From positions 1-37,021 of the forward strand of contig PZPG01000017.1 in the NCBI GenBank assembly GCA_003045995.1: DNA of 37,021 nucleotides, given 5' to 3'. The position numbers were made by a program, and so were the translations under genes. This document shows positions 1 to 37,021 of the stretch, in pieces. The notes under the pieces are model-generated. The model had not been told where the DNA came from, did not search any database, and saw only the letters and a program-made list of their open reading frames with translations. Numbering within the stretch: position 1 is the stretch's first letter; each line of letters opens with the position of its first letter. The DNA is from Bacteroidota bacterium. GTDB lineage: Bacteria; Bacteroidota; Rhodothermia; Balneolales; Balneolaceae.

Positions 1-185
1 TGGCAAAGTCGCCCCTTCCCTTCAATCCATTCTTGTATGAACCTTCTATAAAAGCGGAATTAAGATGCAATTAAGAGGAATTTTCCGTTCCTTTTGAACC
101 ACGATTTCTTTTTCTTCCTGCTCCGTTTTGGATTCATCCGAACGATCATTTACAGAACGGATCAACATTCATCACATATCCCACT

Positions 186-1385
186 ATGTTCCATTCCTTG
201 GCGACTCGCATCCATACCATTTGCATTCAGAGATTCTTAACAAAGTTTTCTGTATTTCTACTTTTTGCGTCTCTACTGAGTTTTGTTGTTCCGATGCACT
301 CCCCAATGCTCGCACAAAGTATTCGAATTAGCACAGATGGATCCGAATCAACCCAAAACCAGTACACAATTGCCACGGGTAGGGATCGTAGTTTTTATCT
401 GGAACGGGAAGATTTTTACGGCGCTCCGTTATCCAATCCGATATATAGCAATGTAAAAGTTGTTCGACTTTCCAGAAATAGAGCCAAAATAGGGCTATTG
501 AGGGTGGATGAATCGATAGAACACATCATACTGGATGATGATGGAAATCTGTTGTCGGCATCGGTACATCCATTTTACGGAGAGGATCCAAGCCTTGAGA
601 TTTATACCTGGGACGACGGTCGTTCGGTGGTTCGGGAGAATGTGTCGAATTTTATGTTTTATGATGCGGGTGGAAAATTGCTTTTCCCCGTGTCGAATGC
701 GTCCGGAAGCAGAGATGGGGAGGCGTTTTCGGAGCTTGCTTCCGATCCTGCGGGCGAAACTGTGGTGATCTATAATCCATCCATCCGAAGAGCCAATGGC
801 TCATTTTCTTCCCGAGCAGCACTACTGAATCGTGCATCGGGTTCACTGTCGTCGTTTTACGGTATGCCTGACGAGCAAATTTATTATGTTGATGTGAGTC
901 GATCCGGATCGTTTATCACGATTACGGCGGGGAAAGAGGGCGAAGACTCGAAGGTGATTGTATTTGACCGTTTTGGCAATCTTCTGTTTGAAAAAAAGCT
1001 TGATTTTGAGGCTACTCGAGCATCCTTTCTCGCGGAAAGTGATCAGGTGTTTGCGTATTCAGGGTCGCGAGCAGCTGTTTATGATGTAGATTCCTGGAAC
1101 CGAATTGGTAGCAGTTCTGTGCGCAAAACGATTTTGACCGCCAGTTTTTTCCCTGAAGATGGATGGATTTTACTGTGCACCGGAGATCTGGAGGGGGATC
1201 GTGTAACAAACGTTGAATTTGTTGCAGTGGATGTGGTACAGCGAAAGATTGCAAGAGAACCCTTGAACAGGAATCTATTGCGGACCAAAGTAGCCCCCTA
1301 TTTCGAACCATTTTCAGAGAGAGATGGTAGCTTTTTTGTGCTACATGGCATGGGAATACCGGTGACGCTTCGCCCTACTTTTTAG
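186..1385 (+). CDS. Exported beta-propeller-like protein of unknown function
   Basis: I do not recognise a named family. The 399-aa product starts with a basic stretch and a hydrophobic segment (about residues 18-36) ending in a plausible signal-peptidase site near MLAQ-S (residues 41-45), so it is probably exported. The rest alternates short beta-strand-like blocks with turns such as DDDGNLL, DRFGNLLF and DVDSWNRI, which resembles the repeating blades of WD40/PQQ-like propellers; this is a structural inference only. No catalytic motif is visible. It stands alone, and its end lies 30 bases from the end of clpC, which is convergent. An internal methionine (residue 37) would remove the signal peptide, so the long start is preferred. 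Confidence 0.75.
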   Translation: MFHSLATRIHTICIQRFLTKFSVFLLFASLLSFVVPMHSPMLAQSIRISTDGSESTQNQYTIATGRDRSFYLEREDFYGAPLSNPIYSNVKVVRLSRNRAKIGLLRVDESIEHIILDDDGNLLSASVHPFYGEDPSLEIYTWDDGRSVVRENVSNFMFYDAGGKLLFPVSNASGSRDGEAFSELASDPAGETVVIYNPSIRRANGSFSSRAALLNRASGSLSSFYGMPDEQIYYVDVSRSGSFITITAGKEGEDSKVIVFDRFGNLLFEKKLDFEATRASFLAESDQVFAYSGSRAAVYDVDSWNRIGSSSVRKTILTASFFPEDGWILLCTGDLEGDRVTNVEFVAVDVVQRKIAREPLNRNLLRTKVAPYFEPFSERDGSFFVLHGMGIPVTLRPTF

Positions 1386-1415
1386 CAGAATTTATAAAAC
1401 GGCTTATATTGCTGT

Positions 1416-3986
1416 TCAGGAATTTGCGTTTGCTTCCTTAGCTTCCTCTCCAGGGGCTGCAGAATCAACAGCTTTTTCAGAAGGTTCTGCATCTACCCAG
1501 TCGAAGGTAAGTCCATCTCTGGATCGGTTCATTTTGATTTTTATGGTCGATCCTTCCGGGTGATCCTGCCCCAGAATCTCCTCTGCAACAGGGTCCTCGA
1601 TATATTTCTGGATAGCTCTTCGCAGTGGACGCGCCCCGTACTTTTGATCAAACCCTCGCTCGGCAATAAAATCAAGTGCCCCCTTGGTAACTTCAATTTG
1701 ATAACCGATCTCAGAGACCCGCTTAAAGAGGTCGGAAGCGATAAGTTCGATGATTTGATGGATATCCTCTTTGGCCAATGGTTTGAATGTGAGAACATCA
1801 TCAATTCGATTGAGAAATTCCGGATTGAATACTTTTTTGAGTGCCTCCTGTATGGTAGACTTCATTTTGGCATAGTCGAAGTCTGCATCTGATGAGGAGA
1901 ATCCAATTCCTTTGCCCATATTTCGAATATCACGGGCACCGATATTGGACGTCATTATCATAATGGTATTTCTAAAATCCACTTTCCGGCCAAGGCTATC
2001 CGTGAGTACACCATCATCGAGAACCTGAAGTAAAATGTTAAAGACATCGGGGTGTGCTTTCTCAATCTCATCCAGAAGAATCACACTGTAAGGTTTCCTC
2101 CGGACTTTTTCGGTAAGAATACCACCCTCTTCGTACCCAACATATCCGGGAGGTGCTCCTACCAGGCGTGAAACACTAAATTTCTCCATGTATTCGCTCA
2201 TATCTATTCGAATGAGTGCTTCCTCTTTGTCGAAAAGATATTTGGCAAGAACTTTGGCCATCTCTGTTTTTCCAACTCCGGTTGGGCCAAGAAAGATGAA
2301 GGAACCGATCGGGCGAGACGGGTCTTTTAGTCCGGCTCGTGTGCGCTGGATCGCACGTGTTAGTTTTTCGATCGCTTCGGACTGACCAATGATTTTTTTG
2401 TTCAGCTCCTCTTTCATTTTTAGCAGTTTCTGCCCCTCTTTCTGGCTGATTTTGTTTACCGGGACACCACTCATCATAGCTACAACTTCAGCAACATCAT
2501 CTGCAGTGACATCAAAAACGATCTTTTCCGATTCTTTTTCCCATTCCTGCTGCGAATGCTCAAGTTCTTGTATGAGGCGTTTTTCATTGTCGCGCAGACG
2601 GGCAGCCTCTTCGAACCGCTGTTTTTTTACCATCGTGTTTTTCTCGGCACCGATCTTTTCAATCTGCTCCTCGAGCTCAAGAATTGATTCCGGAACGGAG
2701 ATGTTCGAGAGGTGCACCCGCGCTCCTGCTTCGTCTAGCGCATCTATCGCTTTGTCCGGGAGAAAATGATCGGTAACATAACGGTCCGTGAGGCTCACAC
2801 AAGCTTGAATGGCATCTTCGGAGTACTTAACGCTGTGATGCTTTTCATACTTGTTTTTAATCTGCTCCAAAATTTCGAGTGTCTCTTCCGGAGAGGTCGG
2901 ATCCACCATGATTTTTTGGAACCGCCGTTCGAGAGCTCCGTCTTTTTCAATAAACTGACGGTATTCATTGAGTGTGGTGGCACCGATAGCCTGAATTTCA
3001 CCTCGGGCAAGCGCTGGCTTGAGCATGTTAGAGGCATCGAGGGATCCACTTGCGCCCCCAGCTCCCACGATGGTATGAAGTTCATCAATAAATAGAATGA
3101 CATTGTCGGTTTTTTCCAACTCGGTCATTACCGCTTTCATTCGCTCTTCGAACTGCCCCCTGTATTTTGTACCTGCAACCAACGCTGCCAGATCAAGTGC
3201 AATAACTCTCTTATCAAACAGAACTCTGGACACCTTCTTCTCTATGATTCGTGAAGCAAGACCTTCTGCAATCGCTGTTTTTCCCACACCTGGCTCGCCA
3301 ATCAGTACAGGGTTGTTCTTTTTCCGGCGACTTAGAACCTGGGCAACTCGCTCGATCTCTTTTTCACGGCCGATGATCGGATCCAGACGATCCTCTTCGG
3401 CCAGCTGCGTGAGATCCCTTCCAAACGTATCGAGAACTGGTGTTTTTGATTTTTCTTTTTTGGTTTCGGAACTGCTCCCTTTTGAGCTTCGGGAGGATGG
3501 CGTGTCACCAATGTCGGATTTAATCTCGCGGATGTTGTCCGTTCTTGTGCTGCCGGAAATAATCATATCAAGTTCTTCCCGTACTGCATCGTACGATACA
3601 TTGTACTGGTGTAAAATCTGAGCGGCAATATTCTCTTCATCTCGCAACAAGGAGAGCAAAAGATGCTCGGTACCGATCGTTTCACTCTTGTATAATTTGG
3701 CTTCGAGGTAGGTAATTCTGAGTACTTTCTCCGCCTGTTTTGTGAGAGGTATGTTACCAACCGTTACATTGCCACCTGTTCCGCGTACGGTGTCCTCGAT
3801 CGTTTTTTTAAGTTTGGACAGATCGCATTCCAAATTTTTTAAAATTCGGACAGCTACCCCATCGCCGAGGCGAACAATCCCAAGGATCAAGTGTTCGGTA
3901 CCGATGTAATCATGATTCAGACGTATTGCTTCTTCACGACTAAACTGAATAACGTCTCTGACTTTGCTGGAAAAATTTCCCTCCAT
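1416..3986 (-). CDS. clpC: ClpC-type AAA+ unfoldase, ATPase subunit of Clp protease
   Basis: This is an ATP-dependent unfoldase that feeds proteins to the ClpP peptidase in the cytoplasm. The 856-aa product has the full ClpC layout: two N-terminal Clp repeats (residues 1-145, with the paired IGTEHL motifs), a first AAA+ module with Walker A GEPGVGKT near residue 230 and Walker B VILFIDELH, a middle coiled-coil/UVR-like segment (KKQRFEEAARLRD, about residue 450-465), and a second AAA+ module with Walker A GPTGVGKT near residue 570 followed by the Clp C-terminal domain. Length is slightly above the usual 810-830 aa because of an acidic/alanine-rich tail. No clpP or mcsA/mcsB partner is adjacent. 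The call is secure. Confidence 0.97.
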   Translation of the reverse strand: MEGNFSSKVRDVIQFSREEAIRLNHDYIGTEHLILGIVRLGDGVAVRILKNLECDLSKLKKTIEDTVRGTGGNVTVGNIPLTKQAEKVLRITYLEAKLYKSETIGTEHLLLSLLRDEENIAAQILHQYNVSYDAVREELDMIISGSTRTDNIREIKSDIGDTPSSRSSKGSSSETKKEKSKTPVLDTFGRDLTQLAEEDRLDPIIGREKEIERVAQVLSRRKKNNPVLIGEPGVGKTAIAEGLASRIIEKKVSRVLFDKRVIALDLAALVAGTKYRGQFEERMKAVMTELEKTDNVILFIDELHTIVGAGGASGSLDASNMLKPALARGEIQAIGATTLNEYRQFIEKDGALERRFQKIMVDPTSPEETLEILEQIKNKYEKHHSVKYSEDAIQACVSLTDRYVTDHFLPDKAIDALDEAGARVHLSNISVPESILELEEQIEKIGAEKNTMVKKQRFEEAARLRDNEKRLIQELEHSQQEWEKESEKIVFDVTADDVAEVVAMMSGVPVNKISQKEGQKLLKMKEELNKKIIGQSEAIEKLTRAIQRTRAGLKDPSRPIGSFIFLGPTGVGKTEMAKVLAKYLFDKEEALIRIDMSEYMEKFSVSRLVGAPPGYVGYEEGGILTEKVRRKPYSVILLDEIEKAHPDVFNILLQVLDDGVLTDSLGRKVDFRNTIMIMTSNIGARDIRNMGKGIGFSSSDADFDYAKMKSTIQEALKKVFNPEFLNRIDDVLTFKPLAKEDIHQIIELIASDLFKRVSEIGYQIEVTKGALDFIAERGFDQKYGARPLRRAIQKYIEDPVAEEILGQDHPEGSTIKIKMNRSRDGLTFDWVDAEPSEKAVDSAAPGEEAKEANANS

Positions 3987-4373
3987 ATGGCGTAATATCC
4001 TCTTTGATGCGATTTTAAATTAATTCAGTAACGGTTCCGATCAACGTTTCTTGCAAAATAATTTATCCTGGTTTCGGATCTGAGCTCGTGCACCAGATAT
4101 CAGACACAGTACATATCAGACATAATACGATCTCTGAGTGAATGACCAAGGCTGTTAACTCTTTCAGAAAGTATCGTTGAAGATGCCCAAATGCAACACA
4201 CATTGGCATGATTTTTTCAATTTTGCGCGACACTGCATGACAGATGAATTAGATCTGTAAGAGACAAATTGACTGCTTTAGGAACTGGGATCAAAAATGC
4301 CCCTGTATTGGAACATACCCTTGCATATGCACGAAATAAAAAAAGCTGACACTGCAAATGCAACATCAGCTTT
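3987..4373. other. Gene-free stretch upstream of clpC
   Basis: No credible coding region is seen here. The stretch must hold the clpC promoter on the minus strand, but I find no clean TAnnTTTG element in that orientation. It contains a 10-bp direct repeat (ATATCAGACA) at 4097-4106 and 4113-4122, and at its left-reading end the terminator of the tRNA-Asp gene (4338-4374). Confidence 0.6.
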
Positions 4374-4374
4374 T
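4338..4374 (-). terminator. Intrinsic terminator of tRNA-Asp
   Basis: Read on the minus strand, AAAAGCTGA (4366-4374) pairs with TCAGCTTTT (4341-4349), and the run of T continues to 4338. The stem begins at the encoded CCA end of the tRNA, so transcription stops just after the tRNA. Confidence 0.85.
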
Positions 4375-4450
4375 GGCGATCCGGACGAGACTCGAACTCG
4401 CGACCTCCTGCGTGACAGGCAGGCGTTCTAACCAACTGAACTACCGGACC
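4374..4450 (-). tRNA. tRNA-Asp (anticodon GTC), CCA encoded
   Basis: The minus strand folds as a complete cloverleaf. The acceptor arm GGTCCGG pairs with CCGGATC (one G-T pair), the anticodon stem CCTGC/GCAGG holds the loop CTGTCAC with anticodon GTC, and the T loop is GTTCGAGTC-like. The discriminator is G, as expected for aspartate, and CCA is encoded in the DNA. It lies alone on this strand, head to head with the other tRNA genes. Confidence 0.96.
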
Positions 4451-4465
4451 ATTTTTTCAAGATTT

Positions 4466-4497
4466 CAAAGATAGGCAGGGGGAACCCTCAATGTCAA
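4466..4497 (-). promoter_or_regulatory. Promoter of tRNA-Asp, Bacteroidota type
   Basis: On the minus strand TTGACA (4492-4497) is followed after 18 bases by TATCTTTG (4466-4473), a perfect TAnnTTTG element. The tRNA begins about 15 bases further on, so the start site fits a very short leader. Confidence 0.85.
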
Positions 4498-4570
4498 TAC
4501 CTTCAGTTACAAACTTATCTGCAAGTTAGGGCAAATTCATGGAATTCAAAGAATTATTTTTCAGTTTACG

Positions 4571-4602
4571 TTGCAAAATGTCACAGGAACATCTTATCTT
4601 TG
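4571..4602 (+). promoter_or_regulatory. Promoter of the tRNA-Cys/Glu/His/Glu cluster
   Basis: TTGCAA (4571-4576), an 18-base spacer and TATCTTTG (4595-4602). This is the same layout and the same minus-7 octamer as the tRNA-Asp promoter on the other strand, which supports both calls. The first tRNA starts 46 bases downstream. Confidence 0.85.
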
Positions 4603-4648
4603 GAGTCTATTTGAATTTTTCAAATATCGAATTTGAAATACTGAATAA

Positions 4649-4719
4649 GGCGACATGGCCGAGTGGTTAGGCAGAGGTCTGCAAAACCTCGTACAGCGGT
4701 TCGAATCCGCTTGTCGCCT
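4649..4719 (+). tRNA. tRNA-Cys (anticodon GCA)
   Basis: The acceptor arm GGCGACA pairs with TGTCGCC, the anticodon stem GAGGT/ACCTC holds loop CTGCAAA with anticodon GCA, and the T loop is GTTCGAATC. The discriminator is T, as usual for cysteine tRNA. CCA is not encoded. It is first in a four-tRNA transcription unit. Confidence 0.96.
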
Positions 4720-4752
4720 CGGACTTGTTGCAATTTGCAGACAGATCTTCCT

Positions 4753-4824
4753 GCCGCGTTCGTCTAGGGGTTAGGACGCCGCCCTTTCACGGCGGTAACA
4801 CGGGTTCAAATCCCGTACGCGGTA
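4753..4824 (+). tRNA. tRNA-Glu (anticodon TTC), copy 1
   Basis: The acceptor arm GCCGCGT pairs with ACGCGGT (first pair G-T), the anticodon stem CCGCC/GGCGG holds loop CTTTCAC with anticodon TTC, and the T arm ACGGG/CCCGT is intact. The discriminator is A and CCA is not encoded. An identical copy lies at 5043-5114. Confidence 0.96.
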
Positions 4825-4828
4825 CTTC

Positions 4829-4862
4829 ATCGGAATCGATCGGCAATCGGAATCGATCGGCA
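4829..4862 (+). repeat. 17-bp tandem duplication between tRNAs
   Basis: Two exact adjacent copies of ATCGGAATCGATCGGCA (4829-4845 and 4846-4862) sit in the spacer between tRNA-Glu copy 1 and tRNA-His. No function is evident. Confidence 0.9.
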
Positions 4863-4955
4863 ACAGCCGACTTTGTTTTTGCAACGTTTCGTTGAAAAGT
4901 CTCATTCTCAGAACGAAGCATTTCACGAATGCCTTTTCCGGAAACATTTCTTGAT

Positions 4956-5030
4956 GGAGCCCGTAGCTCAGTCGGTTAGAGCGCCAGGTTGTGGCCCTGG
5001 AGGCCGTGGGTTCAATCCCCATCGGGCTCC
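4956..5030 (+). tRNA. tRNA-His (anticodon GTG)
   Basis: The acceptor arm GAGCCCG (4957-4963) pairs with CGGGCTC (5023-5029). An extra G at position -1 (4956) faces discriminator C (5030), the hallmark recognition pair of histidine tRNA. The anticodon stem CCAGG/CCTGG holds the loop TTGTGGC with anticodon GTG. A full CCA is not encoded. Confidence 0.96.
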
Positions 5031-5042
5031 CATCAATCATTC

Positions 5043-5114
5043 GCCGCGTTCGTCTAGGGGTTAGGACGCCGCCCTTTCACGGCGGTAACACGGGTTCAAA
5101 TCCCGTACGCGGTA
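5043..5114 (+). tRNA. tRNA-Glu (anticodon TTC), copy 2
   Basis: This is base-for-base identical to the copy at 4753-4824, while the flanks differ within one or two bases on each side, so the duplication is limited to the mature tRNA. It is the last gene of the tRNA unit and is followed directly by a terminator. Confidence 0.96.
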
Positions 5115-5116
5115 CT

Positions 5117-5152
5117 ATCCGGTCTGATAAAAATTCAGACCGGATTTTTTTT
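5117..5152 (+). terminator. Intrinsic terminator of the tRNA cluster
   Basis: An 11-bp perfect stem ATCCGGTCTGA (5117-5127) / TCAGACCGGAT (5135-5145) is followed by a run of T to 5152. It separates the tRNA unit from the convergent dinB gene, which ends at 5182. Confidence 0.92.
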
Positions 5153-5181
5153 ACCCTATTTTTCTGGACTTCTCCCCCCCT

Positions 5182-6510
5182 TTAATTCCGGCTTACAAAA
5201 TGGGTTTTGCCGGGCACATCCTCCTTGAGTGAAGCCTTGAGAATCGTATCCCGTCCGTATGTATTGTTGACACAATCTGTCGCCATGTAAAGCATTTTCA
5301 TCCCCTCATCTTCCGTAAAAAAGATCTCTTTTTGATGGATCTCCTGCATCTCAATTGTATGCAGACCTACCCCCCGAATCTTCTCTCCCTGCCGCACCGC
5401 CGATTCGGTCCGTTGCATGGCAATGGGAAGGCACGCGCGCAGTACATAGTCATCCAGATTAGTAAATCCCGGTGTCGCGAATGCAAAAGAAAATCCGCGC
5501 CGAACCTCTCCCTGGTACCGGATATGGCATCCCCATTGCCTGGCCTTTCGGTCGTAGCCCCGGAGACGATAACAAACCTGCCGGACAGCCTTCACAATCT
5601 CCCCTTTTACTTGCGGAAGGTCCACCGTCCAATCGCTGAACGTATGCATATAACTTACCTCTTCGGGAATGTGATGCTCATGGTCCAGAATCCGTGCCCG
5701 ATCCCGCCCGGTTACAATTTCGAAGAATAATTGCCCTTGCATCGCCCCGAAAAGTTTTCGGAAAACACCGGGTCCTGTCTTGTGGGCATCTCCGATCGTT
5801 CGCACTCCCCTTTGCAACAACTTTCGGTAGCGTCTCGACCCAATTCCCCAAACCTCATCCAACGGAAGCGAGAAAAGATGCTCCGCCGCATCATCTGGTG
5901 TCAAAAGGATCATCATTCCGTTTGGCTTACGAAGATCAGAGGCCAGCTTGGCATATGTTTTACTCGTTGCAATCCCCACCGAAGCGACCAGTCCAAGCTT
6001 TCGGTAGATCTCCCCTTTCAGACGTTTTATATAATCCTCCATCTCCCTGCGGCCCCGCTGGAGCAGGAACGTGACATCCATGAAGTACTCGTCCATAGAG
6101 TAGCGTTCTACCTCCGGTGAATAATGATCCATAATCGTCTGAAGCGCCCTGCTAATTCCTTTGTATTTGTCGTAATCGATCTGCAGAAACACCAGATAGG
6201 GGCAGATGGATGCCGCTTCGAATGCGCTCATAGCCGTTTTAATACCCAGAGACCGCGCCTCATAACTTGCTGTTGCCACAATTCCTCGCGGGGTCCCATC
6301 TGGCTTCCTCCACCCTCCCATCGCCACCGGAAGCCCGTACAGATTGTAAGCCCGTTGCTCTACCTGGGCGTAGAAACAGTTCATATCCAGATGCAGGTAG
6401 AGGCGCCGGCGAAGGCTCATATGCTGATGGTCGCGCGCCACCGTACTGTACAGCGTAATGCGATGTACGTCCTCTTCCGTGTGATAAGGTTTTCGTTTGC
6501 GCGGATCCAT
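5182..6510 (-). CDS. dinB: DNA polymerase IV, Y-family translesion polymerase
   Basis: This is an error-prone lesion-bypass DNA polymerase. The 442-aa product shows the Y-family signature: HLDMNCFYAQVE near residues 40-51 (metal-binding Asp and the Phe-Tyr gate pair), SMDEYFMDVT near residue 140 with the catalytic Asp-Glu pair, VGIATSKTYAKLAS, a helix-hairpin-helix segment (LDEVWGIGSRRYRKLLQRGV), and a little-finger domain at the C terminus. About 35 residues precede the usual DinB start, and a later in-frame Met (residue 31) is possible. The gene is divergent from the 96-aa ORF at 6643, across an AT-rich intergenic region with an inverted repeat. It is longer than the classical 350-aa enzyme because of the N-terminal and C-terminal extensions. 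Confidence 0.93.
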   Translation of the reverse strand: MDPRKRKPYHTEEDVHRITLYSTVARDHQHMSLRRRLYLHLDMNCFYAQVEQRAYNLYGLPVAMGGWRKPDGTPRGIVATASYEARSLGIKTAMSAFEAASICPYLVFLQIDYDKYKGISRALQTIMDHYSPEVERYSMDEYFMDVTFLLQRGRREMEDYIKRLKGEIYRKLGLVASVGIATSKTYAKLASDLRKPNGMMILLTPDDAAEHLFSLPLDEVWGIGSRRYRKLLQRGVRTIGDAHKTGPGVFRKLFGAMQGQLFFEIVTGRDRARILDHEHHIPEEVSYMHTFSDWTVDLPQVKGEIVKAVRQVCYRLRGYDRKARQWGCHIRYQGEVRRGFSFAFATPGFTNLDDYVLRACLPIAMQRTESAVRQGEKIRGVGLHTIEMQEIHQKEIFFTEDEGMKMLYMATDCVNNTYGRDTILKASLKEDVPGKTHFVSRN

Positions 6511-6528
6511 ACATCAAAAATAACACTC

Positions 6529-6602
6529 TTTTACATATATCACACATATATTTTTAGGGCAATGGGAGAAGCTCTTGATATATGTGCAATTTATGTGTAA
6601 AA
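6529..6602. promoter_or_regulatory. Imperfect inverted repeat in the dinB divergent promoter
   Basis: The left arm at 6529-6551 and the right arm at 6578-6602 are imperfect reverse complements sharing ATATATGTG and a TAAAA end. The right arm overlaps a sigma70-like promoter for the rightward gene: TTGATA (6575-6580), 17 bases, TAAAAT (6598-6603). The position between dinB and its divergent neighbour suggests a shared operator. The regulator is unknown. Confidence 0.5.
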
Positions 6603-6642
6603 TAGAGAAAACTTTTTCCCGCATACATCATGAATAAAGAAA

Positions 6643-6933
6643 ATGAATGAAGAGAACTACCCCCCCGTACATGTACTCACCGTATTCCGCGGATTTCCAT
6701 CCGATCACCTGGCATATCATATCACCCCGTACCGATTTGAAACACAGAAAGGGGATGTTCACAAGGTACATCACATCCGTCAGATGCACCGGCAAAAAGT
6801 GGGGAAAGGAGAACATTATCACTATGTGATTTTGACACAGGAACAGCGATACTTTCATCTGGTGTTTGACACCAATACCCTGATCTGGCGACTGGTCCAG
6901 GAGGTAGACGAGATGCTTTTTTTTAACGAGTAA
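6643..6933 (+). CDS. Small protein of unknown function next to dinB
   Basis: I do not recognise this 96-aa product. It is soluble-looking, rich in His, Tyr and Phe, with a compact alpha/beta-like sequence (VHVLTVFRGFPSDHLAYH near the start, RYFHLVFDTNTLIWRLVQE near the end) and no Cys. It has a good upstream promoter (TTGATA-N17-TAAAAT, 6575-6603) and is divergent from dinB, which makes it more likely a real gene than a chance ORF. Co-regulation with dinB is an inference from the shared intergenic region. The start at 6643 follows an A-rich stretch. A shorter overlapping reading frame from 6630 ends after a few codons and is ignored. Confidence 0.6.
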   Translation: MNEENYPPVHVLTVFRGFPSDHLAYHITPYRFETQKGDVHKVHHIRQMHRQKVGKGEHYHYVILTQEQRYFHLVFDTNTLIWRLVQEVDEMLFFNE

Positions 6934-6996
6934 AGAGATGATGAACAGAAATACGGGCAACTACAAACCCTGCTGCGTGAGTTGCTATATGAGTTG

Positions 6997-7659
6997 CTAT
7001 GTGAGTTCCAGCCCCTCCAGGGCAAGGATCTCAGTAAGCTTCTCCATGCCAAGTCCCTCTCGCATCAGTACAGGAGTATCACCGGTGAGATCCAACATGG
7101 TAGTTTCCATCGCCTGCAGGGGTTGCTCTGTGTCTGCTATAAGATCCACCAGCCGGTCAAACCGGCTTAGATACATTTCGCGGTCAGGGGAGTCTGGGCT
7201 GCCAAACTCTACATCCGGTAATTTTGCCGTGATTGCCAGAACCGGTCTGCCAAGTGCTTCCGTCATTTTGCGACAAACTGCATCATCGGGCACGCGAATA
7301 CCAACAGTCCGTTTTTTGGGATGCATTAGCAGGCGTGGCACCTCCCGGGTTGCCGGCAATATAAAGGTATAGGGACCCGGGATAAGGCGACGGATCAGTT
7401 TGAAGGCCGTATCATTCAGAACGGCGAAGACAGAAGCATGCTCCAAGCTGTGACACATCACTGTGAGATGGTCGTTTTTGTCCATCCTGCGGATGGCGCG
7501 AATCCGGTCCATCCCTTTTTTATTCTGATAATCGCAAACAAGTGCATACTGACTGTCGGTGGGGATCATCAGCACGGATCCTTCGGCGAGGTGGTCGGCC
7601 AGTACAAAGATCTGCTTGGGTTTGGGAGCAACAGGATGGAGATGAATGCGTTCTGCCAT
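6997..7659 (-). CDS. yciO: YciO/YrdC/Sua5-family RNA-binding-fold protein
   Basis: The 220-aa product belongs to the YrdC-like fold family. It follows the YciO branch rather than the YrdC/Sua5 branch: VLMIPTDSQYALVCD near residue 30, RIRAIRRMDKNDHLTVMC near residue 53, then PGPYTFILPATREVPRLL and KRTVGIRVPDD, and TPVLMREGLG at the end. YrdC and Sua5 make threonylcarbamoyl-adenylate for t6A tRNA modification. Whether YciO proteins do the same is not established, so the reaction is left open. There is no Sua5 C-terminal domain. The gene lies between the 96-aa ORF (convergent) and a divergent metal-dependent hydrolase. Confidence 0.88.
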   Translation of the reverse strand: MAERIHLHPVAPKPKQIFVLADHLAEGSVLMIPTDSQYALVCDYQNKKGMDRIRAIRRMDKNDHLTVMCHSLEHASVFAVLNDTAFKLIRRLIPGPYTFILPATREVPRLLMHPKKRTVGIRVPDDAVCRKMTEALGRPVLAITAKLPDVEFGSPDSPDREMYLSRFDRLVDLIADTEQPLQAMETTMLDLTGDTPVLMREGLGMEKLTEILALEGLELT

Positions 7660-7675
7660 GATGGGGGGATTGTGC

Positions 7676-7693
7676 TTGAAAATTTCCTTTCAA
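7676..7693. promoter_or_regulatory. Short perfect inverted repeat between divergent genes
   Basis: TTGAAA (7676-7681) and TTTCAA (7688-7693) flank six bases in the intergenic region between yciO (minus) and the hydrolase at 7808 (plus). It could be an operator. The evidence is only symmetry and position. Confidence 0.25.
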
Positions 7694-7807
7694 AGAAAGT
7701 AGCAAACTCTACCGTCGAATGAAACGCAGGAAATCACTGAGATTCGTGAGCGATCCTGTTTTCTCATCAACCCGTTTTCCATACATTCCCAAGAACATGC
7801 CGTAAAT

Positions 7808-8536
7808 ATGAACGAAAAACCAACGAAACCTATGGAAAATCAAGTACAAATCTGGTGGCTTGGGCACTCAGCCTTCCGTCTTACTTCACCGAACGGCCAT
7901 GTGATCTATGTGGATCCGTTTCTGAGTCAAAACCCCGCTGCACGTGAAGAGGATAAACATCCCGGTCAAGCGGATTTTATTTTGCTGACGCACGGGCATG
8001 AGGATCATGTGGGGGATACACTGGAGATTGCAAAAGAGACTGGCTGTAAAGTAGTCGCACAGGTGGAGTTGTGCGGTCTTTTGAAAAAGCATGGACTACC
8101 GGCGGATCAGGCTGTAGAATTTAACAAGGGCGGAACGGTGCATTTCGATGATTTTTCGGTAACGCTTGTGAGTGCGAATCACAGCTCTTCGTTTGGCGGT
8201 GAGTATGCGGGGGAAGCAGGCGGGCTGGTGATCTCTTTTGACGAGGATATCTGTTTTTACCACATGGGAGATACCAATATTTTTGCAGATCTGGAGTTGT
8301 ACGGTGAGCTGTATGAACCCACTGTGGTGGCTGTGCCGATTGGAGATACCTATACAATGGGGCCTCAGGAGGCTGCATTATGTGTGGAGATGCTGGGGGC
8401 AGAGGTGGCCATTCCGATGCATTATGGAACATTTCCGGTGCTGACGGGAGACCCAGACGAGTTCCGTGAGTTTACGGAAGAGTATTGTGATACGCGGGTG
8501 GTGATCGCAGAACCTGGAGAGAAGGTGTGGGGTTGA
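7808..8536 (+). CDS. UPF0173 metal-dependent hydrolase, metallo-beta-lactamase fold
   Basis: The 242-aa product is a small metallo-beta-lactamase-fold hydrolase of the UPF0173 type. It begins with WWLGHSAFRL, then VDPFLSQNP, followed by the metal motif THGHEDHVGD near residues 60-69. Further metal-site residues lie in ANHSSSFGGEYAGEAGG, YHMGDTNIFADL (Asp bridging the metals) and IPMHYGTFP near the C terminus. It is a cytoplasmic protein with no signal peptide. The physiological substrate of this family is unknown. An in-frame Met ten codons downstream, just before the family's usual first residues, is an equally possible start. Confidence 0.92.
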   Translation: MNEKPTKPMENQVQIWWLGHSAFRLTSPNGHVIYVDPFLSQNPAAREEDKHPGQADFILLTHGHEDHVGDTLEIAKETGCKVVAQVELCGLLKKHGLPADQAVEFNKGGTVHFDDFSVTLVSANHSSSFGGEYAGEAGGLVISFDEDICFYHMGDTNIFADLELYGELYEPTVVAVPIGDTYTMGPQEAALCVEMLGAEVAIPMHYGTFPVLTGDPDEFREFTEEYCDTRVVIAEPGEKVWG

Positions 8537-8612
8537 TTGTTGCTGTGATACTGTCTCCCGGGATATGCAGGCGTGTTAGGATTACGTAAGTGTGTTACAA
8601 TAAGCAGGTATT

Positions 8613-9185
8613 TTATGATACGTAGGCATTAAGAATGAAGAAGATCATGACGCCGGTGACTGAAACATACAGCCAGATGGGAAATGTCCACTTCGATACT
8701 TTCCGATGGGTGCTGAATTGTCCGGAAAACGCGTAGTAGTAACTGGTTAGCACAAGAGGAACTACGCTTGCTGAGAGAATGATGTGAGAAATCAGAATGG
8801 TAAAATACACCGGCCGAATCCATCCCTGTCCAGGGAATGGAGTATGGCCAACAAAGTTGTGATATACCAGATAGCTGACCAAGAACAGAGAGGAGGTAAT
8901 AAAGGCTGTAAGCATCAGTTTCATGTGGCGGATGTAGTTTTTCTGCCGGATTGCTACGTATCCGCTTAGAATGAGAACGGTGCTTGTGCTGTTCAGCAGA
9001 GCATTCAGCGCGGGAAGCTGATCGACCCAGGTGGCTGTGGTTTCAGCGCCTTCCTTGAAGTAGAGAAGCCAAATAAGAAAGAGAAATGCCAGTGTACTGA
9101 TCGTGAGGATGAGCAAGATTGCTTTTGGGACACTAATCTCTTTCAAAAATTGAACGGTGATTTGATCTGCAATATCTTTGTTCAT
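8613..9185 (-). CDS. DUF420-family membrane protein, probable oxidase assembly factor
   Basis: The 190-aa product has five hydrophobic segments (about residues 20-42, 57-75, 91-113, 125-147, 165-187) and conserved-looking His residues in or next to them (for example SYLVYHNFVGH and ILISHIILSAS), the pattern of DUF420 proteins. Family members are commonly found beside cytochrome oxidase genes, and a staphylococcal member (CtaM) is needed for an active aa3 oxidase, so a role in heme-copper oxidase maturation is likely. Here it is divergent from the act-cox operon across a 327-base gap, which supports that link. The exact reaction is not known. Confidence 0.82.
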   Translation of the reverse strand: MNKDIADQITVQFLKEISVPKAILLILTISTLAFLFLIWLLYFKEGAETTATWVDQLPALNALLNSTSTVLILSGYVAIRQKNYIRHMKLMLTAFITSSLFLVSYLVYHNFVGHTPFPGQGWIRPVYFTILISHIILSASVVPLVLTSYYYAFSGQFSTHRKVSKWTFPIWLYVSVTGVMIFFILNAYVS

Positions 9186-9512
9186 AGGTGAAGTGTGTTA
9201 TTCCTGTATTCTTTTGTTTTTGTCGAAAAAGTACGAAAACGAAAACACGCCGGGAAAGATAAACGTTCTGAATGTCGGACGGGAATTTGTTCGAAAAAAA
9301 CCGAATTTATTATGCAATTATTTACAGACTCCCCTATCTTGAGAGTCAAGAAGATTTTTGGAATGAAAGCATGCTCATTAATTTAGAATGAGTTTAAATT
9401 GTTCGTTGAATATGTTTCAAATCCATCCACATTTTCAGATTTCGTATTTTTGATCAGATTTTCCGGACAGGTCTTCAGATAGCTTGTCAAAAATTTAACG
9501 ATGTAACTACCT
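9186..9512 (+). other. Gene-free region upstream of the act-cox operon
   Basis: This AT-rich stretch must carry promoters for DUF420 (leftward) and for the long respiratory operon (rightward). A perfect TAnnTTTG octamer (TATTTTTG) lies at 9445-9452, 60 bases before actA, but no TTG element sits at the 18-base spacing used by the tRNA promoters here, so it is only a candidate. No coding region is supported. Confidence 0.5.
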
Positions 9513-10157
9513 ATGTCACAGCTTTTTCCTGAATGGGCCAATCAAGTGCCAAGACGTTTACTGGTTGGATCGATTGTGCTTGTAAATACGATTGTTTTTA
9601 CAGTTTGGTACTTCTTCTCTCCTGAATTCACTCAAGTTGGGTACATGCCGGAACAACCTGTTCCTTTCAGTCACCAGATTCATGTAGGCAAGTTGGGAAT
9701 GGACTGCCAATATTGCCATACACAGGTATATGATTCGCGACATGCCAACATTCCTGCAACGCAGACCTGTATGAACTGTCACAATCAAATTAAGACAGAC
9801 AGCGAAAAGTTGGCTCTTGTTCGTGAAAGTTGGGAATCAGGTGAGCCGATCGAATGGTATAAAGTCCATATGCTGCCTGATTATGCCTATTTCAATCACG
9901 CAGCTCATGTGAACGTTGGTGTTGGCTGTGAGTCCTGCCATGGACGCATTGACCGAATGGAGGTTGTTTATCAGGCTGAGCCGCTAAGTATGGGCTGGTG
10001 TTTGGACTGCCATCGTGAACCGGAAAAATATGTTCGCCCGGTTGAGGAGGTGACAACCATGGGATATGTTGCTGAAAACCAGATTGAACTGGGGCTGCAA
10101 TTGGTTGCAAAACAAAATATTGATGCGCCTGTCTATTGCCAGGCATGTCACTACTAA
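9513..10157 (+). CDS. actA: Alternative complex III subunit A, pentaheme cytochrome c
   Basis: This is a membrane-anchored multiheme cytochrome that carries electrons within alternative complex III. The 214-aa product has one N-terminal transmembrane segment (about residues 16-35) and five CXXCH heme sites, at residues 65-69, 86-90, 139-143, 163-167 and 209-213; the last ends one residue before the stop. Five hemes is the known number for ActA. Extra His residues (FSHQIH, YFNHAAH) are the expected sixth ligands, as in class III cytochromes. It is the first gene of the act-cox operon. The ATG at 9513 puts the membrane anchor close to the N terminus and is well supported. Confidence 0.95.
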   Translation: MSQLFPEWANQVPRRLLVGSIVLVNTIVFTVWYFFSPEFTQVGYMPEQPVPFSHQIHVGKLGMDCQYCHTQVYDSRHANIPATQTCMNCHNQIKTDSEKLALVRESWESGEPIEWYKVHMLPDYAYFNHAAHVNVGVGCESCHGRIDRMEVVYQAEPLSMGWCLDCHREPEKYVRPVEEVTTMGYVAENQIELGLQLVAKQNIDAPVYCQACHY

Positions 10158-10296
10158 CCACTTGAATGATTCATGTATTGACAAACTTGTTGAATGACGA
10201 GAACGGCAAAACCCGATTTTTGACTCATCAAGCATCAATATTGCATAGTTTATACCTTCACTTTCTTAAAATTACGTAAAGCAGATTCGAAATCGT

Positions 10297-13200
10297 ATGG
10301 CTGAATCACAAAACGAAACAACCTACTGGAAAAGCCTGAATGAGCTTGCTCAGAACCGGGAGTATCAAAAATTTGTTGAGAGAGAGTTTCCGGAAGATGC
10401 GACGGAAATGACAGATCAGGTGTCCCGAAGAAGTTTCTTGCGGGTCATGGGAGCGTCCATCGCCCTTGCAGGTTTTGCATCATGCCGAAAACCAATGCAA
10501 AAAGTGATTCCTTACACGAAGCAGCCTGAAGATCTAATTATTGGTGTTCCAAACTATTATGCAACCTCAATGCCGTTTCAAGATACGGTAACCGGACTTG
10601 TGGTAGAAAATAATGAGGGCAGACCGACTAAAGTGGAGGGAAACGAGGCACATCCGGCAAGTGGCGGTCGGACTTCAATCTATCATCAGGCCTCTGTTTT
10701 GGAAATGTACGATCCGGACCGGTCCCGATCCCCTAGACTGAACGGGCAAAAGTCTGACATGGCGCAATTTGAAGCGTTTGCCGCAGAGCACTTTTCAGAT
10801 ACAGGTAGATCGATCCTTGTTTTGAGTGAATCAAACTCCTCACCCACATATCGTCGATTGAAAGACCGGTTTGCAAGACGATTTCGGAACTCTACTTGGA
10901 TCACATACGAGGCATTTGGTGAGTATAATGTTCTGGAGGGAAGCAGAATTGCGTTTGGAAGCAAACTTCGCCCGGTGATGCATTTTGACAAGGCAGACAG
11001 AGTTGTGTCTTTTGGGGACGACTTTATGAACCCTGCAGAGCATAAGAATAGTGTTGAGAATGCTGGCAAAATCACTGCACGGCGTAAAGTTCGCTCTACG
11101 GAAGACGATATGTCCCGAGTTTATGTGATCGAAAGCAACTACTCGGTAACCGGGGGGTATGCGGACCATCGTATCCGATTGAAGCGATCCGAAATAGAAG
11201 CGTTTATGGGTGCCGTTGCTGCAGCTCTTTCAGGTCAGTTGCGTGGTCTGAGTGCATATTCCGGAGTGCAAAACGCATTTACCGATCATGAGTGGGTACA
11301 GAAAATTGCGGCAGACCTTTTGGAGAATAGGTCCAATAGTCTGCTTACCGCTGGGCGCGATCTCTCCCCGGAGGCTCATGCGACTGTGGCCGCAATGAAT
11401 GCAGCACTTGGAGCTATTGGTACAACCGTAACATATCATCGTGTTCCTCATTTGGATGATGAGGCTGGGCCAGAAGGTTTGAAATCTGCCACAGATGCAA
11501 TGCGCAACGGAGAGTATGACACGGTTGTACTTGTCGGAGGGAATCCTGCGTTCACTGCCCCGTCCGATCTCAACTTTTCTGAGGCACTTCGGGGTGCTGG
11601 AACCACCATTCACCTCTCCAATTATGTGGATGAGACCTCAAGGGCTTGCTCCTGGCATGTAAACCGTGCTCACTATCTAGAATCCTGGGGTGACGGACTC
11701 TCCTACACGGGAATTGCATCGGTGATTCAACCGCAAATCTTGCCATTGTTTGATGGTGTTAGCGAGATTGAATTTCTACATATATTGACAAACGGTGTGA
11801 AAGGTAATGGCCATGACCTCGTGAAAGAGACCTGGCGTTCACAAGTTTCGGCTCCGTTCGAACGATCATGGGAAAAAGTACTCCACGATGGTCTGTCAGA
11901 GGGGGATGGTTTTCCAGCTGCAAATGTTCGCCTTACCGGCAACTTTCAGAGTTCGGTGTCCGGGTTTGGCCAGGATAAAAAACTGGGAATGGAAATTGTA
12001 ATCAAAGCGGATCCGAAATTGTTTGATGGTCGCTTTGCCAATATTGGATGGCTTATGGAGCTTCCGGACCCCATGACCAAAATTACGTGGGATAATGTCG
12101 CTCTCATGAGCCCTGCTACCGCGAGAAAATTGGGTATTCGGGATACGCGGAAGTTCAATTCTGATGCTGTTCCTGTGGTAACAATTACAACTGAAACAGG
12201 ATCATTGGATATTCCTGCATGGCCCGAGCCGGGGCACGCTGATGATTCCATCACACTTTACACTGGGTATGGAAGAACGCAAACCGGACGAGTTGCTGAT
12301 GGTGTTGGAGTGAATGTGTATCCGCTTCGAACGACCGAGGCGCTTGATTATCAGCCAGGAACAGTAGTGAATGCAGGGCGAACATACGATGTAGCTTGTG
12401 TTCAGGACCACCACTCTTTGGAAGGACGGGATATGATACGAACAGCAACGCTGGATGAGTATCGTAAGAAGCCGGATTTCGCCACTTATAAATCGGTGCA
12501 TGGATATGAAGTTCCCGGCATCAAAGAGGCAAAAGCGGAGGGAGACGACAAAGGCCCGATATCACTCTTTACAGAGACGTATGGATCCGACGACCAGCCT
12601 CAATGGGGTATGGCGATCGACCTGAATGCCTGTTTCGGTTGCGGGGTTTGTACCATTGCATGCCAGGCGGAGAACAATATTCCTGTAATTGGAAAGCGGG
12701 AGGTGGCCAGAAGAAGGATCATGCATTGGATCCGAACTGACAGGTATTATGAAGGGGATGAGGATAATCCAACGGTATATCATCAGCCTGTTCCCTGCAT
12801 GCATTGTGAGCTTGCACCCTGTGAGCAGGTCTGTCCGGTTGCGGCTACGGTACACAGTGAAGATGGAATGAACCAGATGACCTATAATCGCTGTATCGGA
12901 ACGAGATATTGTGCTAACAACTGTCCGTTTAAGGTTCGTCGGTTCAATTTCTTTAACTATGCGAAAGAGTATCTAACCACCGGGGATGACCCTGAAATTA
13001 TTCAAATGGCGATGAACCCCGATGTGACGGTACGATTCCGGGGAGTAATGGAAAAATGCACCTATTGTGTTCAAAGAGTGAACCGCGCGAAAAGTGCATC
13101 GAGGCTCGCTACAGGTTCGCGGAAACCGGTGGATGGAGCGGTGCAGACTGCCTGCCAGCAGGCCTGTCCGGCAAATGCGATTAGTTTCGGGGACTTGACA

Positions 13201-13320
13201 GACCGGCAGAGTAAGGTAGCACAGGATAAAATGAATGAGCGGAACTACGTAATGCTGGAAGAGCTTAATGTACGGCCAAGAACATCGTACCTGGCAAAAC
13301 TAACACACCCCAACGGATAG
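10297..13320 (+). CDS. actB: Alternative complex III subunit B, molybdopterin-like/iron-sulfur protein
   Basis: This is the large extracytoplasmic subunit of the quinol-oxidising complex. The 1007-aa product starts with a conserved ActB leader and a twin-arginine signal (SRRSFLR, residues 43-49) followed by a hydrophobic run ending in Cys63, so it may also be lipid-anchored. Residues about 70-730 form a molybdopterin-oxidoreductase-like domain, which in known ActB proteins has no molybdenum cofactor. The C-terminal third is a ferredoxin-like domain with four cysteine clusters: CFGCGVCTIAC, CMHCELAPCEQVC, CIGTRYCANNC and CTYCVQRV with a later CQQAC. Together these bind three or four iron-sulfur clusters. 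A 139-base gap follows actA. Confidence 0.95.
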   Translation: MAESQNETTYWKSLNELAQNREYQKFVEREFPEDATEMTDQVSRRSFLRVMGASIALAGFASCRKPMQKVIPYTKQPEDLIIGVPNYYATSMPFQDTVTGLVVENNEGRPTKVEGNEAHPASGGRTSIYHQASVLEMYDPDRSRSPRLNGQKSDMAQFEAFAAEHFSDTGRSILVLSESNSSPTYRRLKDRFARRFRNSTWITYEAFGEYNVLEGSRIAFGSKLRPVMHFDKADRVVSFGDDFMNPAEHKNSVENAGKITARRKVRSTEDDMSRVYVIESNYSVTGGYADHRIRLKRSEIEAFMGAVAAALSGQLRGLSAYSGVQNAFTDHEWVQKIAADLLENRSNSLLTAGRDLSPEAHATVAAMNAALGAIGTTVTYHRVPHLDDEAGPEGLKSATDAMRNGEYDTVVLVGGNPAFTAPSDLNFSEALRGAGTTIHLSNYVDETSRACSWHVNRAHYLESWGDGLSYTGIASVIQPQILPLFDGVSEIEFLHILTNGVKGNGHDLVKETWRSQVSAPFERSWEKVLHDGLSEGDGFPAANVRLTGNFQSSVSGFGQDKKLGMEIVIKADPKLFDGRFANIGWLMELPDPMTKITWDNVALMSPATARKLGIRDTRKFNSDAVPVVTITTETGSLDIPAWPEPGHADDSITLYTGYGRTQTGRVADGVGVNVYPLRTTEALDYQPGTVVNAGRTYDVACVQDHHSLEGRDMIRTATLDEYRKKPDFATYKSVHGYEVPGIKEAKAEGDDKGPISLFTETYGSDDQPQWGMAIDLNACFGCGVCTIACQAENNIPVIGKREVARRRIMHWIRTDRYYEGDEDNPTVYHQPVPCMHCELAPCEQVCPVAATVHSEDGMNQMTYNRCIGTRYCANNCPFKVRRFNFFNYAKEYLTTGDDPEIIQMAMNPDVTVRFRGVMEKCTYCVQRVNRAKSASRLATGSRKPVDGAVQTACQQACPANAISFGDLTDRQSKVAQDKMNERNYVMLEELNVRPRTSYLAKLTHPNG

Positions 13321-13330
13321 CCAAAGTGAT

Positions 13331-13383
13331 CACAAACAGCAGTTTTACATGATATATTAGTGCAGAAACTACCGTTGTTTGTG
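13331..13383 (+). repeat. Inverted repeat between actB and actC
   Basis: CACAAAC (13331-13337) and GTTTGTG (13377-13383) can pair across 39 bases, and the pairing extends imperfectly through AGTTT/AAACT. The hairpin would form in the 121-base actB-actC spacer. There is no T run, so it is not a terminator. A role in mRNA processing is possible but unproven. Confidence 0.4.
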
Positions 13384-13441
13384 AATAATTGTTTTACGGG
13401 CAACTACCCTGGTGTTTAAAAAATAAGTTGAGTAACAAATT

Positions 13442-14866
13442 ATGAGTAAAACGTACGAATACGTTCCTGAACCAGCGCTGGTTAAGGGAAACCACGATTT
13501 TGGCAGTATTACAAGGCTGGTAACAGACATTAACCTGCGTCCGACTCCCAAAGCATGGTACATAGTGTTTGGTATCTCCAATCTGCTACTGTTTGTGCTT
13601 CTTGCGTCGATCGGATATCTGATTTGGCAAGGAACCGGAATTTGGGGTCTAAACTCTACTGTAAATTGGGGATGGGCCATTATCAACTTTGTGTGGTGGG
13701 TTGGGATTGGACACGCGGGGACTCTGATCTCAGCTATTTTGTTTCTGTTTCGTCAAAACTGGAGAACCGCTATTAACCGGTTTGCAGAGGCGATGACTAT
13801 CTTTGCTGTGATGTGTGCTGGAATCTTCCCTGCCATTCACGTTGGACGGATTTGGGTAATCTACTGGGTTTTCCCGGTGCCCAATTCCATGGCGATGTGG
13901 CCCAATTTTAATAGCCCATTGCTGTGGGATGTGTTTGCCATCTCCACCTACCTTACTGTTTCTTTCCTCTTTTGGTATGTGGGACTTGTGCCCGATTTTG
14001 CAACCCTGCGCGATCGCATCAAGAGTAAATTTGGGAAGATCGCATATGGTATTGCAGCTTTAGGGTGGAGAGGCAGTAACCGACACTGGTGGAACTACGA
14101 AAAAGCATACATGATTTTGGCAGGATTGGCGACCCCACTGGTTCTTTCAGTTCATACCATCGTTTCATTTGACTTTGCTGTTTCTGTGATCCCTGGATGG
14201 CACACCACCATTTTCCCCCCCTACTTTGTTGCGGGTGCTGTGTTTTCCGGATTTGCGATGGTATTAACACTCATGATTATTGTACGAAAGATCTACGGGT
14301 TGGAAGAGATCATGACGGACGATCACATTGAGAAGATGAATATCATCATACTTGTCACTGGGTCTATGGTTGGATTTGCTTACCTCATGGAATTCTTTAT
14401 CGCCTGGTATGGCCAAGTTGAGTATGAGAAGGCGATCTTTATCCTCAGGGCAACAGGGCCCTATGCTTGGGCATACTGGATCATGATTACATGTAACGTA
14501 CTTTCACCTCAATTTTTCTGGTCCAAGAAACTACGAAGGCACGTTGGTTTCACATTCTTTATCTCTATCGTTGTAAATATTGGAATGTGGTTCGAACGCT
14601 TTGTGATCACTGTCACATCTCTCTCCACTGATTTTCTTCCATCGTCCTGGGGATACTATTCTCCAACCATGTGGGATATGCTTACCTACCTTGGCACGTT
14701 TGGTCTTTTTGGCACCTTCTTTCTCCTATTTTTGAGGTTCTTACCCATGATTGCTGTTGCTGAATTGAAGGGGGCTATGCCACAGGCAGATCCACACAAT
14801 TATAATGATGAGGGGGAATACGCGCCTCATGAAGAGATCATTCCAGAACCCAAACGATCCTACTAA
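13442..14866 (+). CDS. actC: Alternative complex III subunit C, NrfD-like quinol-oxidising membrane protein
   Basis: This integral membrane subunit of the NrfD/PsrC family contains the quinol site of the complex. The 474-aa product has about ten hydrophobic segments spread evenly from residue 38 to 455. Typical ActC blocks are visible, including [17 protein letters not shown] near residue 90 and [14 protein letters not shown] near residue 130, whose His and acidic residues line the quinone site in the family. A periplasmic or cytoplasmic tail rich in acidic residues ends the protein. It precedes actD by 11 bases. Length fits known ActC proteins. Confidence 0.95.
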
Positions 14867-14877
14867 ACGAACAGAGT

Positions 14878-15423
14878 ATGTCTACTGAATCTAAATCTTT
14901 ATATGGTATCTTGGCCGAAGTCAAGAATCCTAAAAAGCTGATCGATATCGCATCTGCCGTGGAGCGTGGTGGATATCGAAAATTTGACACGTTCAGCCCA
15001 TTCCCAATCCATGGCATGGATAAAGCGATGAGTCTAAAAAAATCCAAGTTGGGATGGATCGTCCTGGGACATGGGATTGCGGGCCTCATCGGTGGTTTTT
15101 CGATGATCTATTTTATGTCAGTTGCAGATTATCCGCTGAATATCAGTGGCAAACCTTTCATGAACATCCCTGCCTGGGTGCCGATTCTATTCGAGCTCAC
15201 AGTCCTATTATCTGCTTTTGGCGCCGTTTTTGGCATGTTTTTCCTGAATGGTCTACCAAGACTGAACCATCCCCTTTTCAACTCGGAAAACTTTAAAAAA
15301 GCGACCGATAATGGTTTTTTTATCTGTATTGAGTCGGAGGATCCAAAATTTGACCGCACTGAGGTGCAAAAACTATTGGAAGACCACGGTGCGGAAAATA
15401 TAGAGGAGATCTATCCGGACTGA
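14878..15423 (+). CDS. actD: Alternative complex III subunit D, DUF3341 membrane protein
   Basis: This small structural subunit of the complex has no cofactor. The 181-aa product shows the ActD/DUF3341 signature: a soluble N-terminal part with YGILAEVKNPKKLIDIA and YRKFDTFSPFPIHGMDKAM, then two transmembrane helices (about residues 58-82 and 98-122), then a C-terminal soluble tail with the FDRTEVQKLLEDHGAENIEE block. The gene follows actC by 11 bases, so the two are almost certainly cotranscribed and made together. The start and length match the family. Confidence 0.95.
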   Translation: MSTESKSLYGILAEVKNPKKLIDIASAVERGGYRKFDTFSPFPIHGMDKAMSLKKSKLGWIVLGHGIAGLIGGFSMIYFMSVADYPLNISGKPFMNIPAWVPILFELTVLLSAFGAVFGMFFLNGLPRLNHPLFNSENFKKATDNGFFICIESEDPKFDRTEVQKLLEDHGAENIEEIYPD

Positions 15424-15470
15424 AACGAAAAGTCAGACAGACAAAGAATTTGAACGAAATCCAATTACTA

Positions 15471-16460
15471 ATGAGATCCAGGCTATCCAATTTACTACTT
15501 GTAGTGTTCGCGTTGCTTGCATTAAGCTCTTGTCGCGGAATGAAATCCGAGAAACCACCGATCATGCCACAGCAAAACATGGCGTTCCAGGATCGTTTTA
15601 ATGCTCAAGAGGAGAATACTTTTTTTGCGGATGGGCGCGCCATGCGTACACCCGTTGAGGGAACGGTGGCTCTTGGGAAAATGCGCGGTGATAATGTTGG
15701 ATTTTTTGAGGGATTGGATGAATCCGGAAACTATCTGGTGGAGTCTCCTGTGGAATGGACGCGGGACCTTTTATATCGTGGCAAGGACCGTTATGACATC
15801 TTCTGTTCTGTTTGTCATGGGGGTACCGGGGATGGTCGGGGCATCATTATGACCGGGCAATATGGCTACGTCCCTGCACCAACCTTTCATAGTGATCGGA
15901 TACGCGGATTACCTGATGGAGAGATCTACTCTGCAATTGCGAACGGAGTCAGAAATATGCCATCCTACGCAACTCAAATACCCGTAGAAGATCGATGGGC
16001 CATCGTTGCATACGTACGCGCGTTGCAGCAGAGCCAGAATGTACCTGAAGATGAGATGCAACAATATGATGTAGACCTTGCGTCCCTGAAAGAGGAGTTC
16101 CGTATTGCGAAAGAAGAAGCGGAAGCTCTTGCTGCAGCGAGAGCTGCGAGTCAACCGGTCGAAGAGGTTTCGGCAAGCAGAGGCGAAGGACTCTACACGA
16201 TGTATGCATGTCAGACCTGTCACTCCGTGGATGGCCGTGTTTTAGTTGGTCCTTCATTTCAAAATCTATTTGGTAGCACACGTGAGTTTGAAGATGGAAC
16301 CACTGCAATGGCAGACGAGGATTATCTGTATGAATCTATAACCATGCCCGCTGCAAAAATTTCAAAAGGCTATATCAATGCGATGCCAGCCTATGATTAT
16401 CTCACGGATGGTGAGGTCAATTCACTGATCGAGTTTATAAAAACTCATTCTGAAAATTAA
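15471..16460 (+). CDS. actE: Alternative complex III subunit E, di-heme cytochrome c lipoprotein
   Basis: This is the electron-exit subunit of alternative complex III. From the ATG at 15471 the product is 329 aa with a lipoprotein signal (LLALSSC; Cys21 is the likely lipid anchor). A longer frame opens at a TTG at 15450, but the ATG gives a normal-length signal. The first cytochrome domain has CSVCH (residues 112-116) with Met163 as probable axial ligand, as in standard mono-heme ActE. A charged, Ala/Glu-rich linker (about residues 195-235) leads to a second cytochrome domain with CQTCH (247-251) and Met305. That second domain closely resembles the C-terminal cytochrome domain of CoxB in this operon. 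The usual ActE has one heme, so this is an extended form. Confidence 0.92.
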   Translation: MRSRLSNLLLVVFALLALSSCRGMKSEKPPIMPQQNMAFQDRFNAQEENTFFADGRAMRTPVEGTVALGKMRGDNVGFFEGLDESGNYLVESPVEWTRDLLYRGKDRYDIFCSVCHGGTGDGRGIIMTGQYGYVPAPTFHSDRIRGLPDGEIYSAIANGVRNMPSYATQIPVEDRWAIVAYVRALQQSQNVPEDEMQQYDVDLASLKEEFRIAKEEAEALAAARAASQPVEEVSASRGEGLYTMYACQTCHSVDGRVLVGPSFQNLFGSTREFEDGTTAMADEDYLYESITMPAAKISKGYINAMPAYDYLTDGEVNSLIEFIKTHSEN

Positions 16461-16478
16461 TACTGAGAATACAGAATC

Positions 16479-17678
16479 ATGGATTCACACAGCCCAAAAC
16501 TTACCGACAGCGTATCACTCCCGGAACATTTGGATGCAACCAAAACTTTCATAGGTATCGGGGTTGTTGGCCTGATTGCCAGTTTTGTCGGTTTTTTCCT
16601 GGATAGTAAACAATTCTTTTTCTCCTATCTCACGAGCTTTACTTTCTTTTCGAGTATTGCCCTCGCATCGTTGGTTTTACTGATGATCCACCATGTGACC
16701 AAATCCTCCTGGGGGACCGTCATTCGTAGAATTCCTGAAGCGTTTGTATCTAAACTCTGGGTCTGGGCACTGTTTTTTCTTCCAGTTATTTTCGGCATTA
16801 CATCTTTATATAAGTGGACCAATGAAGCGTATGTTGCCAACGATCCGATTCTTCTTGGGAAACAAGCATATTTGAATGATATCTTTTTTATCGTTAGACA
16901 GGTGCTCTATTTCTCTATTTGGGGGTATTTTGGGTATAGACTGCATAAAGTATCTGTTGAAATGGATCGTACCAATGACTGGGGACTCACCATTTTGCTT
17001 CGGAAAATCAGCGCTCCAGGTATTCCCATCTTTGCCCTTACCGTTGCATTTGCAAGTTTCGATTGGCTGATGTCTCTCGACGCACATTGGTTTTCTACCA
17101 TGTTCGGTGTTTATTTCTTTGCTATGAGCTTTCAAGCCATCTTTCCCGTGCTGATTCTGTTTACTTTCTGGTTCCATAGCAAGGGGCTCTTGAAAAACAC
17201 CATTCGGCAGTCCCATATTTATGACATGGGCGCCTGGTTTTTTGGTTTTACAGTGTTCTATGCGTATATCGCATTCAGCCAGTTCTTACTGATCTATTAC
17301 GCAAATATCCCCGAGGAGACCCTCTGGTTCTATCATCGAATGGAGGGGTCCTGGTCCTTCATTACCTATTTACTGCTTGCCGGACGCTTTGCTCTGCCCT
17401 TTGTTATCTTTTTGAACCGAGACCGAAAGCACAGCCGTACACTGCTTGGTATTGTATCGGTTCTTATTCTGGCTTTGCATTTCGTAGAATTACACTGGAT
17501 CGTGATGCCTACCCTTCATCATCACGGCATGAGCCTGAGCTGGCTTGATATCACAACCTTTTTCGGCCTCGGTGGGGTATTTATGGGCCTTTTCTTCATG
17601 ATGTTGAAAAAAAATAATCTGGTACCGGTACATGACCCGGGACTGAAGCCTTCGCTGGCCAAAGAATATCATCAATAA
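16479..17678 (+). CDS. actF: Alternative complex III subunit F, NrfD-like membrane protein
   Basis: This is the second large membrane subunit of the complex, related to ActC and the NrfD family. The 399-aa product carries about ten transmembrane segments. Visible family blocks include AFASFDWLMSLDAHWFSTMFG near residue 190 and FVELHWIVMPTLHHHG near residue 330. Like ActC it binds no heme. In known complexes ActF packs against ActC and may form a proton path; this is family knowledge, not something the sequence proves. It starts 18 bases after actE and ends 19 bases before the next ORF, in the same operon. Confidence 0.95.
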   Translation: MDSHSPKLTDSVSLPEHLDATKTFIGIGVVGLIASFVGFFLDSKQFFFSYLTSFTFFSSIALASLVLLMIHHVTKSSWGTVIRRIPEAFVSKLWVWALFFLPVIFGITSLYKWTNEAYVANDPILLGKQAYLNDIFFIVRQVLYFSIWGYFGYRLHKVSVEMDRTNDWGLTILLRKISAPGIPIFALTVAFASFDWLMSLDAHWFSTMFGVYFFAMSFQAIFPVLILFTFWFHSKGLLKNTIRQSHIYDMGAWFFGFTVFYAYIAFSQFLLIYYANIPEETLWFYHRMEGSWSFITYLLLAGRFALPFVIFLNRDRKHSRTLLGIVSVLILALHFVELHWIVMPTLHHHGMSLSWLDITTFFGLGGVFMGLFFMMLKKNNLVPVHDPGLKPSLAKEYHQ

Positions 17679-17697
17679 TCTGATTCGCTTACCCAAC

Positions 17698-18234
17698 ATG
17701 AGCAAAGATCCAAATTCCTACACACTCGACGAAAAAACGAGAATTTGCCTTGAGGCATCATCCGGTGATGAGAAATCTCTACAGGATACTTTAGATAAAT
17801 ATGAGATCGATGGGGAAACTCTGAAGCGATGGATGCAGGAAACCGGGATTCGAGCGGATACAGATAGTGGCTCCGATCCAAGTTCATCATCACCCTACGA
17901 AACAGTTACAGTCGATATGGATGACGAAACTGCAGAAAGCACTCGGTTCGGCGCGTCCTACGATCGTTTAAATTATAAAAGACTCACCTTTTGGGCTTTC
18001 TTTGGGTCTGCGGTGATTCTGGTCATGATCCTCTCCATCATTTTTATTTACGAGTTTTCATTTTCCGGTATGAACGATCGCCAGTCTGTTCAGAACAACT
18101 ACGTTGATATTCAGGAGCTGCAAACGAAAGACGCTGAACGGCTCGGAAGCTTTGGGATTGTTGATCTCGATAATGGCATCTACCACGTCCCCGTTGATAG
18201 TGTAATCAATCGAATGACAAGTACTGCGAAATAA
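17698..18234 (+). CDS. Unnamed single-span membrane protein of the act-cox operon
   Basis: I do not recognise a named family. The 178-aa product has a charged, helical N-terminal part (about residues 8-52) that reads like a helix-turn-helix: DEKTRICLEA, a short turn, then DGETLKRWMQETGI. A Ser/Asp-rich linker follows, then one transmembrane helix (about residues 99-121) and a short extracytoplasmic tail ending in LGSFGIVDLDNGIYHVPVDSV. That tail resembles the short V-D-x-x-x-G-x-x-x-I-P-V/I-D motif I recall from small proteins encoded beside bacterial cox genes. It lies 19 bases after actF and before sco, so it is probably part of, or assembles, the ACIII-oxidase unit. DNA binding is only a possibility. 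Confidence 0.75.
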   Translation: MSKDPNSYTLDEKTRICLEASSGDEKSLQDTLDKYEIDGETLKRWMQETGIRADTDSGSDPSSSSPYETVTVDMDDETAESTRFGASYDRLNYKRLTFWAFFGSAVILVMILSIIFIYEFSFSGMNDRQSVQNNYVDIQELQTKDAERLGSFGIVDLDNGIYHVPVDSVINRMTSTAK

Positions 18235-18447
18235 ACTGCTTTAATAGCACCTTGTTTCTACGATTTTAGTATAAAGAGAGAAACTAGAACAAGGAAACAA
18301 AACTTTCTGCGTTTATATCTGACGATGAATTCAGTACAAAAGCGGAATCACATGCATTATACTATGGGCACAATTGTCCGGAGTTTACTACTAGTACATC
18401 TCGGGTGCTTTAAGTGTTGCAGCATCACTTATATACAAAGAAGTGTA

Positions 18448-19251
18448 ATGTTCGTTTGTGTGTTTCTCATTTTCACGCTGTTGATTCCCGCCGCCAATGC
18501 ACAACTTAATCAGGCAAGGCCAGAACTCACTCAAGGGGTTGAAGTGGAGGAAAAGTTGGGAGAAAAAATTCCCCTCGACCTAAAGTTTGTCGATGCGGAT
18601 GGTGATTCAGTGCTGTTAGGGGATCTTTTCGTAGACGGAAAACCCGTACTCCTCAACCCGCTATACTATGATTGCCCCGTTTTGTGCGGAGTGGTGGTTG
18701 ATGCCGTTTTGGCTGTAGTTGATGAACTTGTCTGGAGCCCAGGGGAGGATTATACCGTCATTTCATACAGCATCGACCCCACTGAAACTCCGGTTCAGGC
18801 TACACAGACTCGAACAAGAATCTTGAGTCAACTGGAACGCCCGGATGTGCAGAATGGCTGGCATTTTCTCACAGGCAATGAATCGAGTATACGTAAGCTC
18901 GCGGATGCAACCGGATTTGCCTATCGGTATGATGAACTAAGCGGCGAGTATATCCATATCGCATCTATACAACTGATCAGCCCGGAAGGTGTTATTACCC
19001 GGTACCTGTATGGGTTGGAGTTTCGGGAGTTTGACCTCAGGAATGCTCTTTATGAAGCGGCAGATGGAACGATTGGAAATACGATGGAAAAGCTCCTTCT
19101 CTATTGCTTTACCTACGATCCCTCATCCAACAGTTATGTGCCAGTTGCAATCAACATAATGAAGATTGGAGGGTTGGTAACTCTTATTTTTCTAGGTATA
19201 TTCCTAGCGTTTTTATGGGGTCGAGAGAAAGCCTTAAAATCATCTTTTTAA
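18448..19251 (+). CDS. SCO1/SenC copper chaperone for the oxidase CuA site
   Basis: This thioredoxin-fold membrane-anchored copper chaperone delivers or reduces copper for the CuA centre of subunit II. The key motif is CPVLC (in YYDCPVLCGVVVDAVL), the CxxxC copper ligands; the distal His ligand of SCO proteins probably lies in the WHFLTGNE block. A C-terminal hydrophobic helix adds a second anchor. The frame is open from an ATG at 18325 (308 aa), but that would put 41 extra residues before the signal peptide. The ATG at 18448 begins directly with a standard signal (FVCVFLIFTLLIPAANA), so I prefer it (267 aa). It sits immediately upstream of coxB, as expected. Confidence 0.9.
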   Translation: MFVCVFLIFTLLIPAANAQLNQARPELTQGVEVEEKLGEKIPLDLKFVDADGDSVLLGDLFVDGKPVLLNPLYYDCPVLCGVVVDAVLAVVDELVWSPGEDYTVISYSIDPTETPVQATQTRTRILSQLERPDVQNGWHFLTGNESSIRKLADATGFAYRYDELSGEYIHIASIQLISPEGVITRYLYGLEFREFDLRNALYEAADGTIGNTMEKLLLYCFTYDPSSNSYVPVAINIMKIGGLVTLIFLGIFLAFLWGREKALKSSF

Positions 19252-19273
19252 TCTAATTTATCCAATTTTCAGC

Positions 19274-20215
19274 ATGGACAAAGTTCTCGAGTTTTTGCTT
19301 CCTCCTGCGAAAAGTACCATAGCAGGTCAAGTCGACGGGTTGTTTATCTTTATACTTGCGGTGAGCGCCGTACTACTCGTTGGAATCAGCTTCGCAATCA
19401 TCTATTTTTCCTGGAAATACAAACGACGATCCGAGCAGGACACAACCCCAGTCATCACTCACAATACGAAATTGGAAGTGGCCTGGTCTGTAATTCCGCT
19501 CATTTTGGTGATGATTGTATTTGGATGGGGTTTTACTGGCTACATGAATATGCGAACCGTACCAACAGATGCCTATGAAATCCGCGTCGTTGGGAAGAGT
19601 TGGCTTTGGGAATTTCACTATGAAAACGGGACTGTAAGTGTTAACGAACTGCATGTTCCAGCCAATCGTCCCGTAAATTTGGTTATGAGTTCGAATGATG
19701 TCATTCACTCCTTTTATATTCCCGATTATAGAGTGAAAAGAGATGTACTTCCGAATCGGTACTCTAATGTATGGTTTGAGGCTATGGAAACGGGTGAATC
19801 TGTCATTTTTTGTACGGAATATTGCGGAAGAGCTCATTCAAATATGATTGCAACGGTAACAGCCCATTCAGAGTCGGATTTCGAGAACTGGCTTGCCACT
19901 GCCAATGTGATCGATGAAAGTCTATCTCCTGTTGAACTTGGTAAAGAACTTATCGCTAAAAATGGCTGTAATGCCTGCCACTCTGTGGATGGAAGTCGTA
20001 TGGTCGGTCCCTCCTACAAAGGATCCTGGATGGCTGAAAGAGAGCTAGAAGATGGATCCGTTGTAACGGTAGATGCCAATTATTTGCGAGAAAGTATTCT
20101 GGAACCCAATGCTAAGATCGGTGCGGGATATGATCCTGTGATGCCATCCTACCAGGGGCTCCTAAGCGACCGGGAGATCGACGCAATTATTGAGTACATC
20201 AAAACGATAGATTAA
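19274..20215 (+). CDS. coxB: Cytochrome c oxidase subunit II with fused cytochrome c (caa3 type)
   Basis: This electron-entry subunit of the oxygen reductase passes electrons from its own heme c to CuA. The 313-aa product has two transmembrane helices (about residues 22-47 and 68-91), a cupredoxin domain with the complete CuA ligand set (His145, Cys180, Glu182, Cys184, His188, Met191), and a C-terminal cytochrome c domain with CNACH (residues 232-236) and Met290 as likely axial ligand. The fusion defines a caa3 oxidase. No lipobox is seen at the N terminus. It starts 22 bases after sco and ends 14 bases before coxA. Confidence 0.97.
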   Translation: MDKVLEFLLPPAKSTIAGQVDGLFIFILAVSAVLLVGISFAIIYFSWKYKRRSEQDTTPVITHNTKLEVAWSVIPLILVMIVFGWGFTGYMNMRTVPTDAYEIRVVGKSWLWEFHYENGTVSVNELHVPANRPVNLVMSSNDVIHSFYIPDYRVKRDVLPNRYSNVWFEAMETGESVIFCTEYCGRAHSNMIATVTAHSESDFENWLATANVIDESLSPVELGKELIAKNGCNACHSVDGSRMVGPSYKGSWMAERELEDGSVVTVDANYLRESILEPNAKIGAGYDPVMPSYQGLLSDREIDAIIEYIKTID

Positions 20216-20229
20216 CCATCGAATAAATT

Positions 20230-21969
20230 ATGTCTCACATGGAAACATCCGCTCTTAAACGCCTTCAGGTACAACGATTCAAACCAGAGGAGAATCCGGA
20301 AATACACTATTTAAATTCCGAGAGAGGCCTCTGGTCCTGGCTATCAACGGTCGACCACAAGCGTATCGGTCTGATGTATCTTGCATCAATTGCCATCTTT
20401 TTCTTTATCGGTGGGGTTTTGGCTCTGGTACTTCGAACAGAACTTCTCTCTCCTGCCCAGTCTTTCCTGGATGCAGATGTGTACAACCAGGTCTTTACGT
20501 TGCACGGTGCCATCATGATTTTCTTTTTCCTGGTACCCTCGGTTCCGGCGGCACTAGGCAATTTTATTCTTCCGATTCAGCTTGGAGCAAAAGATGTGGC
20601 ATTTCCACGCTTGAACCTCGCAAGTTTCTACATCTACACAATCGGTACTGTTTTCACACTTGTAGCAATCATTACAGGAGCAGTCGATACAGGATGGACA
20701 TTCTACACTCCGTACAGTACTGAAACAGGAACCAATGTACTTTTGATGACATTGGGAATCTTTATATTAGGTTTCTCATCCATTCTTACCGGTGTCAATT
20801 TCATTGTAACGATTCATAAAATGAGAGCACCCGGCATGACCTGGAGTAAGTTGCCTCTGAATGTATGGTCGCTCTATGCAACCAGCATCATTCAGGTACT
20901 CGCAACCCCCGTATTGGCGATCACTCTTTTACTGTTGGTTATGGAACGGGCTCTTGGTATCGGTATTTTTGATCCGGCACTTGGCGGGGATCCTGTTCTG
21001 TTTCAGCATTTTTTCTGGTTCTATTCTCATCCTGCTGTATACATCATGATTGTTCCCGGGTTTGGGGTAATTAGTGAAGTGATCTCCACGTTTTCCCGAA
21101 AGCACATATTTGGTTACTGGGCGATTGCTCTATCCTCTCTCGCCATTGCATTCATTGGGTTTCTTGTGTGGGGCCATCACATGTTTACCGCCGGACAGTC
21201 CTCCCTGGCCAGTATGGTGTTCTCATTTCTGACCTTCCTGGTAGGGATTCCAACTGGGATTAAGATCTTTAACTGGCTTGCAACGATGTATAAAGGTAGC
21301 ATCGACCTGAAAGCTCCAATGCTGTACGCCATGGTGTTCCTTTTCCTGTTTACCATCGGTGGTTTTACCGGCATTATGTTGGGTGCGCTCTCTGTGGATA
21401 TCCACCTCCATGATACCTACTTCGTGGTTGCTCACTTTCATTATGTTATGATGGGTGGTATGGTGATGGCATTGCTGGCTGGGTTGCACTACTGGTGGCC
21501 GAAAATGTTCGGTAAAATGTACAGCGAGGTGTATGCAAGAATCTCTTGTGCCCTAATTTTTATTGGGTTTAATCTCGCTTTCCTGCCTCAATTTGTGATG
21601 GGAGCCCAAGGGATGCCAAGACGATACTTTAATTACATTGATCAGTTCCAACCGTTTCATCAGCTCTCGACCATGGGAGCGTATATCATGGGCGTCGGTT
21701 TCGTAATTATGTTTTTCTATCTGCTCCATTCGTTGGTTCGTGGTGAAAAAGCGGCCTCTAATCCATGGGGTAGCCGTGCTCTTGAGTGGCAAACTACCTC
21801 CCCTGCTGCACCTCATAATTTCGAGCATACACCTGTAGTCATCCATGGGCCCTACGATTACCATAAGCCAATGTCAGAGTTCCAACTCGGCATTGCCCAT
21901 GGGCATCATGGTGAATCCCATCAACCCGAAACACTAGAAACTGTAGCTGAAACGGGAACGCGACCCTGA
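20230..21969 (+). CDS. coxA: Cytochrome c oxidase subunit I, A2-type
   Basis: This is the catalytic subunit that reduces oxygen to water and pumps protons. The 579-aa product has twelve transmembrane segments and all metal ligands: His92 and His404 for heme a, His402 for heme a3, and His267, His316 and His317 for CuB, with Tyr271 as the cross-linked tyrosine. K-channel Lys345 is present. At the D-channel end it has YSHPAV (residues 265-270) in place of the GHPEV of mitochondrial-type enzymes, so the gating Glu is absent and the Tyr-Ser pair is present. This is the A2 subfamily described from Rhodothermus marinus caa3. A His-rich soluble tail (GHHGESHQP) closes the protein. Confidence 0.98.
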
Positions 21970-21981
21970 ATTTAGAAACTT

Positions 21982-22638
21982 ATGGCACATTCTACAGCAT
22001 CTTCCAGTGCACCGGCACATCTTCAGCATCACTTTGTCGACTCCGATCAGCAGTTTGAGTCATCAAAAATGGGCATGTGGATCTTCCTCGTAACAGAGAT
22101 CCTCTTTTTCGGCGGACTATTTGCTGCCTACATTGTTTATCGGGCTTGGTATCCCGATCTGTATGTACAGGCATCTACCCAACTGGATACATTCTGGGGA
22201 GCCGTAAATACTGCTGTATTGATCGGAAGTTCATTAACTGTGGCAATGGCGATTCGATCTGCTCAGCTAAATCAAATAAAGGGCCTGATCATCAATCTAT
22301 ACATTACGATTGGACTGGCATTTACGTTTATGGTGATTAAGTATTTCGAATATGTTCATAAGTTCGAAAAGGGAATCTTCCCGGGACAGTATTATACCTA
22401 TGAGGGCATTGCTCACGAAAAAGCCAATATCTTTTTTAGCATCTACTACATGATGACGGGACTTCACGGGCTTCATGTGATTATCGGAATTGGTTTGATG
22501 ATCTGGTTGCTTGTGAAAGCAAAAAAAGGGGCTTTTAGTGCCGAATACTACACACCGGTAGAGATTACAGGTCTGTATTGGCACCTTGTGGATGTGATTT
22601 GGATCTTCTTGTTCCCCCTGTTGTACTTAATTGACTAA
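21982..22638 (+). CDS. coxC: Cytochrome c oxidase subunit III
   Basis: This is a structural membrane subunit of the oxidase with no metal centre. The 218-aa product has five transmembrane helices, as usual for the bacterial short form, and family blocks SSKMGMWIFLVTEILFFGG near residue 27, a Glu-containing helix, TGLHGLHVIIGIGLM near residue 157 and YWHLVDVIWIFLFPLLYL at the C terminus. The N-terminal tail is His/Ser-rich. It starts 12 bases after coxA, within the operon. Confidence 0.97.
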   Translation: MAHSTASSSAPAHLQHHFVDSDQQFESSKMGMWIFLVTEILFFGGLFAAYIVYRAWYPDLYVQASTQLDTFWGAVNTAVLIGSSLTVAMAIRSAQLNQIKGLIINLYITIGLAFTFMVIKYFEYVHKFEKGIFPGQYYTYEGIAHEKANIFFSIYYMMTGLHGLHVIIGIGLMIWLLVKAKKGAFSAEYYTPVEITGLYWHLVDVIWIFLFPLLYLID

Positions 22639-22676
22639 GTTATTCCTATTCAAAATTACCTGAAGAATCTGACACT

Positions 22677-22979
22677 ATGAGCGGACATCATATTTCATCA
22701 GCTAAATTTTTGTGGGGCATCGGATTTGCCCTCTTTGTACTTACATTTATTACCGTTGCAGTTACGTGGATGCATATTCCTGCTCCTTGGAATGTTGTGG
22801 TTGCTATTGGATTGGCTGCTATAAAAGCGACTATTGTGGCTGCATTTTTTATGAATTTGTATTGGGATAGTAAATACAATCTGATGTTGCTTGTGATGTC
22901 ATTCGTATTCTTTTTTCTTATGATTGGCATTACGCTGCTGGACACGCTATTCCGAAATGATCCGGTACCGGCATTTTAA
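22677..22979 (+). CDS. coxD: Cytochrome c oxidase subunit IV (prokaryotic type)
   Basis: This is a small accessory membrane subunit of the oxidase. The 100-aa product has three hydrophobic helices (about residues 9-30, 36-60 and 66-88) and the family pattern of a Lys in the second helix (GLAAIKATIVAAFFMNLYWDSK). It follows coxC by 38 bases, is the last gene of the operon and is followed by a strong terminator at 23058. Confidence 0.93.
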   Translation: MSGHHISSAKFLWGIGFALFVLTFITVAVTWMHIPAPWNVVVAIGLAAIKATIVAAFFMNLYWDSKYNLMLLVMSFVFFFLMIGITLLDTLFRNDPVPAF

Positions 22980-23057
22980 GAGAGCAGCTTACTGAACAGT
23001 GGAAATGATTGCGCGATTATGATTGCAAGATCATCATTCTTAGGCGTAGAATTTTAG

Positions 23058-23091
23058 AGCCGGTTTTCTTTCAGGACACCGGCTTTTTTTC
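23058..23091 (+). terminator. Terminator of the act-cox operon
   Basis: AGCCGGT (23058-23064) pairs with ACCGGCT (23078-23084) and is followed by a run of T to 23090. It lies 79 bases after coxD and marks the end of the respiratory operon. Confidence 0.9.
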
Positions 23092-23175
23092 TATACTCAA
23101 GTAACGAATCGGTTATCCACAATCCTTGGATTGCCAAAACCCTACAGATCTCGAAACACACCATCACCGAACCCT

Positions 23176-24069
23176 ATGAGCCAGCCAATGACCTCTTTTG
23201 GAGCATTCGACCTTGCACCGATTCACTGCGGAACATTTCGCCTGGATGGTGGGGCAATGTTTGGTGTAGTGCCTAAAACACTTTGGAGCAGGCAGATTCC
23301 TGCGGATGAAAAAAACCGGATTTTAATGGGGATGCGCTCCCTGCTGATCCGATCGCACAATACGGGCAAAACTTATCTGATTGACAACGGGGCCGGCGAC
23401 AAGTTTGATGAAAAGATGTCCCGAATTTACGGGATGGACCTCGGGTCTGGAAACCTCATGGACTCCTTGCAGAAGGCCGGTGTGGAGCCTGGGGAGATTA
23501 CCGATATCATTTTTACACATCTCCATTTTGATCATTGCGGGGGTACAACTTCAATGGATGATCATGGCCAATTGATTCACAATTTCCCCAATGCGGTGTA
23601 TCATGTGCATGAAAGACACTGGGCCTCAGCTACACAGCCAAATGCGCGTGAAAAAGCCAGCTTTCTGAAGGAGAATATTGAGCCGATCAAAGAATCGGGT
23701 AGACTTCACCTTACGGGAGATGATGTTTTATATGAAGAGGGATTATCGGTTATCATGGCTGAGGGGCATACTGAAGGGCAGCAACTTCCGGTCATTGAAG
23801 GTATTTCAAAGGGGAAAAAACAAACCATCGTATACGCTGGAGATCTCATACCGACTCATGTTCATATTCCTCTTCCCTGGGTGATGGGTTACGATATGAA
23901 ACCATTGGTTACACTCCGTGAAAAGGAGTCTTTTTTGAAGAGATGCGCAGATGAAGACCTGCTTCTGTATCTGGAGCATGATGCAGATACAGAACTGATC
24001 CGGGTTGGATACGAGGACGGGAAGTTTTACGTTTCGGAAATGATGAAGCTGGCGGATTTGAAAGAATGA
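23176..24069 (+). CDS. Metallo-beta-lactamase-fold hydrolase
   Basis: The 297-aa product is a metallo-beta-lactamase-fold hydrolase with the metal motif THLHFDHCGG near residues 114-123, the bridging Asp in VYAGDLIPTH and further His residues in EGHTEGQQ and LEHDAD. The general form resembles lactonase-like (YtnP/AhlD-type) enzymes, but the substrate cannot be read from the sequence. No signal peptide is seen. The frame opens at a TTG at 23131. The ATG at 23176 (or 23188) is preferred because homologous sequence begins only around FGAFDLAPIHCG. It follows the cox terminator and is probably a separate transcription unit. Confidence 0.87.
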   Translation: MSQPMTSFGAFDLAPIHCGTFRLDGGAMFGVVPKTLWSRQIPADEKNRILMGMRSLLIRSHNTGKTYLIDNGAGDKFDEKMSRIYGMDLGSGNLMDSLQKAGVEPGEITDIIFTHLHFDHCGGTTSMDDHGQLIHNFPNAVYHVHERHWASATQPNAREKASFLKENIEPIKESGRLHLTGDDVLYEEGLSVIMAEGHTEGQQLPVIEGISKGKKQTIVYAGDLIPTHVHIPLPWVMGYDMKPLVTLREKESFLKRCADEDLLLYLEHDADTELIRVGYEDGKFYVSEMMKLADLKE

Positions 24070-24117
24070 TTCGGATCTGCCCGGGGAACGAAAACCGCAA
24101 GTTGAAAACCACAAGTG

Positions 24118-24159
24118 GGATACTGCACGTAGGATACTGCACGTGGAATACTGCAAACT
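24118..24159 (+). repeat. 14-bp tandem repeat, three copies
   Basis: Three adjacent copies of a 14-base unit based on GGATACTGCACGTA lie at 24118-24131, 24132-24145 and 24146-24159. The first two are nearly exact; the third has diverged. They occupy most of the spacer before the DUF4175 gene and could affect its expression. No known operator is recognised. Confidence 0.85.
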
Positions 24160-24192
24160 AAAAACGGCAAAACCAAGTAGTATACAAATCGC

Positions 24193-27100
24193 ATGAGTCA
24201 TCCGTACCGTGAGAAAGCAAGACAACTGAGACAGATCCTTGATCAATCTCTCGATGCGATAGTACGATATCGACGATGGGGGCTCATTCGTCTTCTATCT
24301 GGTAGTTTGTTGCTTGCCGTGCTCACGTTGTTACCCATCGAAATGAATGGGTACCTCTCCCCTGCCATCAAAAGTTCGATTCTTATTTCAACTACGTTGC
24401 TTCTGTTTTTGTGGGTTATCATTCGGTTTCGCCGAAGGAAGCATACCTGGAAGGATGCAAATTATGCGACCTTGCTTCGTCCGCTTGGGAGCCAGGGGAA
24501 GCAGATTCTGAGTGCCATTGACCTGGAACAGGACGAACTCCAGCAAGAATCTCTGTTTTTGGATGCAGCCATTGAAAAGAATCTACTGGGGATAGATCTC
24601 GATGCATTCCGTAATAGCGTTCGGGAGATCGTACAAAACCACCCAGGTTACCGCTTTTACCGTCATGCTGGTGCCGTGACGTTCCTATTGTTCTCTGTAC
24701 TGATCTTCATGCTATCGGTTTATCCGGATGGGATGATGAGAACACTGACATTCTGGAAAACCTACATCAAACCCAATCCCTATCAATATGTGGTACACCC
24801 GGGATCCATTGTTCTGGAGCAAGGAGCCTATCTGGAGCCGGAAATTCAATTTACCGGAGACCGATTGCCGGAACGTGTTCTTTTTTCGTACAAAACAGAC
24901 ATCGAAACAGAATTTCGGGAACGGCTAATGACTCCGGGAAGTGAGAATGATGGTGGTTTGCAACAATTTGTAAGTATGCCGGTAGAGGTTACAGCCGACA
25001 TTCTTTATCAAATTCGGATGGATGAATTTCGCAGTGAACTCTACCGCGCCGAGGTTCGAATTCTTCCACGGTTTGATGATTTGGTAGCTGAACTGATCCC
25101 GCCTGTTTATACGGGGTTACCCAGGTCGGTCTATCGGTACCCATTCTCGGAGATCCCGTTTTACCGTGGCAGCGAGATCCGCTTTACGGCGACTTCCAAT
25201 AAGCCCGTCTCCCCTCTTGCTGTTGTGACGGCCGGAGAAAGACAGACCATCAACCCGACCGATTCTACACGTCGCTCGTTTGAATTTTCGATGGCTCCGG
25301 TGCAGGCCGATTCGCTTTTGTTCGAAATGGAGGATATGGACGGTCTTGTAAACAGGAATCCCTATCAGCTTTTGCTGAACAAACTTGATGATCAGTCTCC
25401 CGCCGTGGTGATTCTGGATCCTTCCGCAGATCTGTTGGAGTATCAGCCGGACGAACTGCGGATGCGGTATCGCGCCACGGATGACTTTGGGATTGAGAAG
25501 ACGGAATTGCGCTGGACGTTGGAGCGACTTTTTGAGAGTGATGTGAAGGAGGGGATCCAAGAGTTACCGATCCCCGGAATCGGAGCAGAAACGGATTGGG
25601 TCTGGAATCTTGAGGCTCTGGGTTTGCGCCCCCGGGATACTTTGACGTTTTGGATTCAGGTGATGGATAACGACGCTGTTGCCGGTGGTAAGTGGGGTGA
25701 ATCGCAACGGATTACCCTGAAAGTACCCTCCCTGTCGGAGTTTTTTGAGGAATTGGGTGAGGAGGAATCGGACACTGCAGCCGATCTGGATCAGGTCTCG
25801 GAGCAGTTTGAGGAGATGGAACAGGAATATGAGCGCTTTCTGGAGAAGATGCGGGAGAATCCAGACGGTGGATATGAAGAGCAGGAGATGCTGGAAGGGG
25901 TATCAGAGCAGCAGAAAGAACTGGATGAATCGATCGAAGCGCTGAAAGAGCAGTTTGAGAAGTTGCAACAAGAGCTGTCGGAAAATGAAACACTGTCGGC
26001 AGAGACACGTGCAGCGTATGAAGAACTTCAGCAACTGATGCAGGAGTTAAATAGCCCGGAACTGCAACAGGCATTGGATCAGCTACGGGAGGCCATGGAG
26101 GAGATGAGACCGGAGCAGATCGAGAAAGCTTTGGAGGATGTGGAGTTCAATGAAGAGTTGTATCGCGAGCGGATTGAGCGCACGAAGGAGTTGTTCAAAG
26201 AGCTGAAAATGAACAGCGATCTGGATAAGTTGGCGATGCAGTACGAAGATATGGCAGAAAGGATACAGAAAGAGTTGTCCCTGGAGGAGTTGGAAAAGGA
26301 GATGGCACGCCTGGAACAAGATATGCAGTCTTTGGAGAAGCAGCTCGAGGAGCTCACAAAGGAGCAACCGGAGCGGCATGAGAAGGGTTTACAGGCACTG
26401 CAGGAAGAGGCAAAAGAGGCATTGAAGGAGATGCAGGAGAAACTTGCACAAATGCAGGAGGAGGCTGCCGGGCAGCGCGAGGAGTCGGAGGATAAGGAGT
26501 CTGATCGTAGCGAGAAGTCGAGTGGGGATTCATCGAAGAGTGAGGAGTCGGAGGGCGAGAAGTCGGAGGGAAGTTCGGAACCCTCTGAGCAATTACAACA
26601 GGATCAGCAGAATCTTGGAGAGCAGATGATGCAGCAGGCGGAAAATATTCGCCAAAAAAAAGGTCAAATGGGTGGGCAGCAGATTCAGGTAAATCTTCAG
26701 GCCCTCGAGCTTGCACTGCTCCGGTTGCTGGACCTTTCCGAAGAGCAGGAACGACTTTCTCTGCAAACCATTCGGACCCGGGACCGGAGTGTAGGTTTTG
26801 TAGACCTGGCGCAGCGCCAGAATCAAATTACCCGGCAGTTTGGGGCGGTTGCTGACTCGTTGTTTAAAATCTCCTCGGAAGTTCCAGGGATTCCCAACAC
26901 GGTGAACCGGAAAAAAGCCGAAACGGAACGAGTACTGCTCAGCAGTATTGAGCAGATGTCGGAACGAAATCAATCGGGTTCTGTAATTCGAAGCCGTGAA
27001 TCGCTGAGCGGAATCAACGATCTGGCATCGATGATTTCATCCCTGCTGGAGCAGCTGATGAATCAATCTGGCGGTGGTGCCGGTGGCGGAAGTATGAGTA

Positions 27101-27660
27101 TGGAGCAGATGCTTGAACAGATGCAACAGATGTCGGGGGATCAGCAGCAACTGAACCAGCAGATGCAACAGATGGTGAATGATATGCAGGGGAACCGCCT
27201 CAGCCAGGAGCAATCGGAACGGTTGGATCAGCTTGCCAAACAGCAAAATGAAATTCGGAAGCAGCTTCAGGAACTGCAACGGAGTGGTTCTCTTGAAGAG
27301 GGTGACAAACTGATGAGTGATCTCGAACGAATGATCGAGCAGATGGAGGATTCCATCAATGATCTTCGGGGTGGAATGACAGATCCGCTAATGATCAATC
27401 GGCAGCAACAAATTCTCTCTCGAATGCTGGATGCGGAAAAGTCATTGCAGCAACGCGGCGAGGAGGAGACCCGGGAAGGACGAGAAGCTGAGGATAATCT
27501 GCGGGTTTTACCTCCTGAGATGACCCTGGAGCAGCTGGAGCGTGAGATTCGGGCAAAGCTGCAGGATCCTGATTACACTCGGTTTGAAGAAGATATACAG
27601 CGTCTGATAGAGCGCTATTTTGAGCAGATGAGACGCGCTGAAGAGCAACCGGTACCCTAG
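24193..27660 (+). CDS. DUF4175-like giant membrane-anchored coiled-coil protein
   Basis: The 1155-aa product has two hydrophobic helices near the N terminus (about residues 30-47 and 57-77), a third at about residues 158-176, and then an extracytoplasmic-looking beta-rich region to about residue 510. From there to the end it is extremely rich in Glu and Gln, with long heptad coiled coils broken by a low-complexity Ser/Glu/Lys stretch (about 770-800) and a Gly-rich stretch near residue 960. This layout fits the DUF4175 family, known from Bacteroidota and without an established function. An envelope-spanning scaffold is a possible role, from shape alone. The uracil-DNA glycosylase gene follows by 17 bases, so the two may be cotranscribed. 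Confidence 0.85.
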   Translation: MSHPYREKARQLRQILDQSLDAIVRYRRWGLIRLLSGSLLLAVLTLLPIEMNGYLSPAIKSSILISTTLLLFLWVIIRFRRRKHTWKDANYATLLRPLGSQGKQILSAIDLEQDELQQESLFLDAAIEKNLLGIDLDAFRNSVREIVQNHPGYRFYRHAGAVTFLLFSVLIFMLSVYPDGMMRTLTFWKTYIKPNPYQYVVHPGSIVLEQGAYLEPEIQFTGDRLPERVLFSYKTDIETEFRERLMTPGSENDGGLQQFVSMPVEVTADILYQIRMDEFRSELYRAEVRILPRFDDLVAELIPPVYTGLPRSVYRYPFSEIPFYRGSEIRFTATSNKPVSPLAVVTAGERQTINPTDSTRRSFEFSMAPVQADSLLFEMEDMDGLVNRNPYQLLLNKLDDQSPAVVILDPSADLLEYQPDELRMRYRATDDFGIEKTELRWTLERLFESDVKEGIQELPIPGIGAETDWVWNLEALGLRPRDTLTFWIQVMDNDAVAGGKWGESQRITLKVPSLSEFFEELGEEESDTAADLDQVSEQFEEMEQEYERFLEKMRENPDGGYEEQEMLEGVSEQQKELDESIEALKEQFEKLQQELSENETLSAETRAAYEELQQLMQELNSPELQQALDQLREAMEEMRPEQIEKALEDVEFNEELYRERIERTKELFKELKMNSDLDKLAMQYEDMAERIQKELSLEELEKEMARLEQDMQSLEKQLEELTKEQPERHEKGLQALQEEAKEALKEMQEKLAQMQEEAAGQREESEDKESDRSEKSSGDSSKSEESEGEKSEGSSEPSEQLQQDQQNLGEQMMQQAENIRQKKGQMGGQQIQVNLQALELALLRLLDLSEEQERLSLQTIRTRDRSVGFVDLAQRQNQITRQFGAVADSLFKISSEVPGIPNTVNRKKAETERVLLSSIEQMSERNQSGSVIRSRESLSGINDLASMISSLLEQLMNQSGGGAGGGSMSMEQMLEQMQQMSGDQQQLNQQMQQMVNDMQGNRLSQEQSERLDQLAKQQNEIRKQLQELQRSGSLEEGDKLMSDLERMIEQMEDSINDLRGGMTDPLMINRQQQILSRMLDAEKSLQQRGEEETREGREAEDNLRVLPPEMTLEQLEREIRAKLQDPDYTRFEEDIQRLIERYFEQMRRAEEQPVP

Positions 27661-27677
27661 AATGTTGACTGTACGCC

Positions 27678-28466
27678 ATGAAATCCTCCACTCTTGCTGA
27701 TGAATTGATACGTTTTTTGGAAACGGAAAAGGAGATGTACGGTGCATTTTCCACAACCACCAGCTCTGGCCAAGCCCGGGAGTCGGATGGTACAGACCGC
27801 AAGGACTCTCCTATCAACCCGAAAAAAGAACAGACTGTGAAGCAAACAACAACAGAACTTCATCAGAAATTGCAAGCCTGCCGTAGTCTGGAGGAATTAC
27901 AGGTGTTATGCGAATCGGCAGAAGAACTTCGAACAGATCTCGAGGGAACCCGTCTGGTATTTGGCACCGGACACCCGGAGGCGGATTTAATGCTGATTGG
28001 AGAGGCGCCAGGTGCACAGGAGGACAAAGAGGGTGTTCCGTTTGTGGGACGTGGTGGGCAGCTTCAAAATAAAATTCTGGAAGCGACAGGGCTGCCCAGA
28101 AGTCATGTGTATATTGCGAATATCCTGAAACATCGTCCGCCGGATAACCGGGATCCAAAACCGGAAGAGCGGGAGAGAAGTCTACCCTACCTGTTGCGCC
28201 AGATCGAGCTGGTAAATCCCAAAATTGTACTGTGTATCGGCCTGGTTTCGGCGACCACGCTTCTGGGGCGGAAATCGGCACTGAAGGATCTTCGAGGATC
28301 GTTTTTCCCATTTCACGGGCGGGAACTTGCCGTTACATATCATCCCGCTGCTCTGCTTCGGAACCCAAATTTCAAACGTCCTACATGGGAAGATATGAAG
28401 CGTATTCGGGAGCGTTACGACGAGCTTGGAGGGAAGCCTTCTGCTGAGAAGGAGTTGCCTGCCTGA
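27678..28466 (+). CDS. Family 4-like uracil-DNA glycosylase lacking iron-sulfur ligands
   Basis: This DNA repair enzyme excises uracil from DNA. The 262-aa product has family-4 motifs: [20 protein letters not shown] (residues 108-127; motif A with the active-site region), an IANIL-RPP block near residue 146-155 and [10 protein letters not shown] (residues 221-230; motif B). Family 4 enzymes normally bind a [4Fe-4S] cluster through four Cys. Here only Cys78 is kept; the expected positions near 81, 152 and 168 are Ala, His and Ser. The N-terminal 65 residues are extra and low-complexity. It overlaps functionally with no neighbour, but lies between the DUF4175 gene and dnaB. Confidence 0.88.
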
Positions 28467-28519
28467 GGTTGTTCGGATTTTGAAGCAATTCGTTGGCTTC
28501 TTGTGTGGTTTGAGTCTGC

Positions 28520-28563
28520 TTATCCACGGAATGTGAAGAAACATCCACACGTGTTGTGGAAAA
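28520..28563 (+). promoter_or_regulatory. Cluster of near-consensus DnaA boxes upstream of dnaB
   Basis: Within 44 bases there are TTATCCACG (28520-28528, 8 of 9 to TTATCCACA), ACATCCACA (28541-28549, 7 of 9) and, in inverted orientation, TGTGGAAAA (28555-28563, 8 of 9). The last two form a near palindrome, TCCACACGTGTTGTGGA (28544-28560). The site lies 86-129 bases before dnaB. Binding is not shown. Confidence 0.4.
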
Positions 28564-28648
28564 AAAGAAGGAAAAACGATCCAATCATTGTTGAGATTTC
28601 AGTACTTTGCGACAGAAATAAAAACAATGAACCACGTACATGTGATCT

Positions 28649-30223
28649 ATGAAACAGGGTAACGGATATCTTTCTGAATCAAGAATGGCAGAGAATCCCG
28701 TTTCTTCCCCAGGCCTGATTCCGCCGCAGGCCATCGAGGTTGAGGAGGCTGTTCTTGGAGCCATGCTCATTGAACATGAAGCAGCAACGATTGCACTGCA
28801 GATGCTCAAAGCTGAGGACTTCTACCTCACATCACACCGACATATTTTTGAAACCTTATTCCGTTTGTACGAGCGGGACAACCCACTCGATCTGCTCACC
28901 GTTGAAAACGAACTTCGGGATCAAAACCTTCTGGACACCATTGGCGGCGCCCCCTTTCTGGCAGATTTAACCCGGTCTGTAAGCTCCGCTGCCAATGTTG
29001 ACTATCACGCCCAGATTATTTCGGAAAAATCGATCAAGCGAAAACTGATCCGGCAATGCAACGAAATTATCAAAAACGCATACGACAGCAGTTCAGATGC
29101 GTATGAGGCCCTCGACCAGGCCGAACAACAAATTTTTGAGATTAGCAATGGGAACCACCGATCCGGAGCTCAGGCAATCTCTGATGTTCTTAAGGATACT
29201 CTTCAGTACCTCGAAAATCTACGGGGAAAACCCTCCGGAATAACCGGTGTTCCTACCGGCCTCGATGTTGACCGCTTTACATCCGGTTGGCAACCCGGCG
29301 ACCTTGTGATTATCGCTGCAAGACCCTCCATGGGGAAAACCGCATTCATGCTTACTGCGGCCAGAAATGCTGTATTGCATCCGGACAAGGACCTTCAAGC
29401 CAAAGTAGCCATCTTCAGTCTGGAGATGAGTTCTCAGCAGCTCGTGCAACGCCTTCTCACGATGGAGGCACGTATCGATGCACAACTTGCTCGTACCGGA
29501 AAACTGAGGGATGACGATTTCAAACGATTGATCGATGCTGCCAGCAGACTCTTTACAGCAGGAATCTATATCGATGACACTCCAGGACTTAGTTTGATGG
29601 AGCTAAGAGCCAAAGCGCGGCGCCTGAAGAGTGAGCAGGATATCGGTTTAATCGTGGTCGACTACCTGCAGTTAATGACCGCTGCCACCCGGGAAAATAG
29701 CAACCGTGAACAGGAGATTGCAACCATTTCGAGGGGTTTGAAGGCACTTGCCAAAGAGCTTAGCGTTCCTGTGATTGCCCTGTCTCAGCTTAGCCGGCAG
29801 GTGGAAAACCGGGGAGGGGATAAACGACCCCAGCTCAGTGACCTCCGGGAATCCGGATCCATTGAACAGGATGCCGATGTGGTTTGTTTCCTCTACCGGC
29901 CGGAATACTATGGAATCACGACCCTATCCGACGGCCAATCTACCACTGGCCTGGCAGAACTCATTATCGGGAAGCAGAGAAACGGTCCGGTCGGCAGTTC
30001 GATGATGTATTTCGTGAAGCAGTACGCTCGATTTGAAAAACTCACACAAAACAGTCACGGTTCGGTTCTCGATAACGACTTACCATTTGATTATGACACC
30101 GACAACATGCCGGGCACCTCGTATGGGGATCAATCTTCCGGGGCACGCGATTCCGGGGGGCACGCTTCCGGGGATTTACCGCCTATGCCCCCTTCCCCCG
30201 GGGGTGACACCGCTCCATTCTAA
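28649..30223 (+). CDS. dnaB: Replicative DNA helicase DnaB
   Basis: This is the hexameric 5'-3' helicase that unwinds DNA at the replication fork. The 524-aa product has the N-terminal DnaB domain (PQAIEVEEAVLGAML near residue 26 to about 125), a linker, and the RecA-like ATPase domain: Walker A ARPSMGKT near residue 225-232, IFSLEMSSQQLVQRL, Walker B LIVVDYLQLM, ALSQLSRQVE and ESGSIEQDADVV. No intein interrupts the Walker region. The C-terminal 45 residues are a Gly/Ser/Pro-rich tail. Starts at 28649 or at the Met 12 codons later (28685) are both possible. The gene is convergent with mutL. Confidence 0.97.
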   Translation: MKQGNGYLSESRMAENPVSSPGLIPPQAIEVEEAVLGAMLIEHEAATIALQMLKAEDFYLTSHRHIFETLFRLYERDNPLDLLTVENELRDQNLLDTIGGAPFLADLTRSVSSAANVDYHAQIISEKSIKRKLIRQCNEIIKNAYDSSSDAYEALDQAEQQIFEISNGNHRSGAQAISDVLKDTLQYLENLRGKPSGITGVPTGLDVDRFTSGWQPGDLVIIAARPSMGKTAFMLTAARNAVLHPDKDLQAKVAIFSLEMSSQQLVQRLLTMEARIDAQLARTGKLRDDDFKRLIDAASRLFTAGIYIDDTPGLSLMELRAKARRLKSEQDIGLIVVDYLQLMTAATRENSNREQEIATISRGLKALAKELSVPVIALSQLSRQVENRGGDKRPQLSDLRESGSIEQDADVVCFLYRPEYYGITTLSDGQSTTGLAELIIGKQRNGPVGSSMMYFVKQYARFEKLTQNSHGSVLDNDLPFDYDTDNMPGTSYGDQSSGARDSGGHASGDLPPMPPSPGGDTAPF

Positions 30224-30313
30224 ATCCCGCAAAATCGTTTGGTTTTTGTGAGTGGTATGGATGTTTGGTTGTGATACAGTTGGTTTTGATACAGTCCGGA
30301 AATTCAGAGTCTG

Positions 30314-32221
30314 TTAGCGACGAAACCGAGCATCAATTTCGGACATCGACACATACACCAGTGTAGGCTTTTGAAGTGGATCCAAGTATGGCTCCTCACA
30401 GGCAAACAACTGGTCTACCAGCATCTCCATCTCCTCCTCCCGAAGTACCCGCCCTTTCCGAATCGCAGAGCGACTCGCGAACGCCAGCGCCACTTTCTTT
30501 CTACGGTCTAGCGCCGTGATCTGTTCCAGCTCCCGGTACTGTGCCAGCATCGAAGTTAGAACCTCCTTCTCAAATCCGGAATCAATATCAGACGGAACTC
30601 CCATGATCATTACGGAATTTCCACTCATCAGGCTCAGATGAAACCCCATTTTTTGAATAATCTGAAGTAGCTCTTTCAGCAGTTCGAAATCACTGGCCGA
30701 TAACTCAATCGTCTGCGCAAACAGAAGCTGCTGCGTTCCAGGGAGGTCCTGCTCAGTTGCCCTCAGCGCTCGCTCGAACAGGATCCGTTTGTGTGCCGCA
30801 TGCTGGTCTACCAGGCACAAACCAGAACGAGTTTGTGTAACAATATAGGATTGATGCAATTGCCAAAATCCACGCTGTCCATCCTCACCCTCCCGATTTT
30901 GCCTTCCCATGCCACGGTCAGGAGTAGCGGACGGACTACCATACAATAGCTCTCCGGCATTTGGCGGAGCTCCGTGTTGGTGTGGCGGGTTGATGCGAGA
31001 AGGAATGTGGATCGGTTGACTGCCTTGTCTGGCTTGCCGGGATGCCGGATTTCCACTTTGCCCCCAATCGGAGGATCCCCAATCGGAGGATCCCAAATCG
31101 GAGGATCCCAAATCGGTTCCATCCTGCATCAAGCCCGGCTGTCCGCTACCGAACGTAAAATCTCCCGCATCATCCCGAAACGATGGATGCATGCCTTCCA
31201 ATATGGGTACAGAAAAATAGGCGTTGAGTGCTTTTTTGATGATCGATCCCGTGATCTGCACTACATTCCTTTCGTCTTGAAATTTTACTTCGGTTTTGGC
31301 AGGATGAACGTTCACATCGACCCTACCGGGGTCTAGTTCCAGAAACACTGCATAAAAAGGGTATTCGTTCTGCTTTGTCCACGCATCGAATTGAGACAAG
31401 ATGGTGTACGTGAGAAACCGGTGCTGAAAAGGCCGTCCATTCACAAAGAGGAACTGCTCTCCCCGGCTTTTTTTTGCAAGTTTTGGATCGGCAAGAAGGC
31501 CGGATACATCCACGATACTGGTCTCCTCATGGAAGGGAATAAGGCTTTTCCGGTACTCTTTGCCGAAAAGCATACTCACCCGTTCCGTGAGCGGTTGTGG
31601 TGGTAGCTGAAAGAGAGTTTGTTTCTGGCTAATGAGCGTGAGCGTTTTGTCGCAGTGCGCAAGCGCAACAGATTCGAAGACCCGAAGGATGTGTTTGAGT
31701 TCGGTAGCATCGGTTTTCAGGAACTGGCGTCGGGCGGGAACATTGAAGAAAAGGTTTTTTACGGTGATGGATGTGCCAGCGTCACAAGCAACGGGTTCCG
31801 ATAATTGCATCTCCCCGGCGTCCAACTGAAGTCGGGTTCCCGCTTCATCTTCGGTTCTGCGCGTTTTGAGCTCGATTTTGGATACGGATGCAATGGATGA
31901 GAGGGCCTCTCCCCGAAACCCCATTGTTCGGATTCGATAGAGATCTTCGATAGATCGAATTTTGGACGTTGCATGCCTCTGAAATGCCATTTCTGCATCT
32001 TGAGGGTTCATTCCGCAACCATTATCGGTAATCCGGATAAGGGTTTTCCCGGCATCTTCGATCTCGACCCGAATGTGATCGGCTCCCGCATCAATCGCAT
32101 TTTCAAGAAGCTCCTTCACAATGGAGGAGGGTCGCTGTACCACCTCTCCTGCAGCGATTTTATTCGCCAAGCCCGGTGGCATCTGAACAATGACCGCACC
32201 TGTTTTCTGTTGCTTGCTCAC
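30314..32221 (-). CDS. mutL: DNA mismatch repair protein MutL
   Basis: This protein links mismatch recognition by MutS to strand removal. The 635-aa product has a complete N-terminal GHKL ATPase domain: KELLENAIDAGA (residues 36-47), DNGCGM (66-71), TRTMGFRGEAL-type and PAR-type motifs, and NGRPFQHRFL. A Gly/Ser/Gln-rich linker holds a 5-residue tandem repeat (about residues 367-385), then the C-terminal dimerisation domain. In that domain the nuclease motif DQHA is followed by Lys478 instead of Glu, and the places of the zinc-binding Cys and CPHGRP motifs read ASR and DPLQKP. It may therefore lack endonuclease activity. The following 71-aa gene lies upstream on the same strand. Confidence 0.95.
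   Translation of the reverse strand: MSKQQKTGAVIVQMPPGLANKIAAGEVVQRPSSIVKELLENAIDAGADHIRVEIEDAGKTLIRITDNGCGMNPQDAEMAFQRHATSKIRSIEDLYRIRTMGFRGEALSSIASVSKIELKTRRTEDEAGTRLQLDAGEMQLSEPVACDAGTSITVKNLFFNVPARRQFLKTDATELKHILRVFESVALAHCDKTLTLISQKQTLFQLPPQPLTERVSMLFGKEYRKSLIPFHEETSIVDVSGLLADPKLAKKSRGEQFLFVNGRPFQHRFLTYTILSQFDAWTKQNEYPFYAVFLELDPGRVDVNVHPAKTEVKFQDERNVVQITGSIIKKALNAYFSVPILEGMHPSFRDDAGDFTFGSGQPGLMQDGTDLGSSDLGSSDWGSSDWGQSGNPASRQARQGSQPIHIPSRINPPHQHGAPPNAGELLYGSPSATPDRGMGRQNREGEDGQRGFWQLHQSYIVTQTRSGLCLVDQHAAHKRILFERALRATEQDLPGTQQLLFAQTIELSASDFELLKELLQIIQKMGFHLSLMSGNSVMIMGVPSDIDSGFEKEVLTSMLAQYRELEQITALDRRKKVALAFASRSAIRKGRVLREEEMEMLVDQLFACEEPYLDPLQKPTLVYVSMSEIDARFRR
31066..31120 (-). repeat. 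15-bp tandem repeat inside mutL
   Basis: Three copies of a 15-base unit (plus-strand AATCGGAGGATCCCA) at 31066-31080, 31081-31095 and 31096-31110, with a partial fourth to 31120. The units encode five-residue repeats (SSDLG/SSDWG) in the MutL linker, so copy-number change would keep the frame. Confidence 0.93.
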
Positions 32222-32311
32222 TGGAAATCTGTTGAATTCTGGTTCGTCGTGCCCTTCGCGACAATTTTGCCGGTCAAATGACGAAAAGAGAACGGAGTTA
32301 TAAAAACGAAA

Positions 32312-32527
32312 TTATGAAAATGAACTTAAATATCGGATGATCCACAGCACCATAAAAAGCCCGAGTGCAAGGACAAATACTTTGAGCCCCTGGCGGGTTT
32401 TTGGGCGCTTTTTACGTTCGAACCGAATTGTACGTTTTCGCCTCCTCTCCTCTTCGGGATCATAATACCGAAGTGGCAGATCAAACTTTCGAGGTTTTGG
32501 CGTATGGCCAAACATCGGCTTTATCAT
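32312..32527 (-). CDS. Small basic membrane protein next to mutL
   Basis: The 71-aa product has a short N-terminal part with PKPRKFDLPLRYYDPEEE (about residues 10-27), a strongly basic middle (RRRKRTIRFERKKRPKTRQG) and one C-terminal transmembrane helix (about residues 50-66). I recall similar small proteins with an xxKFxxxPRYYDPEKE motif beside mutL in Bacteroidota, which supports it being a real gene. Function is unknown. Met5 is an alternative start. It lies 90 bases upstream of mutL on the same strand and may be cotranscribed. Confidence 0.75.
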   Translation of the reverse strand: MIKPMFGHTPKPRKFDLPLRYYDPEEERRRKRTIRFERKKRPKTRQGLKVFVLALGLFMVLWIIRYLSSFS

Positions 32528-32625
32528 CGCTGCTGAGAATCTGATTTGTGAATGTGTTTTCTCTGATACCTAAAGATAACATTTTGGGCGCGGAAATCGT
32601 GTGTGATTTTTTTTGATACGAGGGC

Positions 32626-32679
32626 GGATCCAACCGAAATATTGGATCCATCTGAAATGATGGATCCTTTTGAAATGAT
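32626..32679 (+). repeat. 18-bp tandem repeat upstream of the anti-sigma-like gene
   Basis: Three adjacent 18-base units at 32626-32643, 32644-32661 and 32662-32679, all beginning GGATCC and ending GAAATGAT or GAAATATT. They lie between the divergent 71-aa gene and the gene at 32733, in the probable promoter region. Confidence 0.9.
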
Positions 32680-32732
32680 TTCCGATTCAATATGGTTTGC
32701 TTGGTAAGAATCAGAAACTGCAAACAGAGTCT

Positions 32733-33686
32733 ATGAAAATCAATAGAGAAGAGGCACTGAGAATGTTGTACGGTGTGGCCGATGGAGAGGTCACCGGTGA
32801 AAAACGTGCCGCATTTTTTCAGTATCTGAAAAAGGACGAGACTCTACGATGGCAGTATGAGCAGGTTGTTTTACTGAAACATGCCTTACGAAATCGTCTG
32901 AAGAGAGAGATTCTGCCCGCAGAAGCGAGGGAGCGGATGGTTGCGCTGATGAATCGGCTTGCGGCGGAGAACAAATCTATCCCCACTACGCAAAACACAC
33001 AGACTCGAACATTGAAGTTGTTGGATCGTTCTTCGTTCGGATCGGATAAGACGCCCGACTGGTTCACGGTCCGATTCTGGATCAAACCACTTCGTACGAT
33101 CGCAGCCGCAGCTGTCTTACTCGCAATGACACTATTTACCATTGAAATCCTTGATCGTTCCACTACCCGGACTGCCGATCAAAATAGTATGGAGATCGTT
33201 CAAAACATAGACGAGGCTGGTGCAGAAGGAGATCTGGAACAGATCATTTATGAGCTTTTTTCCGACACAGGTAGTTTTGGGCAGGATCCATTCTGGTCGT
33301 TTGCTCCGGATGTACGAATCGAAAGAGTCAAAGAGGCACTGCAAACCGAGTTGCGTAGTTCAGCTCGGTTACCTGAAATGAATGAGCGTGATTTGCGCCG
33401 GATCTACGGGCATACTTTTTTTGCAGATCATAAGAGTCCGGTGCTGGCTTATCATCATCCTCAGAGCGGCGAATGGATCTACATTTTCGCCTTTGATATC
33501 ATCGATCTGGAGCAATCTGGCACACTACACCGTGATCCTGCTGCCGTTCGGTACTGTCAAAAAGACGACCTCTACCACGTAAAGCAGATTGGTGGAAAAG
33601 ATATCGTATCATGGCAGTGGGAAGGCCATTGGTATACAGCGATCTCCAACCACAAAGGCGACGAGCTGATTGCACTTTTGGAATAA
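32733..33686 (+). CDS. Anti-sigma-factor-like single-span membrane protein
   Basis: I do not recognise a named family with certainty. From the ATG at 32733 the product is 317 aa; the frame extends upstream to a TTG at 32697, which I consider less likely. The N-terminal 65 residues form a helical domain (MLYGVADGEVTGEKRAAFF, then KDETLRWQYEQVVLLKHAL) that resembles the short helical domains of anti-sigma factors, but it has no zinc ligands. One transmembrane helix follows (about residues 122-141), then an extracytoplasmic domain of about 170 residues ending in IVSWQWEGHWYTAISNH. No sigma factor gene is adjacent, so the role is a guess from architecture. Confidence 0.65.
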   Translation: MKINREEALRMLYGVADGEVTGEKRAAFFQYLKKDETLRWQYEQVVLLKHALRNRLKREILPAEARERMVALMNRLAAENKSIPTTQNTQTRTLKLLDRSSFGSDKTPDWFTVRFWIKPLRTIAAAAVLLAMTLFTIEILDRSTTRTADQNSMEIVQNIDEAGAEGDLEQIIYELFSDTGSFGQDPFWSFAPDVRIERVKEALQTELRSSARLPEMNERDLRRIYGHTFFADHKSPVLAYHHPQSGEWIYIFAFDIIDLEQSGTLHRDPAAVRYCQKDDLYHVKQIGGKDIVSWQWEGHWYTAISNHKGDELIALLE

Positions 33687-33690
33687 CAGT

Positions 33691-36465
33691 TTAGGGAGTC
33701 AGCCCTTCGGCCACTTTCATCAATTCCGCCAGTACACGCGCATCAAACTCTTCAGAACGCAAAGTACCAATCCATTCCCGGGCAAAATCCGGCTCTGTGT
33801 AGTTCAAAGCCCAGACGGCGAGTGCTCGCACCCTTGGATCCTCATCTCGTAGCAATGCTCCCAGTTTTGGTTCCCAATAGTCCGGGTTGGTGCTCGTCCG
33901 AAGCATCCACTCCAGAATCTGGAGCCGAACTTGTGCAGGAACGGCCGAACTCAAAAACGTTGCCGCCGTGGTTCGTGCCTGCTCCTGATCGCCCTTGTCT
34001 GCCAGTAAACTCAGGATCAGCGGAACTGAATCGATGAGCCGTTCATCGGTAAGAAACCGTTCCGTACTGTTTCGGAATAAGTTGGCATCGGAAATTGCGG
34101 CCATCGCTCTCAATGCTTCGTGCCGGATGCCCGATTCTTCACTCCGTTGAACTGTTACCCGTAATCGTCGAAGCACCTCCTGGTTCTCCGCATAATTCGA
34201 AAGCGCAAAAATGGCTGCTTTTTGAACCTCGGCTGCCTGATCCGGAGCCAGATACTCCAGGAACTGCATTTCTGTACCCTTTGCCCCCTGAGTAACCGCT
34301 GCCAGCGTGGTCAATCCCTCAGCGAGTACAGAAGCATCCGTCTCTGTCTCCAGCCGATCGCGAATTGCGAGTTCAATATCAGGATTGTCCGAATAATCCC
34401 GCAGGCCAGCCAACGCTTTGCGACGTTGCTCCGAGTTGTCCGGAAAAAGATCATACTGCGCAATCCAGTAGGGTAGCGGCTTTTGTTCGCGAATCTCCAT
34501 CCGTGAAGGAACGGAAGAAGTTGATTCCATTTCCGCCTCTGCCGGAATTGAAAACGCGATACTTTCTGTAGAAGGCGATACGGTAAGCACCCACTCACTC
34601 ACTGCCCCTGTCACCTCCAGCTCCCGTGTATTCAGACCATCATACCCCATTTCCGTAACGATAACGGTCTGTAACTCATCCAGTGGTTCTCCCTCCGCTT
34701 CAAACCGAATGGTTACACGGCCGGTTGTTTCGTCCGGGGTGATAGTTGCCACATACGGATACCGCTCGGTTACCCGGATGGGCGGAGCTGTCCAGTCTGG
34801 CGGCTCCAGTCTTGACAGTCCGGTTTCTGCATAGATCGTCTGCGAAAATTCTTCCCATGTGATCAGAGGAAATGTTCGCTGAAACAGTACCGGCATGGTT
34901 TCCCAAATTGCCTGTGCAAATAACGGGTCTCTCTGAAGCAGGTAATCGGCCTTCAGGAGTTCGTCCCGAGTGAAAGAATCATATGCCGGCTGCGTTTCTG
35001 GCATGCCCGAATGCGCGGCTTGGTTCTCTTGCTTTTGTTCTATCGGGTTGATGGGGATACTATACAAGCCAGAGCGAGAGTAATGGGCATCAGGTGCATT
35101 GGATGTTACCGGTGCCGGTGCGTCAGATGTTACCGGTGCGTCAGATGTTACCGGTGCATTCAATATCGTTGGTGCTAATTCCCGCAGAACGACTGCACTG
35201 AGGACATGGTTGGCCCTGGCGTCGCTCCAATGGTGTGGGCGTAGTAATGTTTGTGTCCACTGTTGGATGAACGCTTCGGTCACTGCCGGAGAATCGGGTT
35301 CGGGGTGATCAATCAAATGCATCCCCGAGGCAGTATGGCGTGTCTCCCACATCACATCGCTCATATAAATCAACTGGAATGTAGCATGCGGATAATCTCG
35401 GCCTGTTATTTCTTGCATCTCCCGTGCAACCTCATCGAGTACCGATGCAATTCCATCAACCCGTGACTCTAAAAGTTCTCCGCTGGTAAGTCCGCGAATG
35501 GTTCCGTCCTTGTCAATTTCATGGATCAAGAGAATACGGAAGTCCATTCCGTCGATTTCAGCAGGGCGGATAGAAAAATCACCAAGGGCAAAAAATAGAT
35601 CGGGTGCAGGTATGGGGAAGTCGGAGCGGTAGCGGGTTTCCTCCTGATCGACCGTGAGTATGCGGTTGGAGATTCGTTGGCCGCTGGCGATGAGCATCTG
35701 TGAGGCAGGGTGAATGAATCGGATATCTGTGGTGAACTCGCTTACTGGCAGATCGACGGAAGGGATCCAGTGTCGCGTTGATTTAGGTAGCAGCGAGGTG
35801 AATAGTGTTCCATTTTCGTTGTGGTGAATTCCAAAATTAGATTTGGCTTCATAGATGATCTCCAGGTTAATAAGCTCTCCAACGGATGTCGGTCGAACAG
35901 GGTAGATCCAAAGTCGGTCATCATCGAACAGAAACGAAGCTGCCTCATCGCCTACTTTTATGGATTGGATGTCGAGCTCTGCTGCGTGAAGTTGAATAGA
36001 GTCTGTGCCAGCTGGTAGGATTTCGAGGGTCAGCTGCACGGTTCCCTGAATGGATCCGCTGGAATCGAGGTAGAGCTCTGCATCCATGTGATCGATTCTG
36101 ATGCTACGCTCCGGATAGAGCGGTGTGTCCCAGGGTGCGTGGGAGGCTGGGCTGGATGAGGTTGTCGGGTTGGTTGGGTTTGCCAGGCTGGTCGGACTGG
36201 TCTGACTGGTCTGACTGGTCGGGTTTGTCGGGCTGATCGGGCTGGCCAGACTGGCCAGACTGGTCTGGTTGGTCGGGTTTGCCAGACTCCACATTGTGGC
36301 ACTCGCAATGTCCTGCTGGATAGGAGTCGCACTTGTTGATGGCGGTGTTACCACATGAAGCAAAAGGAGGGGCAGTGCAATGGTTCGGAAGAGAGTGGCT
36401 ATCTTGGTTGGAATGGCGGGTATTTCGTAGATCGCGGGAAGCAGATTTGCAAAAAGTCGATTCAT
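33691..36465 (-). CDS. Exported M1-peptidase-like protein with HEAT repeats, probably not catalytic
   Basis: The 924-aa product starts with a signal-peptide-like segment (about residues 24-46), then a Ser/Asn/Pro/Thr tandem-repeat linker (62-102). Residues about 115-470 look like the N-terminal and catalytic domains of M1 metallopeptidases. At the place of the M1 GAMEN motif it reads SGMHLI, and where HEXXH should stand it reads IQQWT followed by HHWSDARANHVLSAVV; the zinc and catalytic residues are missing. A second low-complexity stretch (APVTSDAPVTSDA, about residue 435-455) follows. The C-terminal third (about 690-920) consists of paired helices typical of HEAT repeats. It is convergent with the anti-sigma-like gene. 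I infer a non-enzymatic, binding or scaffold role. Confidence 0.72.
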   Translation of the reverse strand: MNRLFANLLPAIYEIPAIPTKIATLFRTIALPLLLLHVVTPPSTSATPIQQDIASATMWSLANPTNQTSLASLASPISPTNPTSQTSQTSPTSLANPTNPTTSSSPASHAPWDTPLYPERSIRIDHMDAELYLDSSGSIQGTVQLTLEILPAGTDSIQLHAAELDIQSIKVGDEAASFLFDDDRLWIYPVRPTSVGELINLEIIYEAKSNFGIHHNENGTLFTSLLPKSTRHWIPSVDLPVSEFTTDIRFIHPASQMLIASGQRISNRILTVDQEETRYRSDFPIPAPDLFFALGDFSIRPAEIDGMDFRILLIHEIDKDGTIRGLTSGELLESRVDGIASVLDEVAREMQEITGRDYPHATFQLIYMSDVMWETRHTASGMHLIDHPEPDSPAVTEAFIQQWTQTLLRPHHWSDARANHVLSAVVLRELAPTILNAPVTSDAPVTSDAPAPVTSNAPDAHYSRSGLYSIPINPIEQKQENQAAHSGMPETQPAYDSFTRDELLKADYLLQRDPLFAQAIWETMPVLFQRTFPLITWEEFSQTIYAETGLSRLEPPDWTAPPIRVTERYPYVATITPDETTGRVTIRFEAEGEPLDELQTVIVTEMGYDGLNTRELEVTGAVSEWVLTVSPSTESIAFSIPAEAEMESTSSVPSRMEIREQKPLPYWIAQYDLFPDNSEQRRKALAGLRDYSDNPDIELAIRDRLETETDASVLAEGLTTLAAVTQGAKGTEMQFLEYLAPDQAAEVQKAAIFALSNYAENQEVLRRLRVTVQRSEESGIRHEALRAMAAISDANLFRNSTERFLTDERLIDSVPLILSLLADKGDQEQARTTAATFLSSAVPAQVRLQILEWMLRTSTNPDYWEPKLGALLRDEDPRVRALAVWALNYTEPDFAREWIGTLRSEEFDARVLAELMKVAEGLTP
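35096..35173 (-). repeat. 18-bp tandem repeat inside the M1-like/HEAT gene
   Basis: Four 18-base units at 35096-35113, 35120-35137, 35138-35155 and 35156-35173, with a 6-base partial unit at 35114-35119. The middle two are identical. They encode a six-residue repeat (VTSDAP) and stay in frame. Confidence 0.93.
36160..36282 (-). repeat. 9-bp tandem repeats encoding a three-residue linker
   Basis: About fourteen diverged copies of a 9-base unit (plus strand GGTCTGACT and relatives) encode triplets of the form [NS][PQL][TA] directly after the signal peptide of the M1-like protein. Other frames of the same stretch also read as repeats, but the gene frame is fixed by the long ORF. Confidence 0.88.
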
Positions 36466-36784
36466 GATCGGATTGGGTTCACTACGTAGTTGGATTACCA
36501 GAAAATTGCTGAACGTTTTACAGTCGGCGAAGCTAGAGGTTGCAAATGTTGGGTGTTTGTAGATCCTGCAGATCCCATTTCTAGGCGCCCAAACATGAGA
36601 ACGATGTCAGAAACAGGTTATTTTACAGATCTATGCAAGGTCTTGGTGATGCTTTACCTGAGTCGAAAAGATACAATGAATTCGAACCATCTTCCCTATC
36701 AAACCGAAAAAATTGAGGACTTGTGTTACTTCCTGATGTCGGCCAGATCGCGTATATTTTGCACATTCACTAACGAACGGACGT
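36466..36784. other. Gene-free stretch between divergent genes
   Basis: This stretch lies between the M1-like gene (minus) and the truncated gene at the right edge (plus). A TATATTTTG sequence at 36753-36761, 24 bases before the ATG at 36785, is close to the TAnnTTTG element but has no TTG at the right spacing. No coding region is supported, despite an open frame that crosses it. Confidence 0.45.
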
Positions 36785-37021
36785 ATGGCGAACCAAAAAA
36801 CCGACCCCCAAAAACAAGGACATGTAAACGATTTTCAACAGAATGCGCAGGATGTGCAGGATGTGCAGGGTGCGCAAGATGTGCGGGGTGCGCAGGATGT
36901 GCGGGCTGTGCAGGATGCACACGATCTGTGGGGTGTCCAAGGCATGCAGGATGGGCAGGGTGAGCATCATTCGGCGGTTATCGCCGATGAGCAGCAGTTT
37001 CATTTGCAGGTGTACGGGCGC
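36785..37021 (+). CDS. Partial gene with a Gln/Asp/Val-rich N-terminal repeat, cut by window end
   Basis: An ATG at 36785 opens a frame of 79 codons that runs off the window. The start MANQKTDPQKQG is followed by a repeat region (residues 21-59, AQDVQ, GAQDVR, AVQDAH units) and then a more ordinary sequence, HHSAVIADEQQFHLQVYGR. Function cannot be named from this fragment. The frame is chosen because it stays open to the edge and turns into normal-complexity protein, while the competing Cys-Ala-Gly frame stops at 36963. Confidence 0.6.
   Translation, partial: MANQKTDPQKQGHVNDFQQNAQDVQDVQGAQDVRGAQDVRAVQDAHDLWGVQGMQDGQGEHHSAVIADEQQFHLQVYGR
36845..36961 (+). repeat. 18-bp-based tandem repeats at the start of the truncated gene
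   Basis: Units based on GGTGCGCAGGATGTGCGG recur with shorter 9-base partial copies (GATGTGCAG). They encode GAQDVR-type repeats in the chosen frame, and a Cys/Ala/Gly repeat in another frame. Confidence 0.88.

Follow-up and report, generated by a model that had tools for sequence, protein, structure and literature searches.

A two-heme ActE with a caa3-type cytochrome c domain in the alternative complex III operon of Balneolaceae

The act-cox operon and its ActE

The window, by which we mean the whole stretch of 37,021 nucleotides that was analysed, holds a complete operon for alternative complex III (ACIII) and a caa3 oxidase: actA, actB, actC, actD, actE, actF, a probable actG, sco, coxB, coxA, coxC and coxD. 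The genes and the features of ActE and CoxB are as follows, with the basis of the assignment in parentheses.

9513–10157, plus strand: actA, pentaheme (five CXXCH motifs, no N-terminal sixth-heme domain)
10297–13320, plus strand: actB (matched at the same place in related operons)
13442–14866, plus strand: actC (related operons)
14878–15423, plus strand: actD (PF11821)
15471–16460, plus strand: actE, two-heme, 329 aa plus stop, read from an ATG, with TTG at 15450 as a possible alternative start
15522–15533, plus strand: lipobox L18-S-S-C21 of ActE, a lipid anchor as proposed for R. marinus ActE (PMC5928083)
15804–15818, plus strand: ActE heme motif 1, C112SVCH, the canonical ActE heme
15957–15959, plus strand: M163 of ActE, likely axial ligand of heme 1
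16038–16166, plus strand: ActE linker, acidic and Ala/Glu-rich, with a helix predicted at residues 203–227
16167–16457, plus strand: second cytochrome c domain of ActE, CoxB (caa3) type (Pfam, alignment and predicted fold)
16209–16223, plus strand: ActE heme motif 2, C247QTCH
16383–16385, plus strand: M305 of ActE, probable sixth ligand of the second heme
16479–17678, plus strand: actF (related operons)
17698–18234, plus strand: small gene, probably actG (position and a hydrophobic, membrane-like segment)
18325–19251, plus strand: sco, CuA assembly (Pfam)
19274–20215, plus strand: coxB, caa3 subunit II (CuA domain and C-terminal cytochrome c domain)
19904–20212, plus strand: cytochrome c domain of CoxB (heme motif at 19967–19981)
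20230–22979, plus strand: coxA, coxC and coxD (related operons)

The order actABCDEF-x-sco-coxBACD is contiguous in every complete Balneolales locus that we parsed, so the donor and acceptor complexes are made together. The small gene between actF and sco keeps its place across Balneolales and matches no Pfam or NCBIfam family. Divergent from the operon, on the minus strand at 8613–9185, lies a gene for a membrane protein of the DUF420 family, whose members have links to the assembly of oxidases.

ActE is encoded between actD and actF, and its first domain matches R. marinus ActE (6F0K_E) with an E value of 1e-65. Pfam matches two stretches of the protein, Cytochrome_CBB3 at residues 103–182 and Cytochrom_C at residues 236–326. 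Among 26 aligned ActE proteins, the lipobox cysteine C21, the heme 1 residues C112, C115, H116 and M163, and the heme 2 residues C247, C250 and H251 are all invariant; M305 is conserved in the second domain of ActE and across all groups of CoxB c domains. The linker between the two domains varies in sequence, while its length stays at 40–44 aa in 22 relatives. A preliminary description of the locus, made from the letters of the window, had named the second heme motif (CQTCH) and M305 and had noted a charged linker before the second domain; the translated reading frame agrees on all three. ActE is usually recognised as a mono-heme protein, yet a second CXXCH domain is present here and throughout Balneolaceae. 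Since all other features of ActE are found, we read the protein as a two-heme variant of ActE. Because 86 genomes conserve the open frame, an assembly artefact is excluded as the source of the two-domain protein.

The second domain is of the CoxB type

The preliminary description had also claimed, by eye, that the extra domain resembles the cytochrome c domain of CoxB, and had proposed aligning the two. The claim is borne out by that alignment and by the fold. When compared with the CoxB c domain of the same operon, ActE domain 2 is identical at 41 of 89 positions (46%; 86 bits, E = 2e-28), and compared with the c domain of R. marinus caa3 (1W2L) it scores 103 bits (E = 1.4e-28). This structure is the top PDB match of the domain both by sequence and by fold: the AlphaFold model of domain 2, which is of good confidence (block pLDDT 76–91), fits it to 0.8 Å with a TM score of 0.93 and 60% identity. 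Domain 1 was modelled poorly (shallow alignment, pTM 0.37), and only domain 2 of the model was used.

Across relatives, ActE domain 2 has a median score of 220 (47% identity) against the CoxB c domains of Balneolaceae, and median scores of 200–220 against CoxB c domains class-wide. The corresponding values are 57 (29% identity) against R. marinus-type soluble cytochromes and 37 (18% identity) against ActE domain 1. Judging from these scores, the likeness between ActE domain 2 and CoxB far exceeds what a common heme fold would explain.

Origin of the second domain

Rooted on ActE domain 1, a tree joins the second domains of Balneolaceae ActE with CoxB domains and a few dehydrogenase modules in one group (support 95/86), outside which the R. 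marinus-type soluble cytochromes fall. In line with the preliminary description, the domain does not group with these free cytochromes, either in this tree or by score, and an origin from the R. marinus-type soluble cytochrome c is disfavoured on both counts. With long branches removed, the Balneolaceae domains form a single clade (98/95); in a test of the single clade in which soluble cytochromes were the sole outgroup, a position next to the root was allowed (p = 0.55).

Within the CoxB-type modules the placement is looser. A grouping with Balneolaceae CoxB is absent from the tree, though the data do not reject it (p = 0.37), and alternative placements, including one next to the root, are not rejected by the tree tests, all over about 97 columns. 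Because an alignment of this length is too short, the exact donor of the domain cannot be named. A genome's own CoxB is not the best match of ActE domain 2 in most genomes, ranking anywhere from 1st to 37th among 44 CoxB domains. The preliminary description had spoken of a duplicated module; what stands of this is the CoxB type, whereas a recent or genome-specific copy is rejected, as the genome's own CoxB is not the nearest relative. Given the scores, the trees and these ranks, the domain is a CoxB-type module acquired before Balneolaceae radiated rather than a fresh copy.

The fusion of a neighbouring cytochrome gene to actE was also considered and set aside: among the one-heme operons parsed, none has a separate cytochrome gene of this type between actE and actF. 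Separately, two Balneolaceae genomes (G011 and G012) have a small cytochrome c gene of CoxB-like module type directly between actE and actF (locus L124, about 10181–10560, and locus L125, about 8074–8540; frames of 125 and 155 aa).

In the tree, the modules closest to ActE domain 2 are those of secreted PQQ-dehydrogenase-like proteins of some relatives (98/92; 97 columns). These proteins, of 930–962 aa, end in the same CoxB-type module (loci L126, L127, L128, L129 and L141). Their placement would suit a reading in which the extra domain is an entry point, taking electrons from periplasmic dehydrogenases that bear the same C-terminal module and passing them through ActE to caa3. We consider this improbable: such dehydrogenases were found in 4 of the 12 Balneolaceae searched and are absent from the source genome, whereas the ActE domain is present in all Balneolaceae with an ActE, and the nearest-group placement is itself based on those 97 columns.

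Distribution of the two-heme ActE

The full two-domain length was found in 86 of the 86 Balneolaceae genomes with an ActE. The preliminary description had regarded the second heme as unusual; this does not hold within the lineage, and the two-heme ActE is ordinary inside Balneolaceae while being unusual against other ACIII. In other Balneolales families (f2, f3 and f5) and in the Rhodothermales listed, ActE matches stop near residue 200, and the loci parsed from these groups encode an ActE with one heme. In an evenly drawn sample of 296 Bacteroidota, the matches listed, which left out some of the weaker ones, included no further two-heme ActE. Long ActE-matching frames do occur in other Bacteroidota; those whose loci we read are ActD-ActE fusions with one heme.

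One genome of another family, G108, also has a two-heme ActE (45% identity). In a tree of ActB, ActC and CoxA it adjoins Balneolaceae with a support of 91, and its family is probably sister to Balneolaceae. Because this tree joins the two, a single gain of the domain on their shared stem would be the simplest history; the domain tree neither recovers nor rejects a single origin (p = 0.37).

That R. marinus thrives without a second domain could suggest that the fusion has no special function and was retained by chance. We give this very little credence, as the domain has been kept in all 86 genomes over deep divergence, with its ligands and the length of its tether conserved.

HiPIP and soluble cytochrome c

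The ACIII of R. marinus is able to reduce HiPIP, a soluble cytochrome c, or caa3 directly (PMC5928083). Genome G168 encodes proteins that match the R. marinus structures of cytochrome c (3CP5) and HiPIP (3H31), and both R. marinus carriers are therefore traceable in our survey, which was confined to these two. HiPIP, an iron-sulfur protein that acts as a diffusible carrier, is present in 31 of the 36 genomes from one-heme Balneolales families but in 3 of 92 Balneolaceae; Pfam and an alignment built from HiPIPs of the lineage itself were both used for this check. Among the weak HiPIP matches in Balneolaceae, three are real proteins and the remainder look like matches to signal peptides. In G108, the two-heme ActE and HiPIP occur together, as expected of an intermediate.

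The R. marinus-type cytochrome c is unevenly distributed in either group, being present in 57 of about 92 Balneolaceae and 20 of 36 one-heme genomes (the search covered 126 of 129 genomes, so that up to three absences may be genomes left unsearched). Loss of this cytochrome does not track the fusion; only HiPIP does. Neither carrier was found in 23 of 64 near-complete two-heme Balneolaceae, the source genome among them, versus 2 of 36 one-heme genomes. The source genome (2.37 Mb assembly, 97% complete) yielded no HiPIP and no R. marinus-type cytochrome c. It also yielded no small PF00034 or PF13442 protein, the matches to these families being ActE, CoxB, a diheme protein of 294 aa and a protein of 490 aa.

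The preliminary description had suggested an electron wire between ACIII and caa3 without a separate soluble cytochrome c. Such a wire is consistent with the almost complete loss of HiPIP from the family and with a source genome in which both carriers are absent. The part of the claim that dispenses with a soluble cytochrome applies to this genome and to about a third of its near-complete relatives, but not to the Balneolaceae that keep the R. marinus-type protein. The loss of HiPIP is in effect one event on one branch, and for this reason its correlation with the fusion is not independent evidence.

A full-text search, with subscription papers outside its reach, found no report of a two-heme ActE or of ACIII in Balneola. 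The parts and the principle are known; what is new is the placement of the domain on ActE and the family-wide correlation with HiPIP loss.

A proposed path from ActE to caa3

How electrons reach the oxidase from complex III, by way of a carrier that diffuses or along a fixed wire, is an open issue of respiratory organisation. In Balneolaceae, a domain has been gained and HiPIP lost across a whole family, with one genome retaining both, and this natural change makes the wiring testable in ordinary aerobic bacteria. Our preferred reading, to which we assign a probability of roughly 0.6, is that ActE is a lipid-anchored protein and hands electrons directly to caa3 from its tethered second heme. 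Balneolaceae ActE may be viewed as the usual lipid-anchored one-heme ActE, extended by an acidic, probably helical tether of 40–44 residues and a CoxB-type c domain. Electrons from menaquinol would pass through ActB and the five hemes of ActA to heme 1 of ActE, and from there to the tethered second heme, which would swing or dock onto caa3. The docking site could be the CoxB c domain, or CuA directly through the surface that ActE domain 2 shares with that domain. The tether would take over from HiPIP, the diffusible carrier of sister lineages, and some Balneolaceae have neither R. marinus-type carrier.

Several observations are consistent with this direct path. ActE has two c domains with conserved heme and methionine ligands, the second being of the CoxB type, a kind already in service at the CuA site of caa3, and the length of the tether is constant. 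In R. marinus, ActE is the direct donor to caa3, and a 20 Å map puts it beside the CoxB c domain (PMC5928083). Taken together, the tethered CoxB-type domain and the almost complete loss of HiPIP from Balneolaceae suggest that the tether probably hard-wires the two complexes. Other considerations weigh against it. Direct docking between ActE domain 2 and the CoxB c domain is not favoured because both are strongly acidic (mean charges of −9.7 and −10.1, respectively). The extra domain is not strictly needed either, since CoxB keeps a c domain of its own. In F. johnsoniae, ActE can be deleted with oxidase activity kept (PMC8552683), and the main path therefore does not run through ActE in every case; ActA in that species bears its own extra c domain.

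In a second reading, ActE is a branch point: heme 1 would feed CoxB as in R. marinus, and heme 2 would send electrons off to another periplasmic acceptor, which could be a soluble cytochrome, a reductase or a second oxidase. For F. johnsoniae, whose oxidase can spare the protein, the electron path has been proposed to divide at ActE. In Balneolaceae, a CoxB that already has its own c domain would suit such a split, as would the many genomes that keep the R. marinus-type soluble cytochrome c. A branch point is harder to reconcile with a second domain that is of the caa3 type, unlike soluble cytochromes, that is always encoded within the caa3 operon, and that also occurs where the R. marinus-type cytochrome is lacking, as in the source genome. 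We regard a branch point as unlikely, though it is the rival we take most seriously.

A purely structural role, in which the domain clamps ACIII to caa3 while its heme lies off the main electron path, would be in keeping with the known supercomplexes of ACIII with caa3 or aa3 and with the conserved length of the tether. However, the cysteines and the histidine that bind the heme are invariant, and Met305 is conserved as well. A clamp alone would need neither, and we think it a poor candidate.

Comparison with other systems

Among the closest known counterparts are the ACIII (6F0K) and caa3 (1W2L) of R. marinus, which share with the operon described here its gene order, a pentaheme ActA, and homologous ActE domain 1 and CoxB c domains. 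R. marinus ActE has a single heme and 209 aa, and the organism retains both HiPIP and soluble cytochrome c; the source genome, in contrast, has the extra CoxB-type heme domain on ActE and lacks both carriers.

The nearest precedents for the extra domain are found in Flavobacterium ActA and in the diheme QcrC of actinobacteria. The ACIII-aa3 supercomplex of F. johnsoniae (6BTM) likewise has an extra tethered c domain on the ACIII side, with a proposed direct shuttle to the oxidase. There, the domain is mobile, N-terminal on ActA, and replaces the c domain that the oxidase lacks, whereas in Balneolaceae a domain of the CoxB type is attached to ActE, alongside an oxidase that has retained its c domain. 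The pattern of F. johnsoniae, in which ActA has a sixth heme and CoxB lacks a c domain, is absent here: ActA has its five CXXCH motifs and CoxB its c domain. Residues 53–123 of 6btm_A resemble the R. marinus-type soluble cytochrome c (compared with locus L139), so the module tethered in Flavobacterium is of another kind than that of Balneolaceae.

In the actinobacterial bcc-aa3 supercomplex, the diheme cytochrome cc (QcrC) links the complexes and replaces small cytochromes c (PMC8361435). As in Balneolaceae, the complex III side carries a diheme cytochrome; the actinobacterial complex, unlike ACIII, is of the bc1 type, and QcrC has a helix membrane anchor and an independent origin. ActE domain 1 is weakly similar to QcrC.

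It is tempting to speculate that Balneolaceae wired ACIII to caa3 by adding to ActE a cytochrome c of the caa3 type, that this made HiPIP dispensable, and that it happened independently of the solutions found by Flavobacterium with ActA and by actinobacteria with QcrC. G108, which has both the fused domain and HiPIP, would then be the intermediate expected of HiPIP replacement. We put this fuller history at a little less than an even chance.

The extra cytochrome c of ACIII-oxidase systems is attached differently by lineage, to CoxB, ActA or ActE or as a separate anchored protein. The ActD-ActE fusions of other Bacteroidota (loci L164–L171, L173, L177 and L180) resemble the case described here in that the heme domain of ActE has been rearranged within the act-cox operon; they differ in that ActE has one heme and CoxB is without a c domain. 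Most of these fusion operons have a separate anchored one-heme cytochrome c of about 308–338 aa between actF and sco. In one Rhodothermales genome (G149; locus L068, about 2468–3242, minus strand), yet another subunit bears an extra cytochrome c domain: CoxD, the oxidase subunit IV, ends in one that is of a different type.
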